This document shows positions 1 through 64,000 of a DNA stretch of 64,000 nucleotides, in pieces. How positions within the stretch are numbered: the first letter of the stretch is position 1; every line of letters starts with the position of its first letter. Origin of the DNA: Candidatus Moraniibacteriota bacterium (lineage in GTDB: Bacteria > Patescibacteriota > Minisyncoccia > Moranbacterales > UBA1568); the NCBI GenBank assembly GCA_018499985.2, contig JAHBAT020000001.1:1-64000 (forward strand). The letters are read 5' to 3'. Both the position numbers and the translations under genes were made by a program. The notes beneath the pieces were generated by a model. The model had not been told where the DNA came from and did no database searches. It worked only from the letters and a program-made list of their open reading frames with translations.

Positions 1-19
1 AGATGTGTATAAGAGACAG
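1..19 (+). other. Nextera (Tn5) transposase mosaic-end adapter sequence
   Basis: Exact AGATGTGTATAAGAGACAG at the first bases of the window. Confidence 0.97.
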
Positions 20-172
20 CCCAAAAATACCACTAAAAGAAGTAAGTATTTTATTTTTATTTTTGGCATTTTAAGCATAGAAAAACCTGTCCAATTTCTT
101 GTAACTACTCACTCATAATTATACCTTAAAAAAACGTATTTTCATACCCACTTTTGGCTCTACAAAAATTAA

Positions 173-200
173 AAACTCCTCATTGAGAGGAGTCTTAAAA
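173..200 (-). terminator. Putative Rho-independent terminator downstream of korB
   Basis: Hairpin actcctc-attg-agaggagt with flanking A/T tracts. Confidence 0.6.
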
Positions 201-223
201 AAACAAGAAATATTACTGTAATT

Positions 224-1084
224 TTAGCGATATGAGTTCATTAATTTTTGCAATGCTTCGTCATTGCGCTCATGTTTGAATAAGGGTTCTTTTTTAAGAT
301 TAAGACGTTCAGCATAATGAGATTTGCCAGTTTCTTGATAAATTACTCCTAGGGCCAGTCGAGAAGTATCAGAAACTACTTCCATAGCCTTATTTTTGTC
401 TTTCTTATCATGATTTTCATCAAGATAGTAAGTATTCTCCTTAAACCACTGGTAAGTATTTTGCTTATTATAGACCACACATGGCTGAAAGACGTCCACT
501 AAAGCATAGCCTTCATGCAGAATAGCCTGCTTTACTACTTCTTTTGCCTGCATAATATCCCCTGAAAATACCCTACCAACAAAGGTTGCCCCCAATGAAA
601 GCGCTGTTAATAAAGGATTAAATGGCTCCAGTACAACCCCCTCTGTCTGAATCGGGGTTTCCAATCCCTTCTCGGAAGTTGGTGAAGCTTGACCTTTTGT
701 AAGGCCATAAATCATATTGTCATGGACAATATTAGTGATATCTGGATTACGTCGAATAGTGTGCAAAAAATGATTTCCTCCCTCTCCGTATGTATCACCA
801 TCGCCTGATTCAGAAATAACTGTCATTTCTGGATAAGAAAGCTTAATGGCAGTAGCTACCGGCAAGGCTCGTCCATGCAAGCCATTGAAGTAATTGACCC
901 TCATATACTGAGGAGTCTTTGCTGCCTGACCAATTCCCGAGCAAAGTACGACTTGTTCCGGGGCTAAATCAAGCTCTGCTAAAGCCATTTTTACAATATT
1001 TAAAATGGGAAAATTACCACAACCAGGGCACCAAGCGATGTCTGTGTGTAGAGGTAAATCGTATTGCTTTTTATCAACAGCCAT
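224..1084 (-). CDS. korB: 2-oxoacid:ferredoxin oxidoreductase beta subunit (TPP-binding)
   Basis: HTDIAWCPGCGNFPIL and GDGDTYGEGGNHFLHTIRRN motifs of the PorB/KorB family. Confidence 0.9.
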   Translation of the reverse strand: MAVDKKQYDLPLHTDIAWCPGCGNFPILNIVKMALAELDLAPEQVVLCSGIGQAAKTPQYMRVNYFNGLHGRALPVATAIKLSYPEMTVISESGDGDTYGEGGNHFLHTIRRNPDITNIVHDNMIYGLTKGQASPTSEKGLETPIQTEGVVLEPFNPLLTALSLGATFVGRVFSGDIMQAKEVVKQAILHEGYALVDVFQPCVVYNKQNTYQWFKENTYYLDENHDKKDKNKAMEVVSDTSRLALGVIYQETGKSHYAERLNLKKEPLFKHERNDEALQKLMNSYR

Positions 1085-1093
1085 AAAATTTCA

Positions 1094-2800
1094 TTATGCA
1101 ATAATTTTATTCAGTCTTTCCACTACGTCTTCTACAGCAAAAGGAGCTCCGTCATACTGCAAGATTTTTTCATCAACAGTAACTCCGTATTCAAGCTGAA
1201 GTAATTGAGCGAATTGTCCGCCAGCATTATTCTCAAGTACCACAAGCTTCTTATTTTTTAGTAATTTTTCTACATTTGGCGCTAGAGGATACACCTGAGA
1301 AAAGTGCAATCCAACCAATGAAGCGCTCCCAATACTATCGAGTGCTTCTTCTACTACTCCTCGATTAGATCCCCAAGAAATCACTACTGTATCAGCTTCG
1401 GTAAATTTACCTATTTTTGTTGGAGGATAAGCTCTTTTTTTGATTTCTTCAGCTTTTTTTAGACGCTTATCTTGCATTTTTTGGCGCACCTCATGACTTT
1501 CTGTAATATGTGCCTCTTCATCATGCTCATCACTATCAACACCCACCAATCCTTCCCCAAAACCAGGGATCCCTCGTGGCGAAATACCATCCTTATTATA
1601 AGCATATCGCTTATAATCACTCTTCGTCTCTACAATAAAGTTTTTTATTTTTTGTACTTCTAAATCCTCTTTTGTTACCGTGCTAATAGCGTCAAGCAAA
1701 TACTGATCTGTCAAAATAAAGGTTGGGATTTGAAATTCATCAGCTATAGCAAAAGCTGCCTGAGCATGTCTAAAAATTTCTTCTAGATTTCCTGGGGCAA
1801 AAATTGCTCTTGGAAACTCCCCATGGCCAGCATATAAAGCGAGATTAAGATCTGCTTGTTCAGTTTTAGTCGGTAGTCCCGTAGCTGGTCCCGGACGTTG
1901 TCCGATATGAATCACAATCGGGGTCTCGATAATTCCCGCAAGACTCACACCCTCTGTCATAAGAGCAAACCCCCCACCTGATGTTGTAACCACTGCACGA
2001 GCACCAGCGTACCATGCGCCAAGACCCTGATTAATAGCTGCTATTTCATCTTCGGCCTGATCTACCACAATACCAAACTCCTTATGGTACTTAGCTAAAT
2101 ACGTAAGTAACACCGTACCTGGAGACATGGGATACGAGGAGATATAGTTACAGCCCGAAGCAATTACCCCCATACCTAAAGCATCTGATCCTTCCATAAG
2201 CAGCTCATCCTTTATACCCTTGTGACGTGTAAGATGAATTTCTATACCAGCGTCATACGCCAAGTGAGTACCATGATTGTAGCCAAGTGCTGCAGCCTGA
2301 ATATTTTTGGCTACCACTTCTTCTCCTTTGCGAGCAAATCGTTCCCGCAAAAAATCTTCAAAATCCGCTAAAGGAGCCTGCAGTAAGCCAAGAACTACCC
2401 CGACGGCAATAGTGCTGGCGAAAATAGGATTACCTAAATCATTGGTAAATTTTGTAAAAGGAATGTCAAAGCTATTATGTCCAGCTGGAGCTCCAATTTT
2501 AGAAAGCTCCCCAAAGATAAGTGTATTTTTACTTATTCTTTTTTCTAGATGTGGCACCACATCCTTATCAAGAGCTACCAAAAAATCTATATGCTTCACA
2601 TATGCTTGTCTTTTTTTATTTGTGATACGTATTTCTGTAGAGTTGCTACCCCCACGAATACGTGACATATATTCTTTGCAGGCAAAAACGTGATATCCTT
2701 CGCGCTTAAGCACAGCCACCAAAAGAGCCTCTACTGTTTGAATTCCTTGACCCGCAGATCCTCCTAAGACCAGCGATATGTCCCCCGCATATCTGTGCAT
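1094..2800 (-). CDS. korA: 2-oxoacid:ferredoxin oxidoreductase, fused gamma-alpha subunit
   Basis: N-terminal gamma domain (GGSAGQGIQT) followed by alpha pyrimidine-binding domain (YPMSPGT, TTSGGGFALMTE). Confidence 0.9.
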   Translation of the reverse strand: MHRYAGDISLVLGGSAGQGIQTVEALLVAVLKREGYHVFACKEYMSRIRGGSNSTEIRITNKKRQAYVKHIDFLVALDKDVVPHLEKRISKNTLIFGELSKIGAPAGHNSFDIPFTKFTNDLGNPIFASTIAVGVVLGLLQAPLADFEDFLRERFARKGEEVVAKNIQAAALGYNHGTHLAYDAGIEIHLTRHKGIKDELLMEGSDALGMGVIASGCNYISSYPMSPGTVLLTYLAKYHKEFGIVVDQAEDEIAAINQGLGAWYAGARAVVTTSGGGFALMTEGVSLAGIIETPIVIHIGQRPGPATGLPTKTEQADLNLALYAGHGEFPRAIFAPGNLEEIFRHAQAAFAIADEFQIPTFILTDQYLLDAISTVTKEDLEVQKIKNFIVETKSDYKRYAYNKDGISPRGIPGFGEGLVGVDSDEHDEEAHITESHEVRQKMQDKRLKKAEEIKKRAYPPTKIGKFTEADTVVISWGSNRGVVEEALDSIGSASLVGLHFSQVYPLAPNVEKLLKNKKLVVLENNAGGQFAQLLQLEYGVTVDEKILQYDGAPFAVEDVVERLNKIIA

Positions 2801-2885
2801 ATTTATATTTGTTTTGAGGCAAGTGAAACAAAAAAGTTTTTGTTTCTTTATCTTCTTTAGTATAGCGCAAAAACAGAAACAAAAA

Positions 2886-2912
2886 AACCAGCTTTCTCAT
2901 GCTGGTCTTTTT
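2886..2912 (-). terminator. Putative terminator downstream of xseB
   Basis: accagc-tttctcat-gctggt hairpin, T-rich on minus strand. Confidence 0.6.
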
Positions 2913-2918
2913 CAATAA

Positions 2919-3119
2919 CTACTCTTGCTCCAATTCTTTTTTGACTATCTCAAATTCATTCTCAATTTCTTGTAATCTCTCACGACTTTCTTTGATAAGC
3001 TTCGTCCCCTCTTTCATTTTATCCAAACCCATCTCTATATCCACTTCTTCCTGATTATCAAACCAACTAATAATCTCTTGAATTTTTTCAAGAGAATCTG
3101 CAAGTGTTTTCTTTGCCAT
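2919..3119 (-). CDS. xseB: Exodeoxyribonuclease VII small subunit
   Basis: 66 aa, typical XseB coiled sequence, adjacent to xseA. Confidence 0.85.
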   Translation of the reverse strand: MAKKTLADSLEKIQEIISWFDNQEEVDIEMGLDKMKEGTKLIKESRERLQEIENEFEIVKKELEQE

Positions 3120-3123
3120 ATAC

Positions 3124-4635
3124 CTACTTATTAATTTTTTTTACCAAAGCTTCAAACCCCCCCTTGCCAAGCTGCACACTCAGTATATCACCCGGTACAA
3201 TTTTTGAAGCATCTTTGATAAGTGCTGTTCCCTTTTTCACAAGTCCATATCCCAACTGAAGCACTCGCCTTGGATCGTATATCTTCAATTGCTCTTCATA
3301 TACCAAAATGCTCCTTTTTGCCCTGTTAAATACCTCAATAAAGCCACTTTTCAAAACCTCTCTTCTTAGGGAATTTTCCTTCTTCTTACGATTAATCTCC
3401 TCTTCAAAGCGCCGTATCTGCACAAAAAATGCCTGTTCTATTCGCAAATTTTTTCTTTGAATCAATCGTAGAACCTCAAGCAAGACACTTGTACCCGTAT
3501 TCAAAAACTGCTTCTTCTGATAAAGTATCTGTTCAAAAATACGTGGCAGTTTCAAGCTAAGATTTTTAATGGCCTGCCTTCCTTCTGTCCATTGAGTGGT
3601 CAATTCCTTAGCTGTAGCAGTGGGCGTAGACACCATTTTATCTGCCACTAAAGCAGCTAGTGTAATATCTTTTTCATGACCCACCCCAAGTAACGTTGGG
3701 ATAGGAAATGAAGCAACCTCTTTTACAAGTGCTTCATTGTTAAAGGCCTGCAAACTCTCAAGACTTCCCCCTCCCCGCACCATTACCAATACATCGTATC
3801 GGTCAGCTTGAGCACGAAAGTACTTCAAAGCTTTGAGTATTTCAAAAACAGCCTTCTTACCCTCAACTGCCGTTGGATAAAAGTCAATTTTAAGGCCAAA
3901 ATTTCCAAGATTCATCTTGAAATCATCGATGGCGGCCCCCTGTGCTGAAGTAACAAGAGCTATACGCTCTGGATATTTTGGTAGATCTGTTTTACTTTCT
4001 TCTGACATGAGACCCTCTTCTTGTAGCTTACGATACAATTCATCATAAGCTTTTTTTAACATACCCTCACCAGCCAACTCTATGAGCCCCACCTTTAGAC
4101 TTAATCTTCCGTTTGGCTTGTATATTTCTGGCGCTCCTTCAACAACAATTTGATCTCCTATTTGTATCTCCACTCCAGATATCTGATACGCAAAACGAAA
4201 AATGAGGCACGGAAGCATACTCCCATCAAACATATCTTTAAGCGTAAAATAAACCACTCTTTCACGCACATCTACACTCGTGACTTCACCGGTAATGCGG
4301 GCAGCCATTCCAGAGAGTTCCATATTTAAGCTATCCAAAAACTGACTGACTGTTAATGGATTATGGCTTGTTTCTTCGTACTGCTCCTCTAGTTCACTGT
4401 CTACTTTTTCTACCGAAGACTCCTTTACGGATTCAATAATGGCCAAAATAGCCTTACCATATTTCTGGTATTTTTTTTCTTTGATGCCTTTAATCAAAAG
4501 AATTTCCTCTTTTGATTCAGGCCGAGCTTCCACTAGAGCATCCAAGGTTGCCTTAGAAAGGATCTTATACGATTCGATTCCTTCTCGCCTTGCCTGCTCT
4601 TCTCGCCATTCTCGTAATTTACTTTGTAGCAACAT
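3124..4635 (-). CDS. xseA: Exodeoxyribonuclease VII large subunit with N-terminal HRDC-like domain
   Basis: XseA core (VTSAQGAAIDDF, RGGGSLESLQAFN, GVGHEKDITL); N-terminal ~70 aa resemble HRDC. Confidence 0.9.
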   Translation of the reverse strand: MLLQSKLREWREEQARREGIESYKILSKATLDALVEARPESKEEILLIKGIKEKKYQKYGKAILAIIESVKESSVEKVDSELEEQYEETSHNPLTVSQFLDSLNMELSGMAARITGEVTSVDVRERVVYFTLKDMFDGSMLPCLIFRFAYQISGVEIQIGDQIVVEGAPEIYKPNGRLSLKVGLIELAGEGMLKKAYDELYRKLQEEGLMSEESKTDLPKYPERIALVTSAQGAAIDDFKMNLGNFGLKIDFYPTAVEGKKAVFEILKALKYFRAQADRYDVLVMVRGGGSLESLQAFNNEALVKEVASFPIPTLLGVGHEKDITLAALVADKMVSTPTATAKELTTQWTEGRQAIKNLSLKLPRIFEQILYQKKQFLNTGTSVLLEVLRLIQRKNLRIEQAFFVQIRRFEEEINRKKKENSLRREVLKSGFIEVFNRAKRSILVYEEQLKIYDPRRVLQLGYGLVKKGTALIKDASKIVPGDILSVQLGKGGFEALVKKINK

Positions 4636-4644
4636 ACAGATACA

Positions 4645-4668
4645 AAAAGCCCGCTCAAGCGGGCTTTT
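4645..4668 (-). terminator. Putative bidirectional terminator
   Basis: aaaagcccgctcaagcgggctttt perfect hairpin. Confidence 0.75.
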
Positions 4669-4698
4669 AAAGGATTATCTCAATCTATCTTTGGCCCT

Positions 4699-5526
4699 TT
4701 ACTTGCTATACTTATTGATTGCTTCTTGAAAACCAGCGAGTGGCAAGGCTCCTACCACCACTTCTCCTGTTACCGTTCCATCTTCAGCAAGAGTTCCAAT
4801 AACAAAACTTGGAGTACCCGTGATACCAGCCTTGGTACCATCTGCAATATCTTTAGCTATCTCTTCCTTAGTAGATGCTTCTTCAGAACAAGCAAGTGCC
4901 TTAGTAGTATCAACACCTGCTGCCTTAAGAAGTTCCATCATTTTTCCTTGAGGAAGACCTTTTCCATTTGCTTGAGTAGCTCCGTACACAGCCTTTGTAA
5001 AGCTAAAATAGGCAGCATCTCCCTTCTGATCACGAACACACTCTGCTACAGCAGCTTCTTCGGTAGCCTTGGGATCATGGAATGATAGAGGAAAATCACG
5101 AGCTACAATTACTGCCTTACCTGTTTCAACATACTCTTTTACGAGCTGGTCATAAGTTTCTTGGTGAAAACGTTTGCAAAAAGGACACTCAAGGTCACTA
5201 AACTCAATTATAGCTACCTTAGCCTTTTTCTTATCACCCATGACAGGATCATCATCCAGAGAAACAGTCACTGGGCCACTTTCAGCCTCTTTTGCCATTT
5301 TATCATCTGCCTGCTGCGCTGGCTTTGCATTGGCACCTCCCTGAATCTTATCGCTCTTCATTGGTATCCAGTAACTACTGGCAATCAAAATAGCTCCTAC
5401 AAGTAGTGCTCCTGCAATCAAAAGCGCATCTGAACTCAAGGCATCCTTCTTAAGCCACTGACACTTTTTCTTTGTTACAACTACCGACTCTTCTGTTTTT
5501 TCACTTTCATTGAGAGTTTCTTCCAT
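4699..5526 (-). CDS. Membrane-anchored DsbA/thioredoxin-fold oxidoreductase
   Basis: N-terminal TM, CPFC active site (DLECPFCKRFHQET), TPSFVIG cis-Pro motif. Confidence 0.88.
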   Translation of the reverse strand: MEETLNESEKTEESVVVTKKKCQWLKKDALSSDALLIAGALLVGAILIASSYWIPMKSDKIQGGANAKPAQQADDKMAKEAESGPVTVSLDDDPVMGDKKKAKVAIIEFSDLECPFCKRFHQETYDQLVKEYVETGKAVIVARDFPLSFHDPKATEEAAVAECVRDQKGDAAYFSFTKAVYGATQANGKGLPQGKMMELLKAAGVDTTKALACSEEASTKEEIAKDIADGTKAGITGTPSFVIGTLAEDGTVTGEVVVGALPLAGFQEAINKYSK

Positions 5527-5575
5527 AAAAATACTTCATTAAAACTTTATAGCTCTATTATATCACAATCCCCTC

Positions 5576-6298
5576 TTAAGCGATTTTTTCAGCCTTATAC
5601 CGAGCATGAAAACTCTCCACGTACTCTATAGCCCATCGGAGAGGTGCGAGAAAGTTTTTCCATGCCAAAAGCTTAAGGAAGATATAGCTTCCAATGAGAA
5701 TTCCCGACTGAATAAGAGCAAACCAGAGCTGACTATCTGTATTTACTTTAATGAAAAAGCGGTGCAAAATAGCGAACACAAACATAGCATAAACCGTTCT
5801 ATGAAGCCATTTCCACTTCTTACCTCCCAGATACTTCTGCGCTAAATTATTAGAAGTAAACAAAAGAGGTAGGGTAAGAAAAAAGGCTACCATACCAAAG
5901 AAAAATCCATTCTGCCACTGACTGAGATTTGGCAGTATATATCCTTGAAACCAAAGAGGGTCAATCATATAACCCACTCCATGTACTATTGCAAGATACC
6001 CCATAAGAATACCAAGTTCCCGTCTTATAGCCATAAGAAGAGTAAGAAACCGAACACGCACAATACGTGAAGCTGGGCTCAAAAAAAGAATCACTATGAG
6101 AAGGTTGCCAGAGAGCTCACCAAACTCTTTTCTTAGGTCTGGAAAGAAAAAACCAAAAAGACTCAGGTGAGCAATTACTAAAATACCTTGCTTAATCTGC
6201 TGTATATTGCGAGCAAAGGCATTCGTAACTCCATCATGTATACGAAATACCAGGAAGAGAAGTGTTTTCATAAAAAGCTTATTGGTATTTATAATCAA
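5576..6298 (-). CDS. Ferric reductase-like transmembrane domain protein
   Basis: Multiple TM helices, conserved His in helices, WKWLHRTVYAMFVFAILHRF (MsrQ/FRE-like). Confidence 0.7.
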   Translation of the reverse strand: MIINTNKLFMKTLLFLVFRIHDGVTNAFARNIQQIKQGILVIAHLSLFGFFFPDLRKEFGELSGNLLIVILFLSPASRIVRVRFLTLLMAIRRELGILMGYLAIVHGVGYMIDPLWFQGYILPNLSQWQNGFFFGMVAFFLTLPLLFTSNNLAQKYLGGKKWKWLHRTVYAMFVFAILHRFFIKVNTDSQLWFALIQSGILIGSYIFLKLLAWKNFLAPLRWAIEYVESFHARYKAEKIA

Positions 6299-6384
6299 AG
6301 ACTCCCTTGTAAGGCAGTTTTCACTTCTTGATTATAGCATGAGAATAGTCAGAAATTATGGTATGATATGAGTAATAGAAAAAT

Positions 6385-7728
6385 ATGGAAACTTTGCAAA
6401 ATACCGAACCAATCATCCGGGTAGATAAACTACGTATTGTCTACAACCAGGGAAAATCAAATGAAATGCGTGCCCTCGAAGAAACGAGTGTGGAAATCTA
6501 TCCGCATGAGTACGTTATTATCTTTGGTCCTTCTGGTTGCGGAAAATCCACGCTCCTTTACTCTATCTCAGGTCTTCAGTCAGCTACCTACGGATCTGTT
6601 TATGTCGGAGGGAAAGAACTTGGGAAAATGACCCAGGCCGAGCAGGTGTATTTTCACCAATCCAGCATTGGGATGGTTTTTCAGGCTTTTTATCTTATCT
6701 CTTCACTTACCATCCTCGACAATGTAGTTCTTCCAAAAGTTTTCCGCGGAGAAGACCCGAAAACCCGCAAGGAGGTAGGCCAAACTCTTCTTCGTCGCTT
6801 TGGTATCGCAGCCCAAGGAAATAAATTTCCAAATGAACTTTCTGGTGGACAGAAACAGCGTGTAGCTATTGCTCGCTCACTCGTAAATGATCCAGAAATC
6901 ATTCTTGCCGACGAACCAGTAGGTAACCTAGATAGTGAAAGTGCCGAAAACGTGCTTGCTATTCTCAAAGATCTCAATGAAGTCGACAAAAAAACTATCA
7001 TCATGGTGACTCACAACCCAGAACACCTTGCCTATGCTGACCGTGTTATTTTTATGAAGGATGGTCGTGTTGTCAAAGAAGAAATTAATCGCGATAAACG
7101 CCCTTCCACAGCAGCTGCTTCAAAAACTACAAAGCCTGAAGAAAAATTTGCAGACAAAAACTCTCCAGAAGCCCTTGAACTTCAGATGCTCATGGAGTCA
7201 TTCAAAAACCTTCTTCCAAAGCAGGTAGATATTCTTCTTATTCCTTTCAAGGCCAAGCAACTCCTAGCTCATATCATCTCTGAAATGAATGACGAGCAAA
7301 TCTCTATGGCAGAAGCCTTTCTCAAAGAACGCCTCTTCAATAATATTGATGCCAAAAAACTTGCTCAAAGTCTTGATACTAGCCTTGAAGAGGGTGGTGG
7401 TGGCTGGAATAGTCTTCGAGCTCAATCCTTCACAAAACGAGCTGAGGCTATTATTGAGCAAGCTCGTATCACTAAAGAAAGTCCTCAGAAAGGCCTTCGT
7501 ACCCTTGCTGAATACCTCGTAGAAAACTTTCATATCAAGTTTACTCAAGAATCATGGCCTCGTTTTGTAGAACTGCTCAAACTTCGTATTGAAAATAAAA
7601 TGGGTCAACTCGAACTTCTCCGCAACCTTGATGCACCGGTCAAAAAAGGTGGCGTAGGACTAAATCGTATTACTGCCGAAAAAATAGTCCGAGAAATCGA
7701 AATAATTATGCTTCTAAAATACAGCTAG
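6385..7728 (+). CDS. ABC transporter ATP-binding protein (MacB/LolD-like) with ~200-aa C-terminal extension
   Basis: Walker [10 protein letters not shown], signature [14 protein letters not shown], Walker [13 protein letters not shown]. Confidence 0.92.
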
Positions 7729-7729
7729 T

Positions 7730-8920
7730 ATGCGCGTCTGGGATATCACCAAACTTTCACTTCGTATGTTTAAAGCGCACACTATGCGTACGCTTTTGAC
7801 AGTGCTCGGTATGAGCGTGGGTATTTCTGCTATTATGTTTCTCGTTTCTTTTGGATACGGTCTTCAAAGAACCTTGCTTGAAAAAATTACCACTTCTGAT
7901 GCTTTGGCAAGTATCGATGTATCTGTCGGTAAAGAAGGTGGTCAAAAAAAACTTGACCAGGAAGCTATTGATACTCTCAAAACCATTCCCAATGTAAGTG
8001 ATGTTGTACCTGTCCTTGAAGTACCTGGTCAAGGAAAATTTCCCACCTTAAACCTTGACGTCAACGTCGTAAGCTCTCAAGTTGGCTTTCTTAAAGGTGA
8101 AGGCCTAAAAATTGTCGAGGGTCGTTTCTTTGATAAAAATGAAACTACAGGACTTGTTATTTCAGAAGGTGTCGCCAAAATTTTTACAGATCCCTACGCC
8201 GACCTCATTGGCCAAACCGTCACCCTGACCCTTTTCCCTGCGAGTGAAGTCCCCGGCAAGAGCCTCACCTACAATCCACCTGCTAACTACCAAATTGTCG
8301 GTATTGTCGCCGGAGAAAACAACTCCGTCTACACATCACTAAGCTCTCTTACCAACTTCCCTCTCGTAAGTTATTCAAAGGTAAAGGTGAAGGGTACGAG
8401 TGCGGATGTTATTGATCCTATGCGTCTACAAATTGAAGAAAAGGGCTTTGTAGCTTCTTCTATTTCTGAGACGATTGATCAAGCCAACAAAGTTTTCCGG
8501 GCTGTTCAGATAGTGCTCATGGTTTTTGGTATGATTGCTCTCGTTGTTTCTGCTATTGGTATGTTTAACACCATGACCATTACGCTTCTCGAACGTACAG
8601 AAGAAATTGGTATTATGAAGTCTATTGGAGCCTCTCGAAGCAATATTTCTGTCATGTTTGTCATGGAATCAACACTTATGGGATTTCTTGGTGCTACTGG
8701 TGGAGTACTGATTGGATTTATAGAGGGACAAATTATCAACTTCCTCCTTAATATAGTAGCTACACGCTTTGGAGGTACAGCGGTAAATCTTTTTTACAGC
8801 CCTCTTTGGTTTGTTTCTGCTATTGTCATCTTTGGTGCCTTTGTTGGATTTAGCACCGGAGTTTTCCCTGCTAGAAAAGCTTCAAAGATTGACGCCTTGG
8901 ATGCTCTTCGTTACAAGTAA
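7730..8920 (+). CDS. ABC transporter permease, MacB/FtsX type
   Basis: N-terminal TM plus MacB-like periplasmic domain, C-terminal FtsX region (ERTEEIGIMKSIGASRSNI). Confidence 0.9.
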   Translation: MRVWDITKLSLRMFKAHTMRTLLTVLGMSVGISAIMFLVSFGYGLQRTLLEKITTSDALASIDVSVGKEGGQKKLDQEAIDTLKTIPNVSDVVPVLEVPGQGKFPTLNLDVNVVSSQVGFLKGEGLKIVEGRFFDKNETTGLVISEGVAKIFTDPYADLIGQTVTLTLFPASEVPGKSLTYNPPANYQIVGIVAGENNSVYTSLSSLTNFPLVSYSKVKVKGTSADVIDPMRLQIEEKGFVASSISETIDQANKVFRAVQIVLMVFGMIALVVSAIGMFNTMTITLLERTEEIGIMKSIGASRSNISVMFVMESTLMGFLGATGGVLIGFIEGQIINFLLNIVATRFGGTAVNLFYSPLWFVSAIVIFGAFVGFSTGVFPARKASKIDALDALRYK

Positions 8921-8940
8921 AACCCCTTCTTATTTCTTAA

Positions 8941-8970
8941 AAAAAACTCCCCTTATCAGGGGAGTTTTTT
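8941..8970. terminator. Bidirectional terminator between convergent genes
   Basis: aaaaaactccccttatcaggggagtttttt. Confidence 0.8.
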
Positions 8971-8993
8971 GATTCTCTTTAACTTACTTCTTT

Positions 8994-9443
8994 TTAAAGT
9001 GGATTGACATCAATCTTTACTGCTCGTGCCGTGCCATTGTAGTTTCCTTCAGAACGCATACTCTCCGTTTCCGCTCTCCAATTTGAATCAGAACAACCCG
9101 TGATATTTGTACCATTGTGCCTAGTAAAAGTCACTCGATATGCACCGTTATTAATAGAGCCATTGATACCCGCTACGCCATTTACAACACTGCAAGAGTC
9201 TCCGTTTGAGGCAAGACAGTCTAGTCTTTGGCCATTACAACTTCCTTTATAAGTTCTCTCCAGTATTTTTTCTAAGCCACTATCGGCAATCTGAAAAGCT
9301 ACTATGGAACGACTGACGGCATTGACACTCCTTTTCTCAGAGATACTCACGGCTGCCAATGACAATGATGCCACAAGCAGCAAAGAAAGAATAATCAATG
9401 TAAAAACCAGAACGGATCCTTTTTGTTTTTTATTGAATAACAT
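8994..9443 (-). CDS. PilX-like pilus-assembly/minor pilin protein
   Basis: KQKGSVLVFTLIILSLLLVASLSLAAVSISEKR N-terminus typical of PilX_N. Confidence 0.65.
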   Translation of the reverse strand: MLFNKKQKGSVLVFTLIILSLLLVASLSLAAVSISEKRSVNAVSRSIVAFQIADSGLEKILERTYKGSCNGQRLDCLASNGDSCSVVNGVAGINGSINNGAYRVTFTRHNGTNITGCSDSNWRAETESMRSEGNYNGTARAVKIDVNPL

Positions 9444-9446
9444 ACT

Positions 9447-11216
9447 TTAATAAGTAGAACGTAATGCGTTCATAATAACACAAAAATCAATAAGTTCCTG
9501 AATCAAGGCTCCGTGCACAGGATCTATATAGCCAAAGGAGGCAGTAATCATGCCAATTGTAGAAAGACCAATTCCCAAGAAGAGGCTCTGGTATGCTACC
9601 GTGTATGATCTTCTTCCGATATGAATAGCTTCGCGAATAGAAACAATATCTCTTCCTAAAATAGCGACATCTGCAGCCTCAAGAGAGGCTGCATTTTCTG
9701 TCCCTGAAAAAACAATCCCTAGATCAGCCATTGAAAGAGCGAGCGCATCATTCATACCGTCACCTATCATGCCCACCAACGTATCATTCTTTTGCGCTTG
9801 AGCTACGAGAGAAAGCTTTCTTTCTGGCGTAGCATCTGCATACAAAGGAAGATTAAACTGCCCAAGTACTCGTTCTGCATTTTTCTTATGATCACCAGTG
9901 ATAATACCAAGCCTATATCCTCGTTCTTTTAGATAGGTAAGTACTTCTTCTACCTCAGGTTTCAATCCATCGTCAAAGAAAAAGCTGGCTACTCTCTCAT
10001 CTTTTTTCCAAAGATCAACCTGAATACCCTCCTCTTCATTTCTTCTTGTTTTTTTAAGGCTGTATACATTCCCATCGATAGTGCCAGTGATACCTTCCCC
10101 AAAGACCTCTTTTACTGCGTGTGTTACCAAGAAATCAGCTTTTTTTTCTTCCTGTCTTGCTACCAAAACCTTTGCTAAGGGATGGATAGAGTGCCGTTCC
10201 AAAGAAGCTGCCACACTTAAAGCATACTCTTCTGTAAGACTTTCTTTATGGATAACTATCTTACGTAGCATGGGCTGGCCAATAGTAAGTGTTCCCGTCT
10301 TATCAAAAAAGAGCGTTTTTGTTTTTGCAAGCAACTCCAAAATAAATGGACTTTTGACAATAATTTTTCTTTTAGCTGCACGGTTCAATCCACCCAAAAA
10401 ACTGAGTGGCACAGCAATAAGTAGCGGACATGGGGTCGCAAGCACCAGTACCGCCAAAAAACGATTCGATTCTCCAGATACCACATAGGCCAAAACAGCT
10501 ATAGCTACAGAAAAGAGAGTAAAGAGGAGATTGTAACGTTCCGAGAGTCGCACAAGAGGTGCACTATGCACCTTACCCTGTTCTACAATTTCTAATATTT
10601 TTCGATAGCTTGAATGCTCAAAATCCGATTCCACCTCTACCACGATAGACTCTCCTGTGTTCACAAAGCCAGCCTTCAGATGACTCCCCTTACGATGTAT
10701 CACCGGCATTGATTCTCCGGTAATATTGGATTCATTAAAAATACCCTCTTCTGATATCAGGCGGCCTTCAATAGGAAGCATTTCTCCACTCCGGATCACT
10801 ACCACATCACCAGGGACAATAGCGTGAAGCGATACTTCATGGTGACGCTTTTTTCCATACAGAAGAATATTTTTTGGAATTTCATAAAAAAGATTTTTTA
10901 AGGTACTTTCTGCTCGCTCGGTGCCATATCTTTCCAAAGATTCACTCAAAGAAACCATCAAGGCAATGACTGCTCCTGTCAGCCATTCTTGCATAAAAAA
11001 AGCCGTAATAATGGTAAAAAGAGCAAGATAGTCTAAGTTTGTCTTCTTGAGTCGAATACGTCCCCATGATTCACGCACAAGCACCATCAAGCCTCCCACC
11101 TGCACAAGCATCCAAGCTTCTGGTACCTTAAAAACAAATCCTAAAAATATAAGAAAGGAAAAAAGTATCGGCAAACGAAACTCCGCCCGTAGCATTTCTC
11201 GCAAAAAAACTCCCAT
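9447..11216 (-). CDS. Heavy-metal-type P-type ATPase (P1B-like)
   Basis: DKTGTLT phosphorylation motif, TGES, LATPCPLLIAVPL TM metal site, GDGMNDALAL. Confidence 0.9.
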   Translation of the reverse strand: MGVFLREMLRAEFRLPILFSFLIFLGFVFKVPEAWMLVQVGGLMVLVRESWGRIRLKKTNLDYLALFTIITAFFMQEWLTGAVIALMVSLSESLERYGTERAESTLKNLFYEIPKNILLYGKKRHHEVSLHAIVPGDVVVIRSGEMLPIEGRLISEEGIFNESNITGESMPVIHRKGSHLKAGFVNTGESIVVEVESDFEHSSYRKILEIVEQGKVHSAPLVRLSERYNLLFTLFSVAIAVLAYVVSGESNRFLAVLVLATPCPLLIAVPLSFLGGLNRAAKRKIIVKSPFILELLAKTKTLFFDKTGTLTIGQPMLRKIVIHKESLTEEYALSVAASLERHSIHPLAKVLVARQEEKKADFLVTHAVKEVFGEGITGTIDGNVYSLKKTRRNEEEGIQVDLWKKDERVASFFFDDGLKPEVEEVLTYLKERGYRLGIITGDHKKNAERVLGQFNLPLYADATPERKLSLVAQAQKNDTLVGMIGDGMNDALALSMADLGIVFSGTENAASLEAADVAILGRDIVSIREAIHIGRRSYTVAYQSLFLGIGLSTIGMITASFGYIDPVHGALIQELIDFCVIMNALRSTY

Positions 11217-11224
11217 ACTTTGTA

Positions 11225-12682
11225 CTACTTTTTATTTAATGAATGTTCATTAGCCTGATCGTGTTCCAGAAACCATTGATGTGATTCTCTTCTTTGGCGA
11301 AGAATTTCTGTTTCATCCATAATCAATCTTTTTTCTAAGCGAGCAATTTCCAATTCATCCCTCTCGAGCTGACGAAAGAGCCAAAGTATCAAGATAACAA
11401 TTGTTCCCGTAAAAACAAGCGACCCAAAAAAGAGCCACCAAAAAGAATTTTTATTCTTAAAAACCTCTTCTTGCCAAAGAGCGTATGGTGTATCTTTTGC
11501 CTCTCCATTTGCTTGCCACAAAGAACACTCTTTCTGATAATTATCAAATACTTTTTCTGAATTATAAAAAGAATCTATCATTCCTATCTTTTGTATTTCA
11601 GTATTCATATCATTGCAACGCCTCTCTACGTAGGCCTGAAACATTTTTCGAAAAGCTTTCCCAAATACCCCTTCTTGTGCATCAATTCTTGCTGCTCCCG
11701 CTATTTCTTCAAGGCCCTCAATTGACTGAGCAAAGGCAAAGTTGTCGCCACTCTTACGATCAAGGAGGTCTGTCTGAAAAGTTACCACTCCTACCACCCT
11801 ACCTTCTTCATTGAGTACTGGTCCACCACTTGATCCCTGGGAGACCTTGGCATCAGTCTGATAAATCTTTTTCCCATCCGAAGACATACGCACAGCACTC
11901 ACTACACCTGAAGTAAACGTCACCTCACCAGTACTCTTTTCATTCAATTCCGCTGTAGCCGGAAAGCCGGACAGGTACACCTTGTCTCCAACTGAAAGCT
12001 CCTTAGATGACAGAGCGAGTGCTGGGGCTGGTTTTTTATTTATTTTCAATAAGGCTATATCAGTACCTCCGCTCAAAAAATTCGGGGATTCCACCAATAT
12101 CTCCGCTGGTTGACCTACAGAAAAGGCCTCTGTAAAAGAAAGAGCTTGTCGTCCAGGATTAAGCACTCGCACCTCTTGCTGAAGCTCAAATTGACTTCCA
12201 GCCAAAATAGTCTCAAAAACCTGCTTTATAAAGCCATCTTTTCCTTCATTCAAAAGTCCTTCCATTTCACTATCAGAAAGACTGAGTGCATTTTCATACA
12301 AAGAAGCCATAGCTCTCTCTGTCGTAAGACGTTTTTTGATAGTTTGCAAAGAGACGACATGAGCGTTGGTAGCAATAAAACCCTCTTCTTGAATCACAAA
12401 AGCACTACCGCTAAAATATTCATCTACCTGTATTTCCTTTTGGCTATCAGGCACTATAGACACGGTACGTGCCTTTACATCTACTAGGATATCTGGAATG
12501 GTTGCCTTACCAGTAATATGTGTAGCCACCTGCAAAACTCCTGATCTTGATATATCTGCCACGCCTTGAGAGGAAAGATTTTCTGCCAAAACCTGCTCTC
12601 CTCCTCCAAAGAAAAAGAGTCCTAATAAAAAGAAAAGAGATACTTTTTTACGCATAACTATTTTTGTTTTTGTTGCTTTCAT
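11225..12682 (-). CDS. Membrane-anchored trypsin-like serine protease (DegP/S1C-like)
   Basis: TNAHVV (His), DIALLKI (Asp), QGSSGGPVLN (Ser); C-terminal TM. Confidence 0.85.
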   Translation of the reverse strand: MKATKTKIVMRKKVSLFFLLGLFFFGGGEQVLAENLSSQGVADISRSGVLQVATHITGKATIPDILVDVKARTVSIVPDSQKEIQVDEYFSGSAFVIQEEGFIATNAHVVSLQTIKKRLTTERAMASLYENALSLSDSEMEGLLNEGKDGFIKQVFETILAGSQFELQQEVRVLNPGRQALSFTEAFSVGQPAEILVESPNFLSGGTDIALLKINKKPAPALALSSKELSVGDKVYLSGFPATAELNEKSTGEVTFTSGVVSAVRMSSDGKKIYQTDAKVSQGSSGGPVLNEEGRVVGVVTFQTDLLDRKSGDNFAFAQSIEGLEEIAGAARIDAQEGVFGKAFRKMFQAYVERRCNDMNTEIQKIGMIDSFYNSEKVFDNYQKECSLWQANGEAKDTPYALWQEEVFKNKNSFWWLFFGSLVFTGTIVILILWLFRQLERDELEIARLEKRLIMDETEILRQRRESHQWFLEHDQANEHSLNKK

Positions 12683-12733
12683 TTTAGCATGTTTCTGATG
12701 AAAAAATATCTTTTTCTTCTTGATTGTAGTCTA

Positions 12734-12762
12734 TTGACGAATAATAAAAAATATGCTAATAT
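12734..12762 (+). promoter_or_regulatory. Sigma-70-like promoter of the RND operon
   Basis: TTGACG - 17 bp - TAATAT, ~30 bp upstream of ATG. Confidence 0.6.
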
Positions 12763-12790
12763 ATTAGACTAATCTTATTACCCAACTCCC

Positions 12791-13975
12791 ATGCAAAAAA
12801 TCTTTGGAAAAGGCTTTCTTTTAGAGAAAATTCCCCTATTTTTGAACAAAACCAAAGCAAAATTTCTTCATTTTCTTTCCGAGAAACCCTGGGTAGGTTT
12901 TTTTGTTCTTCTGTGCTTTCTTTTTCTTATTATTTTTACTGGGCACACTCTTCGTGCACCAGAAGAAACACTTGAAACTCCTTCGCTTCAGCCAAAGCCC
13001 GTCACCCTCTTTTCAAATGAATCACCTCTTCTTCTTACTCTTCCGGCACAAGTAAAAAAAGATTCTGTTCTTCAAATTACTGCTCTTGCCCCTGGTATTG
13101 TAAGTAGAGTTTTTGTTACTCCTGGTCAAAAGGTACTAGCTGGGCAAACACTTTTCTCCCTTACCAATGACTACGGCAGTGGAGCTGCTTCAATTGAAAA
13201 AAATATCGCTCAAAATAATGCTGAGCTCGCCGAAGAAGTCTCTGACTTAGATAAAAAAATTCAATCTCTTGAAGAAGTTCGCATCAAAAAAGATGACACT
13301 CTCAATAAAAGTAATGAAGCTGTCAGTCTTGAGCGCCTCCAAAAAGAACGTGAGATTAGACGCTACACGCTTGTAAATAGCCGCCTCAATCTTGCTTTAG
13401 CACTAAAAAATGATGCTGTCTTTCAGCCAAAAAGCAGTCTTTCTGGTACGGTTACTTCCCTTCTGGTACGCCCAGGTCAATTTGTGAATGCCGGACAAGC
13501 ACTAGCAACCTTTTCAGCCAATACCGACACCCTTACTCTCGAGGTCTCTCTTTCACCAGAGACCGCCTGGCTACTTGATCCAAATCAAAAAGCCCTCCTC
13601 TCTTTACCAGAAGGAGACCAAGAGCTTTCGCTGGTGTACCTCTCTAAAGAAGAAAACTCGACCGGTCTCTACACCGCTATTTTTAGTGTTCCCAATACTA
13701 AGACGAGCGCCCTTGTTGATAATCGCTATGTAGACATCCGCATTCCTCTTAAAAGTAAAGTAGCTAGTGCCACCCTTCTCCCTCTTGAAAGCATCTATCA
13801 AGATACGGACTCCGCTTGGGTAATGACTCTCAAGGATGGCGTAGCCAGAGCTCAAGAAGTCACCCTTGGCACTATCTATGGTAACTACATAGAAATTACC
13901 TCCGGTCTAAATACCGAGAGTTCTGTCATTCTCACTCGCGGCCTTATTGAAGGCGAAGCAGTTATCGCTCAATAA
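12791..13975 (+). CDS. RND efflux periplasmic adaptor (HlyD/MFP family)
   Basis: N-terminal TM, lipoyl-like halves, coiled-coil, located directly upstream of an RND pump. Confidence 0.85.
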   Translation: MQKIFGKGFLLEKIPLFLNKTKAKFLHFLSEKPWVGFFVLLCFLFLIIFTGHTLRAPEETLETPSLQPKPVTLFSNESPLLLTLPAQVKKDSVLQITALAPGIVSRVFVTPGQKVLAGQTLFSLTNDYGSGAASIEKNIAQNNAELAEEVSDLDKKIQSLEEVRIKKDDTLNKSNEAVSLERLQKEREIRRYTLVNSRLNLALALKNDAVFQPKSSLSGTVTSLLVRPGQFVNAGQALATFSANTDTLTLEVSLSPETAWLLDPNQKALLSLPEGDQELSLVYLSKEENSTGLYTAIFSVPNTKTSALVDNRYVDIRIPLKSKVASATLLPLESIYQDTDSAWVMTLKDGVARAQEVTLGTIYGNYIEITSGLNTESSVILTRGLIEGEAVIAQ

Positions 13976-13987
13976 AACCTCTTTTTT

Positions 13988-16900
13988 ATGGAACACGGAC
14001 CCTCTTTTTTTGAACGCGTCATCTTTAATCCCAAAGATCACCAAACCCTCATTGGACGTTACTTCACTAGTATTCGTACCATTGTTCTTATTATCCTCAC
14101 CCTTTCCGGATCTGGTCTTGTAACGTACCTGACTCTTCCGCGAGAACTCAATCCCAGCATTAAAATTCCGATTGTTTTTGTCGCTACCGCCTATCCAGGC
14201 GCAAGTCCCGATGATATAGAAAGCCTCATTACTATGCCTATTGAGGACGCTGTTTCCGGACTCAAAGGCGTATCCAAGGTTACCTCCTCTTCAAATGAAG
14301 GAGCTTCTACTATTACCATAGAGTTTGCTTCTGGTACCGATCCAGATCAAGCTAAGCAAGATATTCAAAGCGCTCTTGATACGGTCAATGAACTCCCAGA
14401 AGATACCCTTACTCCTTCTGTGCAAGTACTTGATTTTCAGAATCAGCCAGTCATTAATTTCATAGTGACTGGCAATACCGACACTGCTAGCTTGCAAAAC
14501 TTTTCAGACATCCTTGAAGAGCGACTCAAAGATCTTTCCTCTGTAGAAAAAGTAGCTCTTACTTACCGTCAAGATCCTGAAATAAGCATTATTCTCGACT
14601 CTGCTAAAATAAATGCTCTTGGACTCAATGTCCAAGCTATTGCGCAAAGCACACGAGCCGCCCTCCAATCAAATCCTGGCGGTTCTCTTGATGGTAACCA
14701 AACTTCATTTTCGCTTTCACAAGACCGCTCACTTAAAACCACTGAAGATATCCGTCATCTCCCTCTTACGATTTCAGATACACTTATTCCTCTTGGAGAA
14801 GTCGCTCAAATAGAAGAGCGTCCCTCAGTAAATGCCAGAGAGGCTTTTGTCTCTATTGGAGGCCAAGAACCTACTCAAGCCATTACTTTTTCTGTTTTCA
14901 AGACAGATGGAGCCGACGCTACTGCGACTGTTACAGAAATTCGTCAAGCCTTTGAAAAGCTCAATCAGTCACATCAAAACCAATTTATATTGGAAGCAAC
15001 CTTTGATGGTTCCCAAGAAATCAAAAAAAGTTTTGATCAGCTTTTTCATGACTTCTTTCTTACCGTAGCACTTGTTTTTGTTGTTCTTATTCTTTTCTTT
15101 GGACTTCGTCAATCTATTGTTGCCTCACTCGCCATCCCTCTCACCTTTCTTGTTACCTTCATTGTCATGGGAGGTGTCGGCATGAGTATCAACTTTATCG
15201 CCCTTTTTGCCCTTCTTATCGCTCTCGGTATTCTAGTTGATAACGCTATTGTTATTATTTCCGCCATGGCTAGTTATGAACGCACTGGCAAGTTTACTCC
15301 AAGCGAAAGTGCTCTTTTAGTTTGGCGCGATTTCCGTTCTGTTATTTTTATCACCACTATTACTACTGTTTGGGCCTTCCTTCCGCTTCTTCTTGCTACT
15401 GGTATCATTGGAGACTTCATCAAACCTATTCCTATTGTGGTCTCATCAGCATTAGCGATTTCAGCAGCTGTAGCATTATTTATAGTCATCCCTATGATGG
15501 CAATGCTTCAGACGGGCAACTTTCCTCGTAGAGTAGTTCTTTTTCTCTATAGTTTTGTTTTTATTGTAGGTGCTACTTTTCTCTTCTTTCTTATTCCGTC
15601 TGGTCCATACAAAGCACTCCTCTATCTACTCGCCCTTCTCTGTCTGTTTCTTATTTTTGTTATTTCTCGCATCCTTCGTAATCAAGAAGATAAACCTCAA
15701 TTTCCTCTCATTAAAAAAATACAGCATGCCATTGCTCGTATTTCCGATGAAGGTATCTTTGATTTTCATCCTCTCGCTTTACGATACCAACAATTTATTC
15801 TCGGTACCCTCACAAAGAAAAAAGCCCGTCGCACTACCCTGGCTATGCTTATTCTTTTTACGCTATTCTCCTACCTACTTATTCCCACCGGTTTTGTCGT
15901 CAATGAATTTTTCCCTCAAGACAACCAGGATGTCGTCTACGTAAGTCTTGAGCTTCCTCAGGGAACTCCTCTAAAAGAAAGTCGCATCAAGGGAGAGGCT
16001 CTACTCAATGAACTCAAGTCATTGCCCGAAACCAGACTGGTCTTAAGTGAAATTGGAGCCAGTCTCAATGATGACGGCGTCTCTGGTAAGGGAGAAACAA
16101 ATCATGCCCTCTTTACACTTCTCCTCCAGCCCAAAAAAGAACGTTCTCAAAACTCTAGCGAGATAGTCGAGAGCTTGTCGCTCCACTACAAAAACTTTCC
16201 TCTTGGCAAAGTCTCTGTCAATCAGCAAGCTGGAGGCCCTCCTGCCGGAAGCGATCTTCAAATCAAACTTCTCGGTGAGGATTCTGCTACTCTCAATCTC
16301 TACGCAGAAAAAATTGAAGCTTATCTTCAGACCAAGCCTGGGGTAAGTAATATTTCTCAATCCATAGATACTGGCTCAAGTAAAATTGTCTTTGTCCCCA
16401 ATCAAAATGAGATACATCGTCTCAATATAAGTGAAAGCGAAAGTGCTTTCTGGATTCGTATGATTGGCAGCGGCTTTACCATCAAAGAAGATGCTCGCTT
16501 TGGAGAAGAAAAGCGTGATATTTCCCTGTATCTCAACGCAAGTGAAACACTAGCTACTCCAGAAAACCTATCTTCCCTACTTGTCCCTACTCCTCATGGC
16601 CCAAAACCACTCCATGCTCTCGGAAAACTTGAGCTTGCTCCAAATCCAACTCTTATCACTAGAGAAGATGGCAAGCGTACACTCTCTGTATCTGCTGATG
16701 TTGCTGATGGCTATTCACCAAGTGCTCTCTCAAAAGAGCTCGGGGACTTTGCTGACAACATGAGTCTTCCTGATGGCTATAGCTGGAAAACTGGCGGGGC
16801 CAATGAGGAAAATCAAAAATCAGTTACTTCTATTCTGGAGGCTATGCTTTTGTCAGCGGCACTTATTTTTGGCACAATGGTGATTCAATTTAATTCTTTC

Positions 16901-17308
16901 CGTAAAGCTCTTATTGTCATCCTTGTGATTCCGCTCGCTGTCTCTGGAGTCTTTATTGTCTTCGCTATTACAGGTATTCCTCTTTCCTTTCCGGCTCTTA
17001 TTGGAGTACTCGCTCTCTTTGGTATAGTCGTCAACAACTCTATTATTCTGGTAGATAAAATCAACCGTAACATGGATGCCGGTCTCAGCCTTGATATGGC
17101 TATTGCCGAGGGATCAGCGAGTCGCCTTGAGCCAATTCTCCTTACTGCCCTGACTACTATTATCGGTCTCATCCCAATCACGCTCTCCGATCCTATCTGG
17201 CAAGGCTTAGGTGGAGCTATTATTGCCGGACTCCTCTTTTCTGGGATAGCCAAGCTTTTCTTTATTCCAGTTATGTACAAGATTCTCTACGGCGAAAAAG
17301 AAGATTAG
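13988..17308 (+). CDS. RND-family efflux transporter (AcrB/MdtB-like)
   Basis: PREXNPSIKIPIVFVATAYPGASPDDIE, ALGILVDNAIVII, VNNSIILVDKINR; ~12 TM layout. Confidence 0.93.
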   Translation: MEHGPSFFERVIFNPKDHQTLIGRYFTSIRTIVLIILTLSGSGLVTYLTLPRELNPSIKIPIVFVATAYPGASPDDIESLITMPIEDAVSGLKGVSKVTSSSNEGASTITIEFASGTDPDQAKQDIQSALDTVNELPEDTLTPSVQVLDFQNQPVINFIVTGNTDTASLQNFSDILEERLKDLSSVEKVALTYRQDPEISIILDSAKINALGLNVQAIAQSTRAALQSNPGGSLDGNQTSFSLSQDRSLKTTEDIRHLPLTISDTLIPLGEVAQIEERPSVNAREAFVSIGGQEPTQAITFSVFKTDGADATATVTEIRQAFEKLNQSHQNQFILEATFDGSQEIKKSFDQLFHDFFLTVALVFVVLILFFGLRQSIVASLAIPLTFLVTFIVMGGVGMSINFIALFALLIALGILVDNAIVIISAMASYERTGKFTPSESALLVWRDFRSVIFITTITTVWAFLPLLLATGIIGDFIKPIPIVVSSALAISAAVALFIVIPMMAMLQTGNFPRRVVLFLYSFVFIVGATFLFFLIPSGPYKALLYLLALLCLFLIFVISRILRNQEDKPQFPLIKKIQHAIARISDEGIFDFHPLALRYQQFILGTLTKKKARRTTLAMLILFTLFSYLLIPTGFVVNEFFPQDNQDVVYVSLELPQGTPLKESRIKGEALLNELKSLPETRLVLSEIGASLNDDGVSGKGETNHALFTLLLQPKKERSQNSSEIVESLSLHYKNFPLGKVSVNQQAGGPPAGSDLQIKLLGEDSATLNLYAEKIEAYLQTKPGVSNISQSIDTGSSKIVFVPNQNEIHRLNISESESAFWIRMIGSGFTIKEDARFGEEKRDISLYLNASETLATPENLSSLLVPTPHGPKPLHALGKLELAPNPTLITREDGKRTLSVSADVADGYSPSALSKELGDFADNMSLPDGYSWKTGGANEENQKSVTSILEAMLLSAALIFGTMVIQFNSFRKALIVILVIPLAVSGVFIVFAITGIPLSFPALIGVLALFGIVVNNSIILVDKINRNMDAGLSLDMAIAEGSASRLEPILLTALTTIIGLIPITLSDPIWQGLGGAIIAGLLFSGIAKLFFIPVMYKILYGEKED

Positions 17309-17313
17309 GTATC

Positions 17314-17351
17314 AAAAAAACAGCTCCAGCATATCACTGGAGCTGTTTTTT
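17314..17351. terminator. Bidirectional terminator
   Basis: aaaaaaacagctccag-catatca-ctggagctgtttttt. Confidence 0.8.
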
Positions 17352-17353
17352 AT

Positions 17354-18121
17354 TTAGTTTTTGCTTTCTTCTTTTTTCTTATCATCCTTTATTTTCTCTT
17401 GAATAGTGACGCTCTGGATATACACCAATTCTACCGGAGAAGACCCTTCTCCGCCCGGCTTTGTCGGAGCGGTAGCAATAGCATCCACCACTTCTATACC
17501 CTTAGTGACATTACCAAAAATCACATAGCTCTTTGGTAGAGCCGTATCCTTGTGCATGATAAAAAACTGACTCCCATTGGTATTGGGACCACTATTAGCC
17601 ATGGCCACTGTACCGCGGGTGTACTCTCCGGTAAATGACTCATCATTAAACTTGTACCCAGGACCCCCAGTTCCCGTACCTGTCGGATCACCCCCCTGAA
17701 TCATGAAACCATTAATTGTTCGATGAAAAGGCGTGTTATTATAAAAATTCTTACGTGACAAAAAGACAAAATTATTGACTGTAATTGGTGTTTTGTCAGC
17801 CTGAAGAGCGATGGTGATATCTCCCTTGCTTGTCTTTAGGGTAGCCTCGTACGACTTAGTAGCGGCATCAATATCCATGACGGGTGCTTCTTGAAACATA
17901 GGTTCTGCTTTTTGTTTAGCTTGTTTAGCGGCTTCTGCCTGAGCTTTTTTTTCTGCCTCTACTTTAGCAGCTTCTTCTGCCGCTTTTGCTTTTTCAGCTT
18001 CTTTCTCGGAGTCAAGCTTAAAATCAGATGTTACCAGTTCTTGTTTACGAACCTCATCTGTACTGCAGCCTGTCAGAGAAAAAACGAGAAACAAAAAAAA
18101 TACTCCCTTCAAAAAACGCAT
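17354..18121 (-). CDS. Lipoprotein cyclophilin-type peptidyl-prolyl cis-trans isomerase
   Basis: Lipobox LTGC; FHRTINGFMIQGGDPTGTGTGGPGY and GSQFFI cyclophilin motifs. Confidence 0.92.
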   Translation of the reverse strand: MRFLKGVFFLFLVFSLTGCSTDEVRKQELVTSDFKLDSEKEAEKAKAAEEAAKVEAEKKAQAEAAKQAKQKAEPMFQEAPVMDIDAATKSYEATLKTSKGDITIALQADKTPITVNNFVFLSRKNFYNNTPFHRTINGFMIQGGDPTGTGTGGPGYKFNDESFTGEYTRGTVAMANSGPNTNGSQFFIMHKDTALPKSYVIFGNVTKGIEVVDAIATAPTKPGGEGSSPVELVYIQSVTIQEKIKDDKKKEESKN

Positions 18122-18173
18122 ACTACAAGCATTGATTATTTACTGTGCTTTATTATAGCCTAAATTGCCTGTA

Positions 18174-19931
18174 TTAAGCAAAAGTAAAGGCGTACACAGC
18201 TGTTTCATTTAAAAATTCTAAACGAAGTAATCCCTCTTTTGACTGACCTTTAAAATCTATAATCTCATACAAACGGTCTTCATTTACTTCAATCACACCT
18301 CCCGAAACATCTTTACCGCTCACATCTACACTAAGCATTTTATCGTTTAAATACACCTGTACCTTACTTGAACCAGTGGATCCTGGACTCATAACGAGAA
18401 AAACCTTTTCTCCTTGAAAACGTAACTGCAGCTTCCCTTGTGAAAGCGCCATTGCTCGTTCATCTTCCACTTGCCACTCTCCCTCAAAAGCATACTCATG
18501 TGCTTTTATATTTAGAGGAGCGGTAAATATCTGTCTACTACCAGTAATTTTCTCTTGAGAGACAAGCCTCTCACCGCGATCACTACCAAGATAGGTCTCA
18601 GGAGTGCGGATACCCGAACGCGTCGGTGTCTCGTCCTGTGTGTATTCTTTCTTTATGGTGACTTTTTTTCCTGCCTCTTTCAAGAGAGTCACGATAGCTG
18701 CCTCTGTTTCCTCGTATTCACCCTCTCCAAAATGCACTCTTCGCACATTACCCTCTGCATCAATCAAATAGTGTGCTGGCCAATAGCGATTATTGTAGGC
18801 TTGCCACGTAGCGTAGTCATTATCCTGAGCTACTGGATACTGTATATTATATTTCTTCAGTGCTTCAGCTACATTTTCTTTTTTATGTTCAAAGGCAAAC
18901 TCTGGAGTATGAACACCGATTACCACAAATCCCTGATCTTTATACTTTTCATACCAACTAGTCACATATGGGAGAGTACGAATACAATTGATACAGCTAT
19001 ACGTCCAAAAATCAATTAAAACCACCTTTCCTCTTAGTGCTTTCAAGCTTGTACCATCACTATTGAGCCAACCATTGATACCTGTAATTTCTGGAGCAAC
19101 CCCAAGATTCTCCAACTTTGTCTGAAGCATAGCATCAAGAACCAATGACTCTCTTTCTCCAGGGGCCACTTCTTTTCCTGTACGAATAGTCTCTAGCTGA
19201 CCTGTTTTTTCTGCTTGACTCTCAAAAACATTTAAAAATTTTCCATAGTCAGGAAATTGCTCGAGTAGACTCGTTTGCAATTTCTTATCATAACCAAAAA
19301 ATATCATAAGCGCCGAAAGAATCATGATGATACCAAAAACTTTTTGGATAGTCCCTGTGTAGAGAGAGAGTCCTCTTGTTTTTGCAAGAGCCTTGCCCCC
19401 AACAAGTGTCAAGATATACAGAGGGATACTGACTCCAGCCACATACACCACAATAAGAAGAAAAGCCTCTAGGCTCACAGCCCTTGTCGCAGCCAGTGTC
19501 GCCACAGCTGCCAAAATAGGCCCTGCGCACGGTGTCCAGATAAGACCCAAAGCAGCTCCCGTGATAAGCCCTCCGCCAAAACCATCACCTCTACCACTTG
19601 TGAAGCGTCCACCAAAACTTCCTAGTCGACTTACCAAAACTTCAAGCCTATCTCCAAATTGAGGCACTGCCAAGACAAGACCCAAAAATGCAATGACCGC
19701 TACCGCAAAATAACGGAGCACTTCCGGATCAAATGGAATAAAAGTGACAATAGTAGCAAGAGTAAGAGTGAAAAAAATAAAACTCACCGCCAAGCCAGTG
19801 ACCAATCCCAAAGGCTTTCTCTTGCCTCCAGAGACGCTTGATGACAAAATAATTGGGAGAATGGGCCAAATACAAGGCGCAAAAATGGTCACGATACCTG
19901 ACAAAAAAGTGAAAAAAAGAAGTGCTAGCAT
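18174..19931 (-). CDS. CcdA/DsbD-like membrane domain fused to TlpA-like thioredoxin domain (DipZ-like)
   Basis: CcdA-type TM region (APCIWPILP, TPCAGPILA), then thioredoxin-like domain (DFWTYSCINCIRTLPYV), C-terminal beta domain. Confidence 0.9.
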   Translation of the reverse strand: MLALLFFTFLSGIVTIFAPCIWPILPIILSSSVSGGKRKPLGLVTGLAVSFIFFTLTLATIVTFIPFDPEVLRYFAVAVIAFLGLVLAVPQFGDRLEVLVSRLGSFGGRFTSGRGDGFGGGLITGAALGLIWTPCAGPILAAVATLAATRAVSLEAFLLIVVYVAGVSIPLYILTLVGGKALAKTRGLSLYTGTIQKVFGIIMILSALMIFFGYDKKLQTSLLEQFPDYGKFLNVFESQAEKTGQLETIRTGKEVAPGERESLVLDAMLQTKLENLGVAPEITGINGWLNSDGTSLKALRGKVVLIDFWTYSCINCIRTLPYVTSWYEKYKDQGFVVIGVHTPEFAFEHKKENVAEALKKYNIQYPVAQDNDYATWQAYNNRYWPAHYLIDAEGNVRRVHFGEGEYEETEAAIVTLLKEAGKKVTIKKEYTQDETPTRSGIRTPETYLGSDRGERLVSQEKITGSRQIFTAPLNIKAHEYAFEGEWQVEDERAMALSQGKLQLRFQGEKVFLVMSPGSTGSSKVQVYLNDKMLSVDVSGKDVSGGVIEVNEDRLYEIIDFKGQSKEGLLRLEFLNETAVYAFTFA

Positions 19932-20001
19932 ACAAAACTATAGTTATATGAATAATGATTCTCTCGGAGAACGAGAGCGCTCTCGTCCCCACGAGAAAAC
20001 C

Positions 20002-20553
20002 TTATTTTACATTTGAAAGTACACTCTTCAGTGTATCTCCACCTACCCACTTACCAAGACTATTTCCCTCGCTATCTACCTGTACAAAAGTATGCTGAGT
20101 AGTTACTCCATACTTTGTCTTAAGATCCTTATGAGTATCATAGTCTACACTGAGTATTAATGTATTGGCTGGAATATCACTCATGTGAGCCTTGATATCA
20201 GCATCTACAGCTTTACAGGTAGGACACCAAGAAGCATTGAAGAAAAGCACTACTTTACCCTCTTTGGCAAAGGCTATTTTTGATGCGTCATAGGTAGTAT
20301 ACTGTCCACCTTTCATCATCATAGCTCCATCTTTTTCTATCATGGCATCTTTCTCCATCATGGTATCATCATTTTTCATGGCCTCCATTTCTTCTGGAGT
20401 CCACTCCTTGTTCTTATCCATCATATGATCACTTTCCATCATGGCGCCGTCTTTGGTAACCATTTTGTCGGTGCTACTACTACGAGTAGCCATATATACT
20501 CCACCAAGAACCACAATCACAACTACAAGTCCAAGCGCTATATTTTTATTCAT
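20002..20553 (-). CDS. Membrane-anchored thioredoxin-family protein with Met/Asp-rich linker
   Basis: N-terminal TM; FFNASWCPTCKAVD active site; linker rich in MMEKD/DGAMM. Confidence 0.85.
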   Translation of the reverse strand: MNKNIALGLVVVIVVLGGVYMATRSSSTDKMVTKDGAMMESDHMMDKNKEWTPEEMEAMKNDDTMMEKDAMIEKDGAMMMKGGQYTTYDASKIAFAKEGKVVLFFNASWCPTCKAVDADIKAHMSDIPANTLILSVDYDTHKDLKTKYGVTTQHTFVQVDSEGNSLGKWVGGDTLKSVLSNVK

Positions 20554-20584
20554 ATTCTTTCACCCCCTTTCTAAAATAAATAAA

Positions 20585-20950
20585 TTAATATCTTTTTTTG
20601 GCATATATAAGCCCTACTACTTTCATAAAAAGCATAGCTCCCAAGGCATAAATCAAAGCGTCATTGCGCGTATGACTAAACTCATGTCCGACAATCATAG
20701 CCATGAGCACCGTCACGCCTCCGAGATAGCCCAGGCGAGCAGCGATATATCGATGCAATTCCTCTCTTTCATCATGTGCCTGTTCACGAAAAATAAAACT
20801 CACAAAAAGAAGAAGTAAGATAGCTGCTATACACGTAAGAGACATCACCAGCATATCTGACATAAACCAGTTTCCTGGATTTATCAAAAGAGTTAAAGCC
20901 ACTATAGTAGCAGCCGCTAGCATACTTTCTCCTGTAAAATTATTTTTCAT
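20585..20950 (-). CDS. Small integral membrane protein
   Basis: 121 aa with several hydrophobic segments, co-directional with the XRE regulator. Confidence 0.6.
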   Translation of the reverse strand: MKNNFTGESMLAAATIVALTLLINPGNWFMSDMLVMSLTCIAAILLLLFVSFIFREQAHDEREELHRYIAARLGYLGGVTVLMAMIVGHEFSHTRNDALIYALGAMLFMKVVGLIYAKKRY

Positions 20951-20976
20951 AGAGTTACACTCAAACTTTTAAAAAT

Positions 20977-21189
20977 CTACTTGCGTGAATAAATACCAAA
21001 GACCTTTTCCACCTCTACCTTAAAAACTCTCGCAATTTTAAGAGCAAGCAAAACTGAAGGAACATAGTTCCCCTTTTCCAGTGCGATAATGGTTTGTCTT
21101 GTGACTCCCACTCGACTGGCAAGCTCTTCTTGCGTCATACTTCTTTCTTGACGAAGTGCTCCTACTTTATTTTGAATAGTTTCTATCAT
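20977..21189 (-). CDS. XRE-family HTH transcriptional regulator (YozG-like)
   Basis: [41 protein letters not shown]. Confidence 0.9.
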
Positions 21190-21197
21190 AGCAATAC

Positions 21198-21259
21198 GTA
21201 AAGTTGACTTTACATAGGTATTCTAATTGTCTTGTAATTTCATGTCAAGTTAACTTTAC
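21198..21259 (-). promoter_or_regulatory. Promoter of XRE/membrane protein operon with two candidate operators
   Basis: Minus strand TTGACA (21248-21243) - 17 bp - TAGAAT (21225-21220); repeats AAGTTGACTTTAC (21201-21213) and AAGTTAACTTTAC (21247-21259). Confidence 0.65.
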
Positions 21260-21299
21260 TTTTCTTCTCCCTCTCCTTTACTCTCTATTGCAGGCCGTC

Positions 21300-21328
21300 T
21301 TGACTTTTCCTTTTTTTAGGAGTATAAT
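21300..21328 (+). promoter_or_regulatory. Strong sigma-70-like promoter
   Basis: TTGACT (21300-21305) - 17 bp - TATAAT (21323-21328). Confidence 0.65.
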
Positions 21329-21334
21329 AGATGT

Positions 21335-21390
21335 ATAGAGATGAAAAACGGGTGCGAACCACACAAGGTTCCAACCCGTTTTCTTTTTTC
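21335..21390 (+). ncRNA. Candidate small RNA or leader ending in a hairpin/U-tract
   Basis: Hairpin AAAACGGGT-GC-GAACC-acacaa-GGTTC-CA-ACCCGTTTT followed by tcttttttc, directly after the promoter. Confidence 0.45.
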
Positions 21391-21471
21391 TCTATCTAAT
21401 CAACCTCCTTCTTCCTAGAAAGTCTCTTTACAGAGTTTTCCCAGGGTGAAGGTAAAAACAAATATAATAAT

Positions 21472-21642
21472 ATGCAAGAAGTAAAGATGGAAACATCAAA
21501 TGCAATCGCTCATGCAGATTGCCCACAGTGTGCAGCCGCACAATTGGAAGCAGCTGAGAATCACGAGACAGGACTTTCCTTTCTCCTCGCCCTTCTTCCA
21601 ATCATAACCCTTACTTTCTTTGGTCAGGTCGGACTCTTGTAA
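21472..21642 (+). CDS. 56-aa CPxC-containing single-TM microprotein (not in the supplied ORF track)
   Basis: MQEVKMETSNAIAHADCPQCAAAQLEAAENHETGLSFLLALLPIITLTFFGQVGLL*, followed at once by a terminator hairpin. Confidence 0.5.
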   Translation: MQEVKMETSNAIAHADCPQCAAAQLEAAENHETGLSFLLALLPIITLTFFGQVGLL

Positions 21643-21658
21643 GACTTCTTACACACTA

Positions 21659-21695
21659 AAGCGCTCCCCATAAACGGAGCGCTTTTTTGTTTTTG
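21659..21695 (+). terminator. Terminator after the microprotein ORF
   Basis: gcgctccccataaacggagcgcttttttgttttt. Confidence 0.8.
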
Positions 21696-21736
21696 CACAG
21701 TCGGGGACTTTATTGACTTTTTAGCAATTTCTCTGT

Positions 21737-23908
21737 ATGATAAGATATTTCATAGACCGACTCTTCTACTTCATGAAGCATCCAAAAACCTTTTTCTTTA
21801 GTCTTTTTCTAATCCTTTGTCTCGCTGCCATTGGCGCTTTTGCGGTCTTTTTTCTCTTTTTTGTACCCTCAGTTCATGACTTTGAAAGCATCAAGCGTGG
21901 AGAAACCTCTCTTCTTTATGATCGCACCGGTGAACACGTCCTGTACCAAATCCACGGTGAAGAAAACCGTAAGCCCCTTAGTCACGACGAAATTCCCAAC
22001 GCCGCCCGTCTTGCAACTATTGCTATTGAAGATGAGAACTTCTACAACCACAATGGTGTTGATCCTCGGGCCATCTTCCGTGCCCTACGGGTCAATATCC
22101 GTGAAGGTGGCTTTGAGCAGGGCGCTTCGACTATTACCCAACAGCTCGCCAGAAGCGTTGTTCTTTCTCGTGAAAAAACCATTGAACGTAAGGTAATTGA
22201 AGCTCTTTTAGCCATCAAGATAGACTTTTTTCTCTCCAAAGAAGAAATTCTCGATCGCTACCTCAATCAGGTACCCTATGGCTCCAACTCATACGGTATA
22301 GAAGCAGCTGCTGAGACATTTTTTGAAAAAAAGGCCAAGGATCTAACCCTTGGTGAGGTTACTCTACTTGCAGCGCTGCCCAATGCCCCTACTCTCTACT
22401 CACCCTATGGCAATAACACCAACGCTCTCGTCAAACGACAGCAAATTATTATTGAAAAACTCGTACGCAATGGCTGGATTACCAAAACACAAGCAGCTGA
22501 TGCTATCAAGGAAAATGCCCTTCAGAATGTTATCCCTCTTAAGCGCTCTATTGCCGCTCCTCACTTCGTCTTCGCTGTCTTAGAGGAAGTAGAGAAAGAA
22601 TATGGTCGTGACATGCTTGAATATGAAGGTATGCATATCTACACCACTCTCGACTGGGAAGCTCAACAAAAGGCAGAAGAAAGCATCAAAAAGGGCGCTA
22701 CATTTAATGCAAAATGGGGAGCAAGTAACGAAGCTCTCGTAGCTATCGATGCAGAGAGAGCGGAGATACTGGCTATGGTCGGTTCTAAAGATTACTTCAG
22801 CAAGGAAATTGATGGCAAAGTAAACGTTGCTACCTCCCTTCGTCAACCAGGCTCTTCTTTCAAGCCTCTCGTCTATGCCACTGCTTTTGAGAAAGGTTAT
22901 CAGCCAGAAACGCTCCTTTTTGACCTCCCTATGAATTTTGGTCCTGATGGCCAGGGCACTGAGTATGAACCCCAAAACTACGATGGTCGTACTCATGGAC
23001 TCATTTCTATGCGTCAGTCACTCTCCAACTCACTCAACATCCCCGCCGTACAGACCCAATACCTAGCTGGAATCAATAACACGCTAGAACAAGTCAAAAA
23101 AATGGGCCTCACCTCTCTCGGAGATCAAAACCGCTATGGTCTGTCGCTAGTCCTCGGTAGCGGCGAAGCTACTCTTCTCCAAATGGCCAATGCTTACACT
23201 GTTTTTAGCCAGGAAGGCATTTATCAGAAAGCCACTGGCATTCTCCGTGTGGAAGATCGTAATCATAAAGTTATCCGCGAACACACCCCCAAGGGTGAGC
23301 GCGTTTTAAGCACCGAAACTGCTCGTAAAATTAGCTCTATTCTTTCTGACAACAAGGCTCGTTCTATGGTCTTTGGTACCAATACTCCCCTTGCCTTTCC
23401 CAATGGTGGCGTAGCCGCAAAAACGGGCACTACACAGGAATTCCGGGATGCCTGGACACTTGGCTTTACCAAAAAGGTTGCCCTGGGTGTTTGGGTAGGC
23501 AATAACGATAATACTACTATGCGAGAAGGTGCTGATGGTGTCTTTGTAGCCGCTCCTATCTGGAGAGACTACATGGATTATCTTCTTACTCGTTTTCCAC
23601 CGACAAGCTTTACTGAATACCAAAAAGTAGAGAGCGAAAAGCCTCTCCTGACAGGCAAAATGCCTTTCCAATATCAAGTATTTGAGTCAGAACCCCAAAA
23701 CAGTAAGGAGCGCCGGGCCCGCAAAAAAGAAATGAAACGTGTCACTAGTGAGCTTCACAGCATTCTCTACTATGTCAATCGTGACGATCCTCTCGGTCCT
23801 ACTGAACCAGACAAAAACGACCCTATGTTTGGCCGTTTTGAAGCTGCTCTTGGCAATAAAGAAAGCTTAAGCTTTAGTAATATTATTACTCCTGAAAAAA
23901 AGCCTTAG
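21737..23908 (+). CDS. Class A penicillin-binding protein (PBP1A/1B-like glycosyltransferase-transpeptidase)
   Basis: EDENFYNHNGVDPRAIFRA, GASTITQQLAR, RQPGSSFKPL (SxxK), KTGTTQEFRDAW. Confidence 0.93.
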   Translation: MIRYFIDRLFYFMKHPKTFFFSLFLILCLAAIGAFAVFFLFFVPSVHDFESIKRGETSLLYDRTGEHVLYQIHGEENRKPLSHDEIPNAARLATIAIEDENFYNHNGVDPRAIFRALRVNIREGGFEQGASTITQQLARSVVLSREKTIERKVIEALLAIKIDFFLSKEEILDRYLNQVPYGSNSYGIEAAAETFFEKKAKDLTLGEVTLLAALPNAPTLYSPYGNNTNALVKRQQIIIEKLVRNGWITKTQAADAIKENALQNVIPLKRSIAAPHFVFAVLEEVEKEYGRDMLEYEGMHIYTTLDWEAQQKAEESIKKGATFNAKWGASNEALVAIDAERAEILAMVGSKDYFSKEIDGKVNVATSLRQPGSSFKPLVYATAFEKGYQPETLLFDLPMNFGPDGQGTEYEPQNYDGRTHGLISMRQSLSNSLNIPAVQTQYLAGINNTLEQVKKMGLTSLGDQNRYGLSLVLGSGEATLLQMANAYTVFSQEGIYQKATGILRVEDRNHKVIREHTPKGERVLSTETARKISSILSDNKARSMVFGTNTPLAFPNGGVAAKTGTTQEFRDAWTLGFTKKVALGVWVGNNDNTTMREGADGVFVAAPIWRDYMDYLLTRFPPTSFTEYQKVESEKPLLTGKMPFQYQVFESEPQNSKERRARKKEMKRVTSELHSILYYVNRDDPLGPTEPDKNDPMFGRFEAALGNKESLSFSNIITPEKKP

Positions 23909-24528
23909 TCCTTCACTTTGGTAGCATAGTAATCTACATCATCTATCCAGCCCTGGACACTCTCTTTGCTGTGTCCATCACAGCTATATCCACACTTCCA
24001 AACTACAAGGTCTTCTGCTGTATCTCGCTTGTATTCATGAATCAAAGTATCTAGGCGTTTCGAGACTACCGCTACCGCTTCTTTTTTGCTTCCAAAACAA
24101 CCGTGGCCCATAGCCATCCCTCGACTCCCCTCTCCTCGATACCCCCAATAGTTATAACAATCCTCTCCCTCTTCTGTTCGAGGAACACGCTTACCCCAGT
24201 TACTCTCTTTTTTAGCAATACCTACAAGATACGCCACTGTTTCACGGTCACGCGTCCCCATGTACGGAATCATTTTTTCTATCGGATAGCCCTCCACCAT
24301 TTTTTCTACATCACGCTCCAAACGAAATTGTTCTGGTGAAATAGTTTTTACCGGTTGCTCCATGGCTTGAACCTGCTGAGAAACACCGAGAAAGAGTCCC
24401 GTCAACAAAAGACTGAGTCCCAAGAAGACACCATAAAAAATATCCGAGGAAACCCGTATTTTCTGTATATCAGGGATACATTCAAGATATTGATTGAGAC
24501 TTTTTATTTTTTGTTTTTTGACTGCCAT
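23905..24528 (-). CDS. Membrane-anchored lysozyme/transglycosylase-like protein
   Basis: N-terminal TM, AYLVGIAKKESNWGKRVP and YNYWGYRG motifs. Confidence 0.5.
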   Translation of the reverse strand: MAVKKQKIKSLNQYLECIPDIQKIRVSSDIFYGVFLGLSLLLTGLFLGVSQQVQAMEQPVKTISPEQFRLERDVEKMVEGYPIEKMIPYMGTRDRETVAYLVGIAKKESNWGKRVPRTEEGEDCYNYWGYRGEGSRGMAMGHGCFGSKKEAVAVVSKRLDTLIHEYKRDTAEDLVVWKCGYSCDGHSKESVQGWIDDVDYYATKVKD

Positions 24529-24637
24529 ATATACCTAAAATAGCTCTATAAAAAGAAAAAACGCGTGCTTATGGCACCCGTTTTTATCTCTTTGTACTTC
24601 TATTATAGCACTTTTTAGGCCTCAAAGCAAGCGTTTG

Positions 24638-25366
24638 CTACTTTAAACCAATTGATGCGAGGAAATTTTTACGAGCCAAACCATGAAGCTCTCTTGCTTC
24701 ACCTGGTTTAAGCTTACCGAGGTGAAGCCCCATGATACGAATACGCGTCAACTGGGTTACTGTATATCCAAGCGAAAGAAGCATACGGCGAACCTGATGT
24801 TTCTTTCCTTCAGTCAAAACAATATCGATAGTCTTAGTACTAATCAGTGTTACTTTTTTAGCAGTCAGTTTTTCTCCTTCATCGATAATTCCCTGCATCA
24901 GCACATTGAGCTTACGAGGATCCCTGATTTCCTCCTTCACAGAAACCAAGTACTCTTTTTCGTGCTCAAAACGAGGGTGAAGCAATCTCTCTGTCACTCG
25001 TCCATCATCAGTAAGCAAGATTAGCCCTTCTGAATCCTTATCCAGACGACCTACCGGGAAACACCCCTTATAACCAGAAACCATTTCAATAGAACGCTCT
25101 CCGTTCTGTGGTGAATGACTGATAATACGCCGCGGCTTATAGTAAAGCACATAACGATAATCCCTTTGAGTGACTCCTTTTTGAATCTGCACCTTATCTT
25201 GAGGCGAGACCACTTTATCTCCAAGAAGGGCTCGTTTGCCGTTTAGGGTCACCTGTCCATCCGTTATAAGCTTATCTGCCCCTCTACGCGTTGCTAATCC
25301 CTGAAGCGCAAGAAAGCGGTTCAGACGAATAGGATATTCAAATTTTGGTGAATGTGATTGTGCCAT
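24638..25366 (-). CDS. Pseudouridine synthase, RsuA/RluB family
   Basis: S4 domain (RLNRFLALQGLATRRGADKLI), GRLDKDSEGLILLTDDG catalytic motif. Confidence 0.92.
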   Translation of the reverse strand: MAQSHSPKFEYPIRLNRFLALQGLATRRGADKLITDGQVTLNGKRALLGDKVVSPQDKVQIQKGVTQRDYRYVLYYKPRRIISHSPQNGERSIEMVSGYKGCFPVGRLDKDSEGLILLTDDGRVTERLLHPRFEHEKEYLVSVKEEIRDPRKLNVLMQGIIDEGEKLTAKKVTLISTKTIDIVLTEGKKHQVRRMLLSLGYTVTQLTRIRIMGLHLGKLKPGEARELHGLARKNFLASIGLK

Positions 25367-25425
25367 AGAAATGCAACTTTAACAGAAAATACATTTTCTG
25401 TCAATATTCCACTCCTTCTTACTCC

Positions 25426-25866
25426 CTATTTCTTAGACCCTTTTTTCTCTTGGCATTTAGCGCAAAGACAGCCTCCTTTTTGGATATACTCACTCGTAAA
25501 ATAATCCTTGCCGTAATCATACGTCAACTCTTCACCTGCCTTTATACTGCGCTTCGCCTCAATAAAAATATGGCCTCGATCATTGACTGCTTCACAGTTT
25601 GGTCGGCAGCTGTGATTAGCATATCTTGCTGTATTCCAGCGAGGGCTACCGTCAATATCAATTTTCTTATTGACATTAAAAATATACTTATTGGTATTCT
25701 CACTTGATACTGGAATGCGGTGTCCAATATACTCGATAATTCTCGTACCCTTAGCTATAGGTAGGTCTGTATACAATCCAAGTCCTGCACTTGAACGCTT
25801 TGCCTTAAGGCCAGGGATGGCGTGATTATTCGGATGATTCTCTTCTGTTTTTTTCATTTCTTTCAT
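25426..25866 (-). CDS. SET domain-containing protein (putative protein lysine methyltransferase)
   Basis: GLGLYTDLPIAKGTRIIEYIGHRI, RYANHSCRPNCEA, AGEELTYDYGKDYF, C-terminal CLCAKC. Confidence 0.92.
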   Translation of the reverse strand: MKEMKKTEENHPNNHAIPGLKAKRSSAGLGLYTDLPIAKGTRIIEYIGHRIPVSSENTNKYIFNVNKKIDIDGSPRWNTARYANHSCRPNCEAVNDRGHIFIEAKRSIKAGEELTYDYGKDYFTSEYIQKGGCLCAKCQEKKGSKK

Positions 25867-25937
25867 AACAATTATACGTAAGGCTTCAAAAAAAGACTCT
25901 TCTGAGCCTCTTTTTACTCTTTATTTCTTAAAACTTC

Positions 25938-26438
25938 TTAAAACAAGTCCTCTGCTATACGTGCTTCGCAAGTTTTTCGCAGTTTGACGTCTTTTATTTT
26001 AGCACATATTTCTCCATCCTGTTTACGGACAGCTTCTTCCTTATAGCAAAAATCCTTTTCACTCGGAGCTATACCCTCACAATCCTTATCTTGATATGCT
26101 GGTGCCTCAAGTCCACAAAGAGCTTTGCAATACTTAAGCGTCTCTGGATCCGTGTAAGCGCTACACTCATTTTCGCAATCAAGCGTACTCACGCTTGCTG
26201 TTGTTTTTGGTTCTGTCTCTACTGGAGCTTCCGGTAGCTGCTCTACTTGGGCTGCTTTTTCAGATGACACTTCTTCTTCAAGGGGCATAGCCACTTCTTC
26301 TTTTTGAAAGATTTCTTCAGTACTTTCTTCACGGAGTGCTGGAGCCTCTACTTTTTGATTTTGCCAAAAAAGGATCCCTCCTAATATAAGAAGGATCCCT
26401 CCAAAAACTCCTATCGATGTCACTACAGCACTCTTCAT
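25938..26438 (-). CDS. Hypothetical membrane-anchored Cys-rich protein
   Basis: N-terminal TM, acidic linker, multiple Cys in the C-terminal half. Confidence 0.6.
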   Translation of the reverse strand: MKSAVVTSIGVFGGILLILGGILFWQNQKVEAPALREESTEEIFQKEEVAMPLEEEVSSEKAAQVEQLPEAPVETEPKTTASVSTLDCENECSAYTDPETLKYCKALCGLEAPAYQDKDCEGIAPSEKDFCYKEEAVRKQDGEICAKIKDVKLRKTCEARIAEDLF

Positions 26439-26445
26439 AAGACGC

Positions 26446-28155
26446 TTAGTATCGCTTATCTAGGCTAATACCAGAATAATAGTGACGGAGAATACTAAGA
26501 TAGTCCTTACCTCCGTCGCGAGCCATTCGCACAGCCCCATTGGCAGAAAGACCTACCATGTGATTGCCTCGACTAGCAAGCTCGCACTTACTTAAATCTG
26601 GATGCTTACCATAGGTATCACTAACAGATGAAAGCCATGGGTACACCGAAGATGTCTTCTTTTTATCGTCTACACACTTATGCCCCCAGTGCCCATCCTC
26701 ATAGCGGCGCGTCTTGCCATCCGTCCATGAGCTATACGGTGTAAGGGCCACCTCGCCATCATAGAAGACAAGGGTACCTCGACTAACGAGAGCAGCCGTC
26801 TTGATACGATCATGGGTAATCTCCCAATCATACCCATAGTATATCTGGCTTCCAGATGTTGCATCTACTTTGAAGCCCTGGGCAGCATACTTCGTACTCC
26901 ACTGAATCTTCCAGTAGCCGTAAGTACGAAAAATAGTGGTCATGACTTGATTGTATGATTCTGGTCCAGTACCCGTAATTTCTCCCATTCCCCAAACATA
27001 GTGTTCAAGAGGAAGCTTATTGATTACCCAGACACGATCACCGTCAGCTTCAGGAGAGTCATAGTGTCTCAAGCGAATAGATCCACGAAAGCGATCAAAT
27101 GAAGATCCTGGGCGACTGACGTCAAATACCACTACATCTTTGTACTCTGAAGCAGCTGAAAAGCGAACTTCTTTTGAAATAACAGCAATTTCTTGATTAT
27201 TGCCAGAGTAATAAATTGTAAAACGCTTATCCCCAAGATACTTTACGCGGACCTTTGTTTCTGCGGGAATTTCACCCTTCACTTTACCATTGCTATCCAT
27301 CACTCTAAATGGAGTGTTGGCACTAATACTAAATGAGGTCGTACGCAGATCCTGCGGGATGTAGTTAAAAATACCCACTGTGATTTCTGGTCCCAAGGCA
27401 GAAGACTCCTCTTTTGGCTCTTCAGGCAGCGCTACCAAACCATCTTTGATAGCTTGCTCATAGCGGAGATACCCTTGTTTGTTTTCTTCGGTACCATATT
27501 CTTTATAAGCAGCATAGCTATCCTTATCGTAAATCACATAATTTACGTATGAAGCATATGGCTTAGTAGCAAAGTACTCTGCCTTGAGACTGGCGTAATT
27601 AGCATAATCTTCGGCTCGAGTTCTTAGATAAGCATACTTACTTGGACTCTTGCGGTACTTTTTAGCATCGCTTTTAAGCTTCTTCAAAGCCTTTTTCTCT
27701 GCTTTGTTATTTTCCCAAGGATACTTACCATCTAACTCACGAAAGCGGAGGTATTTTTTGTAATAGTCTCTTTTTTCGTACTTAAGATACAGTTGATATT
27801 TTTGGTACCTTTCAAAATCCGCACTCAAATCAGTACTTTCTGATGGTGCAACCTCTTCTGGAGCTGGTTCTGGATCAGGTGCGGGCGCAGGATCCTCTAC
27901 TGGTACTGGATCCACTACCGGTGCAGGTTCAGTCACCTCTGGAGTGGGGGTGGGCTCGACAGGCACTACCGGCACCTCCTCTGGTGGTGTTACTGGCTCA
28001 ACTGGAGGAATTACTGGGTCTGTTACAACGGGCACCTCTTCTACCGGAGGCACTTCTTGTGCCTGCACTACCGCTATAGAAAAAACAAACAAAAAAAGCA
28101 AGGACCCGAAAGTCATTGCTTGAGAAGATATTTTAAGAGAAGGTGCCTTTGGCAT
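26446..28155 (-). CDS. SpoIID/LytB domain-containing secreted protein
   Basis: Signal peptide, Pro/Val/Glu-rich repeats, Tyr/Lys-rich region, then SpoIID-like LPLEHYVWGMGEITGTGPESYNQVMTTIFRTY. Confidence 0.8.
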   Translation of the reverse strand: MPKAPSLKISSQAMTFGSLLFLFVFSIAVVQAQEVPPVEEVPVVTDPVIPPVEPVTPPEEVPVVPVEPTPTPEVTEPAPVVDPVPVEDPAPAPDPEPAPEEVAPSESTDLSADFERYQKYQLYLKYEKRDYYKKYLRFRELDGKYPWENNKAEKKALKKLKSDAKKYRKSPSKYAYLRTRAEDYANYASLKAEYFATKPYASYVNYVIYDKDSYAAYKEYGTEENKQGYLRYEQAIKDGLVALPEEPKEESSALGPEITVGIFNYIPQDLRTTSFSISANTPFRVMDSNGKVKGEIPAETKVRVKYLGDKRFTIYYSGNNQEIAVISKEVRFSAASEYKDVVVFDVSRPGSSFDRFRGSIRLRHYDSPEADGDRVWVINKLPLEHYVWGMGEITGTGPESYNQVMTTIFRTYGYWKIQWSTKYAAQGFKVDATSGSQIYYGYDWEITHDRIKTAALVSRGTLVFYDGEVALTPYSSWTDGKTRRYEDGHWGHKCVDDKKKTSSVYPWLSSVSDTYGKHPDLSKCELASRGNHMVGLSANGAVRMARDGGKDYLSILRHYYSGISLDKRY

Positions 28156-28226
28156 GAGTTTTTATTTCTTTTAAACCAATTATAGCACTCTTTAAGCCAA
28201 AAGTCAATTACTTTTCCTTCTGTTTT

Positions 28227-28382
28227 CTACTTCTGCTCTGTCACTACTGGCTGACTTTTCATACGAAGACCAAGGTCATATGCTTGCTTTGATACAAGTG
28301 GTGCCCGCAGAAGAAAAAGACTTGTCAAAAGCGATCCAAGGGCTACTCCTAAAATAAGATAGAGAATTTCTTGGCGATTCAT
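28227..28382 (-). CDS. 51-aa single-TM protein (not in the ORF track)
   Basis: MNRQEILYLILGVALGSLLTSLFLLRAPLVSKQAYDLGLRMKSQPVVTEQK*. Confidence 0.45.
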   Translation of the reverse strand: MNRQEILYLILGVALGSLLTSLFLLRAPLVSKQAYDLGLRMKSQPVVTEQK

Positions 28383-28389
28383 AGTCGTA

Positions 28390-29841
28390 TTATACACTCT
28401 CTAAATCCAAAACCTCATCGATACGCACCTGAGCTACGAAATCAGTCACATGAGAAACCATGATAAGCGTACCCTTATACTCATCGAGAGCCTCTGCGAT
28501 AACTGGAATATGGCGGAAATTTATATGATTCGTTGGCTCATCAAAAATAAGGACTGGTGGTTCAAGAGCGTACAGTTTTGCAAACATCAAAAGTCCTTTT
28601 TGCCCTTCAGAGAGGCTTTTTACTTTATTTTGCACAAGATTAGCTGGCAAAAGAAACTTGGCTGCTAATTTATATACCAACTCTTTATTTTTTTCTTTAA
28701 TAGATTCCATCAGGGTATCAAAGACTGTTGCCTCAAAATCGAGCGTGGAGAAATCTTGACGATAGTACCCAATTTCAATACCTTCAGTGACATCTACTAC
28801 ATCAGGATTCTTATTAGCAAGTGCCTCCAAAAAAGTTGTCTTGCCGATGCCATTAGGACCCATCACTACCAAGTGTGTATTACGCTTAAGTGTAATATTT
28901 ACTGGCTTAAGTACTGACTGCCCTTTTTCTAAAATAGATACTGCCTTGATATGAACAATGGGGCCGACAATATCCGGACAACTAATCTTAAAGCCTGGTA
29001 ATGTGCGGTCTTCGCGACGCACATCAATCTTGTTGTCCTCTAACTCTTCTGCTAAGTCACGCATACGCTTCGCTACGGCACGAAGTTTTCCTCCCTTATT
29101 GGCAAAGGTATTGGCCTGATCCTTTTTCTCCTTGATAGTACGCTCCAAGCGCACATTTTCTCGCTCTGCTTTTTCTATACGCGCCTTAATTTCTTCTACT
29201 ACATCATAATAATTACCCGTGTATTGCTCTATCTGATGCGTAAATACATCGAGATACAACACTCCTTCAGTAAAAGAATTCAAGAAATCTGCATCGTGAG
29301 AAATAACGACGCAAGTTTTTTCATAGTTAATAAGGAACGTAGTCAGATGTTCAATACCAGCATAATCCAGGTTGTTTGTAGGTTCATCCAAAAGAAGGAT
29401 ATCGGGATTCTGAATCAAAGCAAATGCTAAGAGAAGGCGAGCTTGCTGACCACCAGAAAGTTCATGAATCTTTTTTTCACAAGGCATTTCCAAATGCACC
29501 ACCTCAAGGACATCTTTGATACGGGCACGGAGATCATAGCGTACTTCTGTAAAGGCTTCAGCAAAAAACTCTTCGAGTGTATAGTCTAGCTTTTCGCGAT
29601 CCATTGTCTGACGAGCAATAGCTACCGTGGAACCACTATCAAGAGAAATCCTTCCTGCCTCTGGCTTCATTTCACCCAAGATAAGCTTGAAAAGAGAGCT
29701 TTTCCCAGCTCCATTCTGTCCCATCAGGGTAATTTTTGAACCTCTTCGCAAAGAAAAACTCGCCTCATCCAAAATAGGCTTACCGTGGTCATATTCAAAA
29801 CTCACTCGATCAAAACGCAAAACGACGTTATCTGCTGGCAT
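28390..29841 (-). CDS. ABC-F family ATPase (start revised to MPADNVVLRFDRVSF)
   Basis: Two ABC domains (GQNGAGKSS, LSGGQQARLLLAFAL; GPNGIGKTT, LSEGQKGLLMFAKL); the track start at 29934 reads through an inverted repeat. Confidence 0.88.
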   Translation of the reverse strand: MPADNVVLRFDRVSFEYDHGKPILDEASFSLRRGSKITLMGQNGAGKSSLFKLILGEMKPEAGRISLDSGSTVAIARQTMDREKLDYTLEEFFAEAFTEVRYDLRARIKDVLEVVHLEMPCEKKIHELSGGQQARLLLAFALIQNPDILLLDEPTNNLDYAGIEHLTTFLINYEKTCVVISHDADFLNSFTEGVLYLDVFTHQIEQYTGNYYDVVEEIKARIEKAERENVRLERTIKEKKDQANTFANKGGKLRAVAKRMRDLAEELEDNKIDVRREDRTLPGFKISCPDIVGPIVHIKAVSILEKGQSVLKPVNITLKRNTHLVVMGPNGIGKTTFLEALANKNPDVVDVTEGIEIGYYRQDFSTLDFEATVFDTLMESIKEKNKELVYKLAAKFLLPANLVQNKVKSLSEGQKGLLMFAKLYALEPPVLIFDEPTNHINFRHIPVIAEALDEYKGTLIMVSHVTDFVAQVRIDEVLDLESV

Positions 29842-29900
29842 AGTATTAGTATAAAAAAAGGCTCTTTCAAGAGCTTCGTAGAAGTAATCATGACAGAAAA

Positions 29901-29991
29901 AAGGACTTCTGGCAAGCCCCGTTAGAAAATACACTTACTCTGTCTTTAATTTTATTTTTTCAAGATTTATTTTCTAACAGGGCAAGTCCTT
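29901..29991. repeat. Intergenic inverted-repeat element, copy 1
   Basis: Left aaggacttctggcaagccccgttagaaaata; right tattttctaacagggcaagtcctt, 36-nt spacer. Confidence 0.75.
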
Positions 29992-30002
29992 CTTCTCTCT
30001 AT

Positions 30003-30824
30003 CTAACGATACTTCAGATATGCTGTAATGATCCGACTATCAGAAACATACCTCCCCTTGACCAGCGCATCAGTAGCAAAAAGCTTGATATCGGTTATTT
30101 TTCGTTTTGATAGCAATGAATCAATGATAAAATCCCTTTCTTTATCTACTTCTTCATCGACAGAGTGCGTCAACTGATATGTAAAACGCGTAAAGCCAAA
30201 GCCCACATCCTTTGAAGCTGCTCCTACCCACATAAGGGGCTTTTCTTTATCTACTCTCTTTTTCTTCATCCAGTACAAAGGACTCTCAAGGTCAATTTCT
30301 CTTTCTATATTAGCTGCCCAGAAGCGCACATGGTGGCGCATTCTTGGACTATTTCCTATTTGCTTCTGAAAACCGTAGTCCTGTTTTCTTCCAAAAAGAA
30401 AGAGTGGACTAAAGGGTGCTTTTGGATAATTCTTATTCCAAAAAAAAGCCCTGAACATTCTCCAGGCAGTCCGTGGGGTAATTGGATCCGCCTGACTCCA
30501 ACCTGCTTCAAAAAAAGCTTCCTTTAGTGCCTTTTCGCTTCCGAAAAGAATAATATTCACTGGATCTGCCAAAACACCATCCGGCGCATGAGTATAGCGT
30601 GGAATCTTTGAACGCCTCGTAAGTAACACGAGAATATAGATAATCCTTGGTAGAAAAAAATAAGCCAATATAAAATAGAGACCAAAAAAACCAACCAAAA
30701 AAAGTACTTGAATTTTAAGACTAATAAAGAAGTATGACACCGCTAGCCATGCTAGTGTTATCGAAAAAGTAGCAACAACAAAACGAATAATGCTTGGATT
30801 TTTGATAGCCTCTTTTTGTTTCAT
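30003..30824 (-). CDS. LssY C-terminal domain-like membrane protein
   Basis: Two N-terminal TMs, DPVNIILFGSEKALKEAFFEAGWSQADPIT, FLFGRKQDYGFQKQIG. Confidence 0.7.
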   Translation of the reverse strand: MKQKEAIKNPSIIRFVVATFSITLAWLAVSYFFISLKIQVLFLVGFFGLYFILAYFFLPRIIYILVLLTRRSKIPRYTHAPDGVLADPVNIILFGSEKALKEAFFEAGWSQADPITPRTAWRMFRAFFWNKNYPKAPFSPLFLFGRKQDYGFQKQIGNSPRMRHHVRFWAANIEREIDLESPLYWMKKKRVDKEKPLMWVGAASKDVGFGFTRFTYQLTHSVDEEVDKERDFIIDSLLSKRKITDIKLFATDALVKGRYVSDSRIITAYLKYR

Positions 30825-30825
30825 A

Positions 30826-31392
30826 CTATTGACGAAGTCCCCATGGGGAAGCTTCTGGTAAACGGTACTTTTTAGTCAGTGTGAATTGATACACTCCAAA
30901 AATTGTAGTAATCCCTGTAGCCACCAGCTTATACAAAGCCCACTGTTCTGGTGTCAAAAAACCACGAGTGCATTCATTGGAGAAAGCGAGGAGTAAGAAT
31001 AGTATACCCCAACGCTTAGAAAGAATCACCCAGCCAGTGTCTGATATTGCAAAAACTTCTTGAAAAAAAACTTTCAATAAAATAATATCTCGTGCAAGAA
31101 AAATAAAAATAGCTGCCCCAAAAGTAAGATTATAGACTGTGTCTTTAAAAATAAAGAAGAAGGGATCATGGAAATAGAGCGTCAGTGCACCAAAAATTAT
31201 AACTGAGACAGCTACAATAAGAGGAAAAAGTGCTAGTGTACGCCTTTTATAAAAAGCCAGTGCCAAAGAAAGTGCCGTAAAAGCCACAAACCAACCCGTG
31301 GCCACAATAAAATCTATACTCTCCACTAAAACCAAAAAACCTATGATTGGTCCCAGTTCTATTGCTATATTGAGTAAAGCTTTTTTAAACAT
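30826..31392 (-). CDS. Intracellular septation protein A-like (IspZ/YciB) membrane protein
   Basis: ~188 aa, multi-TM, DTVYNLTFGAAIF, KRWGILFLLLAFSNECTR. Confidence 0.65.
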   Translation of the reverse strand: MFKKALLNIAIELGPIIGFLVLVESIDFIVATGWFVAFTALSLALAFYKRRTLALFPLIVAVSVIIFGALTLYFHDPFFFIFKDTVYNLTFGAAIFIFLARDIILLKVFFQEVFAISDTGWVILSKRWGILFLLLAFSNECTRGFLTPEQWALYKLVATGITTIFGVYQFTLTKKYRLPEASPWGLRQ

Positions 31393-31398
31393 ACTTTT

Positions 31399-32271
31399 CT
31401 AAAAAAGTTCTCCTGACCAATGAGGGCTCACTCTGAGAGTACCGTCATTTTTAAAAACGACATACTCTGACTGAAAAGCTTCACTGATTACGGAAAAGGC
31501 ATTCCCTGTGGGTAACAAAAAAATTCCTGAGGTAGAGCAGTCTGCCCAAAAAGCAGTCGGTGCCACCGCTACACAAGAAAGTACCTCTTCGACAGGTCTG
31601 TGCTTATGCAGATCTACAATATGATGCCAATTCTGCCAACGACGACGAAAACCATCAGACACCGCCACTGCTTGATTGATAAGCTCCACAACACCAAAAA
31701 TTCTTTCTGGCTGACCAGGCCATTCCAAAGCTATGCGAAAGCCTGTTCCATCTTTTTTTGATGTCCCCGCCATATCTCCGCCCGCTTCTACCAAAAAATA
31801 TCTATAGTGTGCCATCTTGAGAATCTGCGCTACCCCATCTATGCAATAGCCTTTAGCAATACCTCCCAGATCAAAGACTGCTGGGCCATCAATAACGAGT
31901 TCATCGTTCTCAATTGACCACTCTGGAAGTTGGACATCCTTCACGGTATCTTTCTCTTCAAAAGAATACTCTTGATCGTATCCGGCTAATTCAAGCATCT
32001 GACCCACAGCGACATTGTACCCCCCATGAGTTAAAGCACGCAGTTTTTCTGCGTGCTCAAGGATCGTTCTTAATTCTAAAGATATCTTGTACCTCCCTGG
32101 CAAAGCTTCTCGAAACTGATTTACCTCACTTGTAGGAAGAAAACGAGAGAAGCGTTGCTCAAAATCTTTAACGTATTTCTCAATTAAGTTTTTTGTCTCC
32201 AGATCAAGAACTTGACTATCAATCGTGATATTCCATTTTGTACCAAGAGCTTCAAAGGTGAGAACCTCCAT
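31399..32271 (-). CDS. apbE: FAD:protein FMN transferase
   Basis: FDLGGIAKGYCIDGVAQIL, FLVEAGGDMAGTSKKDGTGFRIALEWP. Confidence 0.9.
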   Translation of the reverse strand: MEVLTFEALGTKWNITIDSQVLDLETKNLIEKYVKDFEQRFSRFLPTSEVNQFREALPGRYKISLELRTILEHAEKLRALTHGGYNVAVGQMLELAGYDQEYSFEEKDTVKDVQLPEWSIENDELVIDGPAVFDLGGIAKGYCIDGVAQILKMAHYRYFLVEAGGDMAGTSKKDGTGFRIALEWPGQPERIFGVVELINQAVAVSDGFRRRWQNWHHIVDLHKHRPVEEVLSCVAVAPTAFWADCSTSGIFLLPTGNAFSVISEAFQSEYVVFKNDGTLRVSPHWSGELF

Positions 32272-32282
32272 TCTGCTGTATA

Positions 32283-32756
32283 TTATAAATCTGCCTTAAG
32301 CTTAGAAAGAGCTTGATTGAAGGCTCCTGTCGTGAGTGAAGCACCTCCTGTACGGTCAATTTTTTCAAGGTCGCTCAACTTCTTACCAGTAACCATTGTT
32401 GGAAGAGCCTTTGCAAAGTTACCCTGAAACATAGTTGATTTATCGTCAGTTGCCATAGGCTTTGCCTCAGCCCCAGTGATCATACCATCTTTATCCACCA
32501 CTACCGTAAAGCCAATCTCTTCCATACCGGCAGGACTTTTGTAACTTTGTGTGGTTGTAAGTTTCTTACCACTTTCTGGAACAGCTACCGCTTCTTCCAT
32601 TTGTTTTTTTTCTGAAGCTGGCTGTGTAGGCATTTTTTTATCAGCCGCCGGAGCTACCGGAGCACTTGATTCACCACCAAACATTTTTACTACTATAGCG
32701 ATAATAGCAAGTACTACCACTCCCACTAAACCACCAATCTTTTGTCCTTTTGTCAT
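32283..32756 (-). CDS. Membrane-anchored FMN-binding domain-like protein, predicted ApbE substrate
   Basis: N-terminal TM; DRTGGAS (32337-32357) fits the ApbE target pattern Dxx(s/t/g)gA(T/S); next to apbE. Confidence 0.75.
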   Translation of the reverse strand: MTKGQKIGGLVGVVVLAIIAIVVKMFGGESSAPVAPAADKKMPTQPASEKKQMEEAVAVPESGKKLTTTQSYKSPAGMEEIGFTVVVDKDGMITGAEAKPMATDDKSTMFQGNFAKALPTMVTGKKLSDLEKIDRTGGASLTTGAFNQALSKLKADL

Positions 32757-32819
32757 AACTTTTTACTTTGATATTACTTTTTTAGTATAACACATTGCAG
32801 ACCTTTTTTGAGAGACTTT

Positions 32820-33827
32820 CTAGCTCAAATGAACCTTATTCTGACAAACTCCATTTGTATAACAACGAATATTCTCTATCGTTGTACCGAGAATTCTTTC
32901 AAGAGCCTCCTTGGAATAAAAAGCGATATGCGGTGTGTACACCACCTCTTCTCTACCGAGTAAGATATGATCCTTAATCAGCTCTTCCATCTTTTTTACA
33001 TCCATATCTCCCTGGTACAACAACTCCTTTTCTTCTCGAATAAGCTCCTCACCCTCTATTACATCCAATCCGCAACCAGCCAAAATCTTTTGGTCCAATC
33101 CTACCAACAAAGCATCATTATCGATAAGTTCTCCCCTTGAGGTATTGATAAGAATAGCTCCCGGCTTAATATCTATAATATTTTCCGTATTTATTAAGTG
33201 ATGGGTTTCTTTGAAATATGGCACATGGAGCGTAATGATATCCGATTGACCAAGAAGCTCCTTGAGGGGCACATACTTAAACTCCATCTCTTTAGCCATC
33301 TCCTCCTTAGGAAAGAGATCGTAGGCCACAACCTCCATACCAAAACCCTTAGCAATTTTGATAACATGGTACCCAATTTTACCTGTACCTACGACACCGA
33401 TAGTTTTTCCTTCCAAATCAAAACCCTTGAGACCTTCTATAGAGAAATTATTCCTTAGTCTGCGTACATGCGAGCGATGGACATTGCGAGAGAGGGAAAG
33501 AATAAGGGCAAATGTATGTTCTGCCACAGTATTATCACCGTATGAAGGGACATTGCAGACAATCACTCCCCCTGCTTCTGCTGCCTCTGTATCTATATGA
33601 TTATAGCCCGTTGAACGAGTAGCAATAAGCTTCAAGTTTGGTAGCCGAAGGAGGCACTCCTTATCAATAAAACTATAGATAAAGACTGAGATAACATCAC
33701 AATCAGATACCCTCTCAATATCCTCTTTCTTAAAAGCTTGCTCAAAGAAAACAAGTTCTTGATCAGCAAAAGTCTCCTCCAAACGCTCTCTCTCCCATGG
33801 CTGAATCTCAAAAAAAGCAATTTTCAT
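32820..33827 (-). CDS. D-isomer 2-hydroxyacid dehydrogenase (D-lactate dehydrogenase-like)
   Basis: GKTIGVVGTGKIGYHVIKIAKGFGM, INTSRGELID, TPHIAFYSKEALERI. Confidence 0.9.
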   Translation of the reverse strand: MKIAFFEIQPWERERLEETFADQELVFFEQAFKKEDIERVSDCDVISVFIYSFIDKECLLRLPNLKLIATRSTGYNHIDTEAAEAGGVIVCNVPSYGDNTVAEHTFALILSLSRNVHRSHVRRLRNNFSIEGLKGFDLEGKTIGVVGTGKIGYHVIKIAKGFGMEVVAYDLFPKEEMAKEMEFKYVPLKELLGQSDIITLHVPYFKETHHLINTENIIDIKPGAILINTSRGELIDNDALLVGLDQKILAGCGLDVIEGEELIREEKELLYQGDMDVKKMEELIKDHILLGREEVVYTPHIAFYSKEALERILGTTIENIRCYTNGVCQNKVHLS

Positions 33828-33885
33828 ATGCGTATGTATTATATATATTTATATTAGCAGACTTCCTCAGATACTCCCTTTATCC

Positions 33886-34590
33886 TCAAAGAAAATTCTG
33901 CATATACTCAAATTCTTCTTGACGCTCTGGATGAAAAACAACCTCTGTCACCGTGCCTTTTTCAAGATGAGCCTGAAAATCCACAAAAGGCCCTGTATGA
34001 GAAAGCCAATCAAAACTAAGCATCCTCTCGGTAGTTACTACCTTTGACTGCCTTAGGGCTCCCTTATTAAAACCCCTAAGAAGATTGATAATAAAAGCTA
34101 CCGCTGTATAATTTCTCGTATTTTTGTAGCCCAGTCGAACAAAAGGAATCTCATACTCTTTCGCTAGCAGAAGCAAAACTTTCATGTATGGAGGGAAGTA
34201 GTGCACATGCTCATGAGTATTTAATCCATCTGGACTCTTGCCAAAAACTTCTTGGAATTTCCTCAACTGATCATGCCACGCCACTCGAACCCGAGACGGT
34301 TTATTTGAGCCAAAAAAATAACTCCAGACAAATTCTATGAGGCGACCAAAAAGCCCCCCTCTTAGTTTGCGGTTTTTATGAATACTTTGTTTTCGATCTA
34401 AGTGAATATCAAGCTTTATATTTGCATCCAAAAGCATGCGCACTTCTTCTGGCTTCAAAATACCGTTCATCATCACTGAGACTCGGTCAATTTTCTTGGC
34501 AGCAACCAAGGTAAGAATATTTGTATTTGCCAATTCACTAATACCAAAATCATCTACCGATATATATACTTGCGGAAGGTCTTTATTCAT
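33886..34590 (-). CDS. ChbG/YdjC-like carbohydrate deacetylase
   Basis: SVDDFGISELANTNI, LNTHEHVHYFPP, FHPE. Confidence 0.82.
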   Translation of the reverse strand: MNKDLPQVYISVDDFGISELANTNILTLVAAKKIDRVSVMMNGILKPEEVRMLLDANIKLDIHLDRKQSIHKNRKLRGGLFGRLIEFVWSYFFGSNKPSRVRVAWHDQLRKFQEVFGKSPDGLNTHEHVHYFPPYMKVLLLLAKEYEIPFVRLGYKNTRNYTAVAFIINLLRGFNKGALRQSKVVTTERMLSFDWLSHTGPFVDFQAHLEKGTVTEVVFHPERQEEFEYMQNFL

Positions 34591-34591
34591 A

Positions 34592-35335
34592 CTAACGTTT
34601 TTTATACTTTCCTAATCCAGCGTAAATACGTATTTTAATTAGGTCTCCAAGCATATTCAGTGAATCCCGTACAATGCGAATACTGCTATTAGCTGGGTTT
34701 TGCAGGGTGATAGGGAGCTCTTTTATAGAATAACCCTTTTTATAAGCCAAAAAAATAAGTTCGGCATCAAAAGCAAAGCGTTCTATCTGCATAAGAGGAA
34801 AGATGCTCTCGATAAGCTGCCTACGAAAAACCTTAAACCCACACTGCGTATCTTGTACATGGTATACACCAAGCACTACCATGCGCAATAAGCGAAATAT
34901 TTTTTCCATTAGACGACGATACCAAAGTACAGGCTCTGCTACAAGCAGTCCTGGCACAAAGCGTGATGCGATTACCAGATCAGTGCCTTTTTTGATTTCT
35001 TGTAGAAATTTTCCAAGCTCTTGAATAGGAATACCGAGATCAGCATCAAGAAACATAACTACCTCATACCGACTTGAGAGCACTCCCTGGCGCACAGCAA
35101 AACCTTTTCCCCTATTAGAAGCAAAGCTCACTATTTTCAGAGAACCTATTTCCTCTAAGGCCCGAAGCTTAGCTTCTGTATCATCAATACTTCCATCATT
35201 GACAGCAATAATCTCAAAAATTTGAAAGTGTTCCTTGAGATAACTTTCTATCGTCCGTATTGTTTTTTGAATATTTTTCCCTTCATTGTAGCAAGGCACA
35301 ATGACAGAGATGCTGTATTCCTCCGTACCAACCAT
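34592..35335 (-). CDS. Family 2 glycosyltransferase (dolichyl-phosphate glucosyl/mannosyl transferase-like)
   Basis: SVIVPCYNEGKNIQKTIRTI, VVMFLDADLGIPI, DTQCGFKVFRRQL. Confidence 0.92.
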   Translation of the reverse strand: MVGTEEYSISVIVPCYNEGKNIQKTIRTIESYLKEHFQIFEIIAVNDGSIDDTEAKLRALEEIGSLKIVSFASNRGKGFAVRQGVLSSRYEVVMFLDADLGIPIQELGKFLQEIKKGTDLVIASRFVPGLLVAEPVLWYRRLMEKIFRLLRMVVLGVYHVQDTQCGFKVFRRQLIESIFPLMQIERFAFDAELIFLAYKKGYSIKELPITLQNPANSSIRIVRDSLNMLGDLIKIRIYAGLGKYKKR

Positions 35336-35349
35336 ACCTATTTTTGTAC

Positions 35350-36057
35350 TTAAATCTTTGTTTTATTGTACTTTTCTACCTCATGAGCAGATGCGTTCCT
35401 ATGAATCAACTCATCATTTCTAATAGAAACAAAAAGCTCATACTCGCTCTTTGGGAAGCGCCCATAGTGCTCCAAGAACTCAATCATGACCGCCTTAGAC
35501 TTCAAATCTGACTCGTTTTCTGATACAAAACGAGAGTACTGATCAAAAGCGTGACTTTCAAAAAGATAGTTCAATTCAAAAGAATACTTTGGATTAATAA
35601 TATAGAGAACAAAAGAAGCTACAAAATAAAAGAAGGAAAAAGCTAGTGGGATAAACGTGTGACGAAAAAAACTGTCTTGATCATATTTCCTTGCAAGCTG
35701 ACTAATCACAATGACATGCATAGTCTCATTGTCCTGAGCAGCTCTTCCAAAATGCGAGGTGTGTATCAATTCAATAGCCTTCTTTTCGTTTGAATAAAAC
35801 ATGGTTAGAAACATGTAGCTTGCTACTTCCCATGACTGATATGGGATACGTGCAATCACCTCAACAGCCTTAAACTTTCCATAGCTCGGCTTTTCACCAA
35901 AAACAAGATTGCCCAATGTTACAAGAAGAGTTCCTAAAATACCCGGCAGCCAATGAATTTTAAGACCATCTGCACTTTCTTTATATTCCTTGAGACTCTC
36001 TTCATTAGTAAGTGAATCAACCATTTCCTCATGACTATGCTTATGCAGACTCTTCAT
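35350..36057 (-). CDS. Alternative oxidase-like di-iron carboxylate protein
   Basis: AVEVIARIP, QDNETMHVIVI, YLFESHAFDQYSRFV, IRNDELIHRN align in order with AOX LLETVAAVP / ENERMHLM / LEEEAIHSYTEF / VRADEAHHRD. Confidence 0.75.
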   Translation of the reverse strand: MKSLHKHSHEEMVDSLTNEESLKEYKESADGLKIHWLPGILGTLLVTLGNLVFGEKPSYGKFKAVEVIARIPYQSWEVASYMFLTMFYSNEKKAIELIHTSHFGRAAQDNETMHVIVISQLARKYDQDSFFRHTFIPLAFSFFYFVASFVLYIINPKYSFELNYLFESHAFDQYSRFVSENESDLKSKAVMIEFLEHYGRFPKSEYELFVSIRNDELIHRNASAHEVEKYNKTKI

Positions 36058-36139
36058 AAAAACTTTCCTTTAAGGCTTAATCAACGTCTTTATTATACCC
36101 TTTTTTCTTGATTCTTACGATTCAGGATATGACTCTATC

Positions 36140-36170
36140 AAAAACCCGCTTTCTCTAGCGGGCTGTGTCT
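36140..36170 (-). terminator. Putative terminator
   Basis: acccgctttctctagcgggc hairpin. Confidence 0.55.
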
Positions 36171-36173
36171 TTT

Positions 36174-37118
36174 TTATTTTTCTTCTTCCTCTTCTTCCTC
36201 TTCTTCATCATCTTCATCATCATCTTCATCATTAGAATTTGATCCTGATCCAGAATTATCCTCTTCTTCCTCTTCCTCTTCTCTCTCTTCCTCATCCTCC
36301 TCTTGAGAATGAGAACTTCCCGTACCGCTACTGCCACCTTTGGACTTCACTACCTTCTTTTCTTCTTCATCTTCTTCTTCCTCATCTTCATGAGAAGATT
36401 TCTTTTTTACTCCTGATTGTGCACTTTCTTCATCATCATCTTCATGCTCATTTTCATCATCATCATCTTCTTTTTCTTCTTGTGTAGAGCTTTTATCTTG
36501 ATGCATCACTCTTGCTTCATCGATTTCAGTAGGCGCTACTAGCATTTGTATCCGTATCCTTCTACTACCATCAAGTACTACCATGAAGTACTTCTCATAA
36601 TCCCTGCCCATAGAGACCACCTCTTCACGCGCACCCATCTCTCCTTGACTCTCAATTTTTTGTAGATCTGCTTCAATCAAATTTTCAATCTGAAACTTTT
36701 CATCTGTACCGAGTCGTCCATCTGCTGCCAATATCTTTGCTTCATCGAAGCGACGTCTAATCGATTCTTTTGCTTCAGCTGTAGCATCTTTTTGTGAAAG
36801 TATTTCTGAAACTGGCTCATACAAAGCCGTCTTAGCTTTATAAAGAGTATCTCCGGGTAGGGCGCTTTCTGAAGCCTTGACTACACCAATACCCAAAAGC
36901 ATCATAACCGAAAAAACCGCCAGTCCAAAAGCCGGCTTTGAATAGATGGCTGGCCAAACAAAAGCTATTTTTTGAAAAAATGACGGCCTTCCCACATCGA
37001 TTCTCTTTACAAGAGACTCGCGTATTTGCGCCTTTTCTTCACTGCTAAGCACCTCGTTACGGAGTGCCGAGAAAAAAGCCTGTTCATTTTCTGTTGTGAC
37101 GAGTTCTTGTTCTTGCAT
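36174..37118 (-). CDS. Putative membrane anti-sigma factor (DUF5667-like) with polyacidic tail
   Basis: Single central TM, SALPGDTLYKAKTALY, long Asp/Glu C-terminal tract; next to a sigma factor. Confidence 0.7.
   Translation of the reverse strand: MQEQELVTTENEQAFFSALRNEVLSSEEKAQIRESLVKRIDVGRPSFFQKIAFVWPAIYSKPAFGLAVFSVMMLLGIGVVKASESALPGDTLYKAKTALYEPVSEILSQKDATAEAKESIRRRFDEAKILAADGRLGTDEKFQIENLIEADLQKIESQGEMGAREEVVSMGRDYEKYFMVVLDGSRRIRIQMLVAPTEIDEARVMHQDKSSTQEEKEDDDDENEHEDDDEESAQSGVKKKSSHEDEEEEDEEEKKVVKSKGGSSGTGSSHSQEEDEEEREEEEEEEDNSGSGSNSNDEDDDEDDEEEEEEEEEK
36177..36480. repeat. Trinucleotide-rich low-complexity tract (TCT/TCA/TCC on +)
   Basis: Encodes the Glu/Asp/Ser tail of the preceding CDS. 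Confidence 0.85.
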
Positions 37119-37120
37119 AT

Positions 37121-37633
37121 TTATATATTCTGTCTATCATCTAGGGCTTTACGAAGAAGCTTCATCCCCCTATAGATACGTACCGAGATATTGCTCTCTG
37201 TTTCATCGAGGCTCGAAGCAATATCCTGCACTGCCCACCCCTCTACCATACGAAGCCAAAGAGCCTCTCTGTATTTTTCTGGCAATGCCCGTAAGCTTTG
37301 CAGTGCGTTTTGAAGATCGAGCTTATCGTGACTATTTATACCCTCTTCTTTCTTGATATCAAAGCCAGCCTCAACCAATGTCTCCAGAGAAGTCACATCC
37401 TTCTTGGCTCGATACTCATCAATAAGTAGATTTCTGGCTATTCTATAGAGGTATGCCCGTATATTATCTGGTTTTTTTTCTACCATTACCTTCCAAAGAC
37501 GGAAGTAGCTTTCCTGAACAATATCAAGCACTTTTTCTCGATCAGCCATGCGAAAAGAAACAAAACGAAAAAGGGCGTCTGCTTCATCTTCATATACACG
37601 AAAAAAATGCTTTTCTAATTCAGAAGTATCCAT
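37121..37633 (-). CDS. ECF-type sigma-70 family RNA polymerase sigma factor
   Basis: ADREKVLDIVQESYFRLWK (region 2), LPEKYREALWLRMVEGWAVQDIASSLDETESNISVRIYRGMKLLR (region 4). Confidence 0.9.
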   Translation of the reverse strand: MDTSELEKHFFRVYEDEADALFRFVSFRMADREKVLDIVQESYFRLWKVMVEKKPDNIRAYLYRIARNLLIDEYRAKKDVTSLETLVEAGFDIKKEEGINSHDKLDLQNALQSLRALPEKYREALWLRMVEGWAVQDIASSLDETESNISVRIYRGMKLLRKALDDRQNI

Positions 37634-37691
37634 GTTCTTCTACTGTATTCTATGACTCAAAAATACGCTCTATCTTACACGGTACCCTCAT

Positions 37692-38216
37692 CTAAGCCTC
37701 TTCTCCAACAAAATGCCGTATAAGCAAGCCTGATAAGAGAGCGTATCCTAAGACTAAAAGACAAAATACTACTGCAAAACGTAGCCCAAAATAATATATC
37801 ATCACTGGCACAAATGCTGGCTGAACATTTCTATTATTTAAAAAAACAGCAATCAAAGAATTTTTCATCCCTTGTGCCTTAAGCTCCTTGAGATACGGAA
37901 AAAGAATATATGTTGGTCCAGAGAAAAAGATAGATGCCACGCAGGCCGCAAACCACCCTCTTTTACCTGAATCTTCTCCCAAGTACCGATGAATCATTTC
38001 TGGCTTCAAAAAAATATATCCTACAAACATAACCAAAAAAACCAAAATAAGTACCGGCAGCATCTGAACAAAAGCTTGTACAAAATTTCCAAACGCCGTC
38101 ATAGTTTTTTGTGGCGTTACTATAAAAGCCACAACATACAACAAGCACATCAAAAGAAAAAATTTTATACGCAAAGGAAAACGAGAAAGCATTTCTTTAT
38201 AAAAACTTAAAAACAA
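37692..38216 (-). CDS. Permease, C-terminal half (YraQ/DUF318-like)
   Basis: Multi-TM, FSGPTYILFPYLKELKAQGMKNSLIAVFLNNRNVQPAF. Confidence 0.7.
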   Translation of the reverse strand: MFLSFYKEMLSRFPLRIKFFLLMCLLYVVAFIVTPQKTMTAFGNFVQAFVQMLPVLILVFLVMFVGYIFLKPEMIHRYLGEDSGKRGWFAACVASIFFSGPTYILFPYLKELKAQGMKNSLIAVFLNNRNVQPAFVPVMIYYFGLRFAVVFCLLVLGYALLSGLLIRHFVGEEA

Positions 38217-38604
38217 AAGAAAGGCACATGGCGATTACGATAGAAAAGGTGAAATTGAGACCATTTCTTACAAGTGTAAATTTTTTTCCAAGACTCTTGG
38301 CTTCGAGAGGCATAAGCATCACTCCTACTGTTGTCCAAGAAAAAACAAAAGCTGTTACTGCTAAGAGTGTCACTCCTTGCTCCAAAAGCTGTCCTCCTAT
38401 AACATAGCTTGCTACTGGCACTCCTACAGAGATACTCCCCACTATCGTGCCGATAAGGGGATCAAAAAGCCAGTTACCGGTAAAAATTTTTGTGTAGTAC
38501 TGATCAAAAATAAGTTCCAGTAGGCTTAGTAACATCAAAATCCCCACTAGAATGGGGATGGAAGTTTCTATATTTTTAATCGTCCTTTGAGCTGCATCTT
38601 TCAT
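38197..38604 (-). CDS. Permease, N-terminal half (YraQ/DUF318-like)
   Basis: Multi-TM, LIGTIVGSISVGVPVASYVIGGQLLEQG; overlaps the downstream permease ORF by 20 bp. Confidence 0.7.
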   Translation of the reverse strand: MKDAAQRTIKNIETSIPILVGILMLLSLLELIFDQYYTKIFTGNWLFDPLIGTIVGSISVGVPVASYVIGGQLLEQGVTLLAVTAFVFSWTTVGVMLMPLEAKSLGKKFTLVRNGLNFTFSIVIAMCLSFVFKFL

Positions 38605-38660
38605 ACCTACTTAGTATACGTCCTTGCTTCTGCTCAATCAAATGCTACGTATCTTTTTTA

Positions 38661-38685
38661 GAAAAAAGAGGCCTTAGGCCTCTTT
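38661..38685 (-). terminator. Hairpin at the 3' end of the ArsR-family gene
   Basis: aaaaaagaggccttaggcctctttt; overlaps the ArsR-family gene end. Confidence 0.5.
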
Positions 38686-38955
38686 TGAATTCAACTTATC
38701 TGCTTCGACCCCAAAAGTTTTGAGGTATTTTTTGTTGAGCGTGTAGTAGCGAGAAACACTTCGCTTTTCGACTGTGATTATTCCAGCATCAGCCAGTATT
38801 TTGAAGTGATGACTGAGTGTTGGCTGAGAGAGAGTGTCAAAATAAGTTGATATTTCTCCACATGACCCACCCTTACGCTTTGCAAGAAAAGCCACTATCT
38901 GTAACCGTGTCTCATCTGCGAGCGCTTTAAATATTTGGGTATGTATCGATATCAT
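38674..38955 (-). CDS. ArsR-family HTH transcriptional regulator
   Basis: IFKALADETRLQIVAFLAKRKGGSCGEIS...QPTLSHHFKILADAGII. Confidence 0.93.
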   Translation of the reverse strand: MISIHTQIFKALADETRLQIVAFLAKRKGGSCGEISTYFDTLSQPTLSHHFKILADAGIITVEKRSVSRYYTLNKKYLKTFGVEADKLNSKEA

Positions 38956-38991
38956 ATAAATCTCTCTTTGGCCACTCCACTCCTAAAATTC

Positions 38992-39627
38992 TTATTTTTC
39001 AATCACAAAGGTTTCTAGAGGTAGGCGCACTTTGATGAAATCTGCAAACATATCTCCCTCTCCACGGTAGCCCACCGCCATATAACCCAATGATACCAAG
39101 TTTTCTTTCCGAAGACCAAGGACTTCATCTACCTTTGCACTATCAAAACCCTCCATTGGACAAGTGTCTACACCAAGAAGAGAGGCTGTTTCAAGCATCA
39201 TACCAAGGGCGATATATGCCTGACGTCCAGCCCATTTTATTCTCTCCTCCTCACTACGACTTGTGATATCACCAATCATCATGCCCTTGAAGTCCTCAAG
39301 CATGGCGACATCCATCCCGCGAGTCTTCGCTATACGCTCTACGTATTCAGTGATAAAATCCGCATCAACATCTGTGCGAGCAGCTACCAAAAAAAGCTCT
39401 GCTGCGTTGACGATTTGTGGCTGACCATAGGAAACAGCCTGCAACGCTTCTCTTACTTCTTTGCTCTTAATGTGAATAATCTTAAATGGCTGAAGACCGT
39501 AGGCTGTCGGAGCCATACGACCAGCCTCAATAATAGCGTCTAGATTTTCTTCAGAAACTTGCTTTGAAGAATCAAATACCTTTGTAGCGTATCTCCATGA
39601 AAGAGCTTCTTTTATTTTTTCTTGCAT
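38992..39627 (-). CDS. Nitroreductase family protein (NfsB-like)
   Basis: SWRYATKVFD, EAGRMAPTAYGLQPFKI, CPMEGFD. Confidence 0.92.
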   Translation of the reverse strand: MQEKIKEALSWRYATKVFDSSKQVSEENLDAIIEAGRMAPTAYGLQPFKIIHIKSKEVREALQAVSYGQPQIVNAAELFLVAARTDVDADFITEYVERIAKTRGMDVAMLEDFKGMMIGDITSRSEEERIKWAGRQAYIALGMMLETASLLGVDTCPMEGFDSAKVDEVLGLRKENLVSLGYMAVGYRGEGDMFADFIKVRLPLETFVIEK

Positions 39628-39700
39628 ATCTTTATATAGATAATTATAAATATTGATAACTATCTATATAATAAACTACCCTTCATTTCTTGGCAAGTGC

Positions 39701-40174
39701 CTACATACCCATCATAGAGTGATCTATGCCCTCCATATGATTCATCATGCTTTCTTTTTCATACCCCCAGCTTTTGAGCCAACCCTTCATCATCTCAATT
39801 TCTTTGGTCTGAGCTGAGATAATATCTTCACCGAGTTTCTTGAGCTCTGCGTGTTTAGCATTCTCAGGAATAGCTTTCGCCATATCTACTGCCCCCTGGT
39901 GATGCACAATCATCATCTCTACAAAAGCCTTATCAAAAGCATCTCCCTTAAGCCCCTCGAGGCCCTTTGTCATTTCTTCCATAGTCATATCCTCGTGATT
40001 CATCACTGGTTTTGGTCCCCGCTCTTCAGTAATTTTTTCCTCCATTTGCATCATTCCCATATGCATATTTTGCGCACCCCTCTCCATCCCAAGGTTGTAG
40101 CTCATATAGCCAATCAGCAGTGCCACCACTAGTGCCACTCCTCCAGTCACTATCATGCTTTTATTCTTTTCCAT
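39701..40174 (-). CDS. DUF305-family Met/His-rich membrane-anchored protein
   Basis: AFVEMMIVHHQGAVDMAKA, MKGWLKSWGY, C-terminal MMNHMEGIDHSMMGM. Confidence 0.88.
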   Translation of the reverse strand: MEKNKSMIVTGGVALVVALLIGYMSYNLGMERGAQNMHMGMMQMEEKITEERGPKPVMNHEDMTMEEMTKGLEGLKGDAFDKAFVEMMIVHHQGAVDMAKAIPENAKHAELKKLGEDIISAQTKEIEMMKGWLKSWGYEKESMMNHMEGIDHSMMGM

Positions 40175-40190
40175 ATATGTATTCTAAAAA

Positions 40191-40460
40191 TTATTTACGC
40201 TTGAGTTTATATACTTTAAGTATTTCATCTTGTGCTTTCTTTTCTTGCCCCGTTTTCATTTGACGGATCACACAGCTCTTGAGATGGCCCTCCATCAAGA
40301 CATCTTCTATTGCTGTTAGCGCTTGCTTTACAGCTGAAGTCTGAGTGATGACATCTATACAGTACACGTCTTTTTCAATCATCTCTTGGAGGCCACGCAC
40401 TTGTCCTTCAATAATTTTAAGTCTTCTTACAAGCTTCTTTTTATCCTCTTTCATATTCAA
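40191..40460 (-). CDS. csoR: CsoR-type copper-sensing repressor
   Basis: RRLKIIEGQVRGLQEMIEKDVYCIDVITQTSAVKQAL...GHLKSCV, with the C-H-C Cu(I) ligand set. Confidence 0.9.
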   Translation of the reverse strand: MNMKEDKKKLVRRLKIIEGQVRGLQEMIEKDVYCIDVITQTSAVKQALTAIEDVLMEGHLKSCVIRQMKTGQEKKAQDEILKVYKLKRK

Positions 40461-40484
40461 ACGCTTATTTGTCTCTATATTTTA

Positions 40485-40502
40485 ATACCCCCTAGGGGGT
40501 AT
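40485..40502. promoter_or_regulatory. CsoR operator
   Basis: Perfect 18-bp palindrome ATACCCCCTAGGGGGTAT just upstream of csoR. Confidence 0.9.
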
Positions 40503-40561
40503 GTCAAACAAGTTTCACAAACAAAGCCTCTCATAGCTTCGTCTGCTTTTCTTTCTAAAAA

Positions 40562-41311
40562 TTATCTATCTTCTACTACCGCTTTAGCACTCTTGAAAAA
40601 AAGCTTTCTGAGTAGTTCTCGCGAAAGATTTTTATCTTGCATTAAGTTTTTACTTTGCACCAAAACTGTCCCCAAAAATACGGCCCTATTATACAATGTT
40701 GGCTTTATTTGTGTCTGAGAATCCCGGTAGTCCGCCGGCAAATCCGCTAAAGCATCTACGCCATTACCCACCCTGCCTATCTTTGCTAGTAGAGTGACAA
40801 AATCATGGTACCTATCACTTTCACGAAATTCTTTTGAGAGAAATGGGAGAAAGAGACGAGAAGTCACCTGTCCCTCAAGGAGTACTTGTTTAGAGGCATC
40901 GTGCACATCCTCACTCGCACTCACCGCTTCAGTTGTTGTCAAAAGTAGCGTCAATGATCGCAAGAAGAATCGTCTATCTTCTTCTGAAAAATTTGCTGTT
41001 AGTTCATCTATTTGCTTAAGTATCTCTCCCAAAAATTCATCATGCACCGTCTCGCTTTTACGAAGAGCGCTTTTGAGCATCTCTATCTTGGTACGCTTTT
41101 CTTCTGGAGATGTGATGCTGTCGATATAGTGATCAGCATGATAGAGAAGTCCTAGTAAGGCGCGCCAAGACTCTACCGTCTCTTCTGGCACAGGCACCTC
41201 TGACATCTCATTAGCTATAGCACTCAGGGTATCTGCTACTTTTTCATACTTAGAGAGAGACTCGAGTGATGGAGCCTCTGGTGCTGGTAACAGGGAAAAG
41301 GATTCTTTCAT
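40562..41311 (-). CDS. Hypothetical helical protein
   Basis: 249-aa ORF with biased coding composition; no recognisable motif. Confidence 0.6.
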   Translation of the reverse strand: MKESFSLLPAPEAPSLESLSKYEKVADTLSAIANEMSEVPVPEETVESWRALLGLLYHADHYIDSITSPEEKRTKIEMLKSALRKSETVHDEFLGEILKQIDELTANFSEEDRRFFLRSLTLLLTTTEAVSASEDVHDASKQVLLEGQVTSRLFLPFLSKEFRESDRYHDFVTLLAKIGRVGNGVDALADLPADYRDSQTQIKPTLYNRAVFLGTVLVQSKNLMQDKNLSRELLRKLFFKSAKAVVEDR

Positions 41312-41441
41312 AGACGTATATCTTTATACTAGTATATCAGCCTCCCAAGCTAAGCCTCTATCTTTGGCTTTTATAGAGCTTATTTAAACAAAACCACTTC
41401 CCAAGGAAGTGGTATCAATTGCTATACTCTTATGTAAACTC

Positions 41442-41822
41442 CTAACCTTCTACTTCAACCTGAAAACCACCGTAAGCCATACGCTTCATATCAAAAGGCA
41501 TCATGAAATCTTTGTATTCTTCTGCCTTCTTCCCCATCTCTTCCATCACTTTTGCATTTACCTCATCTCGGTGCTCTTTGGATTTAAAGATGATAAAAGA
41601 AAACCAGACTGTCTCACCTTCTTTTGCACCGGCCATATCTGTAAATGCACGAGCTTTTTCGCCGCCCATTTCCTGTGGTACAAGATCGTCTCCACGACAC
41701 TCATAGTATCCAAGTGCACCACACTGCATCCAAGTATCACGACCGTCTTCAGCCATTTTTTTGTATGCCTCAGCGTTGTCTTGCGGAATAACAAGTACAA
41801 ATCCGTCTACATATTTTCCCAT
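41442..41822 (-). CDS. DUF1428-family protein
   Basis: YVDGFVLVIPQDNAEAYKKMAEDGRDTWMQCGALGYYECRGDD, MPFDMKRMAYGGFQ. Confidence 0.88.
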   Translation of the reverse strand: MGKYVDGFVLVIPQDNAEAYKKMAEDGRDTWMQCGALGYYECRGDDLVPQEMGGEKARAFTDMAGAKEGETVWFSFIIFKSKEHRDEVNAKVMEEMGKKAEEYKDFMMPFDMKRMAYGGFQVEVEG

Positions 41823-41914
41823 ATATTTTTGATTAATAATATTTACATTATATCAGATTCTAAAGTGAGTATGTTAAGATACAAGCGTTAGCTGTAACAA
41901 AGTAAAAAACTCCT

Positions 41915-42391
41915 ATGATTCATAAAAACACTATTTGCCTCTGGTTTGACAAAGATGCCGAGGCTGCAGCAAGCTTCTACGCCGCCACTTTTCCTGACAG
42001 CTTTGTTAGTAATGTTTTCCGAGCACCGAGTGATTTTCCCGATGGTCAAGCAGGTGATGTACTGACTGTAGAATTTACCGTCTGTGGTATTCCTTGTATT
42101 GGTCTCAACGGAGGTCCTGCATTTAAACAATCTGAGGCTTTTTCTTTTCAAATTGCTACAGATACCCAAGAAGAAACAGACCGCTACTGGAATGCCATCA
42201 TCGAAAATGGAGGTCAAGAAAGTGAGTGTGGCTGGTGTAAAGACCGCTGGGGTCTCTCCTGGCAAATCACTCCACGCACTCTTATAGAAGCGCTCGCGAC
42301 TGGCGGTGCTGAGGCCAAGCGTGCATTTGATGCCATGATGACCATGAAAAAAATTGATGTAGCTACTATTGATAAAGCTCGAAAAGGTTAA
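41915..42391 (+). CDS. VOC family protein (PhnB/3-demethylubiquinone methyltransferase-like)
   Basis: CLWFDKDAEAAASFYAATFPDS, GPAFKQSEAFSFQIATDTQEETDRYWNAI, WGLSWQITP. Confidence 0.92.
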   Translation: MIHKNTICLWFDKDAEAAASFYAATFPDSFVSNVFRAPSDFPDGQAGDVLTVEFTVCGIPCIGLNGGPAFKQSEAFSFQIATDTQEETDRYWNAIIENGGQESECGWCKDRWGLSWQITPRTLIEALATGGAEAKRAFDAMMTMKKIDVATIDKARKG

Positions 42392-42401
42392 GTAAAAAAA
42401 T

Positions 42402-42427
42402 AAAGGCGGCCTCTTGAGGTGGGCCGC
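42402..42427. terminator. Hairpin after the VOC gene
   Basis: ggcggcctcttgaggtgggccgcc. Confidence 0.5.
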
Positions 42428-42495
42428 CATAGCTCATATTGAGCACCTTGTCATTTGATACTAGCCATCTGTTTTACGTGAAGACTATCGGTCTA

Positions 42496-43119
42496 TTACG
42501 CACGCTTCCGAAAAATTGTTGCATCGCCAGAGAAAACCTGACTCAATCTACTCTCATGGACCGCAAAGTCAATCTGAGAATTGAGAGAAGCAAAGCCGGC
42601 ACAGTTATGAATCCGGAAGTACCGACCGTTCTCATTGGTGTAGTATCCAAAGCAGAGGACTACGTGACCCACTTTTTTTTCGGGCGCAACCATATCTGGA
42701 AACCTGATGGCAGGACTGACCCTCAGAATACAGTACATGCCACGAGCCAATGCACTCGCAACATGATCAGGACTGAGACCCTGAACAAACTGAGCAACAA
42801 AGCCGTGCTGGTACAAGAATGAGGCAAACTCTTTGTGATAAGCCCCAATCCAACCCTTGTCTTCTTGCCACCTATACACCCCCTCCTGACAGGCTGCTTC
42901 AAACAGCTCCTCTTGTGAAGGAGCCTCCATATCTTCGAGCAGTAGCGCCATCCGCAGCGAAGTGATTGCACACCAGCTATTGTGCGGGATACGCAGGTCA
43001 TAGCAGCTCTCATCTGCCCGCCACGCCTCAAGGCCAAAGCGGTCAGGGATCAACGGGACAAAAAAGCTCTCCGCTGGGCGCCCCTCTGAAAGGTCAATAT
43101 TTTGTGGAAGACTCTTCAT
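42496..43119 (-). CDS. C39-like cysteine peptidase domain protein (start revised to MKSLPQ)
   Basis: NSWCAITSLRMALL (Cys), KKVGHVVLCFGYY (His), HNCA; AGGAGGAATT Shine-Dalgarno before ATG at 43119. Confidence 0.72.
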   Translation of the reverse strand: MKSLPQNIDLSEGRPAESFFVPLIPDRFGLEAWRADESCYDLRIPHNSWCAITSLRMALLLEDMEAPSQEELFEAACQEGVYRWQEDKGWIGAYHKEFASFLYQHGFVAQFVQGLSPDHVASALARGMYCILRVSPAIRFPDMVAPEKKVGHVVLCFGYYTNENGRYFRIHNCAGFASLNSQIDFAVHESRLSQVFSGDATIFRKRA

Positions 43120-43260
43120 AATTCCTCCTGTGAAACGAATTGCGAAAGAACAAGGCGAAACACTCTTCGCCATGAATGCCCAGGTACTATATAGCGAACG
43201 AGGGACTTTGGCAACTCTTTTCAGAGTATATATATTGATACTGAATTCACCTTAAATAAA

Positions 43261-43287
43261 TAAAAAACAAGGCCTTAAGCCTTGTTT
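43261..43287 (-). terminator. Putative terminator
   Basis: aacaaggccttaagccttgtttt. Confidence 0.65.
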
Positions 43288-43346
43288 TAGTCACTTCGTT
43301 AATGCTCCACTTTCTTAAGGAAGTTCGAACTTCTCTAACTCCTTAG

Positions 43347-45011
43347 TTATGCCCCTGCCTCATCCTTATAGACAAAATTCCCACTTTCAATTGTCTCGTT
43401 TAACAAAATGGTACAAGATACTTCTCCCCTGCCACTAATTCTAGTAATGGAATTATCCTCTGCATTATAATAAACATCCGTGGGAAACATTTTCTTCAAG
43501 GCCTCATTGGCTTGTCTTTTAACCTCTTCTTTCCCTCTCTTATCTTTAGGAAGCTGTTTATCAGCCATATAATACTGAGTAATACCACTCGCAAGAATAG
43601 GTAAATTTTCTTTCATTTTCTTTAGAATTTTCATATGCATTACCAAGTCCTCTTTTGGCCCCTCTTTAGAAAAGAGCTCGGGACCATACATATGAAAATA
43701 AACCGGAACCATCATCGGGTAAAACCCTTTTAGGTTATATGCGTAGTATTCTACATTTTCTTTATTCTCAGTTCCGGCAATTTTAGTAGCTAAGCGATCT
43801 TGAAAAGTATTCTTTGTAAACCCGTTACAATCCACAAAGCTGCTTTGGTACTGATGGAGAATATGGAAATCCCCCCACCCCCAGTTGTCTTCTTTTTGCC
43901 AATCTTTACCAACTGCATATTCCTCTAGAAGTTCATAAATCCCATCCGCTAAGATTCTACTCTCCGATTCCGGTAAGTTCTTTATTATTAGAGGTACACT
44001 AAATGATAATTCGCTAATAAAATCTTCCTTCTCTTTGTCACTTAAGTGATGGAGATTGTTCTTGAAAAACTCTAAAAAATCCTTTATGACCTCCGCTTTA
44101 ATTAAAGAAATATACTCGCTTTCATCTTCTGTATGGTGGTACCTGTCTCCTAGATAGAGCTTGAATAATTCAGAAAAACGGTGGAAAATTTTCGGCCAAT
44201 TATCATAGTTTGATAGACGAAAGAAAAATAGATCAGCATTTCTAAAAATAATATCTGCTAACTTATATTCTCTTATTATTTCTTGAGTTATAGGCTTATA
44301 GCTTGAGTCCAAATCCTCCGCAAGAATAGAGTTATCCTCTACTAAATTATGTATAAAAAGTTCACTAAAAAACCTCTCTATATCTCTATGTGCACTACCT
44401 TCTGATCTTCCAATATATCTATACGTACTCACCAATATATAACCCGAAGTTACAAGAAGTTTTGTGAAATCAGGATTTAGAAAGTCTCTTAGCAGTAGCC
44501 TGAGTTGTCTATTCGTCTGAGCTTTTTTTAAGAAATCAGGCCAAAATGAGTCTGCTTCTCGCAACATTAGATCCATTAGACCGTGGTATTTTATAGTAGC
44601 TTGCGGAACAAGTCTCACTAATTCTTTTATATAACTCTTAGTAAGAGAGGTGATTGGCCGAGTAATACTGTATGAGAGATAAAATATATAAATAAGGAAA
44701 ACTGCTGCTACCAATTCCCAGAATACCGGGTAACCAAACAAGGGCAATGCCTCTCCAGGAATGAAGGGCAAAATAGCACCTATAAATGTAAGTAAGATAG
44801 TTAAAGAAAATAATTGAAAAATGAAATTTCTTTCTCTCCTTTTAAGGTAAATTCTTACTCTATATCTTCTTTCAAGAATTAGACTATAAATTGCAATTAC
44901 TACTGCAAAACTAGTAATTGCCACTTCAAAGTTAAAAAGAAAATGCTCCCTGTGGTGCGTAGGGATACATTCTGCAAGAAAACTTAAGCCGAGACAAGGA
45001 ATGTCATTCAT
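43347..45011 (-). CDS. Uncharacterised membrane-anchored protein
   Basis: N-terminal TM segments then ~430-aa soluble region; no motif recognised. Confidence 0.65.
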   Translation of the reverse strand: MNDIPCLGLSFLAECIPTHHREHFLFNFEVAITSFAVVIAIYSLILERRYRVRIYLKRRERNFIFQLFSLTILLTFIGAILPFIPGEALPLFGYPVFWELVAAVFLIYIFYLSYSITRPITSLTKSYIKELVRLVPQATIKYHGLMDLMLREADSFWPDFLKKAQTNRQLRLLLRDFLNPDFTKLLVTSGYILVSTYRYIGRSEGSAHRDIERFFSELFIHNLVEDNSILAEDLDSSYKPITQEIIREYKLADIIFRNADLFFFRLSNYDNWPKIFHRFSELFKLYLGDRYHHTEDESEYISLIKAEVIKDFLEFFKNNLHHLSDKEKEDFISELSFSVPLIIKNLPESESRILADGIYELLEEYAVGKDWQKEDNWGWGDFHILHQYQSSFVDCNGFTKNTFQDRLATKIAGTENKENVEYYAYNLKGFYPMMVPVYFHMYGPELFSKEGPKEDLVMHMKILKKMKENLPILASGITQYYMADKQLPKDKRGKEEVKRQANEALKKMFPTDVYYNAEDNSITRISGRGEVSCTILLNETIESGNFVYKDEAGA

Positions 45012-45027
45012 AAACTAATTACAATTC

Positions 45028-45690
45028 TCATATTTTTTCCATTCGACTATCCATACTAGCAATTGAAGATCTGTCTGTAAGACTAATTCTTGGGAAAAAA
45101 GTTACCTTTAATGGCTTCATCCTCCTGTGCAAAATGGCTATCTCAAACTTTGTAGTGTTGGGGTAAAGGTGATTAAAGTCCTTAATCTCTGCCCCAAATT
45201 CAGAGGCTAGCCTAATCGTATGATTTGCTGTATCAGCAGAATCCTGAGGAGATGGAATGTCTTCAAAAATATCAAGAAAAACAGTCTGTCCCGGTAGAAT
45301 ATCCCTCTTCATTTGGTTTTGATTAAAATGGGTCCATCTCAAAGGTACGGGCAAAAAGTTTCTTCTCTCTTCACCATCATCAAAGACTTTAAGAGTGGTA
45401 GCTTGAACATCTTCTGCTACTTCATTCCCAACATTTTTGATAGCCATCCTCCAAACTTTCAAATACCCTACTTGGCGAAATGGCTGGTAACCCATTATCT
45501 TGAGTTTTGGCTTATATACAAGAGAAAGTAGCCATCGACCACCTCCTCCTGCTATAAAAAGAGCCGTTGCCGCAGCAACAAGGGCTTCTTTTGCAAAAAA
45601 GGCCTTCAAAATTCCAAGTAAGCCTAGGAGAAAAATCATTCCCTCGCTAAAAAGTTTGCATATGAAATTAGTCATATTACTATTATACAT
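45028..45690 (-). CDS. Uncharacterised membrane-anchored protein
   Basis: N-terminal TM(s) and predicted beta domain; 16-bp gap to the downstream ORF. Confidence 0.6.
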   Translation of the reverse strand: MYNSNMTNFICKLFSEGMIFLLGLLGILKAFFAKEALVAAATALFIAGGGGRWLLSLVYKPKLKIMGYQPFRQVGYLKVWRMAIKNVGNEVAEDVQATTLKVFDDGEERRNFLPVPLRWTHFNQNQMKRDILPGQTVFLDIFEDIPSPQDSADTANHTIRLASEFGAEIKDFNHLYPNTTKFEIAILHRRMKPLKVTFFPRISLTDRSSIASMDSRMEKI

Positions 45691-45923
45691 CTTTTGTGCT
45701 CACCTTCATTAACAGCTTGACTCTGGACTACTTCACCCTCACGGCAATCCAAGTATATTCTCCTCAGCTTCTCGTACGGCTCACCTACTATCATCTGAGA
45801 GCATGCTTTTTTGATGCCTGACAGTCTAAGAGAATACCAGCAAAAAGCAAACCCTGGGATAGTTAAGACACCTGCCACTAAGAGATAAATCGTCTTAATA
45901 AAGCTATTTCTTTCTTTTTGCAT
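45672..45923 (-). CDS. Uncharacterised small TM protein
   Basis: 83 aa, one TM, overlaps the next ORF by 19 bp. Confidence 0.5.
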   Translation of the reverse strand: MQKERNSFIKTIYLLVAGVLTIPGFAFCWYSLRLSGIKKACSQMIVGEPYEKLRRIYLDCREGEVVQSQAVNEGEHKRCIIVI

Positions 45924-46048
45924 AATAAAAACGACTAAATGAATTAGTCGCCGAAAAGTCTAGCTTGAGTAGACCGCCCGGCGGGACTCATACTAAACAG
46001 GCACCGAAATACTCTATCATGCGCATCGAGCACCCAACTAAAAGGTAC

Positions 46049-46072
46049 AAAAAAACACCCTTTCGGGTGTTT
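46049..46072 (-). terminator. Terminator downstream of tRNA-Asn
   Basis: aaaaaacaccctttcgggtgtttc. Confidence 0.7.
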
Positions 46073-46124
46073 CTATACAGACTTTGCTCCGCAGGTAGGA
46101 TTCGAACCTACGACCAATTGGTTA

Positions 46125-46679
46125 CACTTTATCCCCTGATTTCTCAGGCGCGTGGACTATATCTTCTCCTTAGCATAACTACCTTAGGAGTGAGGCGCTT
46201 CCCCTGCGTATTACAGGGTACTCTCTTGCGAGATAGTCTCTGGACCTTCTCCTTGATCACTCTTGGAGCTTGGCTGCTGATTATCATAGTTGTACCGAAA
46301 CAACCTTAGACTTCCAGCAATTCACCTCAATCTTCACTCTCTGATTTCTCAGAAAGGCTGCGTAATTTTGCATGCTCCTCTCTATGGCAATTGGCACATA
46401 TTAAGATACATTTTTCTAGTTCTTTCTCAATTCTAGCCCAACTTCTTGTCAGTCCATCTTGAGAAATGCCAAAATCTTTTCTTCCATCTATATGATGAAA
46501 TTCAAGCGCATCAAAACAGCGTTTATAACCACAGCGAGTACATTTTCCGCCTTTATACTCAATTGCTTTTTGCCTCATGGCTTTACGCCTTTTAGCAACA
46601 GCTTTTTTTAAGTATTCAGCACGGTCGGCATATGTTCTTTTGTCTGGCATACATTTTTCAGTATACCACACTGGTGTTC
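46125..46679 (-). mobile_element. Group I self-splicing intron in the tRNA-Asn anticodon loop
   Basis: 5' exon ends in T and intron ends in G; P AATTGCTGGAAG (46322-46311), Q AATCAGCAGCCAAGC (46282-46268), R GGTCCAGAGACTATC (46246-46232), S AAGATATAGTCC (46165-46154). Confidence 0.9.
46327..46650 (-). CDS. Intron-encoded HNH homing endonuclease
   Basis: GGKCTRCGYKRCFDALEFHHIDGRKDFGIS...LEKCILICANCHREEHAKL; stop codon just upstream of the intron P element. Confidence 0.9.
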   Translation of the reverse strand: MPDKRTYADRAEYLKKAVAKRRKAMRQKAIEYKGGKCTRCGYKRCFDALEFHHIDGRKDFGISQDGLTRSWARIEKELEKCILICANCHREEHAKLRSLSEKSESED

Positions 46680-46770
46680 ACAGCCAACTGCTCTACCACT
46701 GAGCTACTGCGGAGCAAAATCTATATAAATTTCAAAAAACAAAGCAAGATGATTATAGCCAACCAGAGAG

Positions 46771-46880
46771 GTTTTGGCAAGCCCCATTAAAAGCAAATCT
46801 TGTTTTTAAAAAATACAGACTTTTTTATATCTAGGGATACCTAGCTAGAGGTAAAATCTTTTAACGGGGTAAATCTTGGC
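46771..46880. repeat. Intergenic inverted-repeat element, copy 2
   Basis: Left ttttggcaagccccattaaaag; right cttttaacggggtaaatcttggc; same core as the element at 29901-29991. Confidence 0.55.
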
Positions 46881-46881
46881 T

Positions 46882-47367
46882 TTAGCTCGCCAATACTTCT
46901 AGGGCTCGGAGGGCATAGCGCTTGATATTGGGCCGGACTTCAGGATGGGCGAGAAGTTCCTCCTTGGTAAGCCAGATGCAGCCACCGCTCTTTTCCTCCC
47001 CTTCTGGCTCTATGATCTTATCCGTAGTGGCTCTGGCAATATAGACAAAGCTCAGGTGGCGGTGCGACTCATTGATATAGTGCACATTGGTAAATGATGG
47101 TAGATGGAGCTCTCTCTGACGATCATCATCTTTGGCTTCTTCCTCTGGGACACTATCCTCAAATACCAGCTCTACGTCGAGACCTACTTCTTCAAGTACT
47201 TCTCGTACCGCTGCTTCTTCTGGTAATTCGTCGAGCTCTATGTGTCCACCTGGAGCCAGCCACAAATCATGCTTGTCGTGGAAGCGAAGGAGTACCTTAT
47301 TTTCATACACCACAAACACATCTACTGCGTAGTCTATTTGTCCTGGGGCCGTGTGTACGTGTGCCAT
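46882..47367 (-). CDS. NUDIX hydrolase
   Basis: GGHIELDELPEEAAVREVLEEVGLD Nudix box. Confidence 0.95.
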   Translation of the reverse strand: MAHVHTAPGQIDYAVDVFVVYENKVLLRFHDKHDLWLAPGGHIELDELPEEAAVREVLEEVGLDVELVFEDSVPEEEAKDDDRQRELHLPSFTNVHYINESHRHLSFVYIARATTDKIIEPEGEEKSGGCIWLTKEELLAHPEVRPNIKRYALRALEVLAS

Positions 47368-47379
47368 ATATTTAGTATT

Positions 47380-49809
47380 TTACTTTGCTCCTCCTGTGGC
47401 CTGATTCATGAGATTGTCAGCGCTCTGCTCTTTGGCAGCCTTGAGAAATTCTTCAAACTTCGCCACCTTTTCTTTGCGGAGAGCATCGTCCTTATAGCGC
47501 TCTACGTATGCCTCTACTACTGGCATAGCCTCACTCGTCTTGTTGGTGCGGATGAGAGCAATAGCATAGTTGTACCAGGTCTCACCAAGCTCTGGTGCAA
47601 ACTCATAGACTGGTGCGAGTAGTTCACTGATTTGAGTATAGTCATTTTCACGGATGTAGATATTGGCCAGATTGTAGCGAGCCACAAACAGATCAGGGTT
47701 GATATCAATAGCTCGACGTAGGTATGTACGCGCTTCAGTATCATTTTTTTGCTTCGTTTTGAGGCTTGCCAAAGCCATAAGTGGTGCTACTTGCCGGTCA
47801 TCTTTGACGAGCGTTTTTTGAAACAGCTCTTCTGCTTTGCTATCATTGCCTTCTGCTACCATACGAGAGCCCTCATAAAAATCAGCATCATAGCGCACCA
47901 TTTCATCATCTACTACCTTCTTTGCTTCTACCTCTGCCTCTGCTTTTGGAAGCATTTCTATTCTTTTGAGATCAGCTACATCTTGATACAGCGAGAGATC
48001 GTCTGAACGCACGGCAATCAATTTTTCTAGATTTTTCTTGGCGGTATCATAGCGACCCTCTAGTAGAGCGATATGAAATATTCCTCGGTAACTCCACGCA
48101 TACTCCTTATCATCCTTGATTGCTTTTTGGAAATATATTTGTGCCTGCTCATAGTCACCTTTTTGGAAATACCAGTAGCCGATATTGTGATAGGCATCAG
48201 CAAAACTAAGGTGCTTAAATATCGAGAGTGGCAAGACAATGAGTACTACCGCTATACCCATCACTACAATCAGCCACCGCACCCCTTCGCCCATACGCTC
48301 ATAGAAACGCTCGAACAAAAAGGCAATATTGATACCTGCAAAAAGCATAAGAAAAGGCACGAGTGGCATACGGTAACGAGAGTTGATGGTTGTCAGTAAG
48401 AGCACTCCGATATATGCCAAGAAAAAGAGTCCGAGCATCCACTTGGCTCGCCAGAGAGATCTTTTTTTTGCTTGTTCATCAGCGCCCCGGTAGTCTGCAA
48501 GTATTGCCTTCTCATAATAGCGAGAGAGTAGCACCCAAAGCCCACCGAGACCCAGTACAGCAATAAGGAAAAAGCTCGGTAGTATCCAAAGAAATGGAAT
48601 ATGCGAGCGATAGTAGGCATAGCTATAGTTGTCGCTATAGTCTCGGTAATTTAAGAGTAGAAGAATTTTGTGGCCAATCGTTTTGACAAAGTGTACTGGC
48701 TGATCCAGTATTTCTTGCGCAGTCTTACCTATCCAAAAACGAGAAACTTCTGAAGCTTTGAGCTCTCTTCCAGCATAGGCCTCTGCCATTTTGACCGCGT
48801 CTGTTTCTTCGTACTTTGGATGCGGACGCAGGAAGGTCGGTACCCTAGCGGTAGAGCCATCACCACCCCACCAGTTACCCTGATACAAGACGAGTCCGAT
48901 AGAGTAGTTGGTCGGCACCACATCATGACTGACTATGTAGTTCCGTATCGCTACCGGCAAAATACAGGCAAATACTCCCAGAAAAAAAAGCCCACTAAAA
49001 ATCGCTCTTCTCTGCACATCTAACTCTCGTAAAAGAAAGAAGATAAGGAAAATACCTACTGGCAAAAAAGCCATGGAATTACCCTTGATAAGAGCTACTA
49101 AGCCAAGGGTAATACCCGCCAAGAAAAACACTCTCTTCTTTGGGTTTTCCAAGGCTCGCCAAAAAACAAAGAGAAAAATTGGCAGACTGTATACCTCAAA
49201 ACTTGTCTTCAAAAACAGTCCTTCATAAAAAAGAAATGGTCCATAAAAAGCTGCAAGAAGTCCCGCTACACGTCCCACCTTTTCACTCAAAATCTCTCGT
49301 CCAAACAAATAGAGAAGAGCAGGAAAAAGCGCCCCTAGGAAAAACTGTATCCCAAAGGCAGTGAACTCCAGGGACTCTCTTCCAAAAAACTTGATGAGTA
49401 CAGCAAGAAAATAAGCATAGAACGGCTCGGTAAAAAACACGCTATTCCCAAGCCACCCCTGACTCACTATCTCGTCTGCCCATTTAAGGTAATACTCTGC
49501 ATCAAGAAGTGGAATTTGCAACACTACATCTCCGGCAAAAAAGAGAAGATAAAAAAAGCGCCAAAAAGAAGCCACTACTATCAAGGCAATTGCCGTTCTT
49601 TTGGGTGAAGCAAAGAGAAGGCGTATATCAGAAAAGAGACCCCTCCAAAAAGAAGCCTCCTCTACTTTTTCCTCTTCCGTTTCGCCACGATACTCTACCA
49701 AGATTGACTTGGCTTCACGATAAGAAAGCTTGAATTTTTTTTGCAAGTCTTGCTCGGTCGCCTGAGGACGTGACTCTAGAAATCGCTCTATTTTCTCACT
49801 ACGACGCAT
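47380..49809 (-). CDS. Multi-TM glycosyltransferase (PMT/ArnT-like) with C-terminal TPR repeats
   Basis: Multiple TM segments, then TPR-like repeats (AYHNIGYWYFQKGDYEQAQIYFQKAI). Confidence 0.85.
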   Translation of the reverse strand: MRRSEKIERFLESRPQATEQDLQKKFKLSYREAKSILVEYRGETEEEKVEEASFWRGLFSDIRLLFASPKRTAIALIVVASFWRFFYLLFFAGDVVLQIPLLDAEYYLKWADEIVSQGWLGNSVFFTEPFYAYFLAVLIKFFGRESLEFTAFGIQFFLGALFPALLYLFGREILSEKVGRVAGLLAAFYGPFLFYEGLFLKTSFEVYSLPIFLFVFWRALENPKKRVFFLAGITLGLVALIKGNSMAFLPVGIFLIFFLLRELDVQRRAIFSGLFFLGVFACILPVAIRNYIVSHDVVPTNYSIGLVLYQGNWWGGDGSTARVPTFLRPHPKYEETDAVKMAEAYAGRELKASEVSRFWIGKTAQEILDQPVHFVKTIGHKILLLLNYRDYSDNYSYAYYRSHIPFLWILPSFFLIAVLGLGGLWVLLSRYYEKAILADYRGADEQAKKRSLWRAKWMLGLFFLAYIGVLLLTTINSRYRMPLVPFLMLFAGINIAFLFERFYERMGEGVRWLIVVMGIAVVLIVLPLSIFKHLSFADAYHNIGYWYFQKGDYEQAQIYFQKAIKDDKEYAWSYRGIFHIALLEGRYDTAKKNLEKLIAVRSDDLSLYQDVADLKRIEMLPKAEAEVEAKKVVDDEMVRYDADFYEGSRMVAEGNDSKAEELFQKTLVKDDRQVAPLMALASLKTKQKNDTEARTYLRRAIDINPDLFVARYNLANIYIRENDYTQISELLAPVYEFAPELGETWYNYAIALIRTNKTSEAMPVVEAYVERYKDDALRKEKVAKFEEFLKAAKEQSADNLMNQATGGAK

Positions 49810-49826
49810 ACCGTACTGTGTCTATA

Positions 49827-51308
49827 TTAATAGTCTTTCAATTTCTTGATGTTGGTGTGCTCACGAATTTTTTCGAGAGCCTTGGCTTCGATCTGACGAA
49901 TACGCTCACGGGTTACCCCGAATTCCTGACCCACCTCTTCGAGAGTATGAGTGACTCCATCCTCGAGTCCAAAACGGATACGAAGAATTTTTTGCTCACG
50001 CGGAGTAAGCTCGTTTAAGATATCTGTGATATGTGAACGGAGCAGTTTGCGGGCTGCCATCTGATGCGGCATGACTGTCTCTGTGTCTTCGATAAAGTCT
50101 CCCAAAACTGAATCATCTTCATTGTCTCCGACAGAAGTTTCAAGAGAAACAGTCTCTTGAGAAATTTTTTGGATGTGACGAATTTTTTCTACTTCGATAT
50201 TCATTTCCGCAGCAATTTCTTCTGCGAGCGGTTCGCGACCAAGCTCCTGCACCAAGCGACGGGTCACCTGAGCATACTTGTTGATGGTCTCCACCATGTG
50301 AACAGGAATACGGATAGTACGTGACTGATCAGCCAATGCACGCGTAATAGCCTGACGAATCCACCAGGTAGCATAGGTAGAAAACTTAAAGCCTTTACGG
50401 TAGTCAAATTTTTCAACTGCGCGAAAAAGACCGATATTACCCTCTTGGATAAGATCGAGAAGTGAGAGATTATGTGAACGACCTACGTACTTCTTGGCAA
50501 TCGATACCACCAAACGTAGGTTGGCCTCAGTTAGGCGTTGCTTGGCCATCAGGTCTCCTTTTTCGATAAGCTTTGCCAAACGCACTTCGTCATCACCAGA
50601 AAGCAACCCTACGCGACCAATTTCTTTGAGGTACATCTGCACCAAGTCAGAGGTGCTGTCTCCATCCTCAATCATTTCTGCCTTCTTCTTACGACCCTTG
50701 GTTTTCTTTTCATCAGTAAAGGTCTCGCCGAGCTTGTCGGTATCCATCTTGAGCATTTCATCTGAGCTCACCACTTTGATACCAGAGTTATCGAGCTTTT
50801 CATACAGACTCTCGAGATGCTCAAGATCAGCCTCTACATCAGGAAGGATATGGATAATTTCATCTTCCGTGACAAAGCCACGCTGCTTACCGCGCAAAAA
50901 GAGCTCATCGAAAGCATTCTCTTTTTTAGCTTTCTTGGCTTCTTTTTTTGGAGTTGTTTCTTTTTTAGGTGTGGTTTTTTTGGTCTCTTTCTTAAGGGCT
51001 TTTTTGGGAGCAACTCCTTTGGCCTTTGTCTTGACTGGAGCTTTGGCTGCCTTCTTAGGAGCTACCTTTTTGACAGGTGCCTTTTTCACTATTTTCTTCG
51101 CTTTGGTATCTTTGGTTTTTTTAATCACTTTTTTTTCTGTTTTTTTAGGAGTAGTCTTTTTGACAGCCTTTTTTTCTATTTTTTTGGTCACTTTTTTGAC
51201 CACCTTCTTGGCTGGAGCTTTTTTAGCTGGAGCTGTCTTTTTGACCGACCCTTTGGCTTTTTTGGCTGGGACGGCTTTTTTAAGAGGTTTTTTCATTTTT
51301 TGAGCCAT
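49827..51308 (-). CDS. rpoD: RNA polymerase primary sigma factor with long Lys/Ala/Pro-rich N-terminal extension
   Basis: [56 protein letters not shown] and region 4.2 motif. Confidence 0.95.
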
Positions 51309-51404
51309 AAGAATTGTCCTACTATTAAAAATATTGGCTTTAAAAAGCCTAAATTTGATTTATCTGAATACCTCATCATAGCAATAATTTGCTACTCTGA
51401 AAAG

Positions 51405-53231
51405 CTAGCTCCTAGAAAGCTCCACAAATTCCTGAAGCAATCGTAACTCTTCTTCTTTATTGTTATTTTTACGTGCCTCAGCCAAAGCTCCTTCTATAGT
51501 GCGGAGTTTTTCGTTTTTTCCCACTTCTTCCAAAAGAATTGCTAGGTATTCCTGAAGCAAAGCTCGGCTTTTTTCAGCTATTTCTCCTTCACTCAAATCA
51601 GCAAATTCTGGACCATCAAGCAGACGAAATGCGAGACCAGTCGCTAAGCCTTTTAACTCTTTGTCTTCAATCAAAGAAAGTGGATCATGCTCGCCGGCCT
51701 GCAAGACAAAAAAGAAGAGTGGCTGTTTAGCCAGAAAAGTCTTCACTTCTGGATCGAGTGATCCAAGAAACTCTTTACGAAGAACGGGCTGCGTCAAAAA
51801 CAGTGCCATCACCTCTTCAGCTATACGCTCTTTACGACTTGCAAAACTACTCTTTGGAGTCGTCTGAAAAGGCACTGTCATCTCTGGACCATCACGTCGA
51901 GTCTTTTCTAGAAAAGCCTGATTGACTACCCCTGTTACAAGACGCTCTTCCAAGCCAGCCCCCCTGGCAAGCTCCTTGATCCAAAAAGAACGCTCGAGAG
52001 GATTTTTGATAGTTATGAGAAGTTGCGTAAAGTCATCAACAATCGCTCGCTTGCCTTCTCCTGTTTCTCTAGAGTGTGCAGCGACAATTCCTTCTAGGAA
52101 ATACTGTGGCGCAGCTACTGGTGCCATCACGATACGCTTCAGCTCTTCGGGGTTTTCAGCGCCCATGTCAGCTGCGTCTTTACCATGAGAAAGAGCAATC
52201 AATTTCACGTTTAATTCCTTTTCTAAAGCCAATTCTGTACTCTTGCGTGCTGCCTTTTGGCCAGCGCCATCCATATCAAAAAATAGATGCACCTCTTTGC
52301 CATAGCGCCTCATAATATCAAGCTGCTCTCCCGTAAGAGCTGTCCCTGATACTGCTACGACATTTTCTATCCCAGCTTGTGAAAGAGCGATCACATCTAC
52401 ATTGCCTTCTACCACTACCGTACAGCCTACTTGTTTCATCGCCTGCTTGGCCCAAGAAAGTCCGTACAGTGCACGGCTCTTGTGGTAGAGTGGTGACTCT
52501 GGAGTATTTATATACTTAGCCTGTGACTCATCACCACCAGGAGCGACACGTGCCGAAAAACCAATTGGACGCCCAAGGATATCCGTAATAGGAAACATGA
52601 TGCGATCACGAAAACGGTCATAGGCTTTTCCAAGACTAGCCGGTGCCCCATCAGCTGTTTCAGCCTTGGCAATAATCATTCCGACTGTCTCCAGCTCATT
52701 GACGGTGTAGCCCTTGCTCTCAGCAAACTCTCGAAAGTGTCTCCAGCCATCTGGCGCATAACCCAAACGAAACTTGCGAATAGTCTCATCTGAGAGGCCT
52801 CTTTTTCGTAAATAGGGCAGAGCTTTTATTTTTCCAGCTCCTTCCCAAAGTTGGTGCTCGTAGAATCGCACTGCAAGCTCCATAATAGCCACCAAGCGTT
52901 CTTTGGTATCTTTTGACCCTTGGGACTCTTGCCGATACTGAGGAAGCTCCACGCCTGCTTTTTCGGCCAATAACACGAGGGCTTCTCGGAACTGCAATCC
53001 TTCAATTTCCATCACAAAAGCAAAGATATCTCCACCCTTACCGCAGCCAAAACAGTGCCACATATTACGCTCATCATTGACCATAAATGACGGGCTGCGC
53101 TCCTGATGAAAGGGACAATTAGCCTTATAATGAGCCCCTGCTTTGTCGAGTTTGATATACGAACCCACCACATCTACAATATTGAGATGTGATTTAATGA
53201 TTTCGGTAGTATTTTCTTGAAATGCAGCCAT
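51405..53231 (-). CDS. dnaG: DNA primase
   Basis: CPFHQERSPSF...CFGCGKGGDIF zinc finger, TOPRIM VVEGNVDVIAL, FFDMDGAGQKAA. Confidence 0.95.
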   Translation of the reverse strand: MAAFQENTTEIIKSHLNIVDVVGSYIKLDKAGAHYKANCPFHQERSPSFMVNDERNMWHCFGCGKGGDIFAFVMEIEGLQFREALVLLAEKAGVELPQYRQESQGSKDTKERLVAIMELAVRFYEHQLWEGAGKIKALPYLRKRGLSDETIRKFRLGYAPDGWRHFREFAESKGYTVNELETVGMIIAKAETADGAPASLGKAYDRFRDRIMFPITDILGRPIGFSARVAPGGDESQAKYINTPESPLYHKSRALYGLSWAKQAMKQVGCTVVVEGNVDVIALSQAGIENVVAVSGTALTGEQLDIMRRYGKEVHLFFDMDGAGQKAARKSTELALEKELNVKLIALSHGKDAADMGAENPEELKRIVMAPVAAPQYFLEGIVAAHSRETGEGKRAIVDDFTQLLITIKNPLERSFWIKELARGAGLEERLVTGVVNQAFLEKTRRDGPEMTVPFQTTPKSSFASRKERIAEEVMALFLTQPVLRKEFLGSLDPEVKTFLAKQPLFFFVLQAGEHDPLSLIEDKELKGLATGLAFRLLDGPEFADLSEGEIAEKSRALLQEYLAILLEEVGKNEKLRTIEGALAEARKNNNKEEELRLLQEFVELSRS

Positions 53232-53305
53232 TTTCTTGAAGTTATACGATCTCTATCTTCATCCTAGCGCGAGAGAGCAGTATAGTACATAAAAGAAAAA
53301 GAAGA

Positions 53306-53332
53306 AACCCTCTCATCTACAGAGAGGGCTTA
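53306..53332 (-). terminator. Putative terminator
   Basis: aaaccctctcatctacagagagggctt. Confidence 0.5.
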
Positions 53333-53339
53333 CCGAGAC

Positions 53340-54128
53340 TTAGGGTACCTGCTTGTAGTCATTATTACCCAGAATAATCAAAATGTCCGTATTTTCAGGT
53401 GCTTTTTCACCTTCTGGCAGCTCGCCGACTGTGCCATTAATCTTACCTGCAAGCTCTTTGACAAAAGGAGCGTTAAGTTTCGTGACGTCCACTACTATAC
53501 TCTTCTCATAGTCACTCTTTTTGGCTGTCTCTTTGAGGACGATGTCGATATTGCTATACATAGCCTTGAGTTCATCATCGAAACTATTGGTAATACCAAT
53601 CTTTTGAGAGCCATTGTAAATAGCGATATTGAGACGCTCTGCTGGCTCAGTGGTAGCATTGTCCTCTGTATCAGAAACCTTTTCATTAGCATCGGTTGGT
53701 GTCGTACCACTTGCATTTTCTTGGCCCGCTTCAGGAGTCAAGCTAATAATTGTTGTATCAATTACTTTCTTAATTTTTGGACGATACAAAACCGCCTTAC
53801 CAGCATTAGTAAAAATCAAAATCTTATCTCCGTTTTCAGCCTTTTTAAAAAATGGCTGATCAGCAAGTTTTGTTTTGTCTGTCACAGTTGCAATCGAAGG
53901 CTTCTCATCTGGAATCAAAAGACGACTCCCTACTGCCTCGGTAATAAGCTCATCTTCCGTCTTAACCGGGGCATCACTTCCCGCTACATAGTGATAGTAC
54001 AAATACCCCATACCCAAAAGAGCAAGGACAAGGAGCGTAGCCAGGATACCGATAATGAGTTTCGGTTGATTTTTGGAGGAAAAAATTTTTTTACTCTTTT
54101 TGGGAGTATTGACTTCAAGTGACAGCAT
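53340..54128 (-). CDS. Membrane-anchored LytR_C domain protein
   Basis: N-terminal TM; RLNIAIYNGSQKIGITNSFDDELK...ILIILGNND. Confidence 0.75.
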   Translation of the reverse strand: MLSLEVNTPKKSKKIFSSKNQPKLIIGILATLLVLALLGMGYLYYHYVAGSDAPVKTEDELITEAVGSRLLIPDEKPSIATVTDKTKLADQPFFKKAENGDKILIFTNAGKAVLYRPKIKKVIDTTIISLTPEAGQENASGTTPTDANEKVSDTEDNATTEPAERLNIAIYNGSQKIGITNSFDDELKAMYSNIDIVLKETAKKSDYEKSIVVDVTKLNAPFVKELAGKINGTVGELPEGEKAPENTDILIILGNNDYKQVP

Positions 54129-54203
54129 GTTTTTGTTTTTGAGAATAGCAAAAAGCGTTCTACACTCTTTAGTGTAATGAAAAAAGAGCGTCTCTACAAG
54201 AAG

Positions 54204-54980
54204 CTACTCACTTGGAGTAACCACCTCTTCAGTAACAGTCTGAGCTCCTTCAGTTACTTCTTCCGAAGGGGTTGGTGTTGCTACTTCGGTATCTTCAGTC
54301 TTTTCGATAACTGGCTCTGTTGTCTGTTTAGTTGTCGTATCAAGTGTTGGCAAAGATTCTATCGACGTATTTTTTTCTTCAAAGTTTCTACTCTCTACCA
54401 CAAAGAAAGCTTCGCCTAGTTTCTTAGTAAGCGTCTCTATCCCACTCAAAGCTCCTCCAAGACCAATCTTGATAAAATCTGGATATGTCGTATCCTTCAA
54501 GCTTTCTTGCATGGTAATAAGGTCTGTCTCAAGACTATAAAGCTTTTGACCAAAACTCGCCTGAGCATTTTCAAATATCTGATCAGCTGAAAGACCCACT
54601 TCTAGCGGAAGTCCCTTTTCTCTCGCCTCACGAGCAAGAGCTTCTTCGGTAGTGACTGGCGGCTCTTTTATGGTGAAATCTCTCACGGTATGACGATCAC
54701 TCTCCACCACAAGCTTGTACTGCCCATCCAAAATCCCCCATTTCAAAAGGTTGTCATCATGAGTAAATGTGCCGTCCACACAAGGTGCTACTGCGGTATA
54801 CAAAGGATCAAGCTCAAAGTTTTCACTTTCGTAGAGCTCTATATGCACATCTGTATCACAGCTACCGTTAAGAGTGAGCTGGTTTTCTGTTGACTGAAGC
54901 TCCCAGCGCAAATCTGCCCTCACCGGAGAGGCTAAAGCCATCAAACAAAACATAATAATAAAGACTTTTTGGTATGACAT
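54204..54980 (-). CDS. Secreted hypothetical protein
   Basis: Signal peptide, Thr/Glu-rich C-terminus; 3 bp from the downstream end of the large surface protein gene. Confidence 0.65.
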   Translation of the reverse strand: MSYQKVFIIMFCLMALASPVRADLRWELQSTENQLTLNGSCDTDVHIELYESENFELDPLYTAVAPCVDGTFTHDDNLLKWGILDGQYKLVVESDRHTVRDFTIKEPPVTTEEALAREAREKGLPLEVGLSADQIFENAQASFGQKLYSLETDLITMQESLKDTTYPDFIKIGLGGALSGIETLTKKLGEAFFVVESRNFEEKNTSIESLPTLDTTTKQTTEPVIEKTEDTEVATPTPSEEVTEGAQTVTEEVVTPSE

Positions 54981-54983
54981 ATT

Positions 54984-57146
54984 TTAACGGTCACTTTCTA
55001 TATAAATACGATTAACACCAATCTGAGCAGATGTCACAGGGGTATTGGCGCCATTACTCATAAGAGCATGTGCAGCCATCATAGTGGTATTAACTGGAAG
55101 ATCAGTTGTAGTGGAGGTATTGATAATCTCTGCTCCTGTGTTTAAGTTTACCAAACGATAGTAGACAGTCGTATCATTAGGTTTAGCAAAAATATAGGCA
55201 TCATACCCTTGATTAGCAGCAAGTGTTGGCTGTCCAGCGATAGCATCTTTTGTGGCTACTCCAGCATTATCATTATGCATGAACGTAATTGCTGTATCTC
55301 CAGCATCGATACCAAAACCAAGGATATTGGTAAGGTTGGATGGGTTACCTGTCACAACAGCAGTTGTACCTGTACTAAAGCCCACAAACAAACGATCACC
55401 AGCAGTCCATGCCGTGGTACCAAAACGACAGAAGAAAAAGAATCCTCCTTGACCAGCCACTGATCCGCGGAAAAACATGTTTTCACTACTACGCTGACCT
55501 ACTTGCTGATTAGTAGTAGTGACTACGCTTGCCCACTGACCACGCTTCATGGCGGTGTAAAAGTTTGTGGTAGTAGGAAGGGCGGTAGTATAGGTACCTG
55601 CTCCCGCTCCAGCCGTACCCTGCCAGACACCAGCCGTAGCCGTAGTAGGGGTCCACATAACTGTATTATTACCCCACAAGGCCGCCTGAAAAGGGGTATC
55701 TACACCTGATGGCCCTATCCATTTTGGCACAATACGTCCAGCAATATTTTTACTGTAAATATGAACATTATTTGCTGCAGGAGCACTTGGCTCATTGGTA
55801 ATAGCATTCATAGTAATCCCTGTGTCTGTACCCGGAAGAGTCAGGTCATTTGTAGTCTTATCCCAGACAAAGTCGGCATCTCCACCAAAAGAACCTGCGT
55901 CATTGAATTGAATCTGTGTAGTGGAACCGCCAGGAGCTCCTGAGCCACGACAGTCTGTCCAGGCGGTATCCTCAAAACAACGGAATTTGTTTGTGCTGTT
56001 GTTGTAGTACATCTTTCCTTCGGTACCAGCTGGATCTCCGGCATCACTTTTGACATCAAGCGCAAAAAGATCCGGCGTCGTAGAGCCAGCTCCTCCGGCA
56101 CCCACTTGGACTGTACCAGTCGTAGCAGCGCCAGCTACCGCGAGAGTGATACCACCCGTACCTGACTGAAAGGTCGAAGTGGAAGTGGTATTGGTAGAGC
56201 CAAAAACAACCGTCTTTGCAGCAGCTCCCGTACCAATACTGATAGTTTCTGCTGATCCATCATCACCAATATTAATTGCTCCGGTAGTACCAGAGTTGAT
56301 ACCAATAGCTACTCCAGCAGCTGAAGTCAGAGTAGAGAGCGTGGTCGTACCCGAAATGGTCACCGCGTCATTGAGACTAATAATACCCGTACCGTTAGCT
56401 ACCATGGTAAGGTCTTCGTTGGCAGCAGTGGTGATATCTGTAGTGGCTCCCGAAAAAGTCACTCCGGTAGAGCCGATAGTTTTGTTGGTAAGGGTTTCTG
56501 TCCCAGCAAGAGTTGCCAGGGTACCAGTGGTCGGAAGGGTAAGGGTTGAATTACCAGAGGTAGTAAAGGCGACATCATTGGCACCAGAAGTAGAGAAGGC
56601 TCCACCAAAAGAAATGGTCTTACCCGCTGGCACAGTGAGGGTTCCTGTGGTATTCGTCACTGTCAGTCCGCCTACCTTCTCAGCGTTCATAGCGTAGGGT
56701 GTTGCCGTAAAGCGTACGCGTGGGGTCATCTCTCCATCACTGTTGAAATTAATACCGAGGTAAATATTGTCCGTATTGAAATCTACCGATCCTGGAAGGC
56801 TTGTCGTGTCACCAAGATTCGTCTGGAAAATACCATCCGTTACTGTGAGAGACTTCGTCTCTGTCCAGACGGCACTACCGCCACTTGCTACCGTGTAAAT
56901 ACTAAAGGTAAATGAATACGATCCATTGGCGACATTGGTACCGACTGTTTTGGCTACCACTTTACCCTGGAAATTGATCTGACGATTGATGCCCGTAGCT
57001 GCTTCGGCGTTGAGTGAACTTGTACCAAAAATACCAAGAGCAAAAAAGACAAAAACAAACACCAAAGAGAGGGTCCGAGAACCGCTCTTCATAAATGGCT
57101 TATCTAAAATGTTTTTTTGTTTGTTTTTGAGGCGCATAGCCTGCAA
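54984..57146 (-). CDS. Large secreted low-complexity surface protein
   Basis: Signal peptide, Thr/Gly/Ala beta-repeats (NKTIGSTGVTFSGATT, AVTISGTTTLSTLTSAAGVAIG). Confidence 0.85.
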   Translation of the reverse strand: MQAMRLKNKQKNILDKPFMKSGSRTLSLVFVFVFFALGIFGTSSLNAEAATGINRQINFQGKVVAKTVGTNVANGSYSFTFSIYTVASGGSAVWTETKSLTVTDGIFQTNLGDTTSLPGSVDFNTDNIYLGINFNSDGEMTPRVRFTATPYAMNAEKVGGLTVTNTTGTLTVPAGKTISFGGAFSTSGANDVAFTTSGNSTLTLPTTGTLATLAGTETLTNKTIGSTGVTFSGATTDITTAANEDLTMVANGTGIISLNDAVTISGTTTLSTLTSAAGVAIGINSGTTGAINIGDDGSAETISIGTGAAAKTVVFGSTNTTSTSTFQSGTGGITLAVAGAATTGTVQVGAGGAGSTTPDLFALDVKSDAGDPAGTEGKMYYNNSTNKFRCFEDTAWTDCRGSGAPGGSTTQIQFNDAGSFGGDADFVWDKTTNDLTLPGTDTGITMNAITNEPSAPAANNVHIYSKNIAGRIVPKWIGPSGVDTPFQAALWGNNTVMWTPTTATAGVWQGTAGAGAGTYTTALPTTTNFYTAMKRGQWASVVTTTNQQVGQRSSENMFFRGSVAGQGGFFFFCRFGTTAWTAGDRLFVGFSTGTTAVVTGNPSNLTNILGFGIDAGDTAITFMHNDNAGVATKDAIAGQPTLAANQGYDAYIFAKPNDTTVYYRLVNLNTGAEIINTSTTTDLPVNTTMMAAHALMSNGANTPVTSAQIGVNRIYIESDR

Positions 57147-57176
57147 AGCAACTTAATAGTTTCCTAAAGAAACAAA

Positions 57177-57210
57177 AAGTGACCCCGGTTTCCCGGGATC
57201 ACCTCTTTTT
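57177..57210 (-). terminator. Putative terminator
   Basis: gtgaccccggtttcccgggatcac hairpin with flanking T/A tracts. Confidence 0.65.
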
Positions 57211-57247
57211 GAATCTCTATTAACTCTATTATAGCAGAAAAAATGCC

Positions 57248-57907
57248 TTATTGCAAGCCTTCTTGCTTCTTTTCTTCTTGTTTTTGGCGCTCTTCTACGC
57301 TAAGAATTTTAAAGGTTTTTTGCATCTGCAAAATTTGTCCTTCTGCCTCATCTTTTTCTGCTGTCGCGGTGTATGAAATACTCACCAAAAATGCATCTTG
57401 AAAAAAATAGACTGTCTTTTCGTATGGATCAGAAGCTTTGCTGAATAGGTTTATTTCTTGCTCTTCATTTTTTATTTTTTTCTGTAGATATTCCCTATCT
57501 TGCTTGCGAAGCTCAAATCCAGGAGAAGACTCAAAAGTGTTTTCTGGCCTTTCTTCTACCGTGATAGCCACTTTTTCGTTGTTACTAGCTGTGCCAACAA
57601 AAAATACCGTTTCTTTGACAGGGCCGCTTTCGGGAAGAGACTTACTTCTTATCCCAAAACTTCTTGGTACATCTACTTTGAAATACGTACCTGTATACAC
57701 CTCTGTACCACTTTTTACTTCTTCTACTTTTTCTTTGGCAACTCCAGTACCAACTGTACCCACTGCCTCACCCTGCATCCAAAACCATACCCACAAACCT
57801 CCACCTATTAAGGCCAGCAACAGTACACTATAGACAATACCTTTTACTTTCATAGAGCCTTTATTTTTGTTTTTTACCAAAAGTTTTTTTGAGATTTTTC
57901 CATGCAA
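57248..57907 (-). CDS. Hypothetical membrane-anchored protein
   Basis: N-terminal TM and alpha/beta soluble domain; end of the DUF916-like gene run. Confidence 0.6.
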   Translation of the reverse strand: MHGKISKKLLVKNKNKGSMKVKGIVYSVLLLALIGGGLWVWFWMQGEAVGTVGTGVAKEKVEEVKSGTEVYTGTYFKVDVPRSFGIRSKSLPESGPVKETVFFVGTASNNEKVAITVEERPENTFESSPGFELRKQDREYLQKKIKNEEQEINLFSKASDPYEKTVYFFQDAFLVSISYTATAEKDEAEGQILQMQKTFKILSVEERQKQEEKKQEGLQ

Positions 57908-58838
57908 AGCGCCTACTTCTAACTACAAATACCGTCCCTACCAAACCAGTTATCACACCTATGCTCCACAAGGGTATATGCCAGTATTTTTCGATCTTTT
58001 TTTCATAGCTTTCTTTACCGTCATAGCGATACTCAAGCAACACCGTGTACCGTCCCGGCAACCAAGCCAGTCCTAATGATGAAAAATCTTCCTGAAATAC
58101 ACGCGTGGCCTTAGGAAGAACAAGAGCAGACTCTTGGTTGAGAATAGCTCGCTCTACCGTCCTTCCGAGTGGATCAGTGACGCGAATAGAGCCTCTTGGT
58201 ACTACATGTGTATTGCCATCATTAGTGAAACGAATATCTGTTGTCTTGGGTAGAAAAAAGGTATTTTTTGGATAAGAAAAGTTATTAAGTGAGAGAGAAA
58301 AAACTTCTCCTCCTACCTTACGCATATAAATAAGAGATGAAAATACCTGACGCACAGCGATACGAGGATCCCCCTGACCCTCACTATTCGGAGTATTGTT
58401 TTCAAAAAGAAGTGCTCCATAGTGCCCTCCTGGAGCAAGTTTTCCGCTATTGGTAATCACTACCGTAAGCTTTGTTTTTGAAGCTGGTGGCACAAGAATT
58501 TCATTGACCGGAATAGAAAGCCAGCTCGCTACATCATACTCTCTTGGGTCACCCGTGCCCAAAAATGCTACCCCGCCACTTTCATCAAGCGTACCAAAAT
58601 CCACTGCTTTAAGAAGGAAACTCTGAGCAATATCTGCTGTATTTTCAAGCTCAATCGTCACTGGTATCTCCACCTGATCCTCAAGAATAACTTCTTGTAG
58701 GGCTGGCTCTACAGTAATTTTTTGCAAATTTTTTTGTTCAAAAACCTTTTCCTCCAAAGCAAAAGAGGGCTTTCCACAAAAAAGCCCCCAGCAAACAATG
58801 AGTCCAACAATAAAGCTATTCCTCCAAAACACCTTCAT
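57861..58838 (-). CDS. DUF916/WxLIP-like surface protein with C-terminal TM
   Basis: Signal peptide, Ig-like N domain (VTIELENTADIAQSFLL), GHYGALLFENN, C-terminal TM. Confidence 0.65.
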   Translation of the reverse strand: MKVFWRNSFIVGLIVCWGLFCGKPSFALEEKVFEQKNLQKITVEPALQEVILEDQVEIPVTIELENTADIAQSFLLKAVDFGTLDESGGVAFLGTGDPREYDVASWLSIPVNEILVPPASKTKLTVVITNSGKLAPGGHYGALLFENNTPNSEGQGDPRIAVRQVFSSLIYMRKVGGEVFSLSLNNFSYPKNTFFLPKTTDIRFTNDGNTHVVPRGSIRVTDPLGRTVERAILNQESALVLPKATRVFQEDFSSLGLAWLPGRYTVLLEYRYDGKESYEKKIEKYWHIPLWSIGVITGLVGTVFVVRSRRFAWKNLKKTFGKKQK

Positions 58839-59872
58839 TATTTTTTGCCTTTCATTTTACCAAGCACACCACCAAGTATTGAGCGCAAACCAAGGCCGAC
58901 AAAAAGAAGGAGAATCAATCCACCGCCAATGATGCGCCATGGAATAACCCAGAAACTGACTTCGCCCTCAAGTGGCACATCATGAGTACCGTCGTCATAT
59001 ATCATAAGTAGCTTGGCTGTATAGTGACCAAAACGGAGCTTGGAAGCGTCCTTGAAGTCCCACTGAAGCTCCATAACGGTATTACCCTCGGCGTCTTTAA
59101 CTTCCTTATCATCTACGATCTTTGGAGTATACTTTGGGAAACCATCTACCCACACTGCTTCAAAGGCACGCTTAGAAGAAGGGAGGATATTGCCCTTTTC
59201 TTTATTGACCTCTATGAGAGCGATATCTTTTTCATCACCTTTATCAATGTAGATATTTCCACGAGGTGCGGCATGTACATTTCCTTGGTTTTTGAGAGTA
59301 ACCGTAAAAGTAGTTGGCAAAAATTCATATACACTCTTATCAAGAGAAAACTTTTCGAGTGTAATTTCTTTTTTTGCCCCTGGTACATCTACATCAAGAA
59401 GAGCCAGGATGGCTGTACCTCCATTGAGAGCCGTACGACGCTCTTCTGGACTCAGGTTTTCATTGGCGCGAGAAAAGACAAAGGCATAGTAATAGCCAAA
59501 AGAAGCTTCTTTTGGCGGGGTAATCGTAGCTTGAATAGTTTTCCACTCACCTGGAGCTACAGTAAACACATCCTCACTAAATTTTACCCATTTCAAGAAC
59601 TCATCGGTTGGCTCCGCCTCCATAAGGGCAGGCTTCCCACTTTCCTCATAGGCCTCAAACTTCATCAAGCTGACCTTGAGAGTTTCCTCTCCAGTACCAG
59701 TATTGCGAAGCTTGATATCAGTGGTTACAGGAACACCTGGAGTCGTCTTCATCAAAATAGGAAGGGGTGAGGTCAAAAGAGAAAGTCCATTTGACTGAGC
59801 GCGTGAAACTACTGGTACAAAAAGTCCTAATACAATAAACAAGCTAAGTAGCTTTGTGGAAATACGTCCCAT
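58838..59872 (-). CDS. DUF916/WxLIP-like surface protein with C-terminal TM
   Basis: TTDIKLRNTGTGEETLKVSLMKFEA...TVAPGEWKTIQATITPPKEASFGYYYAFVFSRA, C-terminal TM and basic tail. Confidence 0.7.
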   Translation of the reverse strand: MGRISTKLLSLFIVLGLFVPVVSRAQSNGLSLLTSPLPILMKTTPGVPVTTDIKLRNTGTGEETLKVSLMKFEAYEESGKPALMEAEPTDEFLKWVKFSEDVFTVAPGEWKTIQATITPPKEASFGYYYAFVFSRANENLSPEERRTALNGGTAILALLDVDVPGAKKEITLEKFSLDKSVYEFLPTTFTVTLKNQGNVHAAPRGNIYIDKGDEKDIALIEVNKEKGNILPSSKRAFEAVWVDGFPKYTPKIVDDKEVKDAEGNTVMELQWDFKDASKLRFGHYTAKLLMIYDDGTHDVPLEGEVSFWVIPWRIIGGGLILLLFVGLGLRSILGGVLGKMKGKK

Positions 59873-59929
59873 AGCAAGAAGTTATTTTTTACTCCCTCAA
59901 GTATAGCATAAAATCATCTCTAGGTAACA

Positions 59930-59957
59930 AAAAACCCTCCATCCTAGGAGGGTTTTA
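59930..59957 (-). terminator. Putative terminator
   Basis: aaaaaaccctccatcctaggagggtttta. Confidence 0.75.
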
Positions 59958-59977
59958 TTTAGTTTATTTGTAAAACA

Positions 59978-61036
59978 CTAGAAGCGGCCAGCAGCTACAA
60001 CAGTAAGCGTATCTGTATAGTCGTTAGCAGCGGCCTGTACAGCAGTGATTTTGGCACGCTCCGTAAGAGTAAGCACATCACCAGCAGTAGTCCCATCGGC
60101 GGCCCCGATTGGCTGATAAGTAGTAGAGAGAGTACCTCCAGAAGTAGTGTTTGTACCGTTGTATTCAGCTCCATAGTTAGAGGCCTGAGAAACCGTACCG
60201 GTACCGGTACCACTATCTGTTGTGATATCTACGTCAAGGACATATCCGGTAGTAGAAGCAAGATCTGTCGGGGTGTTGTCTACTGTACCAGCGGTAGCAA
60301 TAGAAGCCCCTGTACCGGCTGAGTTAAGACCTGCATTGGCACTCTTTACCCATGCTACCCATCCAGAAGCGGCATTCGTAGAGATAGTCATGGTGCGACC
60401 ACTCGTAGAGGTGGTGGTGGTAGAGAGATTACTTGTAAATGTATCTGTGTTACCGCTCAAGCTAAAGCTAAATGTCGGAGGCACGGTAGCGGTCACTACA
60501 ATCTGATCATTGGAAACAATGGAGAGGGCATAACTAGCTGAATCAATGGTCGTCGGACCAGTAGCCTGCGTAGTAATCACACCCACCTTATCATTACCTG
60601 CTGTAGAAGTAGTAAGAGTAGAAGTACCTGAGAAGTTAAAACAATACAACGTAGCTACCGTCAAGTCAGTACTTGGAAAGGTAACATCCTGACCAGAAAC
60701 AGAGGACGCTGTACCAATACCAGGCCATGCTGTAGCGCCAGACGGAAGGTTGGTAGTAGTTACTGTCCAGTTACTGGCTGTAGAGTTTACGGTAAAACCA
60801 GTAGGAAAAGTCACTTTGACAGTAGTTTCTGTACCAGCAGTTGTTGGTTGTGCACAGACAGTACCTCCTGAAGTAGTAGAGGCAGCTAGACGATCAAGTC
60901 TCACATAAGCTTCTTGAAGATTAGCGGCTTCTGAAGTGCTAATAAAAAGAAACGGTAGGGCCAAAAGAAAAAGAAACGAGAGTAGATGAAGAGCGCTCAG
61001 GCGACTCTGGATTCTTTGTTTTGTCTGTAGTGACAT
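59978..61036 (-). CDS. Secreted WxL-like surface protein
   Basis: Signal peptide, Thr/Ser-rich beta protein, C-terminus ANDYTDTLTVVAAGRF. Confidence 0.65.
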   Translation of the reverse strand: MSLQTKQRIQSRLSALHLLSFLFLLALPFLFISTSEAANLQEAYVRLDRLAASTTSGGTVCAQPTTAGTETTVKVTFPTGFTVNSTASNWTVTTTNLPSGATAWPGIGTASSVSGQDVTFPSTDLTVATLYCFNFSGTSTLTTSTAGNDKVGVITTQATGPTTIDSASYALSIVSNDQIVVTATVPPTFSFSLSGNTDTFTSNLSTTTTSTSGRTMTISTNAASGWVAWVKSANAGLNSAGTGASIATAGTVDNTPTDLASTTGYVLDVDITTDSGTGTGTVSQASNYGAEYNGTNTTSGGTLSTTYQPIGAADGTTAGDVLTLTERAKITAVQAAANDYTDTLTVVAAGRF

Positions 61037-61137
61037 AAATCAAATAAGGTTATTTATTTTTATACAAAACGCTTTTTACAAAAGCTTTTTTATTTACCCC
61101 AAGTATACACCAATGCAAGAATTCTGGTCAATGCAAA

Positions 61138-62211
61138 CTAGAAGCTTGCTGAAGTAATAACGGTAAGTACTTCTTGATAGTCACTGGCTGCTGGTGTTAC
61201 CGAGGTAGCCTTGGCCTTTAATTGAAAGGATCCTCTGCCACTTGCTACTGGAGTAGAAGCAGTAAAGATTTCACGAACTGTAGTATCACTTACAGCTACA
61301 TTGTCTGAGGTAAGGTTATAGGCTGGCACAAGAGTAAAAGGTCCACCAGCTGATTGTGTAGCGCTTACTCCCTGAACACCAAAACCCTCCTGCAAAGCTG
61401 CTAGGTTACCTGATACGGCACTGATGGTATAGCTTGCTCGGGTACTCTGAAGACCATTATTTGAAGCTTTAATATAAACTCTTCCTCCATTTTCAGCATT
61501 GGTATCAAAGTCTACCCATACTTTTTGTGGGCTATTGGCCACCACTCCAGGGGAAAGATTGCCTAAGTTTGTTGCAAATGGAGCAGCTGTCTCTGTGTCG
61601 GTAGCAGAAACATCGATATCAAAGCTGAGCTTTGGTCCAACGGTAGACTGTGTAGCGACTGGACCATAGTCAGTTTCTGTCTTACTTCCCTGCATAGCCT
61701 TAACTTTGACCTTATACGTCGTATTGGCCGTAAGACCGATAATGAGAGTGCCACTCGCTCCGCCCCAAGCGGTGTATGTCTGATAGTCCTCGATACCCAA
61801 AGTAGTGCCCACGGTATTATCACTTTGTACATACCGTGTTGTGACAAAGTTATCGCTACTAATAGCAATAGCATATACTGCGTCGCTTGGATTCTCTCCC
61901 GCTACTAGGGTCACCAGAAGCTTATTGTAGTAATTAGCAGGATTGGTAAAGCTTGGTGCGCTTGGCACATTGGCCTGATTCGTAAAGACCATACCCGAAC
62001 CCAAATCATAGGTAGTACTTGTAAGTTTACCTCCGCTCTGCTCTCCGGTAATAGCTGTCATGCCATAATTGGTAGATGTACCGCTACCACCACCACTACC
62101 AAAGCCAAAATCCTTAAGCTCATAGGTAGTGCTCGCAGGCAAAGCCAAAAAAATAAAGAGTGGGAAAATTCTTTTCAATAAACTCTTTCTTGTATTTCCG
62201 AAAAAATACAT
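61138..62211 (-). CDS. Secreted WxL-like surface protein
   Basis: Signal peptide, fibronectin-like middle region, C-terminus ASDYQEVLTVITSASF. Confidence 0.65.
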   Translation of the reverse strand: MYFFGNTRKSLLKRIFPLFIFLALPASTTYELKDFGFGSGGGSGTSTNYGMTAITGEQSGGKLTSTTYDLGSGMVFTNQANVPSAPSFTNPANYYNKLLVTLVAGENPSDAVYAIAISSDNFVTTRYVQSDNTVGTTLGIEDYQTYTAWGGASGTLIIGLTANTTYKVKVKAMQGSKTETDYGPVATQSTVGPKLSFDIDVSATDTETAAPFATNLGNLSPGVVANSPQKVWVDFDTNAENGGRVYIKASNNGLQSTRASYTISAVSGNLAALQEGFGVQGVSATQSAGGPFTLVPAYNLTSDNVAVSDTTVREIFTASTPVASGRGSFQLKAKATSVTPAASDYQEVLTVITSASF

Positions 62212-62214
62212 ACC

Positions 62215-62841
62215 TTATTCCTTACCAAAAATGATAGTCACGGTAGCTGTTTGTGTTTCCGGATCGCTTGTAAGAGCCTCTTTGTACGCAATGCTTGGGT
62301 AAGTTGCCTTAAGGGCAGTTACTATTGCTTGACCAGCTTCTTGATCGGCTTTTTTGGTATATACCGTAGTGCCTGTAAAATCTCCCTTTGTATTACCAAT
62401 CGTTACCTTACTAAAACCCTTACCCTTTAGTGTTTCTGCTGTCGCAGAAGCCACACCCTTAGCTCCGCCTCCATTCATCACTATGACATCGAGTGCTTGG
62501 GCTTTTTTGAGGGCATCACTTGTGCCCTCACTCTTTTCTTCTTTTTGATCTGTTTCTACCTGCGGCATAGCTACTGACTCCTCTTCAGTTGAAGTCATTT
62601 CTGTCTTTGGTAAAGCACTAATCGATGGTGATTGACTTTCTTTTGACTGCTGTTTCCAAAGGCTGTACGTACCAAAGCCAGCCCCGGCTAATCCAAGTAT
62701 TACTACCACAATAAGTCCACCGAGCAAAAAAGCTCCAAATACATGCTCTTTATGAGACTTTCTTCTTACCACTGGCTCTTCAGAAACTGCTATCACTTCT
62801 TCCTCTACAACTTCTTCTTTTTTTGTTTTTTTTGAGAACAT
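62215..62841 (-). CDS. Membrane-anchored LytR_C domain protein
   Basis: TM near N-terminus; DVIVMNGGGAKGVASATAETLKGKGFSKVTIGNTKGDFTGTTVY. Confidence 0.75.
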   Translation of the reverse strand: MFSKKTKKEEVVEEEVIAVSEEPVVRRKSHKEHVFGAFLLGGLIVVVILGLAGAGFGTYSLWKQQSKESQSPSISALPKTEMTSTEEESVAMPQVETDQKEEKSEGTSDALKKAQALDVIVMNGGGAKGVASATAETLKGKGFSKVTIGNTKGDFTGTTVYTKKADQEAGQAIVTALKATYPSIAYKEALTSDPETQTATVTIIFGKE

Positions 62842-62859
62842 GGTGCTAAAAATAGGTGA

Positions 62860-63435
62860 TTAATCTTCAAACTTCTTCCAGGCAAAATAGAGAATGGTGA
62901 CAAGAGCTACGCCGAGAACAATGAGACGTAGAATGTCATTCATATCACTCCAATAACTGAGCGATCCAATAATAAGAGCGAGCACACCGGCCAATGAAAG
63001 GGCTTGAGTAATCAGGCTTGAACCCGGAATAAACAATGAACCTACAAGTAAGAGAAGTCCTACAACTACAAAAACAATAAAGACGTTACGACTAAAGATG
63101 CTTGTAGCGGCATCAAAATCCTGACTACAAGTGAAATTATTGTTACAGTACGCCTCTTGCTTGGTGACACCTTCACCCATAGCCTCATTCCACTGACCAC
63201 CATTATCTACACATGTCTGCTTATCTTCATAAACTTGATTTACTTGGTCCATTTTACAGAACTGATCATACTCTGGCTCTGGATAAACTACCTGAATGGC
63301 ATACGTCACAAAAAGATTAATAAGAATCACGATACCAAAAAGTACTGCGTAGCGTATAAGAGCTCCCTGTTTTTTGGGGGCAACTTTTTCTTTTTCGGTT
63401 TCAGTTTCGACTTTAGTTTCGGTTTCTTCTTGCAT
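62860..63435 (-). CDS. Hypothetical multi-TM protein with Cys-rich extracellular loop
   Basis: TM segments and loop FCKMDQVNQVYEDKQTCVDNGGQW...YCNNNFTCSQDF. Confidence 0.65.
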   Translation of the reverse strand: MQEETETKVETETEKEKVAPKKQGALIRYAVLFGIVILINLFVTYAIQVVYPEPEYDQFCKMDQVNQVYEDKQTCVDNGGQWNEAMGEGVTKQEAYCNNNFTCSQDFDAATSIFSRNVFIVFVVVGLLLLVGSLFIPGSSLITQALSLAGVLALIIGSLSYWSDMNDILRLIVLGVALVTILYFAWKKFED

Positions 63436-63487
63436 AAGAAAAGTATTATTATTTTTTCTTAGTATATCACAAAGAGCTCTTTTTAGA

Positions 63488-63520
63488 AGAACAAAAAAGA
63501 GGCTTTTTGCCTCTTTTTTC
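63488..63520 (-). terminator. Terminator of the malic enzyme gene
   Basis: aaaaaagaggctttttgcctctttttt. Confidence 0.7.
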
Positions 63521-63534
63521 TCTTTACTCTTTCT

Positions 63535-64000
63535 TTATTTTTTCTCACGTATTGCCCGCGCCACTGCCGGCATCACCGCTCTATCAAATACGCCCGGAAT
63601 AATCATATCGGGCTTTGGATTTTTGACGACCGCTGCGAGATTTTTGGCTGCCCGAACCAGCATTTCATCAGTAATAGCCCGTACGTTATTATCAAGTGCT
63701 CCACGGAAAATACCTGGAAAACCGAGAGCGTTATTAATCTGATTAGCATAATCCGAACGCCCTGTAGCCACGATATACGCACCGCCAGCCTTGGCTTCAT
63801 CCGGAGTAATTTCCGGCACCGGATTAGCAAGAGCAAAAACAATAGCTTTTTGATTCATTTTCGCTATATCAATCCTATCAAGAAGATTTGGCTGAGAAAC
63901 ACCAATAAAAACATCTGCGTCTACAATCACCTCCTTAAGACTGCCCTGAAAATTTTCTTTGTTCGTGTAAGCAAGAAGAGCTTTCTTGGACTCAGTAAGA
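63535..64000 (-). CDS. NAD-dependent malic enzyme, C-terminal part, truncated by the window edge
   Basis: DADVFIGVSQPNLL, IVFALANPVPEI, GFPGIFRGALD; frame stays open upstream of 63930 to the window edge. Confidence 0.9.
   Translation of the reverse strand, partial: LTESKKALLAYTNKENFQGSLKEVIVDADVFIGVSQPNLLDRIDIAKMNQKAIVFALANPVPEITPDEAKAGGAYIVATGRSDYANQINNALGFPGIFRGALDNNVRAITDEMLVRAAKNLAAVVKNPKPDMIIPGVFDRAVMPAVARAIREKK

Follow-up and report, generated by a model that had tools for sequence, protein, structure and literature searches.

WxLIP proteins (DUF916-DUF3324; PF06030) and WxL proteins (PF13731) are encoded side by side in the csc clusters of Lactobacillales, usually with one WxLIP per cluster. 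WxLIP proteins of 320-380 aa have a signal peptide, domains in the order PGBD-HBD, a transmembrane (TM) helix and a basic tail, and an AF2 prediction inserts a WxLIP hairpin into WxL (PMC10599100). In Bacillus subtilis, TapA and TasA represent usher-less strand complementation outside a Gram-positive membrane, in which TapA, its own Ig fold being complete, donates its N-terminus (PMC10151520, PMC9674648) and starts TasA fibres (PMC10151520). Gram-negative chaperone-usher systems, such as the archaic CsuC with CsuA/B (SCPU) and the class 5 CfaA with CfaB, pair pilus subunits with soluble chaperones.

Patescibacteria are tiny, barely cultivated cells, and many of them are believed to grow on the outside of other cells. 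In this study, we analyzed a stretch of 64,000 nucleotides from a Candidatus Moraniibacteriota bacterium (contig JAHBAT020000001.1; the window). It encodes two membrane-anchored proteins (W1 and W2) homologous to WxLIP, next to two secreted proteins (X1 and X2) that they probably hold at the cell surface by donating a beta-strand.

Results

The first-pass annotation of the window had described two secreted proteins encoded together with two proteins carrying a C-terminal TM segment and a basic tail. All four ORFs are present on the minus strand as it had placed them (Table 1). X1 and X2 have an N-terminal hydrophobic signal stretch and no TM segment after it, and the N-terminal beta-rich domain of X1 carries two invariant Cys. 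W1 and W2 both have a TM stretch near the C-terminus and a basic tail after it, their last 15 residues carrying a net charge of +5 and +6, respectively. The W1 stop and the W2 start share one base (TAATG). A fifth ORF downstream of W2 spans 57248-57907, and its better start is the ATG at 57853. As in csc clusters, the W genes adjoin those of their secreted partners; unlike csc clusters, there are two WxLIP paralogues per cluster.

Table 1. Coordinates of the W and X genes, their domains and the neighboring genes in the window
Feature	Coordinates	Strand	Description and basis
Membrane protein with LytR_C	62215..62841	-	PF13399, E 1e-9; adjoins X2 on the upstream side
X2	61138..62211	-	secreted, 357 aa: signal peptide, fn3/CBM-like middle region, pilin/WxL-like C-terminal domain
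X2 C-terminal pilin/WxL-like domain, ~178 aa	61141..61674	-	hhalign homology to X1 C-domain, alignment
X1	59978..61036	-	secreted, 352 aa: signal peptide, N-terminal beta-rich domain, pilin/WxL-like C-terminal domain
X1 C-terminal domain	59981..60532	-	AF2 pLDDT 93.6; best PDB matches chaperone-usher pilus subunits
W1	58838..59872	-	WxLIP/PapD-like, 344 aa: signal peptide, two Ig-like domains, TM helix, basic tail
W1 Ig-like domain 1 (PGBD/DUF916-like)	59384..59785	-	Pfam fn3_5 E 1.3e-7; AF2 model
W1 hairpin loop, residues 136-152	59417..59467	-	low confidence in AF2 monomer
W1 strand, residues 153-161 (TAILALLDV)	59390..59416	-	putative donor strand, from the model and the mechanism of PMC10599100
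W1 Ig-like domain 2 (HBD/DUF3324-like)	58940..59365	-	hhalign, AF2 model
W1 C-terminal TM helix and basic end	58847..58939	-	AF2 model, sequence
W2	57861..58838	-	W1 paralogue, 325 aa, architecture as W1
Single-TM secreted protein, putative PsbP-like	57248..57853	-	after W2 in most Moraniibacteriota loci
Large secreted protein, 720 aa	54984..57146	-	its family is conserved immediately after the block

W1 and W2, which had been called DUF916-like from the sequence, are homologous to Gram-positive WxLIP. Comparison of the W profile with Firmicutes WxLIP gave an hhalign probability of 99.0 (E 2.5e-18) over 262 columns that include both domains, and of 98.7 with a deeper alignment; control comparisons with unrelated families stayed below 3. 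The sequences used for comparison with WxLIP and with chaperones were database records found with consensus queries that served as bait only. W also reproduces every element of the WxLIP layout, length included. PF06030 at its cut-off misses W1 and W2 and has no match in their own genome, and this blank, taken alone, would have led to the rejection of the WxLIP idea. It was outweighed by the profile-profile comparison, by the fold search described below and by a survey of the phylum. PF06030 matches 10 of the 35 members of the W alignment at E<=0.1 (best 3e-5), and it exceeds the Pfam cut-off in 43 of 287 Patescibacteria genomes, several times at genes that the W alignment also found. The WxLIP N-terminal motif NQIDKxxxYFDLK is absent from the W1 and W2 alignments, where a shorter segment takes its place. 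When the window proteins were scanned with Pfam and NCBIfam, only fn3_5 (W1) and LytR_C (the upstream gene) were returned, with nothing significant for X, and neither the W nor the X profile had a relative among PDB sequences by hmmsearch.

AF2 modelling covered W1 and the C-terminal domain of X1. The W1 model (pLDDT 87.5) consists of two Ig-like domains, each a beta-sandwich, followed by a helix at the C-terminus. In Foldseek searches of the PDB, this model matched solved WxLIP (9i25_C from a WxL complex, E 1.3e-9; 9i1y, 4.4e-9) and the archaic chaperone CsuC (5d6h, 3.8e-10) equally well. The structural similarity to WxLIP on which the first-pass reading depended was therefore found. With CfaA (6.3e-9) also among the top matches, W1 has the PapD-like two-Ig chaperone fold, and the W profile itself matches archaic chaperone-usher chaperones (hhalign probability 97, E 2.5e-11). 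The W1 loop of residues 136-152 is disordered in the monomer model (pLDDT < 50 at 144-149). It occupies the place that the F1-G1 hairpin has in PapD-like chaperones and aligns with the WxLIP hairpin predicted to insert into WxL, a disordered hairpin in domain 1 being common to W and WxLIP. Ig-like sandwiches are common, and the unrelated Ig-tandem proteins CEP192 and RbmA also match W1, which lends some weight to the view that these are generic Ig-like surface proteins of one operon that form no strand-complemented complex.

X1 and X2 end in ANDYTDTLTVVAAGRF and ASDYQEVLTVITSASF, respectively, and the first-pass annotation had pointed to a common C-terminal signature, DY-x3-LTV-x5-F. The signature is real. 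Among 46 X C-terminal domains from the window and related loci it is almost invariant, far beyond chance: D-14, Y-13 and F/Y-1 occur in 46/46, T-8 in 45/46, L/I/V-9 in 41/46 and V/I-7 in 40/46. The C-terminal domains of X1 and X2 are homologous (hhalign probability 97.6). Most of the best Foldseek matches of the X1 domain model are pilins, namely CfaB (4y2l, probability 1.00), CsuA/B (6fqa_D, 0.94; 7zl4, 0.96) and the pilin domain of PapG (0.77), but they are weak (best E 8.6e-3, none <0.001). The solved WxL chain 9i25_A is missing from the 50 best matches. Because the matches of the X1 domain belong to the partner class of the W1 matches, they were counted in favor of a chaperone/pilin-type pairing.

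The end of X had also been read as reminiscent of WxL, and the register bears this out exactly. Both families have Tyr at -13 with the same spacing and a YTxTLT core, in a C-terminal strand (YxxTLT) at equal distance from the end. The two Trp-x-Leu motifs are not present in X; in place of the distal Trp, position -7 holds V in 35/46 and I in 5/46, and of 23 relatives at a greater distance, 11 have Y there. X ends on a free Phe or Tyr, as SCPU pilins do, and shares with them a Y-x-D-T-[LV] strand, whereas WxL proteins end on Pro and a variable tail, and none of 14 has an aromatic end. PF13731 has no match in X, and direct hhalign comparison of X with WxL was not significant (probability <2), whether the close family or a broad W-adjacent set was used. 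The reference sets for WxL and SCPU were neighbors of the WxLIP and chaperone matches. Against SCPU, the broad X profile gave E 7.5e-5 and a probability of 62 (reversed controls ~0.6); in the family-level comparisons, with probabilities of 62 or 50, the confident columns were confined to the C-terminal strand. SCPU PF05229 exceeds its cut-off in 0/287 genomes, and WxL and SCPU consensus queries against plasmids found nothing. The sequence homology of X to WxL or SCPU is only suggestive.

These comparisons bear on whether the locus encodes a true WxL/WxLIP complex, in which the X C-terminal domain would bind peptidoglycan, W would clamp X to the wall and nothing but the tryptophans would have been lost. 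The homology of W, the -13 register and the core speak for it, as do genuine Pfam WxL and WxLIP neighbors in other Patescibacteria, whose WxL proteins bridge Firmicutes WxL (probability 98) and X (probability 35). Those neighbors also mean that the present locus is not the sole such system outside Firmicutes. However, the missing PF13731 match, the absent distal Trp and the SCPU-like free aromatic C-terminus weigh against the strict complex, which we consider improbable. Of the Trp-less analogous WxL/WxLIP system first proposed, the missing Trp and the W half stand, the latter as homology; the WxL half is so far only analogous, and the fold of X is nearest to chaperone-usher pilins.

W occurs in 123 of the 287 sampled Patescibacteria genomes and in 38/38 of those that carry X (P 2e-16). 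X lies within 3 kb of W in at least 32 of these 38 genomes, and the block order X2 > X1 > W1 > W2 is kept in Moraniibacteriota, Saccharibacteria, Shapirobacteria and Levyibacteriota, several phylum-level lineages, so that the pairing on which the first-pass reading depended is conserved. One locus (L116) has a lone X1+W1 pair and another (L027) a lone X2+W2 pair. Partial distance correlations were 0.34 for W1-X1 (P 0.02) and 0.49 for W2-X2 (P 0.001), and 0.04 and -0.34 for the crossed pairs. These two lines of evidence suggest that X1 partners W1 and X2 partners W2. The co-occurrence and adjacency, the paired presence in the two single-pair loci, the invariant C-terminal strand of X and the chaperone and pilin matches from two separate models together make generic Ig-like proteins without a complex very unlikely. 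The usher (PF00577) was found in 0/287 genomes, with a positive E. coli control.

Discussion

We conclude that W is probably a membrane-anchored partner that completes the C-terminal domain of X by beta-strand donation, by analogy with WxLIP and chaperones, and holds X at the surface. W1 and W2 belong to the WxLIP family, are anchored in the membrane and have, in the W1 model, the PapD-like fold of two Ig domains. X1 and X2 are secreted proteins of the surface, and the pilin-like or WxL-like beta-sandwich at their C-terminus would be incomplete. After Sec export, each W would bind its own X, W1 with X1 and W2 with X2. The W strand that follows the flexible hairpin would enter the groove beside the C-terminal strand of X (...DYTDTLTVVAAGRF-COOH). 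The fold of X would thereby be completed, and X would stay attached to the surface, its N-terminal domain facing away from the cell.

In fold, W1 and the X C-terminal domain resemble the chaperones and subunits of the archaic and class 5 systems. However, W is anchored in the membrane at its C-terminus, whereas those chaperones are soluble; X carries a further domain at its N-terminus, and the usher is missing. Usher-less strand complementation would be shared with TapA/TasA. W, unlike TapA, would not donate its N-terminus.

The TapA/TasA precedent in a Gram-positive (PMC10151520) also lends some weight to an usher-less pilus, a filament that X subunits would build through donor-strand exchange while W, as a tethered chaperone, supplied them to it. 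The pilin-like fold of X and the chaperone-like fold of W would suit such a filament, and X1 is present in two copies in four loci (L100, L105, L115 and L119). However, the pilin-like domain is C-terminal, behind another domain, so that the usual short N-terminal donor extension is not seen, and the roughly equal numbers of W and X genes per block are better explained by one-to-one display than by a polymer. We therefore regard a filament as unlikely.

The pairing of chaperone-like W with pilin-like X suggests that Patescibacteria retain proteins at their surface by supplying a strand that these lack, with no need for the pore in the outer membrane that known pili use. It is conceivable, though we propose it tentatively, that WxLIP-type membrane proteins completing pilin-like domains constitute a widespread usher-less chaperone-pilin system in Patescibacteria. 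If this is true, the WxL/WxLIP pairs of Firmicutes and the Gram-negative chaperone-usher pairs would represent different branches of a single ancient principle of protein pairing. The present data connect Gram-positive WxL clusters with chaperone-usher pili in a way that can be tested. In the literature collection searched, terms joining WxL to donor-strand complementation or to chaperone-usher yielded only broad reviews or surveys, and chaperone-usher together with Patescibacteria yielded nothing. Given the number of genomes with WxLIP-like genes, a common display or adhesion system of Patescibacteria may have escaped annotation. W may also have roles beyond X, since W genes stand alone at some loci, such as L111.

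Organization of the locus

The first-pass annotation had claimed four ORFs, and all of them are present on the minus strand, so that the order of transcription is X2, X1, W1, W2. X1 and X2 are secreted proteins with a common C-terminal domain; W1 and W2 carry two Ig-like domains, a C-terminal transmembrane (TM) helix and a basic tail. The W1 and W2 genes overlap at TAATG.

Features of the X/W block and its flanks
Feature	Position	Strand	Location
LytR_C-domain membrane protein (PF13399, E 1e-9)			upstream of block
X2	61138-62211	minus	block
X1	59978-61036	minus	block
W1	58838-59872	minus	block
W2	57861-58838	minus	block
Single-TM protein			downstream of block
720-aa secreted protein	54984-57146		downstream of block

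Genomes of the same family largely retain the order LytR_C, X2, X1, W1, W2, single-TM protein and large secreted protein. Scanning named genomes with the W1 alignment yielded 26 loci, mostly from Candidatus Moraniibacteriota, to which the window therefore probably belongs, and otherwise from Saccharibacteria, Shapirobacteria, Parcubacteria and Levyibacteriota. The X2-X1-W1-W2 order is retained in most of those with a sufficiently long contig; copy number differs in a few cases, and L111 and L116 are exceptions. In the second X1 copy of L105 (4736-5905) the match covers residues 12-331, after which the conserved frame is lost, perhaps through a frameshift. In L111, a lone W1 gene without X (5944-6972) directly follows ABC-transporter genes resembling MacB, and W may have another role there. 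After W2, nearly all loci encode a very large secreted protein of one family (L100-L125 and the 720-aa protein), with the conserved N-terminus INRQINFQGKVV...GSYSFTFSIYTVASGGSAVWTETKSLTVTDGIFQTNLG.

W proteins are relatives of WxLIP

W1 and W2 are paralogues (hhalign probability 99.6). The DUF916-like nature proposed for them is borne out by comparison with WxLIP, the Gram-positive DUF916-DUF3324 proteins. Annotated loci on plasmids of Enterococcus, Lactococcus, Pediococcus, Companilactobacillus, Melissococcus and Niallia supplied the reference WxLIP and WxL sets. The combined W profile matched WxLIP with probability 99.0 and E 2.5e-18 over 262 columns (single-comparison E-values carry no database correction), and unrelated families from the same neighbourhood stayed below probability 3. 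In the Pfam search the window W proteins themselves had no match to PF06030 (WxLIP), whereas 43 of 287 Patescibacteria genomes passed its cut-off, some of them with genes that the W alignment recovers too (e.g. G318:C18, G158:C5). Judged by these profiles W is a WxLIP relative, and we count this homology among the demonstrated results.

The AlphaFold2 model of W1 (pLDDT 87.5, 35 sequences) predicts a pair of beta-sandwich domains followed by a C-terminal helix. Its Foldseek matches in the PDB were the archaic chaperone CsuC (E 3.8e-10), WxLIP bound to a long WxL (9i25_C, E 1.3e-9), WxLIP 9i1y (E 4.4e-9) and the chaperone CfaA (E 6.3e-9). Generic tandem-Ig proteins, among them CEP192 and RbmA, scored as well, Ig-like fold matches being liable to false sharing. 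Archaic chaperones from environmental plasmids matched the W profile with probability 97 (E 2.5e-11) and the WxLIP profile with probability 60 (E 8e-5). Loop 136-152, which links two strands in the first domain of W1, shows little order in the monomer model and aligns with the site of the WxLIP hairpin, which by AlphaFold2 prediction inserts into WxL (PMC10599100).

The C-terminal domain of X

The C-terminal domains of X1 and X2, each about 175 aa long, are homologous (hhalign probability 97.6), and their last strand is conserved. Numbered back from the C-terminus, the recurring residues are Tyr -13 (46/46), Thr -8 (45/46) and an aromatic residue at -1 (46/46); as a background, 100 of 507 mechanical ORFs of the loci, X included, end in an aromatic residue. 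The WxL-like end suggested earlier holds for the register of Tyr -13, which Firmicutes WxL shares when counted from the final Pro (Phe in 2/14), with Thr -10, Leu -9 and Trp -7 (14/14). It does not extend to a profile match with Firmicutes WxL (broad X profile, E 0.04), and none of the 14 WxL proteins ends in an aromatic residue. In SCPU pilins the Tyr is at -11 and the chain ends in an aromatic residue (21/21).

The predicted X1 domain (pLDDT 93.6, 46 sequences) best matched the pilus subunits CfaB and CsuA/B and the CsuE tip subunit, with the PapG pilin domain lower; probabilities reached 1.00, but E-values were at best 8.6e-3. In more distant Patescibacteria, W-adjacent proteins share the X-type end, often GTYTxTLTYxATPxF. 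A broad profile of such proteins scored E 7.5e-5 (probability 62) against SCPU, with a reversed control of 0.66. Genuine WxL proteins (PF13731 above cut-off) occur in 5 of 287 Patescibacteria genomes, which also have PF06030 genes, in several cases a few kilobases away. They matched Firmicutes WxL with probability 98 and the broad X profile with probability 35 (E 4e-4; reversed control 0.17). The Thr/Ser-rich X alignment may inflate such scores, but the reversed controls argue against composition as their sole cause. The C-terminal end, the fold matches and the SCPU and Patescibacteria WxL scores place X in the vicinity of WxL and of pilins, but do not prove that it descends from one or the other.

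Neither the usher (PF00577) nor SCPU (PF05229) above its cut-off was found in the 287 genomes, whereas an E. coli positive control matched the usher; the system is thus not a chaperone-usher pilus as usually defined. X2 starts with a repeated SxNYxLxxxxGE pattern, also seen in orthologues.

X-W pairing and a proposed mechanism

Across 287 evenly sampled Patescibacteria genomes, X was present in 38 and W in 123. The pairing expected from the first-pass annotation is conserved: W occurs in every one of the 38 genomes that carry X (hypergeometric P 2e-16; independence does not hold between related genomes), with a W gene within 3 kb of X in at least 32. Single pairs also occur, X1 with W1 only (L116) and X2 with W2 only (L027). 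Partial distance correlations were 0.34 for W1-X1 (P 0.02) and 0.49 for W2-X2 (P 0.001), against 0.04 and -0.34 for the crossed pairs; they favour W1-X1 and W2-X2, in a small sample of 15 loci, in four of which one of two copies was selected.

We propose that X is exported by Sec with a C-terminal domain one strand short, and that the gap would be filled by the W1 strand following the flexible hairpin. The C-terminal helix would keep W in the membrane, and X would thereby be retained on the cell surface, its N-terminal domain facing away from the cell. The WxLIP TM helix has been proposed to enter a host membrane (PMC10599100); the basic tail of W appears to fit a normal membrane anchor better.

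Possible other partners of W-type genes

Proteins with dockerin-like terminal repeats (VNLADFSILxYYWG...DINxD...DFSIMMFYW) directly adjoin W genes in several Patescibacteria (L077, L081, L086, L094, L095), hinting at a further partner type. WxLIP-like proteins of L144, L147 and L148 carry LysM-like C-terminal extensions, probably a different route to the wall; the genes for the L144 and L148 proteins each stand immediately next to a WxL gene.
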